Shown: in pieces, positions 1-37,244 of the stretch | Layout of the letters: each line of letters begins with the position of its first letter | How positions within the stretch are numbered: position 1 is the first letter of the stretch | Source: Lentisphaerota bacterium | Lineage (GTDB): Bacteria > Verrucomicrobiota > Kiritimatiellia > PWTM01 | Assembly: GCA_016873715.1 (NCBI GenBank) | Contig: VGWF01000035.1 | Location: forward strand, 1 to 37,244 | Length of the DNA stretch: 37,244 nt | Direction: 5' to 3' | The notes under the pieces: model-generated | What the model was told of the DNA's origin: nothing | What the model saw: the letters and a program-made list of their open reading frames with translations, nothing else | Database searches by the model: none | Program-made: the position numbers and the translations under genes

Positions 1-191
1 CCCTCTCCCCCGTTTCTTCCCGGGAATCCCGCGAAAGCCAAGCATCCTGCGGAACCCGCCCCCCGAGGTCAAGCGCCGCGGGGCCGGGGACGGAAGGGGG
101 GATCCGGGGGCCGGAGCCCGATCGCCCTCCCACCCCCCCACGCCTTCTCCGTCTCCCCGCCCCCGTTTTCCCTCTCCCCGCTCCCTTCTCC
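1..191. other. Gene-free upstream stretch with a pyrimidine-rich tract
   Basis: I see no gene, RNA or hairpin here. Positions about 123-191 are almost entirely C and T on the + strand, and a similar C/T run opens the window at 1-20. The stretch leads into the promoter of the FHA gene. Confidence 0.4.
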
Positions 192-220
192 GTGAAATCC
201 GCCTTCCGTTGCGCTATTCT
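192..220 (+). promoter_or_regulatory. Putative sigma-70 promoter of the FHA gene
   Basis: GTGAAA at 192-197 and TATTCT at 215-220 are separated by 17 bp. The -10 box ends 9 bp before the ATG at 230, so the mRNA would have almost no leader, which fits the absence of a Shine-Dalgarno sequence. Motif match only. Confidence 0.4.
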
Positions 221-229
221 CCGCCCCGC

Positions 230-811
230 ATGTACCGAGTCGCCTTCATCGACGGCCCGCTCAAGGGACGGAAGCTGACCGTCCACGAGGACCGGCTTTG
301 CATCGGCCGCGACGCCGACTGCTCCCTCCGCATGAGCGACCCGTCCATCGCCGGCCACCACGCGGAGATCGAGGTGCGCGACGGCGTGGTCCACGTCCGC
401 CGCGCCGCGCCCGACGCCGCGCTCGCGGTCGGCGGCGTCCCCGTGGGCGACGTGCCCGTCCCCCTCCGCCGCGGCGAGGTGCTCGGCCTCGGGCCCCACA
501 CGCTGCGCGTCGAAACCGGCCCGGCCCCCGTCGCCCTCCCCTCCCGCCTCGTCGTCAACCTCTCCGTCATCGCCGTCGTCACCGTCGCCGCCCTGCTTGC
601 GATCCAGGGCGCACTCCTTGTCCGCGCGTTCGCGCTGGGCCGGGAGGTCCGCACGATGCGCGTCGCGACGACCAACGATCCGGCCGGCGCCCTCCCCGCC
701 ACCAACGCCGTTGCGGACGCGCCCCGGACGCACTTGCTCCGCTATCCCCCGCCCTCTACTCTGGAGCCCGTGACCGCACCGACCAACGCAACCGAAGGAG
801 CCACGCCATGA
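230..811 (+). CDS. Membrane-anchored FHA-domain protein
   Basis: A 193-residue protein. Residues 4-95 form a forkhead-associated (FHA) phosphothreonine-binding domain: the strand with IGRD (26-29), then the S39-x-x-x-H43 pair and the VGG turn near 68-70 that mark the fold. A hydrophobic segment at about 107-133 is a single membrane anchor, followed by about 60 residues rich in Ala, Pro and Thr. FHA domains read Ser/Thr-kinase phosphorylation, but no kinase is in the window, so the partner is unknown. I chose the ATG at 230 because the domain begins immediately; a TTG at 209 would add seven residues and lies inside the putative promoter. The stop overlaps the ATG of the next gene (ATGA), so the two are translationally coupled. 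Confidence 0.8.
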   Translation: MYRVAFIDGPLKGRKLTVHEDRLCIGRDADCSLRMSDPSIAGHHAEIEVRDGVVHVRRAAPDAALAVGGVPVGDVPVPLRRGEVLGLGPHTLRVETGPAPVALPSRLVVNLSVIAVVTVAALLAIQGALLVRAFALGREVRTMRVATTNDPAGALPATNAVADAPRTHLLRYPPPSTLEPVTAPTNATEGATP

Positions 812-1647
812 ACCTCTCCCGCCGCACGTTCCTGGGCCGGTCCGCCGGCGCCGTGACCGCCGCCGCGATGTTCCCGCAGTTCGCCGCCGCCGCGGGCGCG
901 AAGATCAAGGTCGGCGCGTGCGTCGTCGGCCTCGCGCAGGCGAAGGCCGCCGGGCTCGAGGGCGTCGAGATCCGCGCCGGCGACGCGGCGGACGTGCTGG
1001 AGATCGGCAGGCCCGAGAAGCGCGCCCAGTACAAGAAGGAGATGCAGGAGACCGGCCTGCCCATCTGCTCGATCATGATGGGCCTGCTCAACGGCAGCCC
1101 GCTGGCGACCGATCCGCGCGGCCCGGCATGGCTGGAACAGACCATCGACGGCGCGAAGGACCTCGGCGCGAAGAACATCCTCGTCGCCTTCTTCAGCAAG
1201 GGCGACCTGCTCGGCAAGGACAACAAGCTCAAGGAGGACGAGTTCGCCTCCGTCGTGAAGCGCATCAAGGCCGCCGCGCCGCGCGCGAAGGATGCGGGCG
1301 TCCTGCTCGCCATCGAGAGCCTGATCAACGCGGAGCAGAATGAGCGGCTCCTCGACGCCGTCGACCACGAGTCGGTCAGCGTCTACTACGACGTCTACAA
1401 CCTCGGGAAGTCCAAGGGCTACGACGCCCCCGCCGAGATCCGCCGCCTCAAGGGCCGCATCTCGCAGGTCCATTACAAGAACGGCAAGCAGTACCTCGAC
1501 GACGACAAGCCCTTCTTCACCGCCTGTTCCCAGGCGCTCAAGGACATCCACTACAACGGCTGGATCGTGCTGGAGACCTCCAGCCCGTCGAAGGACGGCG
1601 TCGCCGACGCGAAGCGCAACGGCGACTTCACGCGCAGCCTGTTCTGA
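808..1647 (+). CDS. Tat-exported sugar phosphate isomerase/epimerase-like TIM-barrel protein
   Basis: A 279-residue protein. A twin-arginine signal, SRRTFLG at residues 4-10 followed by an Ala-rich hydrophobic stretch, directs folded export. The rest looks like an AP-endonuclease-2/xylose-isomerase-type TIM barrel: GLEGVEIR early, the LLAIESL strand carrying a Glu, YYDVYN, and the late HYKNG and IVLETS strands with conserved metal-ligand-type residues. Such proteins isomerise or epimerise sugars or act on related polyols; the substrate cannot be read from the sequence. It overlaps the FHA gene by four bases. Periplasmic sugar isomerase-like proteins with Tat signals are common in planctomycetes and Verrucomicrobia and fit the glycan-degrading genes downstream. 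Confidence 0.8.
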   Translation: MNLSRRTFLGRSAGAVTAAAMFPQFAAAAGAKIKVGACVVGLAQAKAAGLEGVEIRAGDAADVLEIGRPEKRAQYKKEMQETGLPICSIMMGLLNGSPLATDPRGPAWLEQTIDGAKDLGAKNILVAFFSKGDLLGKDNKLKEDEFASVVKRIKAAAPRAKDAGVLLAIESLINAEQNERLLDAVDHESVSVYYDVYNLGKSKGYDAPAEIRRLKGRISQVHYKNGKQYLDDDKPFFTACSQALKDIHYNGWIVLETSSPSKDGVADAKRNGDFTRSLF

Positions 1648-1727
1648 AGCGGGGCCTCGACCACGGGGATCCGGCGTCCGGCCCGAGGATGGCTTCGAAT
1701 AGCCGGGCATTCGACGCCGGGAAGAGG

Positions 1728-1733
1728 TACACT
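1728..1733 (+). promoter_or_regulatory. Possible -10 box of the nitronate monooxygenase-like gene
   Basis: TACACT ends 6 bp before the ATG at 1740, the spacing expected of a leaderless transcript. I found no good -35 box 16-18 bp upstream. A purine-rich GAAGAGG at 1721-1727 could instead act as a distant ribosome binding site. Confidence 0.25.
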
Positions 1734-1739
1734 GTCCGG

Positions 1740-3167
1740 ATGAGCGAGCCGATCCCGACGATCATCCAGGGAGGCATGGGCGCCGGGGTTTCCACCTGGC
1801 GCCTGGCCCGGGCCGTATCGTCGCTCGGCCAGATGGGCGTCGTCGCGGGGACGGCCCTCGACCAGTTGATGCTGCGGCACCTGCAGGACGGCGACCTCGG
1901 CGGCCACATCCGCCGCGCGTTGGCGCACTTCCCCTTCCCCCGCATCGCGCGGCGCATCGTCGACTCGTTCTTCGTCGACGGCGGCCTCGCCGAGAACGAG
2001 AACTACAAGCCCGTCCGGATGCACGTCGCCGAGAGCAGCATCGACGCGCAGGCGCTGTGCATCGCCGCCAATTTCGTCGAGGTGTTCCTCGCCCGCGAGG
2101 GCCACGCCGGCCCGGTGGGCATCAACTTCCTCGAGAAGATCCAGATGCCGCACCTGCCCTCGCTCTACGGGGCAATGCTGGCCGGCGTTGCCGTCGTGAT
2201 CGTGGGCGCCGGCATCCCGATGGAGTTCCCCGCCGCGATCGCCGCCCTCGCGGACCACCGCCCCGCCGTGTACTCGCTCGCGGTGGCCGGTCCGGAACCG
2301 GGCGGCCCGTTCCAGATGACGCTCGATCCCGCGGCCTTCCTGGAGCCCGGACAGTCCCTCCCGCCGCTGCCGCGGCCCGCCTTCCTTCCGATCGTGTCCT
2401 CCCACACGCTGGCGGCGATCCTGCTCCGCCGCCTGGGCGACGGCGTGGCCGGCTTGATCATCGAGGGCCCCGTCGCCGGCGGCCACAACGCCCCGCCCCG
2501 CGGCACGATGCAGCTCACCGGCGACGGCCAGCCGGTCTACGGCGAGCGCGACGTCGTCGACCTCGACGCCATCCGCCGTCTCGGCCGGCCGTTCTGGCTG
2601 GCCGGCTCCTACGGCAGCCCGGAGCGGCTGAAGGAGGCGCTGGCCCTCGGCGCCTCCGGCGTGCAGGTCGGCACCCCCTTCGCCCTCTGCGCGGAGTCCG
2701 GCCTCGACCCGGAGATCCGCCGCACGCTGGTCCGCAAGGCGCTCGACGGCACCGCCCGCGTCTTCACCGATCCGCGGGCCTCCCCGACCGGCTTCCCGTT
2801 CAAGGTCGCCCAGCTCGAGGGGACGCTGTCCGACGCCGCGGTCTACGACCAGCGCCGCCGCATCTGCGACCTCGGCTTCCTTCGCGAGGCCTACCGCAGG
2901 CCGGACGGCTCCCTCGGCTACCGCTGCGCCGCCGAGCCCGAGAGGGCCTTCGTCGCCAAGGGCGGGCGCGCCGAGGACGCCGCCGGCCGCAAGTGCCTCT
3001 GCAACGCGCTCGTCGCCAACATCGGCATGCCCCAGCAGAAGCCCGACGGCACCTTCGAGCTCCCCCTCGTCACCCTCGGCGACGACTACACCGCCATCGG
3101 CCGCTTCTGCTCCGGCACCAACCTTGATTACTCCGCCGCCGACGTCATCCGCAACCTGCTGGGCTGA
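1740..3167 (+). CDS. Nitronate monooxygenase / PfaD-like FMN flavoprotein
   Basis: A 475-residue flavoprotein of the 2-nitropropane dioxygenase family. The N-terminal [11 protein letters not shown] (residues 8-18) is the first strand and FMN phosphate loop of the TIM barrel. VAGGH with His249 matches the family's catalytic His region, and [12 protein letters not shown] is the second phosphate-binding strand. Unlike the roughly 350-residue nitronate monooxygenases it has a long C-terminal part with a Cys cluster ([16 protein letters not shown]), as in the PfaD-like branch. It could oxidise nitronates or be an enoyl reductase; I cannot decide. The upstream ATG-like start at 1689 lacks a ribosome site, so I start where the barrel begins. 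Confidence 0.8.
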
Positions 3168-3237
3168 CGCGGAGGGCGGCGGGCGGCGCCTGGGCTGTGA
3201 AGTTCCCGCGGATTCACGCGCGAACCTGGGAGACGCC

Positions 3238-4026
3238 ATGAAAAGCCACGAAATCGACTACGAGATCCTCGGCGACGACATGCAGATCGTGGAGGTCGAA
3301 CTCGACCCCGGCGAGACCGTGGTGGCCGAGGCCGGCGCCATGAACTACATGGAGGACGGCATCACCTTCGAGGCGAAGATGGGCGACGGCACCAACCCCG
3401 GCGCCGGCGTGATGGACAAGCTGCTCAGCGTCGGCAAGCGCATGCTGACGGGCGAGTCCGTCTTCATGACGCACTTCACCAACACCGGGTCGGGCAAGCG
3501 GAAGGTCGCGTTCGCCGCGCCCTACCCCGGCAAGATCGTCCCCGTGAACCTGGCCGAGCTTGGCGGCCGGCTGATCTGCGAGAAGGACGCCTTCCTCTGC
3601 GCCGCGCTGGGCACCAAGGTCAGCATCGCCTTCACGAAACGCCTCGGCGCCGGCTTCTTCGGCGGCGAGGGCTTCATCCTCCAGAAGCTCGAGGGCGACG
3701 GCATGGCCTTCATCCAGGCCGGCGGCACCGTGATCGCCCGCGAGCTGACCGGCCAGACGCTCCGCGTCGACACCGGCTGCCTCGTCGGCTTCACGGAGGG
3801 CATCGACTATGCGATCGAACGCGCCGGCAACCTGAAGTCCATGATCTTCGGCGGCGAGGGCCTCTTCCTCGCCACGCTGCGCGGCACCGGCCGCGTCTAC
3901 CTCCAGAGCCTGCCCTTCTCCCGCATGGCCGACCGCATCATCGCCCACGCCCCCCGCCACGGCGGCAGCGCCAAGGGCGAAGGCTCCGTCCTCGGCCGCC
4001 TCGGCGGGTTGATCGGCGGAGACTAA
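3238..4026 (+). CDS. AIM24 / TIGR00266 family protein
   Basis: A 262-residue protein of the AIM24 family, recognised from the opening [22 protein letters not shown], the [10 protein letters not shown] segment, [15 protein letters not shown]-like Gly-rich turns and the near C-terminal tract ending RIIAH. The family is widespread in bacteria and has a TRAP-like beta fold; its biochemical role is unknown. No signal peptide or membrane span. A GGGAGA ribosome site at 3228-3233 precedes the ATG by 4 bases. It is 70 bp downstream of the flavoprotein gene on the same strand and converges with the glycosidase gene that ends at 4130. Confidence 0.8.
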
Positions 4027-4094
4027 ACGCGGAAGCCCCGAACCGGGACGGCGCGAGGTCGTCCGCAGGGCTCCGACGCCCGGGCTTCTGAAGT

Positions 4095-4110
4095 CCGGCC
4101 GACGGGCCGG
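4095..4110. terminator. Hairpin between convergent genes
   Basis: A perfect 6-bp stem CCGGCC/GGCCGG with loop GACG lies between the AIM24-family gene and the glycosidase gene. There is no T-run on either strand, so it is at best a weak intrinsic terminator for both. Confidence 0.3.
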
Positions 4111-4129
4111 GGCGGGAGGACGCGCCGTT

Positions 4130-6739
4130 CTATCGCGGCCCCTCGAACACCGCCTCGTACCACAGCGTGCGGTGGGCCGGATCGAGGGTGAGGCGGCCGT
4201 CCGCGCCGGCCTCGAGGACCGCGCCCGCGCGGCGGCCGCGGTCGTCGAGCGGGTACAGGCGGACCTTGCCGGCCGCGGGGGCGAACCCGACCGCGACGGA
4301 CACCGGCTCGACGAGACTCGGCGCGCTCCCCCATTTCGTCCCGACGCTGGTCCGCTCCTTGTCCTTCCACACCATCCCGGTGTTCTCCGCGAGCGCGGTG
4401 GCCGCGAGCAGCGCGCGCCGGGGCGCCTTGTCGAAGGCCTCGCCCTCCATCAACGAAAGCGCAACCGTGCACCAGCCGAGGCTGGTTTCCCCGGCCGTGA
4501 CGCGGACCCCGTGGCCGAGATCGACCGTCCGCCCGCCGGTGCGCCCGACGACCGCCTTCGCCCTCGGCGCCTTCACCTCGAACACGCCCCGGCCCTTCTC
4601 CGGCAGACGCCACGCGATCTCCCCGGTGTCGGCGAGCCATTCGGTCCGCGCGACGGCGGGCGGTTCGGGGAGCGGACGGTCCGCCGGGCCGCGCAGATCG
4701 AGCGCAACGCGATGGATGAAGGCCGCGCCGAGGTCCACGCCGATGCGGTCCAGGCTGAGCACGCTCCACGCACTCCCCTGCCGGGCGATCAGGTCGATCT
4801 CGCGCTCCGGCGGCAGGGCCGTCGTGACGAGTTCCCGCGCCGCCGCAACGTCGCCGCGGCGGAAGAGCAGCGCGGCGGCGGGGACGTTCGCCATGATCGT
4901 CGGATGCTGGCCGATGTCGAAGTAGCCGGGGATCCGTCCGGCCTTCGTGCCCTTCTCGTCATGCGACCACGTGTAGAGGAAGAGCGCGTCCCAGTCCTGC
5001 AGCGCCGCGACGGCGGCGAGCATCAGCGGCCCCTCGCCCGCGTGCGGATTGGGCGCGGGGTGGTTGTACTCGCTGACCATGTGCGGCTTCCCGGCGACGC
5101 GCTGCCAGGCGAGGCGCGAGAGCGTCGCGCCGTCCGGATGGTCGACCATCGACCAGGGGTTCACGATCCAGTTCTCGGGATCCCACGGCCGCCCGGTCCA
5201 GTGCGGGTGCTGCCAGTAGGCATGCGTGTCGACCAGGTCGAAGGCGCCCATCAGGTTCGGCGTCGACGTGGCGACGATGGTGCCGACGACCGGGACCTTG
5301 ACGCCGATCTCGTCGACGACGCACCGGCGCATCGCCTCCCAGTGGGCGCGCTCGGTCTCCCACAGGAAGCGGATCCAGTCGGCCCGCTCGCCGGGCGCCA
5401 TCGGACGCGTCGCGCCGGCCTTCGGCCAGCGGATCGAGCGGGCCTCGAGGGTCTCGTCCGCCGTGAGCCCGATGCGGCCGCCGGGCTTCAGCGAGAGGTC
5501 CGCGAACCGGAACGTCGCGTCCGCCTGCCCCAGTTCCGTGAAGCCAAAGCGTGCGTTGTCGTCGTCGGCGTCGATGACGACCGTGAACTCGAAGGTCTTC
5601 CACTCCGGTCCGACCTCGAACCGCGCCGACCAGCCGAGCTCCTTCCACGGCTCGTGAGCCTGCATGATGTTGGCCTGGAGGGTCCGCTTCGAGTCGGCGG
5701 CGGCGCGGAAGCGGACCGTGTAGAGAGCGCCCTTCCGCACGGCAAGGCGGGTCTGGTTGAACTGGACGGCCCAACCGCCGTCGGCCGCGTTGCGGACGTG
5801 GAGGACGGCGGCGCCGTCTTTCGCCTCGAGATCGGCCCGGGCGCCGCGGTGCTGTTCGAGACCCCATTCCTTCACGCCGTCGGCGAAGCCGGCGTTGCGC
5901 AGCATCTCCGCACCCGGCGCCTCGTTCCGTGCGCCCCACGCGGCCGCGAGCGCCTTCGTGTCCGCATGCCGCTTCGCCAGCCACGCGTTCCACTGCCGCT
6001 TCAGGTCGCCGGCAAAGGGCTCGGGGAGATCGTCGAAGTCACGCGACATCCACGTGTGGATCAGCCCGTTCTCGTTGTTGATCTCGACCATCGCCAGCGC
6101 CGGATCGTGCGCGACCGCCAGCTTCGTGTAGGGATTCACGTGTCCCAGGAGCCGCCGGGCGTAGGCCTTCTGCGCCTCGAGATGCGGCGCGTGGAAGACG
6201 CCCACCGCGTGGGCGGCCTTCCAGTCGAGCTTGTTGACCGCCGGGTCGACGCCGTCGTCCGTGCCGAAGTGGCGGCCGACGAGCAGGTTCACGTTCCAGT
6301 AGATGCCCTGCTCCTTGAGCCGGGCCATGAAGTGATCGAGCCGGTCCTGCGCATCGGCGCTCCAGTTGGTCCAGGAGCCGGACTTGTAGTCGATCAACCG
6401 CGGCTCGCCCCAGGTGGCGTCGAGGAAGTGGAAGCGCACGCCGTTGAGCCCGAACTTGGCCATGCGTGCGGCGACGCCGTCCGCCGTGGCATGGTCCGGG
6501 AAGCATGCGGCCGCGGTGACGTTGGCGCCGAACAGGCGGAGCCGCCGGTCTCCGGCGAAGAGGTGTCCGTCGCGGACGCGCACGGGGGCGATCGACGCCG
6601 CCCCCTGGCCCAGCACCGGCCGCAGGTCCGTCGGCCCCGGCGCCCCGTCGTCCCATGGCGGCGCGAACGGAACCAGGTCCGCCGCCCCCGCGATCCCCGC
6701 CGTCCATGCCGTTGCCGCCACCGCCATCCAGCGCTTCAT
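4130..6739 (-). CDS. Secreted clan-A-like glycoside hydrolase with nested CBM4/9-like domain
   Basis: An 869-residue secreted enzyme. Residues 1-19 are a signal peptide. A catalytic TIM barrel starts near residue 50; NNEN with Glu223 looks like the strand-4 acid/base and VSEYN with Glu557 the strand-7 nucleophile of clan GH-A retaining glycosidases (GH5/GH42-like). Between them, residues about 276-420, lies a beta-sandwich resembling a CBM4/9 carbohydrate-binding module (ANAGF-like start, NQTRLAV-KGALYTVRFRA, EWKTFEFTV, ending FADLSLKPGG). After the barrel comes a beta-rich C-terminal region to 869. The exact family and substrate are not certain. The start at 6739 has a GGAGG ribosome site 4-8 bases upstream; an in-frame upstream start at 6757 would precede that site. 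Confidence 0.75.
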   Translation of the reverse strand: MKRWMAVAATAWTAGIAGAADLVPFAPPWDDGAPGPTDLRPVLGQGAASIAPVRVRDGHLFAGDRRLRLFGANVTAAACFPDHATADGVAARMAKFGLNGVRFHFLDATWGEPRLIDYKSGSWTNWSADAQDRLDHFMARLKEQGIYWNVNLLVGRHFGTDDGVDPAVNKLDWKAAHAVGVFHAPHLEAQKAYARRLLGHVNPYTKLAVAHDPALAMVEINNENGLIHTWMSRDFDDLPEPFAGDLKRQWNAWLAKRHADTKALAAAWGARNEAPGAEMLRNAGFADGVKEWGLEQHRGARADLEAKDGAAVLHVRNAADGGWAVQFNQTRLAVRKGALYTVRFRAAADSKRTLQANIMQAHEPWKELGWSARFEVGPEWKTFEFTVVIDADDDNARFGFTELGQADATFRFADLSLKPGGRIGLTADETLEARSIRWPKAGATRPMAPGERADWIRFLWETERAHWEAMRRCVVDEIGVKVPVVGTIVATSTPNLMGAFDLVDTHAYWQHPHWTGRPWDPENWIVNPWSMVDHPDGATLSRLAWQRVAGKPHMVSEYNHPAPNPHAGEGPLMLAAVAALQDWDALFLYTWSHDEKGTKAGRIPGYFDIGQHPTIMANVPAAALLFRRGDVAAARELVTTALPPEREIDLIARQGSAWSVLSLDRIGVDLGAAFIHRVALDLRGPADRPLPEPPAVARTEWLADTGEIAWRLPEKGRGVFEVKAPRAKAVVGRTGGRTVDLGHGVRVTAGETSLGWCTVALSLMEGEAFDKAPRRALLAATALAENTGMVWKDKERTSVGTKWGSAPSLVEPVSVAVGFAPAAGKVRLYPLDDRGRRAGAVLEAGADGRLTLDPAHRTLWYEAVFEGPR

Positions 6740-6763
6740 GCGTCCTCCGAAGGTCAAGGGCTC

Positions 6764-6792
6764 ATTGTGCGGCCAAGCGGACGGCGGGCCAA
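6764..6792 (-). promoter_or_regulatory. Putative sigma-70 promoter of the glycoside hydrolase gene
   Basis: Read on the minus strand, TTGGCC (6792-6787) and CACAAT (6769-6764) are spaced by 17 bp. Transcription would start near 6757, giving an 18-base leader with the GGAGG ribosome site in it. Confidence 0.45.
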
Positions 6793-6868
6793 GCCCGAAG
6801 CGGGCTCCCGGATCATCGGCTCAGCCGGATGCACGCGCCGGGATCCATCGCAAGGTACGCATGGATAC

Positions 6869-6892
6869 GGCCGCGACGGAGCGCGGCCCTCC
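6869..6892 (-). repeat. REP hairpin, CTCCGT-loop class
   Basis: On the minus strand: GGAG foot, then a 7-bp stem GGCCGCG/CGCGGCC with the six-base loop CTCCGT. It faces a second copy at 6929-6952 on the other strand, a paired arrangement typical of REP doublets (BIMEs), in the gap between two convergent-free minus-strand genes. Confidence 0.7.
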
Positions 6893-6928
6893 AAGGCCTA
6901 TTCCATGGACCTGCGAGAGGACGGCCCT

Positions 6929-6952
6929 GGAGGGCGCCGCTTCGTCGGCGCC
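6929..6952 (+). repeat. REP hairpin, CTTCGT-loop class
   Basis: GGAG foot, 7-bp stem GGCGCCG/CGGCGCC and loop CTTCGT. It is the partner of the inverted copy at 6869-6892: the stem bases differ but pairing is kept and the foot is identical. Confidence 0.7.
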
Positions 6953-6996
6953 GCGCAACAGACCCTCGAGGCGACTCTCGTTGCTGATTCGCGGGG

Positions 6997-8550
6997 CTAT
7001 GCCTCGTCGATGCGCTGGAGCTTCCAGCGGTCGCACAGCGCGTCCACGTGCGGCGACAGGTCGCCGTAGAACGTGACGCGATGCCAGCCGGGACGCCACT
7101 CCTCGGTCAGCTTCTCGAGGCTGCCCTTCACCTGCGCCTCGAGCTTCGTGCGGCAGGCGAGGTCGCTGTCGTTGTTGCCGATCGTCTTCGCCCGGTGGAC
7201 GAGCACCTGCTTCGCCTGCGGGCTGATCTCGAGCGTCGTCGTCATGTGCCCCACGGGGAGGATGGACTGTACGCAGGCGCCCTTCCGGTCCTCGGAGTGC
7301 GACCGGATGAAGTAGGGGCTCGCCGGGCCGCCCGGGCCGAAGGGCTTCGTCATCGCCACGCAATGCGCGTAGACGATCGCGCTCTTCGAGGTGTCGATGA
7401 CGGGGTCGGAGATGTAGCCCGGCCGGCCGGTCACGGCGCCCATGACCGCCATGGTCAGCGCCGAGAGGGCGTCCGCCTCGCAGCCGCCGACGAATCCGTC
7501 GTCGTTGAGCTGGCTGAATCCGAGGCACGGGTAGGCCGTCAGGTGCCCGCCGTAGAAGCCGCCGAGGCAGTTGACGCTGATGCCGCGGGCCCCGTGTCTT
7601 TCGAGCAGGGCCTTCATCGCGACGTACATCGTCCCCGCGCCCCGGAGGTCCTCGGGCGACGGCTCGACGACCTTCTTCGCGCCGGCGGCCCAGCGTTCGG
7701 CGAAGGCCCGGGCGGCGCCCGCGTCGGCGGCGGCGCAGGCGGCGGACATCTCCTCGAACGGGACGCCGACGAACTCGACGCCGGTCACCTCCGCCGTCGC
7801 CTTGAAGAAGGGATCGCGCCCCTTGCGCCCGCCGACGATGAGCAGCTTCGTCTTCTTCAGCTCCTCCAGCGCCTTCCCGAGGTCGGGCGCGGGCACCGGG
7901 TCGGCCGCGCAGGTCCAGTCGGCGACGGCCGGCGTGGCGCCGCGACGCGTCGCGCGGAACGCGGCGGCGATCTCGGCGGGGCTCTTCCCGTCCCTGAGCA
8001 TCGCGAAATGGCGGGCCGACGCGGCGAGGTCCTCGTCGCGCGAGGAACTCACCCAGTCGACGGGCCTGCCCGCGCCCATGAACTGGGGCATGCGCGTCAG
8101 GAAGAGGCCCGAGCCGCCGAAGAGGTTGTCGACGACCAGCGTGGGCTTCCCCGTGCCGCACAGCTTGACGACGTCGTTGCGCCAGCCGAGGCCCTGGAGG
8201 CAGACCAGGTAGCCGCCGACCTCGGCGTCGCCCTTGAGGACCTCGGCCGCCTCCGCCGGATTGTCCATGAGCCGCGCCTGCACGAACTCGACGCCGGGGC
8301 AGCCCTTGGCCAGCACATCCAGGATGCGGGCGCGCCGCGCATCGAAGTCGTAGCCGATGTTCGGCCAGATCGGGTGGTCGTTCTTCGTCTCGCAGAAGAC
8401 CAGCCGCACCTTGGCCTTCGCAGCCGGGGCCTCCGCCCTCGCGCCGCTCGCGCCGGCCAGCATCGCGCCCGCCGCGCAGCCCGCACAGGCCGCGCACCGG
8501 GAGATGAACTGACGGCGGGAACAGTCGGAACCGATCCTCGCTCCGCTCAT
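6997..8550 (-). CDS. Tat-exported L-fucose/L-arabinose isomerase-like protein
   Basis: A 517-residue protein. SRRQFIS at residues 11-17 followed by a Cys- and Ala-rich hydrophobic stretch is a twin-arginine signal. The body resembles the FucI/AraA-type sugar isomerase fold: an N-terminal alpha/beta part that tracks several ligands, a central NCLGGFYGG and CLGFSQLNDDGF region like the family's metal/substrate loop, and a C-terminal part with HCVAMTKPFG and SHSEDRKG. Export of an isomerase-like protein is unusual for E. coli but common in PVC bacteria. A GGAGG ribosome site lies 5-9 bases before the ATG. It sits in tandem with the sulfatase and the glycosidase, so a role in processing deoxysugars released from sulfated glycans is plausible but inferred. 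Confidence 0.65.
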   Translation of the reverse strand: MSGARIGSDCSRRQFISRCAACAGCAAGAMLAGASGARAEAPAAKAKVRLVFCETKNDHPIWPNIGYDFDARRARILDVLAKGCPGVEFVQARLMDNPAEAAEVLKGDAEVGGYLVCLQGLGWRNDVVKLCGTGKPTLVVDNLFGGSGLFLTRMPQFMGAGRPVDWVSSSRDEDLAASARHFAMLRDGKSPAEIAAAFRATRRGATPAVADWTCAADPVPAPDLGKALEELKKTKLLIVGGRKGRDPFFKATAEVTGVEFVGVPFEEMSAACAAADAGAARAFAERWAAGAKKVVEPSPEDLRGAGTMYVAMKALLERHGARGISVNCLGGFYGGHLTAYPCLGFSQLNDDGFVGGCEADALSALTMAVMGAVTGRPGYISDPVIDTSKSAIVYAHCVAMTKPFGPGGPASPYFIRSHSEDRKGACVQSILPVGHMTTTLEISPQAKQVLVHRAKTIGNNDSDLACRTKLEAQVKGSLEKLTEEWRPGWHRVTFYGDLSPHVDALCDRWKLQRIDEA

Positions 8551-8612
8551 CGCATCCTCCTGCCGGCTCCTCGCCGGCGTCCAAACGCAGGTATCAGGCT
8601 TCCGGGAAGTGG

Positions 8613-8647
8613 AGTTTCAAGTTCCTACGTTACAGGTTTCAGGTTGG
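8613..8647. repeat. Short heptanucleotide array (5 units)
   Basis: Five consecutive 7-bp units AGTTTCA, AGTTCCT, ACGTTAC, AGGTTTC, AGGTTGG, sharing a GTT-type core. It lies upstream of the isomerase-like gene; the minus-strand TTGAAA at 8620-8615 could serve that gene as a -35 box, though the -10 is poor. Confidence 0.5.
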
Positions 8648-8687
8648 GCAGGGAACACCCACCGGCATCCTCCCGCATTCGACCTCG

Positions 8688-8785
8688 GATGTTCGATGTT
8701 CGGTGTTCGATGTTGGACGTTGGTTGTTGGTTGTTGGATGTTGGTTGTTGGTTGTTGGATGTTGGTTGTTGGTTGTTGGATGTTG
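8688..8785. repeat. Heptanucleotide tandem array (14 in-phase units)
   Basis: Fourteen 7-bp units in perfect phase with consensus GRYGTTS, e.g. GATGTTC, GATGTTG, GTTGTTG, followed by two decayed units to 8799. The last ten units have a 21-bp higher-order period, two GTTGTTG then GATGTTG, repeated three times. The array lies just downstream of the sulfatase stop codon at 8801. It is in the gap of 250 bp between two minus-strand genes, which holds nothing else I can name. Confidence 0.9.
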
Positions 8786-8800
8786 AATGTCGAATCCCGC

Positions 8801-10246
8801 CTACTTCTCCGCCGCCGCCTTCCTCTTTCCGCCCTTCCCGCCTCCCTTGCCCCCGCCTTCGCCGCCTTCCTTCCCGCCGCCGCGCGGGGCGTCGGGCGCC
8901 TCGGTCGCGGGCAGGCGGGCGGCCAGCAGCTTCTTCACGTCGGCATGCTTCGGATCGCCGGCCAGGTTGGTCCACTCGTAGGGATCGTTGCGGTGGTCGT
9001 AGAGCTCCTCGGATCCGTCCTTGTAGCGGATGTAGCGCCAGTCGCGGTCGCGCACGCCGTGGTTGCCGCGCCCGTGGGTGCAGATGCTGACGTGGCTCCA
9101 CGGGGCGGCGGGATCGACGAGCAGCGGCCGCAGCGACGGCCCCTCGACATGCTTCGGAACGGGCAGGCCGATGAGATCCACGATGGTCGGGTAGATGCCC
9201 ATGTAGTCGACGGGCGCCTCGCAGCGCGCGCCGGGCTTCGTGACGCCGGGCGCCACGATCAGGAACGGCGGACGCGTCGCCTCCTCCCACAGCGCGAACT
9301 TGCGCCAGTGTTCCTTCTCGCCCAGATGCCAGCCGTGGTCGGACCACAGCACGATGATGAGGTCCTTCGCGCGCGGGGAGCGGTCGACCGCCTCCATCAG
9401 CCGCCCGATCTGCCCGTCGACGAACGCGATCGTGGCCAGGTAGGCCTGCACCGCATGCTTCCACTGGCCGGCCTTCACGACGGCCGCATGGTCGCCATCC
9501 GGCTTCGCCATCGCGCGGCCGGCGGCGGGGACGTCGTCGAGGTCGTTGGTCTTCACCACGGGGAGCTGGATGGACTCCAGCGGGAAGCGGTCGAAGTACT
9601 TCTGCGGCGCGTACCAGGGCAGGTGGGGCTTCACGAAGCCGACGGCGAGGAAGAGCGGCTTGTCGTGCTTCTTCTGCAGTTCCTCCGAGGCCCACGTGAC
9701 GAGGCGGTGGTCGCCCATGTCATCGTCCTTCGCATCGACGGGCCCCCAGTCGAAGTGGTCGTTGTTGAGGCCGCTCACGGACTTCTCGGGCGGATGGGGA
9801 TCGGGCCCGCGGTTGAAATAGTGGTCCCAATCGGTCGTCGCCTCGTCCGGCAGTCCGCCGCCGCCGTGGTAGATCTTGCCGCCGCCGATGACCGCATAGC
9901 CTTCGCGCTGGAGGAAGCGGTTCAGCGTAAGGACATCCTTCAGCGGCTTCCCGTAGGGCTGGCCGTTCTCGTAGACGCCGGTCGTGAAGGGACGCAGACC
10001 GCTCATCAGCGCCGCGCGCGACGGATTGCACGCGGGCGCCGCGCACTGGGCGTTGGCGAACAGCGTCCCGCGCGCCGCGAGACGGTCGAGGTTCGGCGTG
10101 GACGCCTGCGGATGGCCGCCCAGGCAACCGGTCCAGTCGTTGAGGTCGTCGATGGCGATGAAGAGCACGTCGGGCTTCGCGGCGCCCCACGCCCCGGCCG
10201 TCACGAGACACGTCACCGCGATTCCTGCAAGTGCACCCCTCGTCAT
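8801..10246 (-). CDS. Secreted sulfatase (iduronate-2-sulfatase-like)
   Basis: A 481-residue type I sulfatase. Residues 1-22 are a signal peptide. The N-terminal DVLFIAIDDL supplies metal-binding Asp33 and Asp34, and C73-N-P-S-R77 is the CxPSR motif whose Cys is converted to formylglycine. HHGGGGLPDE-like and WSDHGWHLGEKEHW segments match the family's second metal and substrate regions and are typical of the iduronate-2-sulfatase-like branch. The C terminus is a low-complexity Gly/Lys tail (GGKEGGEGGGK...), unusual for a sulfatase. Ribosome site GGAGG lies 6-10 bases before the ATG. It probably desulfates polysaccharides in the periplasm; no maturase gene is in the window. Confidence 0.9.
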   Translation of the reverse strand: MTRGALAGIAVTCLVTAGAWGAAKPDVLFIAIDDLNDWTGCLGGHPQASTPNLDRLAARGTLFANAQCAAPACNPSRAALMSGLRPFTTGVYENGQPYGKPLKDVLTLNRFLQREGYAVIGGGKIYHGGGGLPDEATTDWDHYFNRGPDPHPPEKSVSGLNNDHFDWGPVDAKDDDMGDHRLVTWASEELQKKHDKPLFLAVGFVKPHLPWYAPQKYFDRFPLESIQLPVVKTNDLDDVPAAGRAMAKPDGDHAAVVKAGQWKHAVQAYLATIAFVDGQIGRLMEAVDRSPRAKDLIIVLWSDHGWHLGEKEHWRKFALWEEATRPPFLIVAPGVTKPGARCEAPVDYMGIYPTIVDLIGLPVPKHVEGPSLRPLLVDPAAPWSHVSICTHGRGNHGVRDRDWRYIRYKDGSEELYDHRNDPYEWTNLAGDPKHADVKKLLAARLPATEAPDAPRGGGKEGGEGGGKGGGKGGKRKAAAEK

Positions 10247-10316
10247 GGCATCCTCCAGATTGATCGGGACTCATCTTGCGCCGTGCGGGGCGCGAAATCC
10301 ACACGGATCGGCGCCC

Positions 10317-10345
10317 TTGCGCGGGCGCATGGCACGGTGTAGGAA
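10317..10345 (+). promoter_or_regulatory. Possible promoter of the metalloprotease-like gene
   Basis: TTGCGC at 10317-10322 and TAGGAA at 10340-10345 are 17 bp apart, and the -10 ends 6 bp before the ATG at 10352. AGGA within the same box could instead be a ribosome binding site, so this is uncertain. Confidence 0.3.
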
Positions 10346-10351
10346 GTCCGC

Positions 10352-11731
10352 ATGAACGTGCGACTTCTGGTCCTCGGGGGGCTGCTGGCGGCCGGGGCGG
10401 CGACGGCCGGACCGATCCATGCGTACGGCGGAACGAACGACCTGGCCCGGATCTCGGTGACGGTCGTCTACTTCCTCCCGCGGGACCGCCCGCCGGTGCC
10501 GGACTGGCGCGACCGGATCGGCTTCGCCATGCGCCGGGTCGCCGCGTTCCACGAGCGGGAGTTCTCGGGCCTCTCCGTTCTCGATGCCCGCATGCCGGGC
10601 GAACCGCTGGTCTCGGAGTTGACGGCGGACAAGGTGCGCGAGGGCGACGCCACCGCGATGTTCGAGCGGATGGCCGCGGAGGCGCGCCACCGTCTCGGCT
10701 GGCCGGGCGCGCGGGACGGATCGTTCCCGGTGCTGCTGCTGTTCTCCGACCAGAACCACCGCGAACTGGACGACTTCACGCGGACGCGGATCGAGGACGG
10801 CGTTCCGGTCCACGAGGGGCATGTCGGCCCCGATGGCCGTCACCATCCGGGTGCGAAATCCGGCGGTTCGCGGGCGCGCATGGATCCGCGGTCCGGCGGC
10901 GGCATCGCGCTCGTGACGGCCGACGGCTGGCGCGTTCCGTACGAGGGCTCGGACTGCGTCGCCTACCACGAGGGCCTCGGCCACACGCTGGGCCTGCCCC
11001 ATCCCGAACCGGCGGACCGGTCCGTGATGAGCACCGCGCAGTACCACATGCCGATCCACCGCTCTTGGATCAACGCCGACCAGAAGCAGGGGATGGGATG
11101 GGCGCCGGCCGCCGCCCCGCCGCCGTCGAACACGCTCTTCGGCGCCTTCCACGCGCGCCACGAGCCTGCCGAGCCGCGGACGGGCGAGCCGGTGCGCCTC
11201 GACCTTTCCTGGCCCGAGGGCGCGCGCGTCGCCCGCATCACAACCGCCACCCAGACCGCCCTGTTCGGCCCCTGGCACGAGGCGGTCCTCCGGCCGCCGG
11301 AGGGCACGCCGCCCGCGTTCGTGGCCCTCGGCGCCTTCTCGGGCGCGACGCCGGTCTCGTGGCGCATCCGCGTCGAACTCGCGGATGGGCGACGGGAGGA
11401 ACTGTGGGGCTATTTCCAGGCGGCCGATCCGGCGTCCCGGTCCTTCTGGTATGACTACCGCTTCGAGCCCGCGGGGAAGCGCATCTGGCGAGCCGCGGGG
11501 CCGGATCTCTGGACCGAACTCGACCCGACGGGGCGGCTCAAGGTCTTCCGGATCGCCGCCCGCGATTCGGACGTCGGGGGCGCGCGGGGCACCCTCGCAA
11601 CCGAACTGCCCGGACGGCACATGGAGGTCTTCATCCCCGATCGCGGCGCCCGTCCGGGTCACCTGCTCTTCCGTCTCACGGGGGAGAAGGACTGGAAGGC
11701 GCTCGGCGAGATCCACGACTTCCCGCGCTGA
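10352..11731 (+). CDS. Putative secreted metalloprotease-like protein with an HExxxH motif
   Basis: A 459-residue secreted protein of unknown function. A signal peptide occupies residues 1-19. Residues 206-217 read HEGLGHTLGLPH, which looks like the metzincin zinc site but has one extra residue between Glu207 and His211 (HExxxH instead of HExxH); the distance from His211 to His217 is canonical. A Met (SVMS) follows about 12 residues later, like a Met-turn. The upstream half has mixed alpha/beta character and the C-terminal 220 residues are beta-rich with many Trp and Pro, perhaps a carbohydrate- or protein-binding sandwich. It diverges from the sulfatase gene. Protease activity is an inference. 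Confidence 0.55.
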   Translation: MNVRLLVLGGLLAAGAATAGPIHAYGGTNDLARISVTVVYFLPRDRPPVPDWRDRIGFAMRRVAAFHEREFSGLSVLDARMPGEPLVSELTADKVREGDATAMFERMAAEARHRLGWPGARDGSFPVLLLFSDQNHRELDDFTRTRIEDGVPVHEGHVGPDGRHHPGAKSGGSRARMDPRSGGGIALVTADGWRVPYEGSDCVAYHEGLGHTLGLPHPEPADRSVMSTAQYHMPIHRSWINADQKQGMGWAPAAAPPPSNTLFGAFHARHEPAEPRTGEPVRLDLSWPEGARVARITTATQTALFGPWHEAVLRPPEGTPPAFVALGAFSGATPVSWRIRVELADGRREELWGYFQAADPASRSFWYDYRFEPAGKRIWRAAGPDLWTELDPTGRLKVFRIAARDSDVGGARGTLATELPGRHMEVFIPDRGARPGHLLFRLTGEKDWKALGEIHDFPR

Positions 11732-11808
11732 CGCGCGGGAAGCACGAAGCAGGCGCCAGGCACGGAATCCCAGCGCTCCCAACCATGCGGCTGTGTCGGG
11801 CTTCGGGA

Positions 11809-12630
11809 TCAGTGCTTCGGGCTTCCGCCGAGGAGTTCCCGCGCGTTGCCGCCCAGGATGCGACGTTCGAGGTCCTCCGGCAGCCCCAGCGCCCGCAGCC
11901 GCGCAACCTCGGCGGCCTGGTCGGCCCAGGGCGAATCGGTTCCGAAGAGGATGCGGCCCGCCGGGTGCGCCGCGAGGAGCCGCCGCGCCCGGTCGTCCGG
12001 CAGGTAGGCGAGCGAGAACGACGTGTCGAGCCAGACCGGCCGGCCGAGAAGGTGGCGCTCGACCTCGTCCCAGTCGTCCCAGCCGCCCAGGTGGGCGGCG
12101 ACGAGCTTCAACCCCGGGAAGGCGTCGATGACCCGTCGCGTGCGGACCGGGTCGGCGACGCGGGCGCGCGGGTAGGCGAAGTCGAAACCGCCATGGCAGA
12201 CCACGACAAGCCCGAGATCCTGCGCGGCCTCGTAGATGGGGGTCATGCGGGGCTCGTCGATGGCGAAGTCCTGGTAGTAGGGATGGAGCTTGATGCCGCG
12301 CAGCCCGGCCTCGGCCACGCGGCGCACCTGCCCGGCCGCATCCGGCGAGGCCGGGTGGACGGACGGCAGCATCGCGAGCCGGTCGCCGTCGTTGGCCACG
12401 GACCACTCCAGGATGCGCTCGAACTGGGCGGGCCTGGTCGCGACGGAGCACACGACGGACGTGGCGATGCCCGCACGGTCCATCGACGCCACCAGCCCGC
12501 GCAGGGTCCCGTCCGTCGCCGGAACGACCCCGCCCTCCCGCGCCAGGTCGGGGATGGCGCGCGCCGCGACCGCATCGGGGAATGCGTGCACGTGCATGTC
12601 GACGATCCAGGGGGCATCCGCGGCGTCCAT
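11809..12630 (-). CDS. Amidohydrolase family (Amidohydro_2) metal-dependent hydrolase
   Basis: A TIM-barrel hydrolase of about 273 residues. Near the start VDMHVHAFPD gives the HxH metal pair; KLHPYYQDF, VVCHGGF and VAAHLGG supply the further His ligands, and LFGTDSPW the strand-8 Asp. This is the pattern of Amidohydro_2 proteins, such as o-pyrocatechuate- or ACMSD-type decarboxylases and lactonases; the substrate is unknown. No signal peptide, so cytoplasmic. The start is uncertain: the ATG at 12630 has a TATGCT box ending 10 bases upstream, while an ATG at 12645 would have only a weak GGGGA. It is transcribed away from rpsB. Confidence 0.75.
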   Translation of the reverse strand: MDAADAPWIVDMHVHAFPDAVAARAIPDLAREGGVVPATDGTLRGLVASMDRAGIATSVVCSVATRPAQFERILEWSVANDGDRLAMLPSVHPASPDAAGQVRRVAEAGLRGIKLHPYYQDFAIDEPRMTPIYEAAQDLGLVVVCHGGFDFAYPRARVADPVRTRRVIDAFPGLKLVAAHLGGWDDWDEVERHLLGRPVWLDTSFSLAYLPDDRARRLLAAHPAGRILFGTDSPWADQAAEVARLRALGLPEDLERRILGGNARELLGGSPKH

Positions 12631-12744
12631 CGCGCCGTTGAGCATAACCAATCCGGTCCCCGGGCGACCAGCGCGACGGACCTCCGCGCCGGGTCGCCAG
12701 GGCCGACGCCCCTCATTGCGGCCGGGACCGGCCGAAAATCGTTC

Positions 12745-12773
12745 TTGTACCGACGATCGGCCCCGGGCATAAT
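12745..12773 (+). promoter_or_regulatory. Sigma-70 promoter of rpsB-tsf
   Basis: TTGTAC at 12745-12750 and CATAAT at 12768-12773 (five of six matches to TATAAT), spaced by exactly 17 bp. Transcription would start near 12780, leaving a leader of about 128 bases before rpsB. Confidence 0.6.
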
Positions 12774-12786
12774 GGCAGGTCATTAG

Positions 12787-12889
12787 TTCCGCGTCGAAGC
12801 GGCCGGACGTATCCGGCGGCGCGGAATGGAAGCGAGTCCCCCCGGATTCCTCCAGGGGGGCAAGCGGATTAGCCCGCGTAATGCGGGCT
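12787..12889 (+). promoter_or_regulatory. Structured rpsB mRNA leader (three hairpins)
   Basis: Three hairpins fill the leader. The first pairs TTCCGCG (12787-12793) with CGCGGAA (12820-12826) around an inner stem GCCGGA/TCCGGC with loop CGTA (12802-12817). The second is CCCCCC/GGGGGG (12838-12860). The third is AGCCCGC/GCGGGCT with loop GTAAT (12871-12889), ending 8 bases before the GGAGG ribosome site. Ribosomal protein S2 represses its own mRNA through a leader in other bacteria; that this leader does the same is inferred from position and structure. Confidence 0.5.
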
Positions 12890-12907
12890 CAATAGTCGGA
12901 GGAAGGC

Positions 12908-13864
12908 ATGGAAACGACGACTCCTGTCGTTCGCCGCGAGGTGGACGTCAAGGTGCTGCTGGAAGCTGGCGTCCATTTCGGTCACCAGACCCGGCGTTGG
13001 AACCCGAAGATGAAGCCCTTCATCTTCGGCGAGCGGAACGGCATCTACATCATCGACCTCGCGAAGACGCTCGTGCGCCTGAAGGAGGCGAAGGACTTCC
13101 TGCAGCGCACGGTGGCCTCCGGCCGGCAGATCCTCTTCGTGGGCACGAAGAAGCAGGCCCAGGAGCAGGTCCGCAAGGCGGCTGACATGCTGCACCAGCC
13201 CTACGTGGTCAACCGGTGGCTCGGCGGCATGCTGACGAACAACCGGACGATCCGCCAGAGCGTCGCGCGCATGCGCAAGCTCGAGACGATGGAGAAGGAC
13301 GGGACGATGGAGAAGCTCCCGAAGAAGGAGGTCGCCGCCCTTCGCCACGAACTCGTGAAGCTGCAGAAGAACCTGAGCGGCGTGGCCGACATGGACCAGC
13401 TTCCCGGCGCCGTGTTCGTCGTGGACATCTGCCGGGACGAGATCGCGGTGTTCGAGGCGACCCGCCTGAACATCCCGGTCGTGGCCCTGGTCGACACGAA
13501 CACGAATCCGGATCCGATCGCCTACCCGATCCCGGCCAACGACGATGCGATCCGCTCGATCCAGGTGATTCTCGAGGACTTGGCGTCGTCGATCCGCGAT
13601 GCGGCGGACGAGTACGCCAAGACGGCCGCCGAGGCCGCCCGCAAGCGCGCCATCGAGGAGGCCGAGGAGCGCGCGAAGCAGAAGGCCGCCGAGGACGAGC
13701 GCCGGGCGCGCGAGCGCGAGGCGAAGAAGGCCCGTCTCGAGGCGATCGCGAAGGCGAAGGCCGCCAAGGCCGCCGAGCCCGCGGAAGGCGCGGCCGAGGC
13801 CGCCCCGGCGACCGAGGCGGCCCCCGAGGCCCCTGCGGCGCCCGAGGGAACCGCCGCAGGCTGA
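12908..13864 (+). CDS. rpsB: 30S ribosomal protein S2
   Basis: A 318-residue S2, a protein of the small subunit needed for S1 docking. The family's signatures are clear: VKVLLEAGVHFGHQTRRWNPKM near the N terminus, IDLAKT, VNRWLGGMLTN and the C-terminal IPVVALVDTNTNPD. The usual length is about 240 residues; here residues beyond about 230 form a highly charged Ala/Lys/Glu-rich helix followed by an Ala/Pro/Glu tail, probably a coiled-coil and a disordered end. A GGAGGAAG ribosome site at 12898-12905 is well placed. It is followed 45 bp later by tsf, the order conserved in most bacteria. Confidence 0.97.
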   Translation: METTTPVVRREVDVKVLLEAGVHFGHQTRRWNPKMKPFIFGERNGIYIIDLAKTLVRLKEAKDFLQRTVASGRQILFVGTKKQAQEQVRKAADMLHQPYVVNRWLGGMLTNNRTIRQSVARMRKLETMEKDGTMEKLPKKEVAALRHELVKLQKNLSGVADMDQLPGAVFVVDICRDEIAVFEATRLNIPVVALVDTNTNPDPIAYPIPANDDAIRSIQVILEDLASSIRDAADEYAKTAAEAARKRAIEEAEERAKQKAAEDERRAREREAKKARLEAIAKAKAAKAAEPAEGAAEAAPATEAAPEAPAAPEGTAAG

Positions 13865-13909
13865 TGCCCGGCGGCGCGAACAGGACAACCCGGAAGGAGT
13901 TTGAGAGTC

Positions 13910-14746
13910 ATGGCAGAGATTTCAGCATCCCTGGTCAAGGAACTGCGCGACGAGACCAACGTCGGCATGATGGAGTGCAAGAAGGCGCTCCTCGACGCCG
14001 GCGGCGACAAGGCGAAGGCCGTCCAGCTCCTGCGCGAGCGCGGGCTGGCGGTCGCCACGAAGAAGGCCAGCCGCGCGGCGAACAGCGGGGTCATCGCGGC
14101 GAAGGCGTCGGCCGACGGCCGCTCGGGCGTGATGATCGAGGTCAACTGCGAGACGGACTTCGTCGCGCGCAACGACATCTTCAAGGCGTTCGTGGCGGAC
14201 CTCGTCGCGAAGGCGCAGGCGCTGGACGGGGACCTGGCGCCGGCGGTCGTGGACGTGGTGAACGCCACGATCCAGAAGATCGGCGAGAACGTGGTCGTCC
14301 GGCGCAACGTCAGGTTCGCCGCGCAGGGGCCCGGCCTCGTCGCGACCTACGTCCACCTCGGCAGCAAGCTCGGCGTCATGGTCGAGATCGGCTGCGCGAA
14401 CGACGCGGTCGCGGGGAATCCCGCGGTCCAGGAGCTCGCCCGGGACCTCACGCTGCACCTGGCCGCGTGCCGGCCGCCCTACCTGGACCGGACGGCGGTC
14501 CCGCAGGACGTGATCGCCTCCGAGCGCGCGATCTACGCGAAGCAGGTCCAGAACAAGCCGGCCGCGATCGTCGAGAAGATCGTCGACGGGAAGATCGGCA
14601 AGTTCTTCTCGACCGTGTGTTTCGTCGAGCAGCCGTTCGTCAAGGACGGCAACGTGACGGTCACGCAGCTGCTCGAGGCCAAGGCCAAGGAGGCGGGCGG
14701 GGCGTTGAACGTCCGTCGCTACGTCATCTGGCAGTTGGGCGAGTAG
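13910..14746 (+). CDS. tsf: Elongation factor Ts
   Basis: A 278-residue nucleotide-exchange factor that recycles EF-Tu-GDP. The N-terminal UBA-like part reads LRDETNVGMMECKKAL, and NCETDFVARND is the hallmark TDFV motif that contacts EF-Tu. The core domain follows with HLGSKLGVMVEIGC. The ATG at 13910 has an AAGGAG site 10 bases upstream; a TTG at 13901 would lie too near it. Same transcript as rpsB and closed by a strong terminator. Confidence 0.97.
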   Translation: MAEISASLVKELRDETNVGMMECKKALLDAGGDKAKAVQLLRERGLAVATKKASRAANSGVIAAKASADGRSGVMIEVNCETDFVARNDIFKAFVADLVAKAQALDGDLAPAVVDVVNATIQKIGENVVVRRNVRFAAQGPGLVATYVHLGSKLGVMVEIGCANDAVAGNPAVQELARDLTLHLAACRPPYLDRTAVPQDVIASERAIYAKQVQNKPAAIVEKIVDGKIGKFFSTVCFVEQPFVKDGNVTVTQLLEAKAKEAGGALNVRRYVIWQLGE

Positions 14747-14769
14747 TCCGCGGCCTGGCGGAGGGTTTC

Positions 14770-14802
14770 GGGGCCGGCCTTCGGGCCGGCCCCGTTTCTT
14801 TT
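14770..14802 (+). terminator. Intrinsic terminator of rpsB-tsf
   Basis: A perfect 10-bp stem GGGGCCGGCC/GGCCGGCCCC capped by a stable TTCG loop, then GTTTCTTTT. It starts 23 bp after the tsf stop. Confidence 0.93.
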
Positions 14803-14813
14803 CCACCGCCGGC

Positions 14814-14842
14814 TTGCGGCCCCGGCCGGACGACGCCACAAT
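14814..14842 (+). promoter_or_regulatory. Putative leaderless promoter of the NERD gene
   Basis: TTGCGG at 14814-14819 and CACAAT at 14837-14842, spacing 17 bp. The -10 ends 6 bp before the ATG at 14849, so transcription would begin at the start codon. There is no ribosome site. Confidence 0.45.
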
Positions 14843-14848
14843 CCGGGC

Positions 14849-15592
14849 ATGAGCGAACCCTCCGTCCCCGGCGTCCCGGCCCCGTCCGGCGCCTCCGTCC
14901 ACGCCAGCCCGGGCGCGAGCCCCCGCCAGCGAGGCACGCTGCGGCTGGCCGCTCCGTTTCTCGCGGGCGCCCTGGCCGCCGGCTGGCTGTTGCGCGCGGC
15001 CATCCCGAAGCCCGACCTTCCCGCGCGGCGGGCGGGATTCGGCCTCGTCCTGCTGACGACGGGCCTGGCCGTGCTGGCCTTCCACCTCCGGCGCCGGCGT
15101 CTCGACTTCCTGCGCGGCGCGCGGGGCGAGGAGGAGACGGCCCGCATCCTCGCGGGGCTTCCGGCGGGGTCGCATGTCTTCCACGGGTTGTCCGTTCCCG
15201 GCGCCGGCGTGGGCGACATCGATCACGCGCTGGTTTCGCCTCGCGGGATCTTCGTGATCGAGTCGCTCAACTGGTCCGGACGGGCCACGATCGAGGAGGG
15301 CCGGATCCTCTACGACGGGGCGCCGCCGGACCGCGATCCGATCGAGCGCGTCCGCAAGGCGGCCTGGGCCCTGAGGGAGCGGCTGCGGGGCGCAGGGGTC
15401 CAGGCCGGCGTGCAGGCGATCCTCTGCCTCCCCGCCGCGGCCCTCGCGCGCGACGTCGAGGGCGTTGCGGGCGTGGTGGTGTGCCGGCAGACCGCGCTGC
15501 CCCGCGTTCTGGGCGAGTCGACGGAAGCTCCGCTGGATCCCTCGACCCTCGCCCGCGCCGCCGACGCCCTGCGCCCGCTGACGGAGGAGTAG
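14849..15592 (+). CDS. Membrane protein with nuclease-related (NERD) domain
   Basis: A 247-residue protein. After a Pro/Ser-rich start, two hydrophobic segments (about 33-50 and 62-78) anchor it. Residues about 85-200 are a NERD domain, related to restriction-endonuclease-like folds: GEEETARIL, then VFHGLSVPGAGVGDIDHALVSPRGIFVIES. The GDIDH Asp and the ES Glu are the usual acidic active-site-type residues; whether it cuts DNA is unknown. Four bases before the next gene, which probably shares its transcript. Confidence 0.75.
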   Translation: MSEPSVPGVPAPSGASVHASPGASPRQRGTLRLAAPFLAGALAAGWLLRAAIPKPDLPARRAGFGLVLLTTGLAVLAFHLRRRRLDFLRGARGEEETARILAGLPAGSHVFHGLSVPGAGVGDIDHALVSPRGIFVIESLNWSGRATIEEGRILYDGAPPDRDPIERVRKAAWALRERLRGAGVQAGVQAILCLPAAALARDVEGVAGVVVCRQTALPRVLGESTEAPLDPSTLARAADALRPLTEE

Positions 15593-15595
15593 GCC

Positions 15596-16144
15596 ATGAA
15601 GCGAGTGCTGGTCCCGGTCGCCGAGGGGACGGAGGAGATGGAGGCCGTGATCGTGATCGATGTCCTCCGTCGCGCGGGATGCGAGGTCTTCGTCGCGGGC
15701 CTCGACGCCGGGACCATCCGGGGATCGCGCGGCGTCCGCATCGAGCCCGACGGTCCGTGGTCCGCGGCGTGGCCGGCGGACTTCGACGCGCTCGTGCTGC
15801 CCGGCGGGGCCGGGGGAACCCGCCGGTTCTGCGCCCACGGGGGCCTGCTGGATGCCGTTCGCGCGATGCACGCGGCGGGCCGGTTGGTGGCCGCGGTGTG
15901 CGCGGCGCCGCTGGCCCTGCAGGCGGCCGGCGTGCTGGCCGGCCGCCGGGCAACGTGCCATCCCGACGTGGCGGAGCGCCTGACCTCGGCCGTGCGGTGC
16001 GACGATGCCGTCGTCGTGGACGGCACCCTCGTCACCAGCCAGGGCGCGGGAACCTGCTTCGCCTTCGCCCTGGAGATCGTTGCGCGGCTCTGCGGACGGG
16101 ACGCCGCCGACCGGATCGCCGGGGACATCGTGCTGCGCGGGTGA
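15596..16144 (+). CDS. DJ-1/PfpI family protein
   Basis: A 182-residue cytoplasmic protein of the DJ-1/YajL type. EGTEEMEA near the N terminus carries the Glu (14 or 16) that hydrogen-bonds the nucleophile, and VAAVCAAP places Cys102 at the nucleophile elbow; GTLVTSQGAGT matches the family's GP-T-like C-terminal segment. Members act as glyoxalase III/deglycase-type protectors or chaperones; the assignment among them is open. A GGAGGAG ribosome site overlaps the end of the NERD gene, so the two are an operon. Confidence 0.85.
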   Translation: MKRVLVPVAEGTEEMEAVIVIDVLRRAGCEVFVAGLDAGTIRGSRGVRIEPDGPWSAAWPADFDALVLPGGAGGTRRFCAHGGLLDAVRAMHAAGRLVAAVCAAPLALQAAGVLAGRRATCHPDVAERLTSAVRCDDAVVVDGTLVTSQGAGTCFAFALEIVARLCGRDAADRIAGDIVLRG

Positions 16145-16155
16145 GCCCGCCCTTC

Positions 16156-16176
16156 GGCGGATCCGGAGTCCGGATC
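16156..16176. terminator. Short hairpin between convergent genes
   Basis: GATCCGG/CCGGATC with a 3-base AGT loop near 16160-16176 lies between the DJ-1 gene and the permease stop. It has no T-run, so it is only a weak terminator candidate. Confidence 0.25.
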
Positions 16177-17236
16177 AGGCGCCGGGACCGGCGGTTCCCC
16201 GGCACGAACACGCCGGGGCCGGCGGACCCGCTGCGTTCGGCGCCCGCTTTCGCAGCTTCGCACCGATCAGCACCGCCAGAAGCAGGACCGCCGCCGCGTG
16301 GCCCATCCACGAGGCGGGCTCGACGTGGCACGAGGGCGCGGCGGCCGGGAAGGCGGGGATCACCCAGAGGTCGACGGCCAAGCCGGCCAGCAGCGCGGAT
16401 GCCGCGAGGCAGACAAGGTAGACCGCACCCGCCCGGGGGCCCAGCATGCGGCCGAGCGCGCCGAGCGTGGCCGCATTGGTCGCGGGTCCCGTGATGAGGA
16501 ACACGAGCGCGGCCCCGGGCGAGACGCCGGCCTGCATCAGCCCGAGGGCGATCGGCACCGACGCCGTCGAGCAGACGTACATCGGGATGCCGACGGCCAT
16601 CATGAGCAGCATCCCGGGGATTCCCGCCGGCAGCTTGTCGGCCAGGTAGCTGGCCGGCACCAGCGCGCCGATCAGCCCCGCGATGCCGAGTCCGATCATC
16701 AGTTCGTTCCCGACGTCCGACGGGAGCGTCCCGAAGCCGTGGCGCAGCGCCCGCCGCCAGCCGGGAAGGGCCGGGGCCGGCGCCGTCGACGCGGCCGGGG
16801 CGGGACGTTCGCCGCCGGTTGTGAACCGGTCGACGGCCAGCCCGCAGAGGGCGCCGGAGACGAAGGCCACGACGGGGCGGATCAGGGCGAAGGCGGGGCC
16901 GAGAAGGCCGTAGGTCACGAAGAAGCTGTCGACCCCGGTCTGCGGCGTGGACATCAGGAAGGCGGCCGTGGCGCCGCGCCCGGCCCCCTCGCGGCGGATC
17001 GAAAGGGCCACCGGGATGACGCTGCAGGAGCAGAGCGGAAGCGGGACCCCGAGCAGCGCCGCCTTCAGGGCCTGCATCGCTCCGCGGCCGCCCAGGTGCC
17101 GGGCCACCCAGGTCGCGGGGAGCCAGAGGTGGAGGAGCCCGGCCACGGCGAAGCCGAACAGAAGATACGGCGCCATCTGCGCGGCGACCGACCATGCGCC
17201 GGCCGCGGCGCGGCCCATCTGTTCGAGAATCCACAC
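16175..17236 (-). CDS. SO_0444-family permease (predicted metal-ion efflux)
   Basis: A 353-residue inner-membrane protein with about eight to ten hydrophobic segments. The signature GVPLPLCSCSVIPVA with its paired Cys residues and FLMSTPQTGVDSFFVTYGLLGP are typical of SO_0444/UPF0718-type permeases, which have been proposed as Cu/Zn or arsenic exporters; substrate not proven. A Pro/Ala-rich loop near residues 130-150 separates two halves that both contain this repeat-type core. A second Cys pair (CSCRG) lies at the very C terminus. The GTG start fits the leaderless promoter at 17243-17271; an ATG lies six codons in. Confidence 0.75.
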   Translation of the reverse strand: MWILEQMGRAAAGAWSVAAQMAPYLLFGFAVAGLLHLWLPATWVARHLGGRGAMQALKAALLGVPLPLCSCSVIPVALSIRREGAGRGATAAFLMSTPQTGVDSFFVTYGLLGPAFALIRPVVAFVSGALCGLAVDRFTTGGERPAPAASTAPAPALPGWRRALRHGFGTLPSDVGNELMIGLGIAGLIGALVPASYLADKLPAGIPGMLLMMAVGIPMYVCSTASVPIALGLMQAGVSPGAALVFLITGPATNAATLGALGRMLGPRAGAVYLVCLAASALLAGLAVDLWVIPAFPAAAPSCHVEPASWMGHAAAVLLLAVLIGAKLRKRAPNAAGPPAPACSCRGTAGPGA

Positions 17237-17242
17237 GAGGGC

Positions 17243-17271
17243 ACTATCCGGCCGGGGGCGGCCCGGCGCAA
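17243..17271 (-). promoter_or_regulatory. Putative leaderless promoter of the permease gene
   Basis: On the minus strand TTGCGC (17271-17266) and GATAGT (17248-17243) are 17 bp apart, and the -10 ends 6 bp before the GTG start. This supports GTG over the downstream ATG. Confidence 0.45.
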
Positions 17272-17284
17272 GGCGGGCGTCCGG

Positions 17285-19198
17285 TCAGGGGGTCGCGGGC
17301 TTCGGCGAGGCCGTCTTCGACCGGGCCAGCTTCATCTCGGCGACGCGCAGGTACATGCGGACCGTCTTGTTCCCCGGCTCCATCCGCACCGCCTCGCGGA
17401 AGGCGTCCACCGCCTCCTGCACCCGGCCCATCCGGTCCAGCTGGACGCCCAGCCTTGCCTGGAGAACCGGCCGGTTGGGATGGTCGGCGACGAGCTTCGT
17501 GAGGAGGGTCAACGCCCCCTGCGAATCGCCCTGCATCTCGAGCAGCTGGCTGAGGGTGTTCTCGAAGCCGGGCTCGCGCGGATTGCGGGCAAGGCCGCGC
17601 TCGCACAGCGCGCGCGCCTCCGCGATCTTCGCGGCCTTCCGGGCCGGATCGGTCTCCGCGGCGGCCTCGCGGGCCGCGATCCGGCAGAGCCCCAGGACCG
17701 GTTCCCAGGCGTGCGAGTCCCACGCGAGGGCGCGGCGGTACCAGGCGGAGGATTCCTCCAGGCGTCCCGCATCGAGCGCCGTCTGGCCCGGGAAGGTCGA
17801 CATCGCATAGGCAACGCCGGCACGAAGCGTGGCGACGATCGCCAGCAGCGCGAGCGCCGCCCCCGACCACGCAATCCAGCGGCCGGCGTTCCGCGACGGC
17901 AACCGGTTCGGCAGGTCGCCCGATGCGTGGAAGAGCGCGGCAACGCACCCGAGCAGGAGCAGCAGCGCCATGCTGTTGCCGTAGATGTGGAGGTTGAAGT
18001 CGACCAGGGCCTGGCTCGCGGCCACGACAAGGACGCCGACGGCCCCCGCGGCCAGGACGGCGTTCAGCTCCTTGCGGGCCCCCGCCAGCAGCCGCAGCAG
18101 GCGAACGAGGATCGCCCCGGCCACGATCAGGCCGAGCACGCCGCCGACGATCCCGTACTCCGCCGCGACGTGGAGGTAGTCGTTGTGCGCGTGCACCGCC
18201 GCCACATTGGGGTGGAGGTCGACGTAGCGGCTGTCGAGCAGCCGGAAGGACCCGCCCCCGTGGCCGAACACCGGGGCGGCCTCGACCATGCGGAGGGTGC
18301 CGGTCCAGACCATGATCCGGCCCTGGAGATCCGTCGACGACCGCGCGAGGCGCCCCCAGAGGGCCGGCGCCCTGGCCCAGACCAGGCCCACGGCCACCGC
18401 CGCGATCACGGGGACGGCGAGGAACGCGAACACCGCCTGCCTCGCCCCCCGTCGCCACGCGGTCAGAAGCAGGGTCGTTCCGCAGCCGAGGATGGCGGCC
18501 GCGAACCCGGAGCGGGACTGCGAGAGCGCGAGCGGCCAGGCCATCATGCCGACGGCGTAGACGCCCACCACCTTGAGGGTCCATCCGGACTCCGGCGCCA
18601 GCACCACGGCGAGGCCGAACGCCATCGCCATGGCCAGCAGGTTGGCGAAGTGGTTCGGGCAGTTGTAGGTCCCGCCCATCCGCATCAGGTAGCTCGGGTG
18701 CCGCTCCACGCCGAGCATCATCCGCGACCCCTGGAGGTGCTGCATCACCGCGTAGGCGCCGTCCATCGCCGCCACGATGAGGACGAGCGCGACCAGCCAT
18801 TTCCACCGCCCCCCCCGCCCCGCAAGGCCGGCGATGACCCAGTAGGCCGCCAGGGCGCTGCCCAGCATCAGGAGGCGAAGCATGCCTTCGTACGGCGCGA
18901 TGGCCAGGGGCACGGTCAGCGCCACGTAGACGAGAAAAGCCAGGGCTGGAAGGCTGCCCGGCGGAATCGAAAGGGGGACCTCGGCCCGGAAGACGACAGG
19001 GCGCAGCGCGTAGAGCAGGAAGCCCGCGAAGCTGCACAGCATCAACGGGGCGATGGACCAGAGGCGGACGCCGCCGAAGAGAACGGGGCCGACCAGGGCC
19101 GGAAGGGCCGCCAGGATGAGCGCGATCCACTCATAGGCGGCCGCGCCGCGGGGAGTTCGCCGCCGTCTGACCTGAGACTCGGCGGTGGAGGGAGACAT
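17285..19198 (-). CDS. O-antigen ligase/polymerase-family membrane protein with TPR domain
   Basis: A 637-residue polytopic membrane protein. About ten to twelve hydrophobic segments span residues 20-430. The conserved periplasmic loop (Wzy_C) includes HNDYLHVAAEYGIVGG near residues 330-345, the mark of O-antigen ligases and Wzy-like polymerases. Residues about 480-630 form tetratricopeptide helices (AWYRRAL, RPVLQARLGVQLDRMG, AVDAFREAVRMEPGN), which in such proteins bind partner or assembly factors. Likely it joins or polymerises the polysaccharide of this locus. The ATG at 19198 lies 20 bp after the Wza-like gene; a GTG at 19225 would overlap it. Confidence 0.85.
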   Translation of the reverse strand: MSPSTAESQVRRRRTPRGAAAYEWIALILAALPALVGPVLFGGVRLWSIAPLMLCSFAGFLLYALRPVVFRAEVPLSIPPGSLPALAFLVYVALTVPLAIAPYEGMLRLLMLGSALAAYWVIAGLAGRGGRWKWLVALVLIVAAMDGAYAVMQHLQGSRMMLGVERHPSYLMRMGGTYNCPNHFANLLAMAMAFGLAVVLAPESGWTLKVVGVYAVGMMAWPLALSQSRSGFAAAILGCGTTLLLTAWRRGARQAVFAFLAVPVIAAVAVGLVWARAPALWGRLARSSTDLQGRIMVWTGTLRMVEAAPVFGHGGGSFRLLDSRYVDLHPNVAAVHAHNDYLHVAAEYGIVGGVLGLIVAGAILVRLLRLLAGARKELNAVLAAGAVGVLVVAASQALVDFNLHIYGNSMALLLLLGCVAALFHASGDLPNRLPSRNAGRWIAWSGAALALLAIVATLRAGVAYAMSTFPGQTALDAGRLEESSAWYRRALAWDSHAWEPVLGLCRIAAREAAAETDPARKAAKIAEARALCERGLARNPREPGFENTLSQLLEMQGDSQGALTLLTKLVADHPNRPVLQARLGVQLDRMGRVQEAVDAFREAVRMEPGNKTVRMYLRVAEMKLARSKTASPKPATP

Positions 19199-19218
19199 GG
19201 CGCCAAGTCGGATGCCGG

Positions 19219-19944
19219 CTACCACACCGAACGCTTGACGACGATCTGATCGCCCGACTCGATCTCGATGTCCTTCTCGGGATTCCGCTCGATGTCCTTG
19301 GCGTTCACTCGAACCGTCTTGTCACCCCGCGTCAGGAGAACATCGGTCGAATCCGCGAAGTCGGTGTAGCCGCCGGCGGTCGCGATCGCCTGGAGGATCT
19401 TGACGGATCCGATCAGGGAGAACCGGCCCGGGGCGCGGACTTCGCCACGGACGAAGTAGCTGCGCGTCGGCACCAGGACGTGGACGGTCATATACCGGTA
19501 GATCTTCTTCTCGATGTAGTCCTTCTGGATCCGGTTCTCCAGTTCGGACGCCGTCAGGCCGGCCGCGCGGACCGTGCCGATGAACGGCATCTTGACGTCG
19601 CCGTTCTCGTCCACGAGCGACTCGATCTGCTCGAGCTGGGTGGTTCGGAGATGGACGATCAGCGTGTCGCCGGACCGCAGGCGGTAGGAGGCGCCCCCGG
19701 TCGAAGGCAGCACGGCCGACCCCGCCGCCGGGGCCGCCACCGGCTCGACCTTCGTCTCGACCGGACCCGACGGCGCCGGCCGGGCAGCCGCCTCGGCGAC
19801 CACGTCGCCGTACGGGGCGGACCGGTCCAGCCTCAGCGCCGTTTCCTCGCCGCCGTCCCCGGCGGACGAGCGGAGCATCCGGCATCCGGACGCCGCCAGC
19901 AGCGCCGCAAGGACGCCGACCACCCAAAGCCCGTTCCGTTTCAT
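19219..19944 (-). CDS. Wza-like polysaccharide export lipoprotein
   Basis: A 241-residue outer-membrane lipoprotein. A signal peptide ends in the lipobox AASGC with Cys21. After an Ala/Pro linker, residues about 86-165 form the polysaccharide export domain (YRLRSGDTLIVHL, DENGDVKMPFIGTV), then one SLBB-type repeat (YFVRGEVRAPGRFSL, ILQAIATAGGYTDFAD). It probably forms the export channel that works with the Wzc-like kinase. It is shorter than E. coli Wza (about 380 residues), with one SLBB repeat and no obvious C-terminal amphipathic helix. An alternative ATG lies at 19956; no clear ribosome site favours either. Confidence 0.88.
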   Translation of the reverse strand: MKRNGLWVVGVLAALLAASGCRMLRSSAGDGGEETALRLDRSAPYGDVVAEAAARPAPSGPVETKVEPVAAPAAGSAVLPSTGGASYRLRSGDTLIVHLRTTQLEQIESLVDENGDVKMPFIGTVRAAGLTASELENRIQKDYIEKKIYRYMTVHVLVPTRSYFVRGEVRAPGRFSLIGSVKILQAIATAGGYTDFADSTDVLLTRGDKTVRVNAKDIERNPEKDIEIESGDQIVVKRSVW

Positions 19945-19970
19945 ACGCACATGCATCCCGCGCCGGCGAT

Positions 19971-22097
19971 CTAGGCCGGCTTGACCGTCGTCTCGTCCTT
20001 CGACGGCTCCGCCCGGTAGTAGTAGTTCGAGTAGTACGAGTGATAGTAGTAGTAATAGTCGTCGCGCATGATGTTGATGTTGTTGAGCACGACGCCGACC
20101 AGCTTGCCGCCGACGTTCTCGACCATGCGCTTCGCCCGGAGCGACATCACGCGCGGGTACTTGCGGTACTGCACGACGAGCATGACGCCGTCGACCTCGC
20201 TCGCCAGGATCGAGGCGTCGCTGACGCCCACGACCGGCGGCGAGTCGAAGAAGACGTAGTCGTACCGCGCCTTCAGGTTCTTGATCAGCTCCCGCATGCG
20301 CTGCGTGTTCAGGACGCCGACGGAGGAGCGGGGCAGCTTGCCGCTGGGAAGGAAGTGCAGGTTCGGAACGTTCGGGACGGGCTTGATGGTCTCCTCGATC
20401 GGCACGTCGCGCATCAGCACGTTCGTGAGACCGAACCGGTTCTGCATGCCCATGATCGTGTGCTGGACGGGGCGCCGCAGGTCGGAGTCGACGACCAGGA
20501 CCTTGTCGCCGATCGCCGCGCACACGTAGGCGAGGTTGAAGAGCGTGGTCGACTTGCCCTCGCCGACGCCGCCGCTGGTCATCGCGAACGCGCCGCCGGG
20601 AACGCCCTTGTTGGCGAAGAGGAGGTTCGTCCGAAGGACGCGGTAGGCCTCGGCATAGGGACTGTCCGGCCCGTCCTCGATCATCGGCCGGACCTTCTGC
20701 GGAATCACGCCGATCACCGGCAGGCCAAGGTAGCGCTCGACGTCGTCCACCGTCTTGACCGACGTGTCGAGGTACTCGATGAAGAACGCCAGCGCTATGC
20801 CCAACACCAGGCCGCCGATGAAGCCGCCGAAGATGTAGAGCGGGGTTCGGGGCTCGACGGGGCGATCCAGCGGAGGCGGCTCGGCGGGGTCGATCAGCTC
20901 CACCGGCGTGCTGGGAACCTCCAGCTTGATGGCCTCCTGGCGGACGCGCGCCTCCATGGCCTGCATGACGCTCCGCTCCAGCTCCAGGTCCCGCTCCGCC
21001 TTCGTGAACGGGAGGAACTTCTCGCCCTCGGCCACGATGTCGGCCTCGCGCGCGGCCTTGAGCTCGGCCTCCAGCGCCTCCAACCGGGCCAGGCTCACCT
21101 CGTACTGCGTCCTCATCCCGCGCTTGAGCCCCTGCAGGGCGGAGTCCATCTTCTTCTGCAGTTCGTCGCGGCCGGCCTTCGCGCGGAGCACATCCGGGTG
21201 GTTCTCGCCGTACGTCTCGAGCATGAGCTTCAACTGCACGTCCGTGTCGACGAGCTGCCGGCGGATCGTCATGATCTCCTGATCCTGGACGATGACCGAG
21301 GAGGACTCCATCAGCTCACTGCCGGTCATGTTCTCGAACTGCTCCATCTGGGCCTTGCGATAGAGCATGTCCACGCGCGCCGCAATCCGGTCCGCCTCGA
21401 GCTGCTGCAGGCGGATCTTGTCGACCCGGTACCCGGTCCCCGCGGGACCGCCGGAGCTGAGCATCGAGACGCCGAGCTCCTTCCGGAGCCGCTCGACCTC
21501 CTTCTCCTGCGCGTTCACGCGCTCGCGCTGCTTCTCGACCTCGCCGCGGATCGCGTCGATGCCCCGCTTGAGCTCGCCCCGCTTCACGCTGAGCCGCTGC
21601 TCGCGGTAGACTTCCGCGACTTCGTTGGCGATCTTCGCGGCCTCCTCGGGATTCTCGCGCTTGACGAGGATCGCGATGAGGCTCGTGTCGCGCGACTGGG
21701 CGACGTCGACCGACGAGGAGAGGATCTCGATCGTGTTCTCCTTGCTGAGGGGCGACTTGTTCGCGTTGTACTGCTCGCCCCACAGGCGCGCCAGGTCCAG
21801 GTTGGCGGCAACCGTGTACATGATCGGGCGGGACTTGATGATCTCGAACTGCGTCTTCAGGAAGTACGGGTTCCAGCCGCCCGCGAACTCGCGCTCGAAG
21901 ACGGGGACATCGAGCACGTCCTCGCGCACCAGGATGCGGGCCTGGGCGCGATACTTCGGAGGAAGGCTGTAGGCGTAGAGAACCGTCGTCACGAGGACCA
22001 GCAGCATGACCGCGAGGATGATCTCCTTGCGGGACCGGATGACGCGCCAGTAGTCGAGGAAGTGGAGGCTGGTGTCGGGAGCTTGCTGTTGGTCCAT
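19971..22097 (-). CDS. Wzc-like polysaccharide co-polymerase / BY-tyrosine autokinase
   Basis: A 708-residue inner-membrane kinase that controls chain length and export of capsular-type polysaccharide. Residues about 10-45 hold the Wzz motif and first membrane span, a long coiled-coil periplasmic part follows, and a second span lies near 428-450. The kinase has SGGVGEGKSTT (Walker A), VLVVDSDLRRP (Walker A') and YVFFDSPP (Walker B). The last 30 residues carry a cluster of ten Tyr (681-685, 688-689, 692-694), the autophosphorylation tail. Fused Wzz-kinase architecture as in E. coli Wzc. It lies between the barrel gene and the Wza-like gene. Confidence 0.93.
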   Translation of the reverse strand: MDQQQAPDTSLHFLDYWRVIRSRKEIILAVMLLVLVTTVLYAYSLPPKYRAQARILVREDVLDVPVFEREFAGGWNPYFLKTQFEIIKSRPIMYTVAANLDLARLWGEQYNANKSPLSKENTIEILSSSVDVAQSRDTSLIAILVKRENPEEAAKIANEVAEVYREQRLSVKRGELKRGIDAIRGEVEKQRERVNAQEKEVERLRKELGVSMLSSGGPAGTGYRVDKIRLQQLEADRIAARVDMLYRKAQMEQFENMTGSELMESSSVIVQDQEIMTIRRQLVDTDVQLKLMLETYGENHPDVLRAKAGRDELQKKMDSALQGLKRGMRTQYEVSLARLEALEAELKAAREADIVAEGEKFLPFTKAERDLELERSVMQAMEARVRQEAIKLEVPSTPVELIDPAEPPPLDRPVEPRTPLYIFGGFIGGLVLGIALAFFIEYLDTSVKTVDDVERYLGLPVIGVIPQKVRPMIEDGPDSPYAEAYRVLRTNLLFANKGVPGGAFAMTSGGVGEGKSTTLFNLAYVCAAIGDKVLVVDSDLRRPVQHTIMGMQNRFGLTNVLMRDVPIEETIKPVPNVPNLHFLPSGKLPRSSVGVLNTQRMRELIKNLKARYDYVFFDSPPVVGVSDASILASEVDGVMLVVQYRKYPRVMSLRAKRMVENVGGKLVGVVLNNINIMRDDYYYYYHSYYSNYYYRAEPSKDETTVKPA

Positions 22098-22144
22098 ACG
22101 CGTTGCCTACCGGTTCCTTCCGTGGGCCCGGCCCGGGACGGCAC

Positions 22145-22165
22145 GGCGGGGGACTAGCCCCCGCC
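22145..22165. other. Strong hairpin ahead of the tyrosine-kinase gene
   Basis: GGCGGGGG/CCCCCGCC, an 8-bp stem with loop ACTAG, in the 117-bp gap between the outer-membrane barrel gene and the Wzc-like gene. It lacks a T-run, so it might slow ribosomes or RNases, or partly attenuate transcription. Confidence 0.45.
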
Positions 22166-22214
22166 GGCCACCGTTCCGTCTATGAAGGAGATGACCCGAG
22201 GATCCGGCCATGGC

Positions 22215-23465
22215 CTAGATCCGGATCCTCCAGCCCACGTCGACGCGGTTGCGCTCGGCGCCGGCCCGGCCCGTGAAGTCAGAGTCAAACTGGGAGTAGG
22301 TGTACCCGACGTCCACGTAGTTGTTCTTGTTGACCGCGAAGCTGGCGCGAACGCCGGCCGTGACGGCGCTTTCCGATCCGTCCTCGACGGCGGAAGCGTC
22401 GACCAGGTCGACCGAGCTCTCCGAGTCGTAGTCCGAAATGAAGTACTGCGCGACCAGGCTCAGAGTGATCTTCGCCGTCAGGTCGTGGGCCAGGTTGGCG
22501 GAGAGCGTGGTGCGCTGCTGGTTCGCGAAGGTCGTCACGCCGGACTGGTACATCGAGTAGCTGCCGGTGAGCGTGAGCCGGGTCGTGGGCTTCGGCGCGA
22601 ACGTGACCGCCAACTCGCCGTAGGGCGAGCTGTCGTCCGCCTGGTTGGCCGCATCCATCTCCTTCGCCGAGTAGCCCGCGCGGATCCGCCCCAGCAGGTT
22701 CGGGCTGAAGGTGTTCTCGAGGCCGAGACCGACCGAGAACGTCTGCGCGCTGCGATCGGGGACCTCGGTCACCGTCGAGCCGGAAAAGCCGGGCATGAAG
22801 ACCTCGGTCGTCGCCTCGCCGGCGTGGTCGAACGACATGTCGTCGTAGGTGCCGTCGACGAACACCGTGGCCGACTTGCCGACCTGCAGGCCGAGGGTGA
22901 GGCCGGCGGCGGCGATATCGAAGTCATCGCGCAGGGCGATGAGCTCCTGATCGTACCGCATGATCTGGTACCGGCCCATGCCGTTCAGGCGCAGCTTCGG
23001 GGTCAGCATGACGCTCAACGCCGCCGAGGCGGAGTTGTAGATGTAGCTGTTGTTGGCCTGCCGCAGGGCGCCGTCCGCGTCGATCACGTCGGAGCGCTCG
23101 TAGAGGACGAAGGAGTCCTGCACGGAGAGCGTCAGCTTGCGGCCGAGCCTCTGGCTCCACGTGAGATCCGCCAAGTGCGACCAGTCGCTCTGGCTTCCAT
23201 CGCCGATATCCTCGTACCACGTCAGGGCCGGGCGGTACCGGATGCCGAAGAATCCGGTCTGGTACACCTGGTCCATCAACAGCGAGATCTCTTCCGTGAT
23301 GAAGAAGCTGTCGAGCTTTTCCGTGTCGGCGTACGTGACGTTGTCGTCGTAGCCAAGCCGCAGGCTGTTGTCCACATGGAACGGATTCTCACCCTCCGCC
23401 GCCCACGCGGCGCTGCCGGCGGCCACAACCGCGGCCACGATCACACCCATCATGCTCTTCATCAT
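22215..23465 (-). CDS. Outer-membrane beta-barrel protein of the exopolysaccharide locus
   Basis: A 416-residue protein. Residues 1-22 are a signal peptide. The rest alternates polar and aromatic/hydrophobic residues in short strands, with repeated patterns such as LRLGYDDNVTYAD, YRPALTWYED, KLTLSVQDSF and VDVGYTYSQFDSDF, typical of a large transmembrane barrel; the C terminus ends in Arg-Ile rather than the usual aromatic residue. Similar barrels often accompany Wza/Wzc loci in PVC bacteria and may form the export pore. AAAGGAG lies about 5 bases before the ATG at 23465. Confidence 0.75.
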   Translation of the reverse strand: MMKSMMGVIVAAVVAAGSAAWAAEGENPFHVDNSLRLGYDDNVTYADTEKLDSFFITEEISLLMDQVYQTGFFGIRYRPALTWYEDIGDGSQSDWSHLADLTWSQRLGRKLTLSVQDSFVLYERSDVIDADGALRQANNSYIYNSASAALSVMLTPKLRLNGMGRYQIMRYDQELIALRDDFDIAAAGLTLGLQVGKSATVFVDGTYDDMSFDHAGEATTEVFMPGFSGSTVTEVPDRSAQTFSVGLGLENTFSPNLLGRIRAGYSAKEMDAANQADDSSPYGELAVTFAPKPTTRLTLTGSYSMYQSGVTTFANQQRTTLSANLAHDLTAKITLSLVAQYFISDYDSESSVDLVDASAVEDGSESAVTAGVRASFAVNKNNYVDVGYTYSQFDSDFTGRAGAERNRVDVGWRIRI

Positions 23466-23532
23466 TCGACTCCTTTGTTCCCCAGCGGACGATATCAACC
23501 CCAACCAAACAGGCGGTTCCTCCGGCGGCGGA

Positions 23533-24165
23533 TCAGGTCGGCGTCAGCGGGATCGGCCTGCCCTCGTCCTGCAATTCATTGAGGCTCGACTCGACATCCG
23601 GGAAGGTCAGCCCGTTCAACAGGCCGCTGCCCGAGGAGGACGGGATGAAGACGCTCGACAGCGGGTTGCCCGACGTGCTGCCGGCGGAAATATTCTGCAG
23701 CGCCGCCGAGAGGGGGATCAGGGTCTGGACGCCGCCCTCGACCGTGTCGGTGGGCACGTTGACGCTCTGAAGCGCGTTCATCCAGTTCTGCGGATCGGCC
23801 TTGTCGCCCTGGACCGTTTCTTCCAACCCGAGCGCGCGGACGAGGACGACCGCGAGATCGGCCATCGTCACCTTGGTCGACGGGTCAAGGCTCCATCCCG
23901 GGGTCGGATTCTGCTCCGTCGGCCCCAGGGTGGGGGACGGGAAGATCCCGTTCTGCGACAGGATCATCATGCATTCCATGGCGCTGGGGTTCGGCGGAAG
24001 GAAGGACAGGAGACCCAGTTTCTCCACGAGGAGCAGGGCCAACTGGCCCTGGTTCATCTGGTCGGCCTCCCCGTCATCGCCCTCGGCGGCCACCGTCACG
24101 GTCGGCACTGCGAACATCGCGGCGCACAGCAACGTCATCCCGATCGCGAACACCTTGCGCTTCAT
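23533..24165 (-). CDS. Small secreted protein, SLH-like, first gene of the exopolysaccharide locus
   Basis: A 210-residue secreted protein I cannot name. A signal peptide ends near residue 24. Two segments, MNQGQLALLLVEKLGL and MADLAVVLVRALGLEE, look like the start of S-layer-homology-type repeats; the rest is Pro/Ser/Thr-rich with PTPGWSLDPST and ends without an obvious domain. A GGAAG-type site precedes the ATG. The gene is the first after the promoter at 24243-24271 and precedes the barrel gene by 67 bp. A role at the cell surface is inferred. Confidence 0.55.
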   Translation of the reverse strand: MKRKVFAIGMTLLCAAMFAVPTVTVAAEGDDGEADQMNQGQLALLLVEKLGLLSFLPPNPSAMECMMILSQNGIFPSPTLGPTEQNPTPGWSLDPSTKVTMADLAVVLVRALGLEETVQGDKADPQNWMNALQSVNVPTDTVEGGVQTLIPLSAALQNISAGSTSGNPLSSVFIPSSSGSGLLNGLTFPDVESSLNELQDEGRPIPLTPT

Positions 24166-24242
24166 GGCTGTCTTCCTTTCCTCGTCGTCCGCCTGATGGC
24201 GAATCGCCTGTTCTTCAACTCCCGAAACCATGCCTGATGCGT

Positions 24243-24271
24243 AGTAAAGCCTCATGTCCCGGCGGCGTCAA
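24243..24271 (-). promoter_or_regulatory. Promoter of the exopolysaccharide locus
   Basis: Minus-strand TTGACG (24271-24266, five of six matches) and TTTACT (24248-24243) spaced 17 bp. Start would be near 24236, giving a leader of about 70 bases. An A/T-rich patch (seven A) lies just upstream at 24284-24290. It probably drives the genes down to the O-antigen ligase. Confidence 0.5.
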
Positions 24272-24304
24272 CCTAGAAACTGGAAAAAAATGATGCGCGC
24301 CGAA

Positions 24305-24333
24305 TTGCCTCCGGCGCCCCGTTTCCCTATGGT
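24305..24333 (+). promoter_or_regulatory. Putative leaderless promoter of rnhC
   Basis: TTGCCT at 24305-24310 and TATGGT at 24328-24333, spacing 17 bp. The -10 ends 7 bp before the ATG at 24341. Confidence 0.4.
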
Positions 24334-24340
24334 TCGCAGC

Positions 24341-25366
24341 ATGGAAGCGAAGCGGCGGACGAGTTTTACCTATCCCTTGAGCCCCGGGCAGCGGGAGGCC
24401 CTGGCGGAGGAACTGGCGGACGGCAACTACCGGGCCGTCCAGGTTCCCCACGCATCGCACGCCGCCGAACGGCCGGACTGCCGCATCGTCCTGTACGAAA
24501 GCGGAAAGTGCGTCGTCCAAGGGGCGGGGGCGCAGGACTGGGTGACCTTCGTCCTCGAACCGCGGATCCTCGGCGCCGCCTCGCTCGGCTACGAGAACAC
24601 GCTGGACCCCTCGCGCGTCCAGCCGCACATGGGCATCGACGAGAGCGGCAAGGGCGACTACCTCGGCCCGATGGTGATCGCGGCCGCCTACGTCGACGAG
24701 CGCCTGGCCGCCGAGTTCGCCCGGCTGAACGTGCGCGACAGCAAGCGGATCACGAGCGACCGCGCCGCCCTCACGCTGGCGCGGGACCTCCGCCGCCTCC
24801 TGCACGGACGCCATGTCGTCGTCACCATCGGCCCGCGCGCCTACAACCGGCTCTACGCGAAGATGGGGAGCGTGAACAAGATGCTGGCGTGGGGACACGC
24901 CCGCGCCATCGAGGACCTGCTGGATCTCGTTCCGGACTGCCCGCGCGCCCTCTCCGACCAGTTTGGCCCGGAGCGGCAGATCCGGCAGGCGCTGCTGAGG
25001 AACGGGCGGGACATCCGCCTGGAGCAGCGGCCGAAGGCGGAGTCCGACCCGGCCGTCGCCGCCGCCTCCATCCTCGCGCGCGGCGCGTTCCTCGACGCCC
25101 TTCACGCCCTGGGCGAGCGCTTCGGCGTCACCGCGCCGAAGGGCGCCTCGCCGGCGGTGGAGGCCGCCGCCGCGGATCTCGTCGGACGGCACGGCCCCGC
25201 CGCCCTCGTCGACGCGGCGAAATGCCACTTCCAGACGACCGACCGCGTCCTCGCCGCCGCCGGGCACTCGCGCGCGGACCTCGGCGAACTCGGACGCGCG
25301 GTGTCGAAGGTCAAGTCCGGCGAATGGCGCGGCCGCCGCGCCCCCACGAAGAAGGAACCGGCATGA
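24341..25366 (+). CDS. rnhC: Ribonuclease HIII
   Basis: A 341-residue enzyme that cleaves the RNA strand of RNA-DNA hybrids. Residues about 20-75 form the N-terminal TBP-like hybrid-binding domain typical of HIII. GIDESGKGDYLGP gives the first catalytic Asp100 and Glu101; NVRDSKRI holds the next Asp, and the region to the C-terminal AKCHFQTTDRVL completes the fold. RNase HIII is found mainly in Firmicutes and Chlamydiae/PVC bacteria. The ATG at 24341 fits the leaderless promoter; a GTG-like earlier start at 24329 is less likely. Its last bases overlap the next ATG (ATGA). Confidence 0.92.
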   Translation: MEAKRRTSFTYPLSPGQREALAEELADGNYRAVQVPHASHAAERPDCRIVLYESGKCVVQGAGAQDWVTFVLEPRILGAASLGYENTLDPSRVQPHMGIDESGKGDYLGPMVIAAAYVDERLAAEFARLNVRDSKRITSDRAALTLARDLRRLLHGRHVVVTIGPRAYNRLYAKMGSVNKMLAWGHARAIEDLLDLVPDCPRALSDQFGPERQIRQALLRNGRDIRLEQRPKAESDPAVAAASILARGAFLDALHALGERFGVTAPKGASPAVEAAAADLVGRHGPAALVDAAKCHFQTTDRVLAAAGHSRADLGELGRAVSKVKSGEWRGRRAPTKKEPA

Positions 25367-26235
25367 AACTCGTCCGCTACGGCGCCCCGGGGCGCGAACA
25401 GCCCGGCGTGTGGATCGACAACGCCCTCGGCCCGGACCGGGCGGGCATCCTCGACGTCAACGGCATGGCGTTCGACATCCGCGACTACGACCGGCATTTC
25501 TTCGCCCACGGCGGACTCGACCGCCTCGAGGCGCTGCTGCGAGAACCCGGGCGCAAGATCGTCCCCGCCGGGGGCGTCCGCCTCGGCCCGCCGGTCGCCC
25601 GCCCCGGCAAGATCCTCTGCCTCGGGAAGAACTACGCCGAGCACGCGAAGGAGTTCGGCGGCCCGGTTCCGACCGTGCCCGTCGTGTTCTCCAAGGCCGG
25701 CACCTCGCTCAGCGGCCCCTTCGATCCGATCGTGCTTCCGGCGCGCGCGGGACGCGTCGACGGCGAGGCCGAACTGGCCCTCGTGATCGGCCGCACCGCG
25801 AAGCACCTCCGGCCGGAGACCGCGATGGGCTGCATCGCCGGCTACTGCGTCCTCAACGACGTCACCGACCGCGACGCCCAGAAGGCCGGCCTGCAGTGGT
25901 TCTTCGGGAAGAGCTTCGACACGTTCTGCCCCCTCGGCCCGTTCCTCGTCACCGCCGGCGACGTCGCCGACCCGCACGCGCTGCGCGTGACCGCCAGCCT
26001 GAACGGACAGGTCCTCCAGAACGGCACCACGGCGGACATGATCTTCCGCATCCCCGACATCCTCGTCCACATCACCTCCGCCGTCACCCTCGAGCCGGGC
26101 GACGTCATCGCCACCGGCACGCCGTCGGGCATCGGCTCGGCCCGCACGCCGCCGCTCCTGCTGAAGCCCGGCGACGTCCTCGAGACCGGCGTCGAAGGGC
26201 TCGGCCTGCAACGCGCGGACGTGGCGCATGAGTGA
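25363..26235 (+). CDS. Fumarylacetoacetate hydrolase family protein
   Basis: A 290-residue hydrolase or isomerase of the FAH superfamily, acting on C-C bonds of 2-oxo- or acylpyruvate-type acids. GKILCLGKNYAEHAKE is the start of the catalytic domain; Glu135 and Glu137 in GEAEL and Asp166 in LNDVTD are the three metal ligands; the C-terminal TGTPSGIGSARTPP is also typical. The N-terminal 75 residues are a common lid-like domain. The start overlaps the rnhC stop (ATGA) and its end overlaps hemW by 8 bases, so the three are coupled. Exact substrate unknown. Confidence 0.88.
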   Translation: MKLVRYGAPGREQPGVWIDNALGPDRAGILDVNGMAFDIRDYDRHFFAHGGLDRLEALLREPGRKIVPAGGVRLGPPVARPGKILCLGKNYAEHAKEFGGPVPTVPVVFSKAGTSLSGPFDPIVLPARAGRVDGEAELALVIGRTAKHLRPETAMGCIAGYCVLNDVTDRDAQKAGLQWFFGKSFDTFCPLGPFLVTAGDVADPHALRVTASLNGQVLQNGTTADMIFRIPDILVHITSAVTLEPGDVIATGTPSGIGSARTPPLLLKPGDVLETGVEGLGLQRADVAHE

Positions 26236-27397
26236 CCCGGGCGCGGACGCCGTCGCAACCGCAACCCCGCGCACCGGGCCCCGTCCCGGCCTCTACGTCC
26301 ACGTCCCCTTCTGCCTCCGCAAGTGCGCCTACTGCGACTTCGCCTCCGAGGCGCCCCCCCACCCCGACCGCATCCGCCGCTACCTCGCGTGTCTCGACAT
26401 GGAACTCGGCCGCCTGCCGGCGGACTTCCGGCCCGGCACCGTCTTCCTCGGCGGCGGCACGCCCACCTCGCTGAACGACGAGGCGTTCGCGCGCCTGATG
26501 GACCTGGTCGCCCCGCGCGCGGCCGGCGCCGCCGAGTGGTCGTGCGAGGCGAACCCGCGGACGGTGACGGCGGCCAAGGCCTCCCGCATGCGCGCCGCGG
26601 GCGTCACCCGCGTCTCCCTCGGCGCCCAGTCGTTCGACCCCTCCACGCTCTCGTTCCTCGGCCGCGCGCACGGCGCCGACGACGCCGGGGACGCCGTCGC
26701 CCTCCTCCGCGACGCCGGGCTCGACAACGTCGGCATCGACCTGATCACCGCGGTGCCGGGGCGCGACGCCGACGCGCTCGCCCTCGACATCGACCGCGCG
26801 CTCGCCCTCGACCCCCGGCACATCTCCGCCTACACGCTGTCGATCGAGGACGGAACGCCCCTCGCCGCGCTGGTCGACCTGGGAACCGTGAAGCCCGTGT
26901 CCGACGAACAGGCGCTGGCCGAATACGAACTCGTCCGCTCCCGCCTGCGCGACGCGGGCTTCGTCCACTACGAGATCAGCAACTTCGCCCGCCCCGGATC
27001 CGAGTGCCGCCACAACCTCCTCTATTGGAGCGGCGGCGAGTACGTCGGCTGCGGCCCGGCCGCCCACTCGCACCGCGGCGGCGTGCGCTGGGGCAACGTC
27101 CAAACCTTGGAAGCCTGGGCGGACGTCGTGTCCAGGGGTTGGACGCCCGTCGCGTTCGAGGAGCGGCTCACGCCGGAGAAGCGCGCGCGGGAGACGCTCG
27201 TCTTCTCGCTCCGCCGCCTCGACGGCGTCGATGCCGCCGCCTTCCGCGCGGCGACCGGCTTCGACCTCGACGCGCTCTGCGGCCCCGAGATCGCCCGGCT
27301 GGCCGACCAGGGGCTCCTCGAACGGACGGCCACCGGCGTCCGGCTGAGCGGACGCGCCCTCTTCATCAGTGATGCCGTGTTCGCGGAACTCGTCTGA
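26228..27397 (+). CDS. hemW: Radical SAM heme chaperone HemW
   Basis: A 389-residue radical SAM protein. CLRKCAYCDF gives the CxxxCxxC cluster ligands (Cys29, 33, 36); GGGTPTSL is the SAM-binding segment. The later HNLLYW is the HNxxYW heme-binding motif that separates HemW from the true coproporphyrinogen dehydrogenase HemN. HemW inserts heme into respiratory proteins. It ends at 27397. Confidence 0.9.
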   Translation: MSDPGADAVATATPRTGPRPGLYVHVPFCLRKCAYCDFASEAPPHPDRIRRYLACLDMELGRLPADFRPGTVFLGGGTPTSLNDEAFARLMDLVAPRAAGAAEWSCEANPRTVTAAKASRMRAAGVTRVSLGAQSFDPSTLSFLGRAHGADDAGDAVALLRDAGLDNVGIDLITAVPGRDADALALDIDRALALDPRHISAYTLSIEDGTPLAALVDLGTVKPVSDEQALAEYELVRSRLRDAGFVHYEISNFARPGSECRHNLLYWSGGEYVGCGPAAHSHRGGVRWGNVQTLEAWADVVSRGWTPVAFEERLTPEKRARETLVFSLRRLDGVDAAAFRAATGFDLDALCGPEIARLADQGLLERTATGVRLSGRALFISDAVFAELV

Positions 27398-27542
27398 GCG
27401 CCCCGGGAGGAGGGACTCCGTTCGCATCCGTCTTATCCGCGGGATCCGTGGCGTCCCGGCCGGCGGGGCCGTTTCGGGCTTCTCCGGCCGGGCCGTCCGT
27501 GGTACGTCACGCGGCGGCCCGACGGGGCCGGGAGGACGCGGC

Positions 27543-28241
27543 ATGAAGACGGCATTGGCGGCGGTGGTGCTTTGCGCGGCGGGAGCGATGGCGGCGGAGG
27601 TCGATCTGCTGGCGGGCGGCGGGCTGGACGCGTGGCGCGCGCCGACCGGCGAGTGGGCGGCCGCGGGCGACGTGGCGAAGGATGAGGCGAATCCGAAGGC
27701 GCTCGCGTCGAAGCCGGGCGCGGGCGCGATCGTCAACGGCGCGAAGGGGCGCACCTCCAATCTCCTGTCGAAGCAGGAATGGGGCGACGTCGAGGTGCAC
27801 GTCGAGTTCCTGGTGCCCGAGAAGTCGAACTCCGGCGTCTACCTGATGGCGCGGTACGAGATCCAGGTCTTCGACAGCTTCGGCGTGAAGGAACCGCACC
27901 ACTCCGACTGCGGCGGCATCTACCAGCGCTGGGCGGACAACCGCGGATTCGAGGGGAAGCCCCCGCGCGTCAACGCCGCGAAGAAGCCGGGCGAGTGGCA
28001 GACGTTCGACATCACGTTCCGCGCCCCCCGGTTCGACGCCGCGGGACGGAAGACCGCCAACGCGCGGTTCGTGAAGGTGGTCCACAACGGGACCGTGATC
28101 CACGAGAACGAGGAGGTCACCGGCCCGACGCGCGCGTCGACGTGGAACGACGAGAAGCCGCTCGGCCCCCTGATGCTGCAGGGCGACCACGGTCCGGTGG
28201 CGTACCGGAATCTCAAGGTGCGGACTCTCGCGGAAAAGTAG
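27543..28241 (+). CDS. Secreted DUF1080 / 3-keto-disaccharide hydrolase-like protein
   Basis: A 232-residue protein. Residues 1-18 form a signal peptide. The body is a concanavalin-like beta-sandwich of the DUF1080 family: WGDVEVHVEFLVPEKSNSGVYLMARYEIQVFDSFG, then HSDCGGIY, WQTFDITFRAP and a late GPLMLQGDHGPVAYRNLKVR that ends the domain. The family includes 3-keto-disaccharide hydrolases and is abundant in planctomycetes and Verrucomicrobia. GGAGG lies 8 bases before the ATG. The 145-bp gap before it holds no gene; it contains a CCGCGGGATCCG-type short motif but nothing I can name. It converges with acpS. Confidence 0.85.
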   Translation: MKTALAAVVLCAAGAMAAEVDLLAGGGLDAWRAPTGEWAAAGDVAKDEANPKALASKPGAGAIVNGAKGRTSNLLSKQEWGDVEVHVEFLVPEKSNSGVYLMARYEIQVFDSFGVKEPHHSDCGGIYQRWADNRGFEGKPPRVNAAKKPGEWQTFDITFRAPRFDAAGRKTANARFVKVVHNGTVIHENEEVTGPTRASTWNDEKPLGPLMLQGDHGPVAYRNLKVRTLAEK

Positions 28242-28249
28242 AGGATTCC

Positions 28250-28322
28250 GAACTCCGGGGAGTTCCGAGGGACGAAGGGGCCGGCGAGGGAAGCCGGAGG
28301 GCGGTTCGCGACGGCGCCCTCC
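28250..28322. terminator. Hairpin cluster between convergent genes (likely two-way terminator)
   Basis: Three inverted repeats fill the 86-bp gap: GAACTCC/GGAGTTC with a 2-base gap (28250-28265), CCGGC/GCCGG (near 28281-28297) and GGAGGGCG/CGCCCTCC with an 11-base loop (28296-28322). The last has the GGAGGGC foot of the REP hairpins on both arms, as if two REPs faced each other. The + strand downstream is CTTCCTT, a weak T-rich tract. Confidence 0.5.
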
Positions 28323-28327
28323 TTCCT

Positions 28328-28825
28328 TCACTCCCCATGACGTCGCACGTCCCTGGAGTCCGGGGGTCTCCCTTCCCTTCCCACCAGCGTGGCCTGCGCG
28401 ATCGCCAGGTCGCGGCCGTGGGCGAGGCTGACGAGGACGCGCGCCACGCCGCGCTCCGCCGCCAGTCGCCGGCCGCGGCCGTGAAGGGTCACCGCCGGCG
28501 CGCCGGTCTTCGGGTCGCGCGCGACCTCGACATCCTTCCATCCGAGCGAATCGCCGATCCCGGTGCCGAAGGCCTTGGCGACGGCCTCCTTCACGGCAAA
28601 GCGCCCGGCGTAATGGCGCCACGGCGCGGCCTGGCGGTCGCAGTAGGCCCGCTCGTCGGTGCGGAACACGCGGCCGACGAACCGGTCGCCCCACGCCTCG
28701 ATCGCCTTGCGGACGCGGTCGCTCTCGACGAGGTCGACGCCGACGGCCAGCACGCGCTCGCCCGACGCGGGCGGCGGCGGCCGCCGCGGGGACCGGGGCG
28801 CATGCCGGGCACGGCGTGCCGTCAC
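28328..28825 (-). CDS. acpS: Holo-[acyl-carrier-protein] synthase
   Basis: A 165-residue phosphopantetheinyl transferase that activates the acyl carrier protein. VGVDLVESDRV carries the Asp metal ligand and HYAGRFAVKEAVAKAFG the Glu-Lys catalytic segment of AcpS. About 25 N-terminal residues, rich in Arg and Pro, precede the fold and are unusual. The GTG start at 28825 overlaps the pdxJ stop as GTGA, so the two are coupled, as in many bacteria including E. coli. It is the last gene of the ugpC-like operon. Confidence 0.9.
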   Translation of the reverse strand: MTARRARHAPRSPRRPPPPASGERVLAVGVDLVESDRVRKAIEAWGDRFVGRVFRTDERAYCDRQAAPWRHYAGRFAVKEAVAKAFGTGIGDSLGWKDVEVARDPKTGAPAVTLHGRGRRLAAERGVARVLVSLAHGRDLAIAQATLVGREGRPPDSRDVRRHGE

Positions 28826-29553
28826 GCGCGCCCCCCGCGATAGGCGTCCATCGCCCCGCGCATCGCCCGGACCGCAGGGCCGAGCCCGGTGAAGACCGCC
28901 GCGCACACCAGGCTGTGGCCGATGTTCAGCGTGTCGAGGTGCGGGATCTCGAGGATGCCCGGCAGGTTCGCGAGGTTGATGCCGTGGCCGGCGTTGACGC
29001 GCAGGCCGAGGGCCGCGCCGATGCGCCCGCCCTCGACGAGGCGGTCGAGTTCCGCGGCGGCGGCGGCGCCGGCGAGGTCGCAGTAGCGGCCCGTGTGCAG
29101 CTCGACGTACGGCGCGCCCAGCCGCGCCGACGCCTCGAGCTGCCGGCGGTCGGCCTCGATGAACAGGCTCACCGCGATGCCGGCGGAGCGCAACGCCTCG
29201 ACGCAGGGCCGCAGGTCCCGCTCCCGGCCGGCGGCATCGAGACCGCCCTCGGTCGTGCGCTCCTGCCGGCGCTCGGGCACGAGGCAGACCTCGTCGGGCC
29301 GGAGCTCGAGCGCGATCGCGAGGATCTCCGGCGCGTTGGCCATCTCGAGGTTCAGCGGCACGCCCGGCAGGGCCCGCAGCGCGCGGACGTCCGCCTCCTG
29401 CACGTGCCGGCGGTCCTCGCGCAGGTGGACCGTGATCCCGTGCGCGCCGGACTGCATGCAGACCCGCGCCGCCTCGACGAGGTCGGGGTAGGCGGTGCCG
29501 CGCGCCTGACGCAGCGTGGCGACGTGGTCGATGTTGACTCCCAGGCGAAGCAT
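28822..29553 (-). CDS. pdxJ: Pyridoxine 5'-phosphate synthase
   Basis: A 243-residue TIM-barrel enzyme that condenses 1-deoxyxylulose 5-phosphate with 3-amino-2-oxopropyl phosphate. LGVNIDHVATLRQARG is the diagnostic start; HLREDRRH, LNLEMANAPE, VCLVPERRQERTTEGG and NAGHGINLANL hold the phosphate and active-site residues. GGGAGA precedes the ATG at 29553. Same strand as the GGDEF gene, 25 bp downstream. Confidence 0.96.
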   Translation of the reverse strand: MLRLGVNIDHVATLRQARGTAYPDLVEAARVCMQSGAHGITVHLREDRRHVQEADVRALRALPGVPLNLEMANAPEILAIALELRPDEVCLVPERRQERTTEGGLDAAGRERDLRPCVEALRSAGIAVSLFIEADRRQLEASARLGAPYVELHTGRYCDLAGAAAAAELDRLVEGGRIGAALGLRVNAGHGINLANLPGILEIPHLDTLNIGHSLVCAAVFTGLGPAVRAMRGAMDAYRGGRA

Positions 29554-29578
29554 GGCGGGTTCTCCCGGACGGCCCGGA

Positions 29579-30727
29579 TCAGAGCACGTCCCTCGTTTCG
29601 ACGTCGGGCGGTTCGTAGAGGCCCATCGAGCGGTCGTAGACGACCCACGAGTTCGGCCCCTTCCGGCGGGCCTGCTGCAGCGCCGTGCCCGCCGCATCGA
29701 TCACGTGGCCGGGCGTGGACCCCGTGCCGCCGATGCCCGCGATGCCGATGCAGACGGCGAAGGGCACGCGGACGTCGCCGACGGCGGCGGCCGTGTCCCG
29801 CACGCGGTCGACCAGGCGGCGCGCGGCGACCTCGGCGTCCGGCGGCGCGCACTGGAGCATCGCGAGGAAATCGTCGCCCGCCAGGCGCCCGATCAGGTCG
29901 GCCTCGCGGACGTGGGCCGACAGCAGTTCGCCGAAGGTCCGCATCACCGCGTCGCCGGCCTCGCGCCCCACGCGCCGGTTGACGTCCTCCAGCCGGTCGA
30001 TATCGATGTGCAGGACCGACACCGCGAGGACGTCCCGCCGGCACCGCGCGATGAACTTCCGCGCCGCGCCGCCCATCTTCTCCGCCCGCAGGATGCCGGT
30101 CAGCGGGTCGAGCAGCGCGACCTCGGCGGGCGGCGCGGGCTCCTCCGCCGCCGCGGGGCCGGGCTCGGGCAGAACGCCGGCGAGCACGCCCGGCGCACGG
30201 TCGCCCGCGGCGGCCAGCGCCGTTTCCGCGGCCCCCACGAGCGAGGGACCGGTGTCGCCTTCGGCGGGATACTCCGCCGCCCCGAACGCCGAGACCCACG
30301 CGATGCCGTCCGCCCCGGCCGCCGCCTCGAGGCGCCCCCGCCACCGCTCGATCACCAGGTGCAGGTGCCGCGAGTCGAGATCGAGCACGGCGCCGATGCG
30401 ATCGTCATCGAGCGCCATGACATCGTCGGTCCGCCGCACCGCCGCCTTGAGCAGGGGAAGGGCCGCGGAGGCGGCGGGCGCGCCGGACCGGGCGGCGAAG
30501 CGGAGGATGCAGACCATGAAGCTGCCCCGCCCCGGACCGCCGATGGCCAGGCGCCGCGCCAAGGCGAGCAGGAAGGCATCGCCGGGCGTGAGCCCCCCGC
30601 CGCCCCCGCTGCGCGCGAGCCGCATCAGGCGCTCGTACTTGACGTAGCTGAAGGCGAGGGCGAGCAGGACGAAGGCGGCGGCCGCCGCCATCGCCGTCTG
30701 CATCAGGGCTGACGAGCTGTCGGACAT
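29579..30727 (-). CDS. Membrane protein with tandem degenerate GGDEF domains
   Basis: A 382-residue protein. Residues 11-28 form one membrane span. The C-terminal domain begins with DPLTG (207-211), has IDIDRLEDVN, an inhibitory-site READ (274-277) five residues ahead of AGDDF (283-287) in place of GGDEF, and CIGIAGIG. The region at about 68-175 lines up with a second, more eroded copy: RTDD (99-102), then DDRIG where GGDEF should be, and WVSAFGAAEYPAEGD. Both keep an RxxD-like site but neither has a normal active site, so it may bind rather than make cyclic di-GMP; weak synthase activity cannot be excluded. It lies 10 bp after the ABC-ATPase gene. Confidence 0.7.
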   Translation of the reverse strand: MSDSSSALMQTAMAAAAAFVLLALAFSYVKYERLMRLARSGGGGGLTPGDAFLLALARRLAIGGPGRGSFMVCILRFAARSGAPAASAALPLLKAAVRRTDDVMALDDDRIGAVLDLDSRHLHLVIERWRGRLEAAAGADGIAWVSAFGAAEYPAEGDTGPSLVGAAETALAAAGDRAPGVLAGVLPEPGPAAAEEPAPPAEVALLDPLTGILRAEKMGGAARKFIARCRRDVLAVSVLHIDIDRLEDVNRRVGREAGDAVMRTFGELLSAHVREADLIGRLAGDDFLAMLQCAPPDAEVAARRLVDRVRDTAAAVGDVRVPFAVCIGIAGIGGTGSTPGHVIDAAGTALQQARRKGPNSWVVYDRSMGLYEPPDVETRDVL

Positions 30728-30737
30728 TCCTTTACTT

Positions 30738-31835
30738 CTATCCCAGATGGCGCCCGGTTTCCGAGTCAAAGAAATGCCACCGCGCCGCGTCGGGGACCAG
30801 CGCCACCCGGCGCGCCCCGCCCGCGATCCGCGCGGACGACCGCGCCACCAGCCGGTGCGGGCCCGCCTGGGCGTGGACGAGCGTGTCGGCCCCGAGGGTC
30901 TCGACGACGTCGACCATCGCCTCCATGCCGGCGCCCGCCCCCGCCGGACCCTCGCGGATCTCCAGCGCCTCCGGCCGGATCCCGAACGCCACCGCGGCGC
31001 CCGCCGCCGGAAGCGCGACGCGGTCCGCGACCGGAGCCGGAACCCGCAGGGCGATCCCCTCCGCCTCGAACCACGGCGCACCCTCGCGCGCCGCGATCCG
31101 CCCGTCGATGAAGTTCATCGGCGGGCTGCCGATGAAGCCGGCGACGAACCGGTCCGTGGGCCGGTCGTAGATCTCCAGCGGCGGGCCGGCCTGGTGGATG
31201 ACGCCGTCCTTCATCACGACCACCCGGTCCCCCATCGTCATCGCCTCGATCTGGTCGTGCGTGACGTAGATCATCGTCGCGTCGAGCCGCCGGTGAAGCC
31301 GGCTGATCTCCACGCGCATCTGGACCCGCATCCGCGCGTCGAGGTTCGACAGGGGCTCGTCGAACAGGAACGCCCGCGGCCGGCGGACGATCGCCCGGCC
31401 GAGCGCGACGCGCTGCCGCTGCCCGCCGGAGAGCGCGCGCGGCCGGCGCCCGAGCAGGTCCGCGATCCCGAGCAGCGCGGCGGTCTCGCGGACGCGCCGG
31501 TCGATCTCGTCGCGCGACACGCGCCGCAGCCGCAGGCCGAAGGAGAGGTTCTCCGCGACGGTCATGTGCGGGTAGAGCGCGTAGTTCTGGAAGACCATCG
31601 CCAGGTCCCGGTCGCGCGGCGGCACGTCGTTGACGCGCCGCCCGTCGATCCGGATGTCGCCGCGCGTCGCCTCCTCCAGGCCGGCGATCATCCGCAGCGT
31701 CGTCGACTTCCCGCAGCCCGACGGCCCGACCAGGGCGACGAATTCCCGGTCCGCCACGTCGAGGCAGGCCTCCCGCACGGCGGTCACGCCGCCGGGATAC
31801 TCCTTGGACACGCGATCGAGAACGACGTTGGCCAT
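30738..31835 (-). CDS. UgpC/MsmK/MalK-type sugar ABC transporter ATPase
   Basis: A 365-residue ATP-binding subunit. GPSGCGKST (37-45) is Walker A; LSGGQRQR the signature; FLFDEPLSNLD Walker B; and YVTHDQ the H-loop. The C-terminal 120 residues are a TOBE-type regulatory domain as in MalK and UgpC. No permease or binding protein is near, so it likely serves carbohydrate importers elsewhere. A GGAG ribosome site lies a few bases before the ATG at 31835. It is the first gene of the operon with the GGDEF gene, pdxJ and acpS. Confidence 0.92.
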   Translation of the reverse strand: MANVVLDRVSKEYPGGVTAVREACLDVADREFVALVGPSGCGKSTTLRMIAGLEEATRGDIRIDGRRVNDVPPRDRDLAMVFQNYALYPHMTVAENLSFGLRLRRVSRDEIDRRVRETAALLGIADLLGRRPRALSGGQRQRVALGRAIVRRPRAFLFDEPLSNLDARMRVQMRVEISRLHRRLDATMIYVTHDQIEAMTMGDRVVVMKDGVIHQAGPPLEIYDRPTDRFVAGFIGSPPMNFIDGRIAAREGAPWFEAEGIALRVPAPVADRVALPAAGAAVAFGIRPEALEIREGPAGAGAGMEAMVDVVETLGADTLVHAQAGPHRLVARSSARIAGGARRVALVPDAARWHFFDSETGRHLG

Positions 31836-31886
31836 GGCTCCTGCCCGCCCGGCGCCGACGACCGGTCGCGCCGCGCGGGCCGATGC

Positions 31887-31915
31887 GATATAGCCCCGGC
31901 CCCGCGGGCTGTCAA
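31887..31915 (-). promoter_or_regulatory. Consensus sigma-70 promoter of the ABC-ATPase operon
   Basis: Minus-strand TTGACA (31915-31910, perfect) and TATATC (31892-31887) with 17-bp spacing. The -35 box overlaps the stop codon of the pyruvyl-transferase gene. Start near 31880, giving a leader of about 45 bases. Confidence 0.7.
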
Positions 31916-33192
31916 CGCGCCGGCATCGAGCGTGCGACCACCGCCATGGTCTCGCGCTGGCGCCGTTCGACCAAGGCACGGGCCTTCGCCACCTTCGCGC
32001 GCGCGGCGGCCGGATCGCGCGCCATCGCCAGGACCGCCGGCAGCAGCTTCGGGATCTCCTCCGCCACGTCGAAGTCGAACAGCCAGTCGCCGAGCCCGAT
32101 GTCGCGCCACATGATCCCCTTGCTCGTCTGCTCGGCGAAGCGGCAGACGATCGCGGGAACGCCGTTGCCGATGCACATGATCGGCGAGTGCATCTCGAGG
32201 CCGAAGAGGCCGGCAGACCGCACGTAGGTGCTCAGCGCCTCGTCCGTGAGCCAGAAGCGCTCCCGCCAGACGACCCCCTTGCGGACGTCCTCCGGAAGCT
32301 TGTCGACGATCATGTCCTTCCCGACCGCCATCTGGGTCATGTCCTCCGGACAGACAAGCACCTTGAGTCCCGTCTCGCGGACCACCGCCGCCACGGCCTC
32401 GCGCAGCGGCGCGATGTCGCGCTCCTTCATCGCCTCGTTGCGCTCGTGCTTCGCGGCGTCCATGGGCCGGTCCCGGATCGTCCAGTACGGCGTGAAGCGG
32501 AGGCGCGGAATGCAGCAGAGGAACTTCCCGGTCTCGAGTCCGTTCGCGCGCAGGAAGGCGTCCGCCGCCGCGTCGTTGCGCAGGTCGCAGGCGAAGGCGC
32601 CGTCGGGACCGAACTCCATCACGGGCGCCTTCACGCCGTCGGCCTTCGCCTTCGCCAGCGACACGGTGTCGCGGAAGGTGACGAACTTCGCGCGGCTCAT
32701 CAGGCCGCGGACCTTCTCGTCGGCGCCGCCGTACGTGATGCCGTAGATGCCGAACGGTTTGCCCGTCGCCTGGTCGAAGGCCGCGATGTCCTTCGCGGCG
32801 ACGAACGACGGGCCCGAGCCGTGGAGAAGGAAATCGCACCAGGCGACCGTGTCGGCGAGGTCGGCGCTGGATGCCCTGCCGTCCGCGCCGATCGATCCCT
32901 TCACGATCTTCAGCGCCGGGAACCGCTTGTGCTCCATCGCGGCGACCTCGTCCGTCAGATCGCCCGACGCCCACAGCCGCACCTCGGCGCCGGGGATGTG
33001 CTTCTCGATCAGCGCCAGCACGCCCGGCGTGTGCGCGATGTCCCCGATGTTCACCACCTGCCACGACGACCGCAGCAGGATCCGGGGCCGCCGCTCCGCC
33101 GCCGCCCCCGCCACCGCCGCGGCGAGCGCCGTCCCCATGCCGCCGAGAAAGGCCCTGCGGGATGTCCCGCCCGCCTCCGATCCTGTGCTCAT
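31912..33192 (-). CDS. Tat-exported polysaccharide pyruvyl transferase family protein
   Basis: A 426-residue protein. TSRRAFLGG (10-18) plus the Ala-rich stretch to about residue 37 is a twin-arginine signal. The rest matches the polysaccharide pyruvyl transferase fold: SWQVVNIGDIAHTPG, FLLHGSGPSF, FGIYGITYGGAD, FVTFRD, GLEMHSPIMCIGNGVPAIVCRF near the C terminus. Pyruvyl transferases normally use cytosolic phosphoenolpyruvate, so an exported member is surprising; it may have a different role. AGGAGA lies about 8 bases before the ATG. REP hairpins sit immediately upstream. Confidence 0.7.
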   Translation of the reverse strand: MSTGSEAGGTSRRAFLGGMGTALAAAVAGAAAERRPRILLRSSWQVVNIGDIAHTPGVLALIEKHIPGAEVRLWASGDLTDEVAAMEHKRFPALKIVKGSIGADGRASSADLADTVAWCDFLLHGSGPSFVAAKDIAAFDQATGKPFGIYGITYGGADEKVRGLMSRAKFVTFRDTVSLAKAKADGVKAPVMEFGPDGAFACDLRNDAAADAFLRANGLETGKFLCCIPRLRFTPYWTIRDRPMDAAKHERNEAMKERDIAPLREAVAAVVRETGLKVLVCPEDMTQMAVGKDMIVDKLPEDVRKGVVWRERFWLTDEALSTYVRSAGLFGLEMHSPIMCIGNGVPAIVCRFAEQTSKGIMWRDIGLGDWLFDFDVAEEIPKLLPAVLAMARDPAAARAKVAKARALVERRQRETMAVVARSMPAR

Positions 33193-33216
33193 CGTGTCAT
33201 TCTCCTGTGTCCATGC

Positions 33217-33242
33217 GGCCGGCGTGGCAGCCGGCCCTCCCG
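33217..33242 (-). repeat. REP hairpin, TGCCAC-loop class (copy 1)
   Basis: Minus strand: CGGGAG foot, then stem GGCCGGC/GCCGGCC with loop TGCCAC. It faces the copy at 33275-33300 across a 32-bp spacer and lies 24 bp upstream of the pyruvyl-transferase start codon. Confidence 0.85.
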
Positions 33243-33274
33243 TACCGCGTCCAACGGCCCGATCGTCCGCCATT

Positions 33275-33300
33275 CGGGAGGGCGCGGTGCCACCCGCGCC
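33275..33300 (+). repeat. REP hairpin, TGCCAC-loop class (copy 2)
   Basis: CGGGAG foot, stem GGCGCGG/CCGCGCC, loop TGCCAC. Its stem differs from copy 1 at paired positions while the foot and loop are unchanged. Confidence 0.85.
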
Positions 33301-33324
33301 GGATGCGCCCGATATCGGTACCCT

Positions 33325-33489
33325 TCACCACGAAAGGAATCCCACTTCCCCCTGATAGGGCCAGTCCTCCGGCCGCGCCACAAGTCCCTTTCGCACCGGG
33401 TTCATGGCTACATAGGACCATTTCTCCCCGTAGTGCCGGGCGTCCCGGAGTTGGGTGTCCCAGCAGTCCCGCTGCCACAACCCGGTCCC
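33325..33489 (-). pseudogene. Duplicated intact C-terminal fragment of the RAYT transposase
   Basis: About 55 codons reading WQRDCWDTQLRD, then KWSYVAMNPVRKGLV and PEDWPYQGEV to a stop at 33325. This is the expected C-terminal part of a REP-associated tyrosine transposase, in frame. It lacks its own N-terminal half. It is the undamaged twin of the frameshifted copy in the next unit. Confidence 0.75.
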
Positions 33490-33515
33490 GGCCGGCGTGG
33501 CAGCCGGCCCTCCCG
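33490..33515 (-). repeat. REP hairpin, TGCCAC-loop class (copy 3)
   Basis: Same sequence as copies 1 and 5; it opens the second tandem unit and faces copy 4. Confidence 0.85.
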
Positions 33516-33547
33516 CACCGCATCCAACGGCCCGATCGTCCGCCATT

Positions 33548-33573
33548 CGGGAGGGCGCGGTGCCACCCGCGCC
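33548..33573 (+). repeat. REP hairpin, TGCCAC-loop class (copy 4)
   Basis: Identical to copy 2; partner of copy 3 across a spacer containing CATCCAACGGCCCGATCGTC, a spacer also found between other pairs here. Confidence 0.85.
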
Positions 33574-33763
33574 GGATGCGCCCGATATCGGTACCCTTCA
33601 CCACAAAAGGAATCCCACTTCCCCCTGATACGGCCAGTCCTCCGGCCGCGCCACAAGTCCCTTTCGCACCGGGTTCATGGCTACATAGGACCATATTCTC
33701 CCCGTAGGGCCGGGCGTCCCGGAGTTGGGTGTCCCAGCAGTCCCGCTGCCACAACCCGGTCCC

Positions 33764-33789
33764 GGCCGGCGTGGCAGCCGGCCCTCCCG
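33764..33789 (-). repeat. REP hairpin, TGCCAC-loop class (copy 5, inside the RAYT frame)
   Basis: Third copy of this REP, translated as GGPAATPAG in the RAYT frame, just before WQRDCW. It matches the ends of the tandem units, so it may have served as a recombination site. Confidence 0.85.
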
Positions 33790-34111
33790 GCGGGGGAGCC
33801 AGGGGACCGTGTCCCTCCACGGCACGCGCCACCATCCCCTTCCAGTATGCAACCCAGCGCTTCACGTTCTCGCTCTCCCGGTCGGCGGGCGAGCAGAACA
33901 GATGCACGTGATCCGGCATGATCATGTAACGGCCCACCGTCCACCGCTCCGCTCTCGACCATGCCTCCCGAAGCAGCGCATGCATCGACGGGCACGCCAG
34001 CACGGGACGGCGGTCCTGCGTGCAGACGGTGACGAACAGGATGGTGGCCTGGTTGAAGCGCTCCACGTTCGCGAGATGCACGGGGTGCTTCCGCTCGGGA
34101 CGCCCCGCCAC

Positions 34112-34137
34112 GGCCGGCGTGGCAGCCGGCCCTCCCG
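34112..34137 (-). repeat. REP hairpin, TGCCAC-loop class (copy 6)
   Basis: Stem GGCCGGC/GCCGGCC, loop TGCCAC, next to the first conserved residues of the RAYT domain. Confidence 0.85.
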
Positions 34138-34169
34138 CTTCGCATCCAACGGCCTGATCGTCCGCCGCT

Positions 34170-34195
34170 CGGGAGGGCGCGGTGCCACCCGCGCC
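34170..34195 (+). repeat. REP hairpin, TGCCAC-loop class (copy 7)
   Basis: Stem GGCGCGG/CCGCGCC, loop TGCCAC. Inverted relative to copy 6 and 54 bp from copy 8. Confidence 0.85.
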
Positions 34196-34223
34196 GCATC
34201 CAACGGCCCGATTGACCACCGTT

Positions 34224-34249
34224 CGGGAGGGCGCGGTGCCACCCGCGCC
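34224..34249 (+). repeat. REP hairpin, TGCCAC-loop class (copy 8)
   Basis: Same as copy 7, spaced exactly 54 bp, so it codes an 18-residue repeat (GAGGTAPSR...) when read in the RAYT frame. Confidence 0.85.
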
Positions 34250-34411
34250 GAATGCGCCCGTGCCCGCCGGCAACATCCCCTGCATCCCCCGCAGGTCCGC
34301 CGGCTCCATCGGCCGCAGGCGGAGGCCGCCGTTCACCGTCGTGGAATCCGTCACGCAACTCCCCTCATGCCGGTGCGGCCGAAGCCGTCGCGGCCCCGGC
34401 GCCCGCGTTGA

Positions 34412-36208
34412 TCATTTCGCCCCTGCCGCGGCCGCGCGAGCCCTGGAGTCCTGCCAGTCCCGCGTCCCTCCGAGCACGCGCAGCCACTGCGCCCCGGCGG
34501 CGATCAGGTGCGCGTAGCCGCCGGTGTCCGAGAACGCATCGAACGCCACGCCCGGCAGCGCCGACTGGCATCCGATCCCGGTCGGGATGTAGCCGTACGC
34601 GTCGAAGATCGCCTCCCACGTGCGCAGCCCCAGCCCCAGTTCGCGCTCGAGCGCCGCGCGGACGTCGGCGGACGAAGGTTCCGCCGTGCCGGTTCCGGGT
34701 TCCGCGTTCCGGGTTCCGCGTTGGATGTTGGGTGTTGGCTGTTGGTTGTTGGACGTTGAATCCGCCGTTCGATGTTGGGCGTTCGATGTTCGATGTTCGA
34801 TGTTCTCTTCTGGAAAGAACCCCGGCTTCCGTATCCTCTCCATCGCCTCGTCCCACAGCCCCGGCCGCTCCGCGAGCGCCTGGAGCGCCCAGCCGCTGAC
34901 GATCATGTTCTGCGGGCCGAAGCGTGAACCGATGGGACGCGGACCGCCGTGCGGCCCCTTTCGCTCCGAGCGCAGATCCTGCGGCCGGCCGTCGACGAAC
35001 TTGTAGGGATGGAGGTCGAAGACCCCGATGCCCGGCGGCGCGGGCGCGTCGTCGCAATAGGCGCGGTAGAGCATCGGCAGCGTGAACGCGTCGTAGACGA
35101 GGCGGAACGCGGCGGGCGCCGCCAGCGATCCCTCCCGCGCGACCGCGACATGGAACTGGTACACCTGGTCGTCCGCGAAGCCGGGCACGCTGACCGGCTC
35201 GCCGGGCTTGAACTCGACGACCGCGCGCCGCCAGTCGTTGCGGGCGGTCTCGACCGAGGCCCACGTCGTCTCGGGCAGCGACCGGCGGACCGCGTCGTCC
35301 CCCGACGCCACCGCGAGCGCCGCGCGCACCATCGGGATCGAGGGCGCCCCGTGGCGGGCGCGGCACTCCTGGAGGTTCCGCGCCGCGTCCGCGACCTGGG
35401 CCGCCAGCGCCCGCTCCGCGGGGTCCTTCGAGTCGTGCAGAAGCTCCCACGCGAGGAGGAGCATCACGGCGAGATCCTGCGCCATGTGGCTCGACGAGCC
35501 GTGGGAGTAGCCGCTCAGGCGCCCCTCGGGGTTGGGTCCGCTCCATTCGTTGCGGCCGGCGAAATTGACGTGCCGGTCGCCGTCGCGACGGTTGAGCATG
35601 TCGAGGCTGACCGACGCGCCGTCGTCCCACCAGTACGGGACGAAGCCCTTCTCGCGGCCCTGCAGAAGCCACTCCTTGCTCCCGCGCCAGCCGCGGTCGT
35701 CGCCGGGACGGCCGTCGTTGCGGTCGGAGGTGAAGAGCGCGTCGCCGCCGTTGAGCATCCGGACGTAGAACGGGAGCTGCCACCGCACGAGGACTTCGCG
35801 GTAGAACGGGTCGCCCGTCGCGCGCGCGGCGTGGACCATCGCGGCGGCGAACCAGGCGCCGTCGTGCATCGTGTCCAAGGCCTCGCCCTGGATCCACTGC
35901 TGCGGCGCGCCGGACTTCGCGACGTGGAAGTACTCGTAGATCATCCCGCGCTGCGGCGAATCGACGCGCTTGAGGTGGTGGTCGAGGACGTACGTCGCGA
36001 GGCGCTTCATGAACGCGCGGGTCTCGTCCGCCGTCATCGGCGGCTTCCCGCTCCAGGCGCGCGTCCAGGCGGGCCCGGACGCCGTCGGCGCGGCCGGGAC
36101 GGAGCCCGGCCCTCCAGCCGCGTTGGTCGGATTACGGTCGTTCGCCGCGGCCGCTCCGGCCGCCAGGATGACCAGGATGCCGATCCGCAGGTCCGCCGCG
36201 CGACGCAT
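34412..36208 (-). CDS. Secreted protein of unknown function, perhaps an alpha/alpha-barrel enzyme
   Basis: A 598-residue protein I cannot assign. Residues 1-19 look like a signal peptide. The bulk is helix-rich with conserved-looking aromatic patches (GMIYEYFHVAKSG, ALDTMHDGAWFAAAMVHAA, WWDDGASVSLDML, SGYSHGSSSHMAQDLAVML, FDLHPYKFVDG), suggesting an (alpha/alpha)6 fold like that of some glycoside hydrolases or lyases. Two repeat elements lie inside the frame: a REP hairpin at residues about 32-39 and a heptamer array in the region about 470-510, after GFFPEE. The rest resumes with SADVRAALERELG. GGAGGGTGAGG precedes the ATG at 36208. The gene is followed by the RAYT region. Confidence 0.7.
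   Translation of the reverse strand: MRRAADLRIGILVILAAGAAAANDRNPTNAAGGPGSVPAAPTASGPAWTRAWSGKPPMTADETRAFMKRLATYVLDHHLKRVDSPQRGMIYEYFHVAKSGAPQQWIQGEALDTMHDGAWFAAAMVHAARATGDPFYREVLVRWQLPFYVRMLNGGDALFTSDRNDGRPGDDRGWRGSKEWLLQGREKGFVPYWWDDGASVSLDMLNRRDGDRHVNFAGRNEWSGPNPEGRLSGYSHGSSSHMAQDLAVMLLLAWELLHDSKDPAERALAAQVADAARNLQECRARHGAPSIPMVRAALAVASGDDAVRRSLPETTWASVETARNDWRRAVVEFKPGEPVSVPGFADDQVYQFHVAVAREGSLAAPAAFRLVYDAFTLPMLYRAYCDDAPAPPGIGVFDLHPYKFVDGRPQDLRSERKGPHGGPRPIGSRFGPQNMIVSGWALQALAERPGLWDEAMERIRKPGFFPEENIEHRTSNAQHRTADSTSNNQQPTPNIQRGTRNAEPGTGTAEPSSADVRAALERELGLGLRTWEAIFDAYGYIPTGIGCQSALPGVAFDAFSDTGGYAHLIAAGAQWLRVLGGTRDWQDSRARAAAAGAK
34691..34802. repeat. Heptanucleotide array inside a coding sequence (16 in-phase units)
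   Basis: Sixteen 7-bp units in unbroken phase. They start as GGTTCCG types, switch to TGTTGGN, then TTCGATG, and include one decayed TCCGCCG. On the coding strand the frame stays open and gives heptad peptides such as NIEHRTS and DSTSNNQ. The same GATGTT and GTTGTTGG units occur at 8688-8785. Confidence 0.88.
36092..36115 (-). repeat. REP hairpin, CTCCGT-loop class, inside a coding sequence
   Basis: Minus strand GGAG foot, stem GGCCGGG/CCCGGCC, loop CTCCGT. It lies in the N-terminal part of the secreted-protein gene, just after the signal peptide, and reads GGPGSVPAA in frame. Confidence 0.75.
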
Positions 36209-36309
36209 AGGCCTCACCCTCCGCCGCCCGCCCCGGGACGGCGCGGCCATCATCGGCGAGCCGGCGACCGCCGACAAGCGGCACATCGCCCGGCATGAAA
36301 CGGCCCTGC

Positions 36310-37244
36310 CTACCGCGCGTCGGCCTCGCCGGACCGGCCGAGGGTCTTCAACTGGCGGTCGGTGACCAGGAGGACGAAGCCCTTCCCCGCGGCGCCGTCG
36401 GTGGAGCGCTTCACGGCGGCCGGCTTGGTCCCGTACTCGATCAGCAGCACGGGCTTTCCGGCCTTCGTGGCGCGGTCGAGGAAGCCGAGGCTGGGGTCCA
36501 CATGGTTCTTGGGCTGGTTCCTGTTTCCGTCGGTGAACAGGTCCTCGACGCCGACCGCGTCGACGGTCGCGAGGAACGCCGCGTCTTCGAGAAGCTGCAC
36601 GCCGTTCTGGGGGATGACCACGAAGCCGGGCTTCCGGCGCCGCGCCTCGTCCGCGATGCGCCGCACCCACGCGATCATGTCCTCGCGGTAGGTCTTCCCG
36701 GTCGCCGGGTTGGGCCGGTGGTCGATCCAGTCCTTCGTCGCCGGGTCGAACTCGAAGGTCTCGAACGCGTCGACGAGATCGAGGTAGACCCCGTCGAAAC
36801 CCGCGCGGACGATCGCCTCCAGCTGCCCGAGCATGATGTCCTGCCACGCCGCGTCCCAGTAGCGGACCTTGTAGTTGCCCTTCCACTCGGGATTCTCGTC
36901 GCCCAGCCACGCCGGCGCCTTCGGATCCGGCCGGCCGTCGCGCGCGGTGTCCCACTCGCGCTTCCAGTAGGGCCGGTAGTTCTCCGCCTCGCCGATCGAG
37001 AGGTAGGCCACCACCTTCCGGCCGGCCCGCCCGGACCGGATGGCCGCGAGGTCCTTTTCCGCCCACCGGCCGTCGTCGTCGCCCTCGAAGAACGGATCCA
37101 GGATGATCCAGTCCCGCCCGCAGTCCGCCAGCCGCCGCACGACCTCGCCCCGCGTCTTGCCCAGGCCCTCCGCCTGCAGCACGTACGCGAAGCTCCGCGG
37201 CGCCGCGGGCGCCCCCGCCCCGACCCGCCCCGCCGCACACAGAA
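36310..37244 (-). CDS. GH114-like secreted glycoside hydrolase, 5' end cut by the window
   Basis: At least 311 residues; the start lies beyond 37244. The first visible residues (CAAGRVGAGAPAAPRSFAYVLQ) look like the end of a signal peptide or lipoprotein leader, so only a short piece is missing. The body matches the TM1410/endo-alpha-1,4-polygalactosaminidase (GH114) barrel: DWIILDPFFEGDD, VVAYLSIGEAENYRPYW, FDGVYLDLVDAFETF with catalytic-type Asp residues, VIPQNGVQLLED, VGVEDLFTDGN, LLIEYGTKPAA. Such enzymes cleave amino-sugar polymers like Pel, but substrates vary. A GTG at 37182 inside the frame is not the true start because the family's FAYVLQ motif lies before it. Confidence 0.75.
   Translation of the reverse strand, partial: LCAAGRVGAGAPAAPRSFAYVLQAEGLGKTRGEVVRRLADCGRDWIILDPFFEGDDDGRWAEKDLAAIRSGRAGRKVVAYLSIGEAENYRPYWKREWDTARDGRPDPKAPAWLGDENPEWKGNYKVRYWDAAWQDIMLGQLEAIVRAGFDGVYLDLVDAFETFEFDPATKDWIDHRPNPATGKTYREDMIAWVRRIADEARRRKPGFVVIPQNGVQLLEDAAFLATVDAVGVEDLFTDGNRNQPKNHVDPSLGFLDRATKAGKPVLLIEYGTKPAAVKRSTDGAAGKGFVLLVTDRQLKTLGRSGEADAR

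Follow-up and report, generated by a model that had tools for sequence, protein, structure and literature searches.

A gene for a REP-associated tyrosine transposase (RAYT) lies on the minus strand towards the end of the window (the whole 37,244-nt stretch analysed, contig C35 of a 5.13-Mb genome assembled in 289 contigs). Hairpins with the loop TGCCAC surround the gene, and three hairpins with the loops CTCCGT and CTTCGT are located elsewhere in the window (Table 1). The translation carries the HUH motif MPDHVHLF. Family NF047646 (REP_Tyr_transpos) matches the gene at 33659-34054 with an E value of 7.7e-13 and 48.6 bits, under its curated cut-off of 80 bits; a further profile match extends over 33632-34102. 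Named relatives of this RAYT come mostly from metagenome assemblies of Lentisphaerae, Kiritimatiellae, and Verrucomicrobia, which places the host near these groups. The neighbouring ORF, also on the minus strand, matches polysaccharide pyruvyl transferase (PF04230).

Table 1. Hairpins (REPs) and parts of the RAYT gene in the window
Feature	Positions	Strand	Stem	Loop	Remarks
REP	6869-6892	-	GGCCGCG	CTCCGT	left arm of the genome's commonest doublet type
REP	6929-6952	+	GGCGCCG	CTTCGT	right arm, doublet with 6869-6892
REP	33217-33240	-	GGCCGGC	TGCCAC	outermost REP; overlapped by neighbouring ORF 31912-33273 as listed
REP	33277-33300	+	GGCGCGG	TGCCAC	inverted doublet with 33217-33240
REP	33490-33513	-	GGCCGGC	TGCCAC	
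REP	33550-33573	+	GGCGCGG	TGCCAC	inverted doublet with 33490-33513
REP	33764-33787	-		TGCCAC	in frame within RAYT linker, translated GGPAATPA
REP	34112-34135	-	GGCCGGC	TGCCAC	directly upstream of RAYT core, same open frame
REP	34172-34195	+	GGCGCGG	TGCCAC	inverted doublet with 34112-34135
REP	34226-34249	+	GGCGCGG	TGCCAC	
REP	36092-36115	-	GGCCGGG	CTCCGT	single
RAYT, N-terminal and HUH part	33690..34111	-			possible GTG start 34111; frameshift ~33695
Tandem 3' duplication, first copy	33489..33763	-			RAYT C-terminal part, frameshifted, and REP doublet; profile match 33628-33699
Tandem 3' duplication, second copy	33216..33489	-			RAYT C-terminal part in frame, headless, and REP doublet; profile match 33355-33486

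All eleven hairpins are 24-nt units made of the foot GGAG, a perfect 7-bp stem, and a 6-nt loop. Under the identical definition, 200 dinucleotide shuffles of the window gave a mean of 0.09 hairpins and a maximum of 2. Every hairpin named in the earlier note was recovered at its position, as was the split into eight TGCCAC and three CTCCGT/CTTCGT loops. The same note described a GGAGGGC foot followed by a 7-bp stem, which counts three stem bases twice: the foot is GGAG, and the GGC after it is the start of the stem, where some other copies in the genome have GGG. The 7-mer GGAGGGC alone is barely enriched, with 24 occurrences in the window against 16.7 expected; the special feature is the hairpin and not the bare 7-mer. 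Only five distinct stems occur in the window, and its TGCCAC copies are not independent, because a tandem duplication of 273/274 bp, which carries the 3' end of the RAYT together with a REP doublet, produced some of the eight.

This duplication also bears on the state of the gene. The N-terminal and HUH part is readable as far as WQRDCWDTQLRDARPYGE; the frame is then lost because GAATATGG occupies the place of GAAATGG in the duplicate. In an alignment with E. coli TnpAREP, whose catalytic residue is Tyr115 (Y115F is the catalytic mutant; PMC8266576), the frame breaks approximately three codons ahead of the matching position. The catalytic Tyr is thus missing in frame from the window copy and present in the headless duplicate and in intact relatives. 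The window RAYT is probably inactive as read from this sequence, and if the sequence is right, no intact RAYT of the TGCCAC class was found in the assembly. The gene could instead be intact in the living cell, with the frameshift or the tandem duplication being an error of sequencing or assembly. One of the differences between the two 3' copies, a single base, decides the frame, the 289-contig assembly is fragmented, and contigs C83 and C144 carry REPs of the TGCCAC class at their very ends, so such repeats do trouble assembly. We nevertheless regard an error as unlikely: the two 3' copies also differ at several other positions, and the duplication is therefore not an exact artefact, while the sole copy that bears the HUH motif goes out of frame ahead of the catalytic Tyr and the assembly contains no second RAYT of this class.

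Since some of the window copies are duplicates, the claim of covariation requires the genome-wide set. Pattern searches that fixed the foot, the loop, and the two outer stem pairs returned 35 copies of the TGCCAC class and 199 of the CTYCGT class across the genome, and none for either reversed pattern; the wider pattern T[GT]CCAC gave 51 matches. Only the five inner stem pairs are informative, because the search pattern fixed the two outermost. Among the listed matches, 17 distinct 24-mer types were present, in which 99.2% of cells were paired, compared with 67.8% after shuffling and 33-48% in slid controls. Cells changed on both sides numbered 30 against 9.6, and double-sided changes occurred at all five informative pairs. 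Across these genome-wide copies the foot does not vary, each class has a fixed loop, and the stems covary, so that the structure-conserving pattern proposed from the window holds for distinct stem types and not just for its duplicated copies. Inverted doublets with arms approximately 60 bp apart are formed in both classes; the doublet GGCCGCG(-)/GGCGCCG(+), also approximately 60 bp apart and represented in the window by the pair at 6869 and 6929, occurs on many contigs. Of the 388 genomes of the phylum, 104 had CTYCGT matches and 54 had T[GT]CCAC matches, counting genomes with one match only.

GC-rich hairpins close to gene ends might also be transcription terminators or structured RNAs with no relation to a transposase, and an RNA form is possible for them. 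No T-run follows the stems, and no Rfam match for the hairpins was found. A constant single-stranded foot on one side, the arrangement in inverted doublets, the high copy number, and the recurrence of the hairpins next to RAYT genes and within them across many genomes make this reading extremely improbable.

The association with RAYT genes extends throughout the genome. Matches to NF047646 occur at seven places (the window counted once), and four RAYTs belong to the close clade, each located among its own REP type. At the window RAYT, 8 of the 35 genomic TGCCAC copies fall within approximately 1 kb, where a Poisson expectation is 0.007 (tandem-duplicated copies counted separately); the enrichment asserted in the earlier note is therefore borne out, and the window RAYT may serve the TGCCAC class. 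The same note supposed that the other class has a different or lost RAYT. A loss does not hold. The C147 RAYT is flanked by six CTCCGT REPs, mainly with stem GGGCACG, and the C11 RAYT is surrounded by CTCCGT and CTACGT REPs with stems GGCCCGC and GGCCGAC, with two CTCCGT REPs inside the gene. Both genes sit amid CTCCGT hairpins, and the CTCCGT class has therefore kept its transposase; a CTCCGT class devoid of a RAYT is ruled out. The C170 RAYT is accompanied by REPs of the CTACG-loop type. In these C170 REPs (L001:1171-2626) the loop is the 5-nt CTACG and the stem, GGCCGAG/CGAGGCC, contains two G-A mismatches side by side, unlike the genome's other stems, which are perfect. A more distant RAYT on C117 (L004) is found with the foot GTAG, stems CGCCACG or CCGCGGG, and the loop GCTACGA.

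Across the 388 phylum genomes, at least 10 CTYCGT copies were present in 18 of the 38 genomes with this RAYT clade and in 49 of the 350 without it (p 5e-6, from counts taken by hand). No RAYT of this clade was found in the genomes G001, G053, and G275 despite their many T[GT]CCAC copies. The loop classes are mostly, not strictly, separate. In the loci compared, 79 distinct inverted doublets comprised 42 CTYCG+CTYCG, 27 TKCCAC+TKCCAC, and 10 mixed pairs, so that 69 of 79 were homogeneous in loop; the mixed ones came from only two places, a tandem array on C101 and the RAYT linker of one relative. The C101 array (L041:1493-2328) is built of 126-bp units that combine one CTCCG arm with one TGCCAC arm. 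A second tandem array, on C107 (L042:1024-1935), has 89-bp units in which a TTCCAC arm is joined to a TGCCAC arm. Complementarity between foot and loop is seen in some families, namely GGAG with the CTCC of CTCCGT, and GTAG with the CTAC of GCTACGA and CTACGC (C117 and L083). Foot-loop pairing was not established as a rule, given that a test exchanging feet between loop families gave p 0.11 and that TGCCAC pairs poorly.

REP elements are among the commonest bacterial repeats. RAYT (TnpAREP) genes and their REPs, organized in BIMEs or REPINs, have been described as REPtrons (Nunvar 2010, PMC2817692; Bertels and Rainey 2011, PMC3116915; Di Nocera 2013, PMC3733652). Similar to these systems, the window contains an HUH Y1 gene between high-copy palindromes that bear a fixed tetranucleotide at one side and form inverted doublets, and the genome, like those with known REPtrons, carries several repeat-specific examples. 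Unlike the described REPtrons, which have feet GT(A/G)G or CGTC, it shows the foot GGAG, a 6-nt loop, and two different stems per doublet, although a GTAG foot is present at the C117 RAYT of this genome. The GGAG foot did not occur in the main texts of the open-access REP literature searched and may be described elsewhere. We consider that the locus is a REPtron, with a RAYT/TnpAREP of the HUH Y1 family and its cognate REP elements, at a probability of roughly 0.88.

Group 3 TnpAREP enzymes depend on the foot, on particular loop bases, and on a stem without breaks, and less on the stem sequence (Corneloup 2021, PMC8266576); the foot also has a part in selecting where cleavage occurs (PMC8266576). 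The present hairpins share with that group perfect palindromic stems and conserved loop bases. They differ in their GGAG foot and 6-nt loops from Group 3, which has a GTAG foot needed for cleavage and 3-4 nt loops. By analogy, the RAYT clade of the window may work in the same way: the enzyme would read foot and loop in folded single-stranded DNA and might bind, cleave, and mobilize the REP, while the stem would need only to pair, so that new stem families could arise and spread with foot and loop unchanged. A foot that does not vary, a loop particular to each class, and stems whose bases change only in pairs would be the expected trace of such an enzyme. The REPs often lie in inverted doublets with their feet inward, the BIME/REPIN layout, and copies pile up beside the RAYT gene; the window RAYT would later have been damaged by the tandem duplication of its 3' end and by the one-base frameshift. 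The small transposases of this genome appear to spread a hairpin family of hundreds of copies. In the literature compared, recognition of REPs by a RAYT has been worked out only for gammaproteobacterial systems of the GTAG type. This genome may offer a natural series of several RAYT/REP pairs whose foot is different, whose loop is fixed, and whose stems vary freely, so that bases that are read could be separated from those that need only pair.

REPs are also found inside the transposases themselves; the in-frame REP of the window, absent from the earlier note, turned out to be the most informative feature of the locus. The stretch between the HUH motif and the WQRD motif spans 28-43 residues in 83 of 99 distinct RAYTs and 47-143 residues in the other 16. 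Perfect REPs, foot plus hairpin, lie in frame in 13 of the 16 long linkers and in none of the 83 short ones (Fisher p 9e-14, with related genes treated as independent); the short-linker genes include those of C147 and C170 in the window genome. The remaining three long-linker RAYTs (L064, L070, and L148) contain REP-like hairpins with mismatches, as read by eye. No REPs were found elsewhere in the RAYT domain among the 99 distinct RAYTs. Of 16 cases of linker REPs on the sense strand, 13 are read in a single phase, and the encoded peptides are rich in Gly, Ser, Thr, Ala, and Pro. Linker REPs repeat at 30 nt in the RAYT of L060 and at 39 nt in that of L071, both multiples of three; for comparison, the repeats of two arrays elsewhere in the window genome measure 126 and 89 bp. 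In the AlphaFold model of the L060 protein, the insert is placed between the helix at residues 74-89 and the strand at 146-150 in an otherwise confident fold, and insert residues 99-135 have a pLDDT below 50 and are modelled as disordered. The PDB entry 4er8, a RAYT bound to a REP hairpin, is both the best match of this model in a fold search (E 2.5e-7) and the nearest solved sequence (E 1.4e-8).

On a tree of 80 RAYTs, one ancestral insertion for all in-frame REPs is ruled out (AU p 6e-7), whereas a single clade is possible for the group of five long-linker RAYTs with T[GT]CCAC loops (AU p 0.44). The tree is poorly resolved, being based on 133 columns; parsimony requires a minimum of 11 changes on one tree, starred branches force only 2, and gains are indistinguishable from losses.

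In-frame REPs have previously been reported for TnpAREP genes of subclass 2.4, in which strand 3 and helix C bracket the insert and the motif reads NH[IFV]H (Quentin et al. 2018, PMC6006769). In the present clade, as in subclass 2.4, the REPs lie between the HuH and Y motifs. Unlike that subclass, the insert of the L060 model occupies the loop from helix C to strand 4, with the elements named by order and not by superposition, and the clade motif is DH[VI]H, in contrast to the motif tabulated in that paper. Verrucomicrobia did not occur in its main text. In-frame REPs as such are known from other groups; the foot, the HUH motif, and the protein loop are what differ here.

The REPs in the linker may have a role for the transposase. 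GGAG-clade RAYTs would then have repeatedly taken their own REPs into the loop between helix C and strand 4, where these would act on the enzyme: as an internal target in its gene or mRNA they could restrain expression, or as a flexible arm they could help it hold its DNA. Long linkers are almost always REP-derived and lack a single origin, in-frame REPs were amplified in L060 and L071, and the insertion site is near the region that recognizes REPs in other subclasses (PMC6006769). Yet most RAYTs manage without linker REPs, the model shows the insert as disordered, there is free variation in both linker length and REP class, and one permissive loop would equally give recurrence at one site. 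Thus, both the repeated capture of REPs for such an effect and the effect itself seem improbable to us.

Tolerance would be the simplest account of the in-frame REPs. REPs may be tolerated in a surface linker between the helix that follows the HUH strand and the WQRD strand because a 24-nt unit adds eight codons, free of stops in the frames used; several RAYT lineages would for that reason carry their own REPs in frame at this place. The recurrent capture at one linker may therefore mark where a RAYT accepts extra sequence, and the RAYTs with linker REPs could serve as ready-made variants for asking whether an internal target affects the enzyme.

Two other genomes show longer open frames that include a RAYT. 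In L148:1-2000 (G249 contig C33), CobB/CobQ-like domains lie in an open frame that continues in frame into the RAYT; this could be a fusion, or merely a missing stop in high-GC DNA. In G002, a member of the same family as the window genome, an ORF of 1386 aa on contig C7 (L140:245-4405) combines an Eco57I-type methylase region, a REP array, and a RAYT in one frame, and the N-terminal part of this RAYT is duplicated.

Follow-up and report, generated by a model that had tools for sequence, protein, structure and literature searches.

The window analyzed here, a stretch of 37,244 nucleotides from a Lentisphaerota bacterium, contains a gene for a REP-associated tyrosine transposase (RAYT) that loses its reading frame ahead of the catalytic tyrosine, and an intact copy of the lost half follows downstream. 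This arrangement raises the question of whether the locus is the OFF state of a reversible switch or simply a decaying gene, both of which had been proposed in an earlier note, and of how a transposase came to carry one of its two halves twice. We consider it probable (roughly 70%) that the REP-bounded tyrosine (Tyr) half was duplicated and that the translated copy then acquired a loss-of-function frameshift, leaving a one-way repair possible.

The broken gene and its REP array

The frame opens at 34354 on the minus strand and runs toward lower coordinates into an array with the layout REP-X-REP-X-REP (33216-33789), whose two tandem units, 273 and 274 bp long, are nearly identical. The features of the locus are:

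33696-34354, minus strand: RAYT frame up to the break
about 34075-34354, minus strand: REP-coded N-terminal tail
34170-34196 and 34224-34250: two inverted partner REPs, in frame in the N-terminal tail
34111-34137: upstream REP, in frame in the N-terminal tail
about 33793-34075, minus strand: HUH half, with HVH at 33902-33910
33763-33789, minus strand: gene-internal REP copy of the HUH-Tyr linker, translated in frame as GGPAATPA
33489-33762, minus strand: proximal unit, 274 bp including the lower REP
33695, minus strand: extra base (placement ambiguous by ~1 base), shifting the frame ahead of the catalytic tyrosine
33548-33575, plus strand: inverted partner REP of the proximal unit, pairing with 33489-33515
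33489-33515, minus strand: REP copy at the unit-unit junction
33325-33546, minus strand: open reading frame of the distal unit, 73 aa, with its own ATG
33216-33488, minus strand: distal unit, 273 bp including the lower REP, tyrosine half intact
33412-33414, minus strand: SYVAMNP tyrosine of the distal unit
33275-33302, plus strand: inverted partner REP of the distal unit
33216-33242, minus strand: array-closing REP copy, downstream of the gene

The three 27-nt REP copies of the array (33763-33789, 33489-33515 and 33216-33242) are mutually identical, and the segments between them, 247 nt (33516-33762) and 246 nt (33243-33488), differ by 5 substitutions and one indel, the extra base at 33695. 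The divergence between the two units is ~2%, and the longest exact runs common to both do not exceed 82 nt. The edges of the array are REP edges: the homology of 33217 with 33490/33764 ends there on both outer sides, with the left limit one base beyond the 26-nt REP core and the right limit at the right edge of the core. A pair of near-identical units of ~273 bp is not explained by chance matching. The earlier note had correctly placed identical REPs 274 bp apart at equal positions in the two units, as found at 33763-33789 and 33489-33515; the tandem units that it described are real, but the repeat extends to 33216, beyond the 33490 at which the note had ended it.

Within the proximal unit, which consists of a REP, the frameshifted tyrosine half, a stop in the other frame and a REP pair, the open frame passes the first REP as GGPAATPA, continues to DARPYGEN and then loses SYVAMNP, exactly the effect that had been attributed to an extra base near 33695. 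In the distal unit, the frame stays open through SYVAMNPVRKGLV up to the stop. The equivalent REP edges 33789 and 33515 have equal codon phase, which bears out the claim of an intact second copy in frame. The catalytic tyrosine is accordingly absent from the product of the window gene and present in the distal unit. When the closest relative (G340, see below) is used as the outgroup, the extra base and three coding substitutions appear, by eye, to be derived in the proximal unit, and no derived change falls in the coding part of the distal one, a 4/4 split that is not statistically significant. Programmed frameshifting was considered and rejected because inspection by eye revealed neither a homopolymer nor a slippery run at 33695. 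No RNA elements scored above the gathering threshold within the window, and no tRNA was found at the locus.

Several features place the gene among the RAYTs (2010 paper, PMC2817692). The HUH motif is present as HVH in IMPDHVHLFCSP, the HUH half matches the HUH profile built from relatives (see below) with 115.9 bits, and cognate REPs are found on both sides of the gene and at other places in the genome, as is characteristic of RAYT/TnpAREP. Against the NCBIfam model NF047646 (REP-associated tyrosine transposase), the upstream frame aligns over profile positions 7-135 with 48.6 bits, and the 33325-33546 frame over positions 102-145 of 146 with 52.1 bits. Both scores fall short of the curated 80-bit cut-off, as expected given that each match is only a piece of a gene; other RAYTs of the same genome score 86.4 and 81.1 bits. 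The Pfam Y1_Tnp score at the window gene is only 16 bits. The SYVAMNP tyrosine corresponds to Y115 of Escherichia coli TnpAREP (the WEYVRNNP of a relative aligns within residues 92-135 of 4er8_A), and Y115F is a catalytic mutant of that enzyme (PMC8266576). The best named match to the HUH half comes from a Kiritimatiellae metagenome-assembled genome (54% identity). Judging by these motifs, the window gene appears to be a broken member of the family, not a working one.

The 27-nt REP unit folds into a 7-bp stem with GTGG in the loop of one strand and, by eye, without a GTAG foot at the base. With up to 2 mismatches, it occurs in 18 places in the genome, 10 of them exact, including 4 exact ones within the window; the reversed-pattern control yielded 0. 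Other repeats were noticed along the way. Two contig ends of the same genome (L019:1-290, G000:C83, and L020:1-530, G000:C144) carry tandem arrays of the window's REP pair with a period of ~113 bp and may be two ends of one array. A further array in this genome (L021:1493-2328, G000:C101) comprises 6.7 copies of a 126-bp unit with a different palindrome. Within the window, arrays of 7-bp units (GTTGGAT, GTTCGAT, GGTTCCG, GGATGTT) occupy 34677-34805, inside the long open frame 34412-37240, and 8687-8790.

Internal REPs in related RAYTs

Profiles of the HUH and Tyr halves, built from 17 insert-free relatives, were used to scan 164 loci and the window. Once HUH matches scoring below 20 bits or not reaching profile position 60 had been removed, along with 13 duplicate loci from the window's genome, 110 distinct HUH halves were left, 109 of which have a Tyr half within 700 nt. 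The reading frame is maintained across the linker in 108, among which we count the window gene, its break being inside the Tyr half; the single exception, L162, contains no REP. This sample is not random, being composed of similarity-ranked loci, stretches of the window's genome and 60 further places chosen by hand.

At least 20 nt of the linker recur elsewhere in the same locus in 29 of the 109 genes, or 28 once a whole-gene duplicate (L113) is set aside; recurrence was scored from exact 14-mers found again beyond the linker in the fetched sequence, a few kb per locus, so that weak or distant REPs are missed. All 28 repeat-bearing linkers, the window's included, are in frame and free of stops. 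By the same test, the HUH half recurs in 3 of the 109 (L110, L113, L121) and the Tyr half in 2 (L113 and the window). Measured from profile end to profile end, linkers without an insert are mostly 7-14 residues long and those with one reach 118, with insert sequences varying from genome to genome; two long linkers (L036, L065) showed no recurrence. Furthermore, 30 of the 109 loci share 15 nt or more between the linker and the 600-nt flanks, and downstream matches of this length are direct in 20 loci and inverted in 4. Thus, the duplication-prone layout is common among these loci.

On a tree of 101 RAYTs, the REP-linker label (27 rows) takes 13 changes, at least 5 of them forced by starred branches, against a mean of 23.9 after shuffling. 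Labeling was done by hand and covered 28 genes, without L113, L121 and L125; one of the 28 (L064) was dropped by a 60-bit cut. In this phylogeny, with many forks unresolved, the label is clustered, but with several gains or losses.

A second Tyr half was seen in the window only, both among the 109 RAYTs and, by eye, among the matches listed across 345 genomes; the absence of other half duplications likewise holds for the matches so read. In one genome of the window's family (G008), the mirror arrangement was found: a single open frame reads REP-HUH-REP-HUH-REP-Tyr. The HUH module repeats every 516 nt, a length divisible by three, with 98.6% identity and REP clusters at the edges, and this HUH half is the best class match to that of the window among the matches listed (64%). 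Two REP-bounded duplications of opposite halves within one family support the view that RAYTs may be duplicable as modules via their internal REPs. In the same genome (L172:2500-3905, G008:C7), the HUH-duplicated RAYT is in frame with an upstream protein that, by eye, looks methylase-like, in an open stretch of 1300 aa.

The closest relative among the matches listed (G340) is 77% identical over the Tyr half. Its linker REP pair, together with ~20 nt of linker, is repeated directly after the stop, beside a run of Ns that could hide a duplicated Tyr half. With 56 RAYT matches, another genome (G036) greatly exceeds the other relatives; in one of its genes (L064), the same REP pair is present in both the linker and the N-terminal tail. 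In L113 (G019:C30), two whole RAYT genes lie in tandem, ~1.3 kb apart.

Tyr halves lacking a partner were considered as possible products of unit deletion, and this explanation was rejected. Most of them are duplicate loci of counted genes, or genes in which the HUH half was filtered out or scored weakly; three (L098, L134, L138) adjoin a contig end, and in L132 the gene is frame-broken, with a HUH motif nearby.

A separate observation concerns RAYTs located in frame inside long host genes, which we found in eight relatives (L176:1737-5033, G040:C53; L173, L177, L178, L179, L180, L182, L183), all taken from 11 hand-picked loci with long frames; the Y1_Tnp match of L178 is just below the Pfam cut-off. 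According to Pfam, the host genes encode alanyl-tRNA synthetase, MmeI, HsdR, a helicase, an Eco57I methylase, a B12-binding radical SAM protein, HypF and a CCA/poly(A) polymerase. In 8 of the 8 insertions, the two joints have direct or inverted repeats of 15 nt or more in common. The interrupted alanyl-tRNA synthetase, its two parts flanking the RAYT, is the only one found in a 94%-complete genome; for the interrupted CCA enzyme, a second, uninterrupted copy is present. L181 instead has its RAYT as a C-terminal fusion, and two further candidates (L174, L175) were set aside as apparently spurious or repeat-made. No published RAYT insertions in frame within host genes were found in the literature search, and these insertions may outrank the array in interest.

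Origin of the array, unit loss and alternative explanations

The RAYT gene holds its own REPs upstream, in the HUH-Tyr linker and just after the stop. The linker REP and the downstream REP are direct repeats, and recombination or replication slippage between them could duplicate the REP, the Tyr half, the stop and the REP; a single unequal event between the gene-internal REP and the one just past the stop would be the simplest origin, and the coincidence of the array edges with REP edges fits such a REP-REP duplication. Translation would have continued to run through the first copy, into which one base was then inserted ahead of the catalytic tyrosine. The resulting product keeps HUH and lacks the tyrosine and the C-terminus, most likely with loss of activity, and the gene would now be a decaying pseudogene.

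The anatomy of the array, with REP-bounded edges and a single extra base, supports this duplication followed by decay. It appears to be further supported by the match of both halves to the family, with the tyrosine aligned to Y115 of TnpAREP; by the equal phase, the crossover shares given below and the coding changes probably derived in the proximal unit; and by the direct REPs around the Tyr half that are common in relatives, along with the duplication of the opposite half, HUH, in a second genome of this family. Counting against it, the array and the extra base are known from one assembly, and the 58 relatives include none of the window's genus. Tandem duplications should often be lost, and a divergence of ~2% between the units is thus high for one. 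Other RAYTs of the genome might, in addition, act in trans on the same REPs.

Since an undamaged second Tyr half follows in phase, losing one unit could restore the gene once. After a crossover within the 94 bp between the REP and the extra base, that is, ahead of 33696, the HUH half would continue in phase into the intact Tyr half. The region in which a crossover repairs the gene holds 93 of the 295 exactly matching columns (32%), or 37% of the start points when exact stretches of 30 nt are required; about two thirds of the shared homology would instead lead to deletions with the extra base retained. The full transposase that the earlier note expected from a one-unit deletion is therefore predicted only for crossovers between the REP and 33696. 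Direct repeats, equal phase and a lone frameshift speak for a reversible ON/OFF switch through loss and gain of tandem units, but the repairing deletion removes the only copy with the extra base, and re-duplication would copy the intact unit, yielding two good ones; therefore, the locus would not cycle, and a return to OFF needs a new mutation. Moreover, by eye, there is no simple-sequence tract at the break, no second Tyr half was seen in the 108 other fetched RAYTs that have both halves, and these 108 together with the 58 relatives, none of the window's genus, gave no sign of a maintained two-state system. We therefore regard a switch as highly improbable; simple decay, the other option offered in the earlier note, fits better.

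The main rival of duplication and decay, albeit an unlikely one, is an artefact in which the units or the extra base stem from a mixture of strain haplotypes or from faulty assembly of a repeat. The assembly consists of 289 contigs, REPs break contigs in relatives (the contig ends of L098, L134 and L138, and the N-run at the downstream REP of G340), and the ~2% difference between the units would suit a strain mixture. However, the units differ at several sites and share no exact run longer than 82 nt, such that longer k-mers can tell them apart, and the array has a sensible biological origin with a mirror case. An improbable variant that differs from duplication and decay solely in the cause of the duplication is that the RAYT itself cut and rejoined the REPs of its own gene, REP-X behaving as an IS200/IS605-type unit with REP ends. 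It would account for the array edges at REP edges and for the second REP-bounded duplication in the family, and TnpAREP cleaves REP single strands and joins the ends in vitro (PMC8266576); but homologous recombination or slippage between REPs yields identical edges, and an excised or moved copy of X was not found elsewhere in the genome. A truncated HUH product could also cooperate with a separately translated Tyr peptide from the distal frame (33325-33546, 73 aa), which has its own ATG; in IS200/IS605 dimers, active sites are shared in trans. This split protein is extremely unlikely given that, by eye, no Shine-Dalgarno sequence precedes 33546 and none of the relatives in the 109-RAYT survey has this arrangement.

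Beyond duplication and decay at this locus, a broader idea, which we consider quite doubtful, is that RAYTs with REPs between and around their halves are self-editing, the halves being duplicated, lost and rejoined as REP-bounded modules by the enzyme's own cutting. If true, the duplications of the Tyr half here and of the HUH half in G008 would reflect a built-in brake with occasional repair.

Comparison with known systems

Phase-variable switches resemble the window locus in that a repeat-mediated deletion could restore the frame, but the locus is not reversible: a return to the first state is not predicted, and two states are not in evidence. We find the setting, namely the internal REPs, more interesting than a switch. 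Tandem REPIN clusters, as described by Bertels and Rainey 2011 (PMC3116915), likewise contain REP pairs and flanking DNA in tandem, whereas here the flank in question is a coding gene's 3' half. Di Nocera et al. 2013 (PMC3733652) cover intragenic REPs, described for many genes, as well as Rickettsia palindromic elements, which share with this locus palindromic repeats in frame within coding genes; in our case, the repeats sit in the gene of their own transposase and mark the limits of a half-gene duplication. In the literature searched, which left out most subscription papers, we found no published half-gene duplication of a RAYT, and nothing relevant was found on repeats of Kiritimatiellae.

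The closest precedent is TnpAREP subclass 2.4 (RAYT group 4 of Bertels 2017, per PMC6006769): Quentin et al. 2018 (PMC6006769) report in-frame REPs inside these tnpAREP genes, for the most part located between HuH and Y. The window gene shares with this subclass the HUH/Tyr core, REPs around the gene and an in-frame REP (33763-33789) between HuH and Y, a likeness of layout, and differs from it in having the REP-bounded Tyr half twice in tandem, with a frameshift in the proximal copy. Thus, REPs in RAYT linkers are already known, and the REP-bounded half-gene duplication appears to be the new element. Direct-repeat REPs bracket each catalytic half, and half-gene duplications occur in two genomes of one family, which suggests that internal REPs, hitherto known as tolerated in RAYT linkers, also restructure the gene. 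This offers a testable route by which a domesticated transposase could be silenced and might be restored, and poses the question of whether the enzyme itself does the cutting.
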